From the NCBI GenBank assembly GCA_022564935.1, contig JADFKM010000077.1, positions 1 through 6,841 of the forward strand: a DNA stretch of 6,841 nt, given 5' to 3'. Below, piece after piece: positions 1 to 6,841 of the stretch. This stretch comes from Candidatus Dadabacteria bacterium (GTDB taxonomy: Bacteria; Desulfobacterota_D; UBA1144; Nemesobacterales; JADFKM01). The notes beneath the pieces are model-generated. The model was not told where the DNA came from and ran no database searches. It saw nothing but the letters and a program-made list of their open reading frames with translations. Position numbers and translations under genes: made by a program. The stretch's first letter is position 1. Every line of letters begins with the position of its first letter.

Positions 1-51
1 CCTCCGCCGCAGCAAAAGCAGTTCCTGGAACAGCTGAGAAAGGCCTCGTGA
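1..51 (+). CDS. C-terminal end of an unidentified protein (5' truncated by window edge)
   Basis: Reading from base 1 gives 16 codons, ending in residues LEQLRKAS and a TGA at 49-51. The stop overlaps the GTG start of the next gene in a GTGA arrangement, the usual sign of translational coupling within an operon. The visible residues (proline and glutamine, then a short amphipathic stretch) are too few to identify a family. It belongs to the GC-rich left segment and so may not come from the same locus, or even the same genome, as the rest of the window. Confidence 0.5.
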   Translation, partial: PPPQQKQFLEQLRKAS

Positions 52-404
52 CTCGTTTGCTCCCGCGCCGCCCCCGGCTCCGCCTCGACCCGGACTCTTA
101 CCGCCACCTATGCCAGCAGGTGCTGGAGCGCGATGGCTGGCGCTGCCAATCCTGCGGCCGCTCTACCGACCTCCAGGTCCACCACATCCACCCTCGGGGT
201 CAGCTGGGAGCCGATGCCGAACAAAACCTCATCACCCTCCCTCACGGGCTTTGTAAGCTCTATGAGCATTATGTGAGTGCCGTAGGGTTTAAGCTCAACA
301 GAAGCCCCTGCGGGAACGGCAATTGTGTCCAACTTCTTCATCTTCGCCACTCCCTTATCGTCAACCTCGGAGGTGTGCAATTCGGCGAACTTCGAGACGC
401 TTGA
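48..404 (+). CDS. HNH endonuclease, 3' end lost at a junction near base 239
   Basis: Residues about 18-64 match the HNH/McrA nuclease fold. A helix rich in L, E and R leads into the zinc-knuckle pair CQSC (Cys33 and Cys36), the catalytic VHHIHPRG block (His45, His46), and Asn60 in the context EQNLITL. Family members continue directly with a second C-x-x-C-H knuckle, which is absent: after Leu64 (base 239) the reading frame runs antisense through the copper chaperone gene to a chance stop at 404. Genuine coding is therefore about 48-239 and the product would lack its last metal ligands, so a functional nuclease from this copy is unlikely. The GTG start overlaps the upstream stop (GTGA), with a GAGAAAGG-like ribosome site just before it. 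HNH proteins of this short type serve many roles, including standalone nucleases near mobile elements and restriction genes; the role here is unknown. Confidence 0.6.
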   Translation: MTRLLPRRPRLRLDPDSYRHLCQQVLERDGWRCQSCGRSTDLQVHHIHPRGQLGADAEQNLITLPHGLCKLYEHYVSAVGFKLNRSPCGNGNCVQLLHLRHSLIVNLGGVQFGELRDA

Positions 405-617
405 ACTCACGCCCACGAGCCTGTCGTCTTCATCACCCGTGTTGGCGATAACCATGTACCCGGCGGCTACAGACGACACCGGAGGCACCTCCCGTACCCA
501 GGCCCCTTTTATCTCAATCGACGGAGCGCCGAGAGATGAATACGGAAATAGAACAGCCGGGGCTAATACCCACCAAATCCAGGTCTTCAAAAATTCCACA
601 GTCAGCTTTGCTAACAC
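108..617 (-). CDS. PCu(A)C-family periplasmic copper chaperone, C-terminus replaced at a junction
   Basis: PCu(A)C proteins carry Cu(I) in the periplasm and help load the CuA centre of cytochrome c oxidase, often with Sco. An N-terminal hydrophobic stretch (residues about 11-30) looks like a signal peptide or anchor. The copper motif H(M)-X10-M-X21-H-X-M is present: His81, then Met93, His115 and Met117 at exactly the family spacing. The domain is recognisable to the REGDEV block (residues 126-131), where family members continue with a last beta strand. Here the sequence becomes alanine-rich and unrelated, because from about base 239 downward it is antisense to the HNH gene. Genuine coding is thus about 225-617. 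It begins with GTG one base after the Sco stop; AAGGAGG at 631-637 lies 13 bases upstream, a rather long spacing. It is surely co-expressed with the Sco gene. Confidence 0.8.
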   Translation of the reverse strand: MLAKLTVEFLKTWIWWVLAPAVLFPYSSLGAPSIEIKGAWVREVPPVSSVAAGYMVIANTGDEDDRLVGVSSSVSKFAELHTSEVDDKGVAKMKKLDTIAVPAGASVELKPYGTHIMLIELTKPVREGDEVLFGIGSQLTPRVDVVDLEVGRAAAGLAAPAIALQHLLA

Positions 618-618
618 C

Positions 619-1230
619 CTAATTCAAAACCCTCCTTATGTCTCGAGCGATCATACCGGGCTCTGAGTCCTGCTGAGAGTACCTGAGATACCGCCTGCCC
701 CCGGGTGTGATAAGAAAAACCGAAGACGTGTGGTTCATCAAGTAGCCGGACTTCGAGTCGTCCTCATCCGCCCTGGCGAAAAAGACGTGATAACTGGAAG
801 CTACGTGCTCGATATCTTCCATAGTGCCGGTAAGACCCAGGAATTCCTCACCGTAATACGTCACGTATTCACGCAGCCTCTCTACCGTGTCGCGCTCAGG
901 GTCGACCGTTATGAACAGCACCCTCACTCTACTTCGCAGCTCCCCAAGCAAGTCCATGACTTCGTTCAAGCGGCGCATCGTTGTAGGGCACACGTCCGGG
1001 CAATTGGTGAAGCCAAAAAACATTAGCACCGCCTTGCCCCTGAAATCGCTCAGTTCGACAGTTTCGCCGTTGTGGGCCTTAAGTGTAAAAGGAGGCGCCT
1101 CCACTTCCCTAACCGTCCCGTAATAGCCACCGCCCCCATAGCTCCGCAGCATCCACAAAACTCCGACTCCCAGGAGCATAAAAACAAGCGCCGCCACCCA
1201 TGCAATTTTTAAAATCCTTAAACGATTCAT
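619..1230 (-). CDS. Sco1/SenC-family copper-binding thioredoxin-like protein
   Basis: Sco proteins are membrane-anchored, thioredoxin-fold copper chaperones and thiol reductases that build the CuA site of cytochrome c oxidase. Counting from the ATG at 1230 (203 residues), residues about 3-27 form one N-terminal transmembrane anchor. The fold follows, with the copper motif NCPDVCP (Cys77 and Cys81) after the strand VLMFFGFT, the conserved FITVDPERDT segment, and the distal ligand His167 in NHTSSVFLI. All three copper ligands are present. Length is normal for bacterial Sco. An in-frame GTG four codons upstream (1242) is possible, but AGGGTGG eight bases before the ATG favours the ATG. The stop is TAG at 619-621, and the PCu(A)C gene starts one base later, so the two form a copper-delivery operon. 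It lies 140 bases downstream of purB on the same strand; no clear terminator or promoter was seen between them. Confidence 0.93.
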   Translation of the reverse strand: MNRLRILKIAWVAALVFMLLGVGVLWMLRSYGGGGYYGTVREVEAPPFTLKAHNGETVELSDFRGKAVLMFFGFTNCPDVCPTTMRRLNEVMDLLGELRSRVRVLFITVDPERDTVERLREYVTYYGEEFLGLTGTMEDIEHVASSYHVFFARADEDDSKSGYLMNHTSSVFLITPGGRRYLRYSQQDSEPGMIARDIRRVLN

Positions 1231-1370
1231 AACTAAAACCACCCTGTTAAGCGGCCGCTCAAACCCGTCTCACCATGCGGCTTCATCAGGCTCCATCGCA
1301 AATACACGCAGGTTGCTCTAAACATAATGGGATATAAACAGGGGTGAGCTTCACGGCAGCGCTTCAGCCC

Positions 1371-2666
1371 TTACTCCCTGAAGACCCTCTCGAATATGTA
1401 ATCCACGTATTCCAGGTCCTTCTCAGGACTGAAACACTCCTCGAGCTCTCGTGGCGAAAGCCTGTCGCTAACTTCGGGGTCCATAAGGAGCAGGTCCTGG
1501 AAATTGACCTTTTCCCGCCAGCACTTCATGGCGTTTTTCTGAACACATTCATAGGCTTCCTCCCTCGACATGCCGCCCTCGATGAGCTTAAGGAGAACTT
1601 TCTGCGAAAAGATCAGACCCTTTGTAAGCCACAGGTTCCTTTCCATATTCTCGGGGTACACGTTCAGGCCACTCAAAAGTTCGGCGAGCCTCACAAGCAT
1701 GAAGTCCAAAAGCGTCGTGCTGTCGGGGCCGATTATCCTTTCGGCTGAAGAATGGCTGATGTCGTGCTCGTGCCAAAGCGGTATGTTTTCGAGCGCGGCC
1801 ACGGCGTAGGAGCGAACCAACCGAGACAGACCCGTCAGGTTCTCAGAGATTATGGGGTTCCTCTTATGCGGCATCGCAGAGGAGCCCTTCTGTCCCTCGG
1901 TGAACGGCTCCTCGAGCTCGAGCACCTCGGTTCTCTGATAATGCCTTATCTGTACCGCAATCCTCTCAATTACCCCCGCAATGACGGCAAGGGTCAGAAA
2001 GAAATCGGCGTGTATGTCCCGCTGGACTATTTGAGTCGAAATACGGGCGGGCCTTAAACCCAGAAGCTTGCACGCATACTCTTCAACGGTGGGAGGAATG
2101 TTGGCGAAGGTGCCCACCACTCCCGAAATCTTCCCCACGGTTATCTCCTCCCTTGCCCTTTTCATTCTCTTCAAGTTCCTCCTCATCTCATCAAACCACA
2201 CTGCAAATACAAGCCCCATTGTGGTGGGCTCGGCATGCACGCCGTGAGAGCGGCCTATAATGGGGGTGTTTTTGTAAGTGCAGGCAAGCTTTGTCAACTC
2301 CTCCATTACGCCCTGAATGTCCTCGATGAGGATGTCGGAGGAATCCCTTAGCTGCATTGCGAACGCCGTATCAAGCACATCCGAAGAAGTCATGCCGAGG
2401 TGAACGTAGCTTGACTCCTCCCCTATTTGCTCCCCGACGGCCGTGAGAAACGAAATCACGTCGTGCTTCAGGGTCTTCTCGAGCTCTTCTATCCGCTCAA
2501 GCTTGAAACCGGCGCGCTCCTTGATGACCCTGAAGGCCTTCTCCGGTATGCGCCCCTCCTCGACCCAGGCTTTACATACGGCCAGCTCCACGCTGAGCCA
2601 GTTGTTATATTTAGACTCGTCCGTCCATATTTTCGACATTTCCTCTCTCGAGTATCTAGGGATCAA
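1371..2666 (-). CDS. purB: Adenylosuccinate lyase
   Basis: PurB acts twice in purine synthesis, cleaving SAICAR to AICAR plus fumarate and adenylosuccinate to AMP plus fumarate; it works as a cytosolic homotetramer. The product is 431 residues, the usual bacterial length. Family landmarks are clear: N-terminal MIPRYSREEMSKIW, His68 in LKHDV, YVHLGMTSSDVLDT (88-100), His141 in GRSHGVHAEPTTMG, and the fumarase/aspartase superfamily signature GSSAMPHKRNP (261-271) with the catalytic serine loop. The HEHDISHSSAER segment follows at 299-310. All catalytic positions are intact. The start is TTG, fixed by alignment to the family N-terminus and by GGAGG at 2677-2681, ten bases upstream. TTG overlaps the stop of the upstream hydrolase gene (TTGA), so translation is probably coupled. 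The neighbouring copper genes have no evident functional link. Confidence 0.97.
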   Translation of the reverse strand: MIPRYSREEMSKIWTDESKYNNWLSVELAVCKAWVEEGRIPEKAFRVIKERAGFKLERIEELEKTLKHDVISFLTAVGEQIGEESSYVHLGMTSSDVLDTAFAMQLRDSSDILIEDIQGVMEELTKLACTYKNTPIIGRSHGVHAEPTTMGLVFAVWFDEMRRNLKRMKRAREEITVGKISGVVGTFANIPPTVEEYACKLLGLRPARISTQIVQRDIHADFFLTLAVIAGVIERIAVQIRHYQRTEVLELEEPFTEGQKGSSAMPHKRNPIISENLTGLSRLVRSYAVAALENIPLWHEHDISHSSAERIIGPDSTTLLDFMLVRLAELLSGLNVYPENMERNLWLTKGLIFSQKVLLKLIEGGMSREEAYECVQKNAMKCWREKVNFQDLLLMDPEVSDRLSPRELEECFSPEKDLEYVDYIFERVFRE

Positions 2667-3415
2667 ATTTCCAGCACCTCCCCGATTTTGTTCCTGGGCG
2701 CTACGGATATTCCAACGTGCCCAGAGCCCTCCAGTGCCAGAACGCCCAGGGCAGCGTCAACCGCAATATTCTCCGAGTTGTTCACCTTGCTCATATGGGC
2801 GAGCACGACATAGCTGAGCCCCCCGTGCAAAAGGCTCCTGAGAAGACCGGCTGCTTCGTTGTTCGAAAGATGGCCCAGCCTGCCCTTAATCCTCTGCTTT
2901 AGCTCCCAGGGATAGGGACTGTAGCTGAGGAGCCTTTCATCGTGGTTGAATTCGATCACAAGGGCGTTAGAATCCCTGAGTCTCTCCCTCAGCAGTGCCG
3001 TGACGCAGCCGACGTCTGTGGCTACGCCCAATTTCTTCTCCCCCGCTTCGATCGTGAAGCAGACAGGGTCAAGGGCGTCATGGGAGACGGAGAACGGAGT
3101 AACCGTTATATCGTTAATCTCAAACTCCGAAGCGCTGTCGAACTCCCTCAAATCCCCTACCTTACCGTCCCACAGCGATCGGGTAGATGAGGCGACGTAG
3201 ACGGGATTGGGAAGGTTGGTTATCGCGCTTGAGTGGTCCGCGTGCTCATGGGTGACTATGACCGAGTCTATCTCCCCGATTTCGGTCCCGATCTTTTTCA
3301 GCCTGAGGCTCAGCTGCCTCGGGCTTATTCCGGCATCCACAAGTATCTTTGTCCTTCCTGTATCTATATAGAGGGAATTGCCTGAGCTTCCGCTGGCGAG
3401 GGTACAAAATTTCAT
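2663..3415 (-). CDS. WalJ/YycJ-type metallo-beta-lactamase-fold hydrolase
   Basis: This is a 250-residue protein of the metallo-beta-lactamase fold. It starts with FCTLASGSSGNSLYI and LVDAGIS, as in the WalJ (YycJ) group. The metal motif HxHxDH is THEHADH (His56, His58, Asp60, His61). Further ligand or core positions are His112 (SVSHDA), Asp134 (ATDVG), the NHDERLL block (157-163), YPWELKQRI, GHLSN (His182) and LAHMSK (His207); the set is complete. B. subtilis YycJ is reported to be a 5' exonuclease-like DNA repair enzyme and is encoded near the WalRK two-component system; here it stands alone with purB, so the cellular role is inferred from family only. The ATG at 3415 has a poor ribosome site. 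A TTGAGT-N16-TATATT promoter candidate lies about 26-53 bases upstream. Its stop overlaps the purB start. Confidence 0.9.
   Translation of the reverse strand: MKFCTLASGSSGNSLYIDTGRTKILVDAGISPRQLSLRLKKIGTEIGEIDSVIVTHEHADHSSAITNLPNPVYVASSTRSLWDGKVGDLREFDSASEFEINDITVTPFSVSHDALDPVCFTIEAGEKKLGVATDVGCVTALLRERLRDSNALVIEFNHDERLLSYSPYPWELKQRIKGRLGHLSNNEAAGLLRSLLHGGLSYVVLAHMSKVNNSENIAVDAALGVLALEGSGHVGISVAPRNKIGEVLEI
2677..2681 (-). promoter_or_regulatory. Ribosome binding site that decides the purB TTG start
   Basis: On the minus strand the sequence GGGGAGGTG precedes TTG (2666-2664), with ten bases between GGAGG and TTG. It lies inside the last codons of the WalJ-like gene. With the conserved PurB N-terminus beginning at this codon, it supports an unusual TTG start rather than the internal ATG nine codons later. 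Confidence 0.7.
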
Positions 3416-3440
3416 ATGTCGTTAAGAAACCAGGTTATAG

Positions 3441-3468
3441 AATATAACTAAATTGCGCAATCACTCAA
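3441..3468 (-). promoter_or_regulatory. Candidate sigma-70-type promoter for the WalJ-like gene and purB
   Basis: On the minus strand TTGAGT (3468-3463) and TATATT (3446-3441) are separated by 16 bases. Transcription would start about 20 bases before the ATG at 3415. This is a visual consensus match only; the surrounding sequence is AT-rich, so chance matches are possible. Confidence 0.45.
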
Positions 3469-3650
3469 CCATTGAATTCTACCCATTAAATCCAGACAAA
3501 CCAATGCCTCGTGGCACAATAATTAGGTTTATCGCGCATTGAACTGACCGGGAGTTTTAACCGTGTACGACCCCGCCGCGGCCTGTCCGGAAGAGCGTAG
3601 TTGTTGTCAGGACAGAAAATGGGTGCTAGATTGAATATGTAATAAATTTT

Positions 3651-3679
3651 TTGTTGAACCAGGCTTTGAAACTTATAAA
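3651..3679 (+). promoter_or_regulatory. Candidate sigma-70-type promoter for the MCE gene
   Basis: TTGTTG (3651-3656) and TATAAA (3674-3679) are separated by 17 bases, the optimal spacing, in an AT-rich context. The -10 box matches consensus at five of six positions and the -35 at three. If used, the transcript would carry an untranslated leader of about 160 bases before the ATG at 3846. A second possible -10 (TATAAC, 3823-3828) close to the gene has no convincing -35 partner. Confidence 0.4.
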
Positions 3680-3845
3680 GACAGTGTCGGGAAGTTCGGA
3701 GGTCTTGGAAGGGTGAAGGGAAACCCGGAGCCTTTAAGAAAGTATTATCGAGAGTGGAAACATCCGTTTTTAGAAACTCAAGGGTAAACTGAGCTCCCCG
3801 GCAATCATAGCTATTACTTCGGTATAACAAGAGTGACACAACTCT

Positions 3846-4259
3846 ATGAAAAACAAACTAACCGCGGCGCTTGTTATTTTCATAATCGCCCTCGCAGCCT
3901 TCATCATCTATCCACTCCTAAGCCAAGGGAAAATAGTAATCAAATTCGACAGGGCGCCCGGAGTTGTAGAAGGCTCCAAGCTCCTCTACAAGGGGACCGG
4001 CATCGGCGTGGTATCGAAAGTAAATACCGACGATAAAAACAGAACCCTAGCCTATGCAGCCATTCACAAAGACTACCGTGAGACGGTCAATTCCAGCGCT
4101 GCCTTCATAGTCGAGGGCCCGGAGTACAAAAGCGAGAGCAAAACTGTAAGGAACATCACAGTGGAAGTGCTCGATCCCAACGCACCTCCCCTTAAAAACG
4201 GGCAAATTGTTGAAGGCTACTCCTCCAGGTTGGACTTCATGTACCGCTCCGGCAAGTAG
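3846..4259 (+). CDS. Small stand-alone MCE (MlaD-like) domain protein
   Basis: The protein has 137 residues. Residues about 5-26 form one hydrophobic N-terminal helix (LTAALVIFIIALAAFII), a membrane anchor with the rest in the periplasm. The remainder reads as one MCE/MlaD domain: IVIKFDRAPGVVEGSKL and YKGTGIGVVSKV (the F..A.G...G..V.Y.G...G.V pattern), then a strand ending in IHKDYRETVNSSAAFIVEG, and ITVEVLDPNAPPLKNGQIVEG. MCE proteins form hexameric rings that move lipids between membranes, usually with an MlaE-type permease and MlaF-type ATPase; neither is in this window. The domain is followed by almost no C-terminal region, shorter than E. coli MlaD (183 residues). After the TAG stop the same frame stays open for 28 more codons (see the next entry). 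The ribosome site is weak. Confidence in the fold is moderate, because the match is from memory of the pattern. Confidence 0.72.
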   Translation: MKNKLTAALVIFIIALAAFIIYPLLSQGKIVIKFDRAPGVVEGSKLLYKGTGIGVVSKVNTDDKNRTLAYAAIHKDYRETVNSSAAFIVEGPEYKSESKTVRNITVEVLDPNAPPLKNGQIVEGYSSRLDFMYRSGK

Positions 4260-4274
4260 ACATTTCGGAGGGCA

Positions 4275-4346
4275 ATGAAGGATTTCAAGGATATGTTTGA
4301 AGAGCCCTCGAAAGATAAAGAGAGCGAGGGGAATGGGCAGAACTAA
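4275..4346 (+). CDS. Charged 23-codon small ORF in frame with the MCE gene
   Basis: ATG at 4275 opens a 23-codon frame ending in TAA at 4344-4346. Its product begins MKDFKDMFEEPSKDK and is strongly charged and hydrophilic, with a likely short amphipathic helix. GGAGG (4267-4271) lies just three bases before the ATG, closer than usual. It is in the same frame as the MCE gene and separated from that gene's TAG by only five codons. It may therefore be a separate micropeptide, the former C-terminal tail of the MCE protein cut off by a nonsense change, or a readthrough tail. No family is recognised. Confidence 0.35.
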   Translation: MKDFKDMFEEPSKDKESEGNGQN

Positions 4347-4366
4347 GGGAAGGGGGTGGATTTAAC

Positions 4367-4389
4367 GCGCTTGAAAACCGCCCAAGCGC
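4367..4389. repeat. Perfect 7-bp inverted repeat (GCGCTTG / CAAGCGC)
   Basis: GCGCTTG at 4367-4373 and CAAGCGC at 4383-4389 are perfect reverse complements around a 9-base loop. The stem is GC-rich and would be stable in RNA or DNA. Neither strand has a T-tract after it, so it is not a standard intrinsic terminator. It lies 20 bases after the small ORF and could protect or shape the 3' end of the MCE transcript, or be a protein-binding site. Confidence 0.5.
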
Positions 4390-4427
4390 CAAAAGTGGGT
4401 TAACAGGCAACGGGGTTAAAGGGGGGA

Positions 4428-4473
4428 GTAAGTATGCGAATGCCGCGGCCACCGGTACATCCCCTATACTTAC
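4428..4473. repeat. Perfect 8-bp inverted repeat (GTAAGTAT / ATACTTAC) upstream of the membrane protein gene
   Basis: GTAAGTAT (4428-4435) and ATACTTAC (4466-4473) are perfect reverse complements, 30 bases apart. The interior holds the palindrome GCCGCGGC (4442-4449). A run of six G just before the left arm (4421-4426) could pair with CCCC just before the right arm (4461-4464), which would make an alternative or pseudoknotted fold. The right arm ends 12 bases before the ATG at 4486, so folding or protein binding could affect expression of the gene pair that follows. Confidence 0.5.
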
Positions 4474-4485
4474 CGAGTAAAATTA

Positions 4486-5019
4486 ATGTGCAAGAGCCGT
4501 AAGAACCTGAAGAGCCGGGCCATGTTCATTGGATGGCTTGTTCCAAGCTTATCCGCTTTAGCCGTTATGACAGTTGTTACATACCTGGGCCGAAGCTATA
4601 TCGGCACATCGTTCATACCCGAGCTCCTGTACGAATCCATACAATACTCGCCTTTTTTCGAGCCGCTCTTTGAGGGGACGGGCGAGGCCTCCGCACAAAT
4701 GGCCGCATTGCTTTCCGCTCTCATTTACTCAATCGCGGGGTTGATATCGGGCGCGGGCTACATAGCTCTGTGGAGGGCCATTAACTACAGACTACCAAAG
4801 ACCTTAGCCGTACTGTACTCAATCCTCCTGTGGGCGGTTTTCATAACGGCCTGCTTCCCAGTTTTAGGGCTCGGCTTCCTGGGCAAATACCTAACGGGGT
4901 TCCCGCCGGCTCTGCTGGTAGCGCTTCTCATCGGCTTTGTAGTGTACGGAGGTGTTCTGGGGATGGCTTTTGGGTATTTTTACAGAAATTTTACACCCAG
5001 CCCGAAGGAAACGGGATGA
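4486..5019 (+). CDS. Four-helix integral membrane protein of unknown function
   Basis: The product has 177 residues with four predicted membrane helices at about 13-34, 71-95, 105-130 and 140-166. The first loop (35-70) is acidic and aromatic (PELLYESIQYSPFFEPLFEGTGE). The N-terminus is basic (KSRKNLKSR) and the C-terminus hydrophilic. Glycine-rich helix positions such as GLISGAGY and YGGVLGMAFGY suggest tight packing. I recognise no family. A second ATG at codon 13 (4522) has AAGAG upstream and is a possible alternative start; neither site has a strong ribosome-binding sequence. The stop TGA overlaps the ATG of the next gene (ATGA at 5016-5019), so the two are almost certainly co-translated and possibly partners at the membrane. 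Confidence 0.8.
   Translation: MCKSRKNLKSRAMFIGWLVPSLSALAVMTVVTYLGRSYIGTSFIPELLYESIQYSPFFEPLFEGTGEASAQMAALLSALIYSIAGLISGAGYIALWRAINYRLPKTLAVLYSILLWAVFITACFPVLGLGFLGKYLTGFPPALLVALLIGFVVYGGVLGMAFGYFYRNFTPSPKETG
5005..5009 (+). promoter_or_regulatory. Ribosome binding site fixing the start of the HDLGH protein
   Basis: AAGGA lies six bases before the ATG at 5016, inside the last codons of the membrane protein gene. With the ATGA overlap it decides the start and rules out the longer open frame beginning at 4830. Confidence 0.7.
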
Positions 5020-6320
5020 GCGCTATGGATGGTCATAAATTGACGGCGGTACTCGACGTTACCACTCAAATAGATGAGAGCGCAAGAGGAGCCACGCTGA
5101 GATTACTCCGAGCGCAGCGCCTCGTAGAGACGCTTTACCATATGCAGCTCGCCGAGGAGTACACGGTGCAGCTTGAAAACGTACTGTTCGGAAAGATAAT
5201 AGACGAGCTGCGGGAAGCCGCGGTCGCTTTACCCCCAGAAGACAGGCCGTCGTTCCAAAAGCAGATAGAAGAGATAAAAGAGGGCATCTATGACCTATAC
5301 GCCGTAGCGCTGAGCTTGGGCGGGGAGGAGCACATTAACTACGTTTTCGGCAAGATCATCTCAGCCGAGCGGGGCAACCGCCCTTTATGGGGAGGGGCAT
5401 TGGGGAGGGTTAACACAAATCACGACGAGCTAATTCGCCGCTACGACTCGGGAGTGGACAGCGTCATTGAAAAACTGCCCCTGCCCGAGGGTTACAAATG
5501 CTCAGGCGTGGCCGATAAAGCCCCGGAGATAAAGCTACTGGATGTCTTCTCCTTTGCCGGAGCGCTAAATATAAGCCACAAACCCATATGCGTATTTTTT
5601 TCCGGAGGAGATAGGGAGAACCTGTCCACCCTTTCCAAGATGGTCGTTTTTATAAACATTTACACACAGCGCTTCAACATCATATCGAGGGAAATAGCCC
5701 GCAAGCATTTTACCGATTTTTATCCTCTCAATGATATCGATAACGAAAGCATAGCGAAGATACTGCTTATGTGGCTGAGAGGACACGACCTGGGACACTT
5801 CTACGGCGTCGACAACCTCGCCGACAACATGGGGGAGCTCAGCCGGAGCTACCTCATACTACATGAATTCAAATCCGATATGATCGCCCTGTATAACTTG
5901 AAGCACTTAGGCCCGGAGCTCATTGGTAAAGAAACGCTTATTAACGCTTACTACGTAACGCTTGCGGAAATGCTCAGATACATAAGGAGAGGAAATATCT
6001 ATATCCACCCCGATTCGGCATCCGCATACCTTGCTTACAGATATTTCCTCGGAAGCGCCTCGATCACGCTCGACACAAAGATAAATAAGTTCGGATTCAA
6101 CATCGAGAAGCTGGAGTCAGACATCGAAGAGCTCGCAGTGGAACTGCTCACGACCTTTTCCGAGGGCAACGCTGGAAGGGCTGAGGACTCGGTGAACAGA
6201 TACGGGGATTTATCCAGGCTGAGCGCTTCGTCACCTCCCCCAAGATTGGAGTTTCTATACGACACCGACATCCCATACTATCTTGAGCTCAAATCAAATC
6301 TTACTCTTGATGTTCAGTGA
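5016..6320 (+). CDS. Divergent M49 (dipeptidyl peptidase III-like) zincin-type protein with an HDLGH motif
   Basis: The product is 434 residues, soluble, with no signal or membrane helix. The frame is open further upstream, but ATG at 5016 overlaps the previous stop (ATGA) and has AAGGA six bases before it, so it is the start. Residues about 20-120 are helical and acidic. The likely metal site is RGHDLGHFYG (His257, Asp258, His261), followed 22 residues later by HEFKSDMIALYNL (Glu284, Asp288). This resembles the M49 pair HExxGH and EExRAE/D followed by an ALY-like segment. The C-terminal part (NKFGFNIEKLESDIEELAVELL, GNAGRAEDSVNRYGDL, then DTDIPYYLE) also has the M49-like pattern of a helical repeat and a final IP-x-x motif. 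Known DPP III enzymes are 550-740 residues, so this is a reduced form, and the general-base Glu is Asp. An HD-domain hydrolase is an alternative reading of HDLGH, but no upstream His ligand is evident. Function unproven. Confidence 0.6.
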   Translation: MSAMDGHKLTAVLDVTTQIDESARGATLRLLRAQRLVETLYHMQLAEEYTVQLENVLFGKIIDELREAAVALPPEDRPSFQKQIEEIKEGIYDLYAVALSLGGEEHINYVFGKIISAERGNRPLWGGALGRVNTNHDELIRRYDSGVDSVIEKLPLPEGYKCSGVADKAPEIKLLDVFSFAGALNISHKPICVFFSGGDRENLSTLSKMVVFINIYTQRFNIISREIARKHFTDFYPLNDIDNESIAKILLMWLRGHDLGHFYGVDNLADNMGELSRSYLILHEFKSDMIALYNLKHLGPELIGKETLINAYYVTLAEMLRYIRRGNIYIHPDSASAYLAYRYFLGSASITLDTKINKFGFNIEKLESDIEELAVELLTTFSEGNAGRAEDSVNRYGDLSRLSASSPPPRLEFLYDTDIPYYLELKSNLTLDVQ

Positions 6321-6355
6321 GGTTAGAGCGAGGTTCAAATTCAATACCCAGGACT

Positions 6356-6377
6356 TTGCCGCCGCCCGCTCCGGCAA
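6356..6377. repeat. Hairpin between convergent genes (TTGCCG / CGGCAA)
   Basis: TTGCCG (6356-6361) pairs with CGGCAA (6372-6377) over a 10-base loop, 35 bases after the stop of the HDLGH protein gene. A competing pair CAACC (6375-6379) and GGTTG (6389-6393) shares bases with it. No T-tract follows on either strand, so this is at best a weak or factor-assisted terminator for the converging genes. Confidence 0.35.
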
Positions 6378-6426
6378 CCGTACAAACAGGTTGTGACATA
6401 CTCACTCACATCCGAGCCGACTATTT

Positions 6427-6841
6427 TTATCGCCAGTTCTTTTTGTGTTGAGCTGCCGCAAGCCACCTGTACTCATCGAGGAACTTTCCATGACTCGGCC
6501 CCATGGTCTCCCTGCCGTAAACGGCAATGTAGCCATCAAGGGGCTTGCCTTGCTGTGAGACAGCCTGTTCATTGATATCAATTTCCCCCCCCGGTGTTTT
6601 GTGCGGCAAGCTCGATCAACTCTCTCTGCTCGACCTTTATGTTGAACAAAAATGGGTTCGGGTCGCCTTGTGCTTCGGGTTTTCCTTTCTTGCCGTATTG
6701 ATCCCATCCTGATAACCTCTGAAGTATTGGTACAATGCAGCTCAGTTCAACGGATGTGCACAGACAACAGCCACCCGATTGAGAATTGGGGTTAAACTCT
6801 CTGAAAACCGCAGCAATGCAATACCCCCGTATACAATATAT
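6427..6841 (-). pseudogene. Unrecognised coding region broken by a +1 frameshift at a G8 run (partial at right edge)
   Basis: From base 6841 downward one minus-strand frame is open for 87 codons. It carries coherent protein sequence such as RLSGWDQYGKKGKPE, GDPNPFLFNIKVEQREL and IELAAQNTGG, then hits TGA at 6580-6578 right after a run of eight G (6592-6585). Removing one G joins it in frame to EIDINEQAVSQQGKPLDGY, AVYGRETMGPSHGKF and LDEYRWLAAAQ, ending at TAA 6429-6427. Both halves read as one hydrophilic, soluble protein. No start codon occurs in the first frame inside the window, so the gene begins beyond the edge or the outermost cysteine-rich part (about 6720-6841) is not coding. I recognise no family. 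The shift may be a sequencing or assembly error, a real mutation, or a phase-variable switch. The gene converges on the HDLGH protein gene. Confidence 0.6.

Follow-up and report, generated by a model that had tools for sequence, protein, structure and literature searches.

The window, the whole stretch of 6,841 bases that was analysed, is an entire contig (contig 23, C23, of the draft genome G000), base 1 of the window being base 1 of the contig; the genome comprises 104 contigs (1.99 Mb, 88.6% complete). We found that its left end carries parts of genes on both strands. On the plus strand, the tail of an open frame (1-51, ending in PPPQQKQFLEQLRKAS with a stop codon at 49-51) is cut by the contig end, with only its last 16 codons present, and overlaps at base 48 the GTG start codon of the 5' part of an HNH endonuclease gene (48-239; PF01844, E = 9.9e-7). 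On the minus strand, a SCO1/SenC gene (619-1242; PF02630, E = 2.1e-47), the usual partner of the PCu(A)C copper chaperone, directly precedes a chaperone gene (225-617; PF04314, E = 7.6e-33) that lacks its C-terminal ~20-30 residues and whose frame runs on as a spurious extension (108-224). The HNH and chaperone genes, both cut mid-domain, meet tail to tail in a junction zone at 225-239, which reads NLITL on the plus strand and EGDEV on the minus strand, the breakpoint lying inside or adjoining it.

The chaperone match had been placed by the first-pass annotation as stopping at about base 225, after the EGDEV block, and our searches agreed, with similarity covering positions 1-95 of the 109 in the PF04314 profile and then being lost altogether. 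With 18 relatives combined into a profile, scores climbed through the V of EGDEV (from 149.3 to 153.1 bits) and then halted; the part expected beyond the EGDxV block was absent, and the 38 residues found there, which are the HNH gene read antisense, scored -2.0 bits. Six full-length relatives, which were among the 18 and thus helped to build the profile, scored 201-236 bits, compared with 153 here. The copper-site core was intact, with the conserved His and Met (ELHTSEVDDKGVAKM and GTHIML) aligned with those of the relatives. Among the 40 genomes searched, 30, counting this one, had a PCu(A)C match, and ten, some of them incomplete, had no detectable copy. In every other genome with a match, the best one fell within a frame 148-172 aa long; the normal C-terminus that the first-pass annotation had proposed looking for was present in all 18 aligned relatives. 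In addition, no second chaperone copy or separate C-terminal fragment was found elsewhere in the window's own genome, and none of 19 neighbouring loci in relatives had an HNH motif beside the chaperone, the shared arrangement that the first-pass annotation had held would speak against a chimera.

Further along the contig, a plus-strand gene (5028-6320) encodes a 430-residue protein; of the 57 genomes of the phylum that were searched, 20 besides this one encode a homologue (34-46% identity), and both this protein and the chaperone have homologues throughout the order. Because of the former homologues, most of the contig seems to belong to this genome. The 430-residue protein had no Pfam or NCBIfam match; its RGHDLGHF and LHEFKSD stretches hint at a metal-dependent enzyme, and it may be regarded as a candidate uncharacterised family. 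A very short MlaD/MCE-domain protein (3846-4259, plus strand; 137 aa; PF02470, E = 3e-6) was also predicted. At the opposite contig end, overlapping minus-strand frames (6402-6841) may be what is left of a gene in decay, or this end of the contig may be of poor quality as well; a Pfam search of 6405-6707 on that strand gave no match.

The host side fits the phylum, whereas the HNH side does not, the best matches found for it being phage genes at 49-52% identity. As the first-pass annotation had read it, the HNH match stops at base 239, just before the second CxxCH: residues 48-79 of the frame align with positions 1-36 of the 47 in PF01844, including the first CxxC and the HH core, and the match ends with NLITL. 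The second CxxCH is absent from the fragment, the sequence diverging straight after NLITL, whereas complete relatives go on with NLVTLCSDCHDAVH or NLVAICHECHEEVH, i.e., CxxCH. Only two of the 57 genomes searched in the phylum had an HNH match, this window included, and the other match was a different, longer protein (E = 4e-8, 55% identity over 40 aa). Phage sequences matched over more of the fragment than that protein did, the best relatives found being genes on IMG/VR contigs (L051-L053; L051, 52% identity over 56 residues) and gp49 of Tunturiibacter phage Tunturi_4 (49% identity over 55 residues). Matches from plasmid and phage collections reached 43-50% only. When IMG/VR was searched with the HNH sequence as it stands in the window, one short match was returned, and when the query was completed to the family pattern, 18 loci were returned. 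The host of Tunturi_4, Tunturiibacter, is an acidobacterium. From these phage matches we infer that the donor may have been rich in GC, perhaps an acidobacterium or a phage infecting one.

The first-pass annotation had further proposed that the 15 bases at 225-239 satisfy both families at once and constitute a microhomology. Both frames stay open through the join. The double fit is real, but it is less of a surprise than it first seems. In the observed phase, the minus-strand codons are the complements of the NLITL codons one for one, and what can be encoded opposite L, T, I, L and N is limited to [E/K/Q/stop], [G/S/R/C], [D/N/Y], [E/K/Q/stop] and [V/I], respectively. The resulting pattern, [EKQ][GSRC][DNY][EKQ][VI], is similar to the K-x-G-D-x-V block that PCu(A)C proteins carry. 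We enumerated the 864 possible codings of NLITL, attached each of the 384 stop-free antisense readings to the chaperone and scored it; the mean was 152.0 bits, compared with 150.3 for random 15-mers and 153.1 for the observed sequence. At least as good a fit to the chaperone profile as the observed one was given by 46 of the 384 readings (12%) and by none of 2,000 random sequences. The apparent microhomology is therefore partly forced and far less than a 4^-15 coincidence, since the two conserved motifs are nearly complementary at the codon level. The same near-complementarity may explain how two unrelated genes shared enough bases to be joined. The junction 15-mer occurs once in its own genome, with no copy elsewhere.

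The fall in GC content counted by hand in the first-pass annotation, from about 66% to about 55%, was reproduced by computation (66.2% for 1-240 vs 54.6% for 241-480). The first 239 bases have 66.1% GC, a value matched by three of 2,127 sampled 239-base windows of the same genome, for which the sample mean was 51%. An order-3 Markov score failed to set the piece apart (z = +1.2), and for this reason composition is only moderate evidence, which backs a foreign origin but is no proof of it. What tells most about the junction is that the window is a complete contig, and the foreign piece is therefore only ~239 bases, stopping at the contig end. Its terminal position and its length of about one read or insert are features by which a chimeric contig is recognised. 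Elsewhere in this draft, contig 1 (L030, 2264 bases) consists of N at every base.

Taken together, the start of the contig is very probably a chimeric end produced in sequencing or assembly and not the outcome of a genuine rearrangement in the organism. It has the look of a chimera because both genes are broken, the foreign side is about as long as a read or short insert, and that side ends the contig. Both truncations, the contig-end position, the host-type genes on one side only and the intact orthologues in relatives were observed directly. As for the chimeric step itself, we infer that part of an HNH gene from elsewhere, perhaps an acidobacterium or a phage, would have been fused to the host PCu(A)C gene, whether as a chimeric molecule in the library or via a false overlap in assembly. 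The join would have fallen at a short stretch that the two genes happen to have in common, and the assembler, unable to go further, would have stopped ~239 bases past it. The smallest k-mer overlap of common short-read assemblers exceeds 15 bases; unless the two sequences have more than this in common, a library chimera is to be preferred to a join made by the assembler. Of the two origins offered by the first-pass annotation, the false joining of two genomes is the one supported, in view of the short terminal piece, the double mid-domain cut, the intact, HNH-free chaperone loci of relatives and the occurrence of the best HNH relatives found in phages and other organisms.

The other origin, natural short-homology recombination, was not borne out, its positive support being limited to the short shared stretch; nor was the idea that a nuclease operon had been brought into the copper operon, as all that can be seen is a 192-base piece of the HNH gene and 16 codons of another open frame. 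A real illegitimate recombination at the microhomology, putting foreign DNA into the PCu(A)C gene and destroying its C-terminus, is unlikely. It would account for the short stretch common to both genes at the join, HNH genes of this kind do occur in phages, and loss of the chaperone could be tolerated, given the ten genomes without a detectable copy. However, both genes are truncated and not the target alone, the foreign DNA amounts to only ~239 bases that end the contig, and no relative examined has such a junction. Natural insertions normally disrupt the target and carry cargo with a boundary of their own; double mid-domain breakage is better explained by random joining of fragments than by insertion. 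A slightly more doubtful version is that a phage-type HNH gene was truly joined into PCu(A)C by microhomology, eased by the resemblance of the NLITL antisense to the K-x-G-D-x-V codons. That the convergent HNH and chaperone genes form a native, functional antisense overlap with altered C-termini is most improbable, for although the open frames through the junction would allow it, the HNH protein would have no second CxxCH and the chaperone no C-terminal part, the residues added to the chaperone have no counterpart in its family, and the arrangement was seen in no relative examined.

With a chimeric contig end as the preferred reading, the first ~240 bases of the contig should be treated as suspect and carry a quality warning. 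This genome should not be counted as having the HNH gene, nor should its chaperone be recorded as shortened or missing.

The order and orientation of the SCO1 and PCu(A)C genes are the same as in two related genomes, with SCO1 directly before the chaperone also at the loci L009 and L013, but the chaperone in the window, unlike those, is without its C-terminus. Similarly, the HNH fragment shares its N-terminal layout with the phage-type small HNH endonuclease gp49 of Tunturi_4 but breaks off before the second CxxCH. With respect to the join, chimeric reads in human libraries have been proposed to arise during preparation when partial single strands become joined where they are complementary (PMC10908179). 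In such reads, as would be the case at the junction in the window, molecules are linked through a short complementary sequence, but they involve inverted repeats and palindromes within the human genome, whereas the window would join two different genomes. Chimeric contigs in metagenome-assembled genomes bring together two lineages, as the window probably does, with an abrupt change in gene content and GC of the kind seen here. GUNC (PMC8201837) aims to detect such contig chimerism in assembled genomes; unlike chimeras of that type, the foreign piece in the window amounts to about one partial gene, which is probably less than gene counts would pick up.
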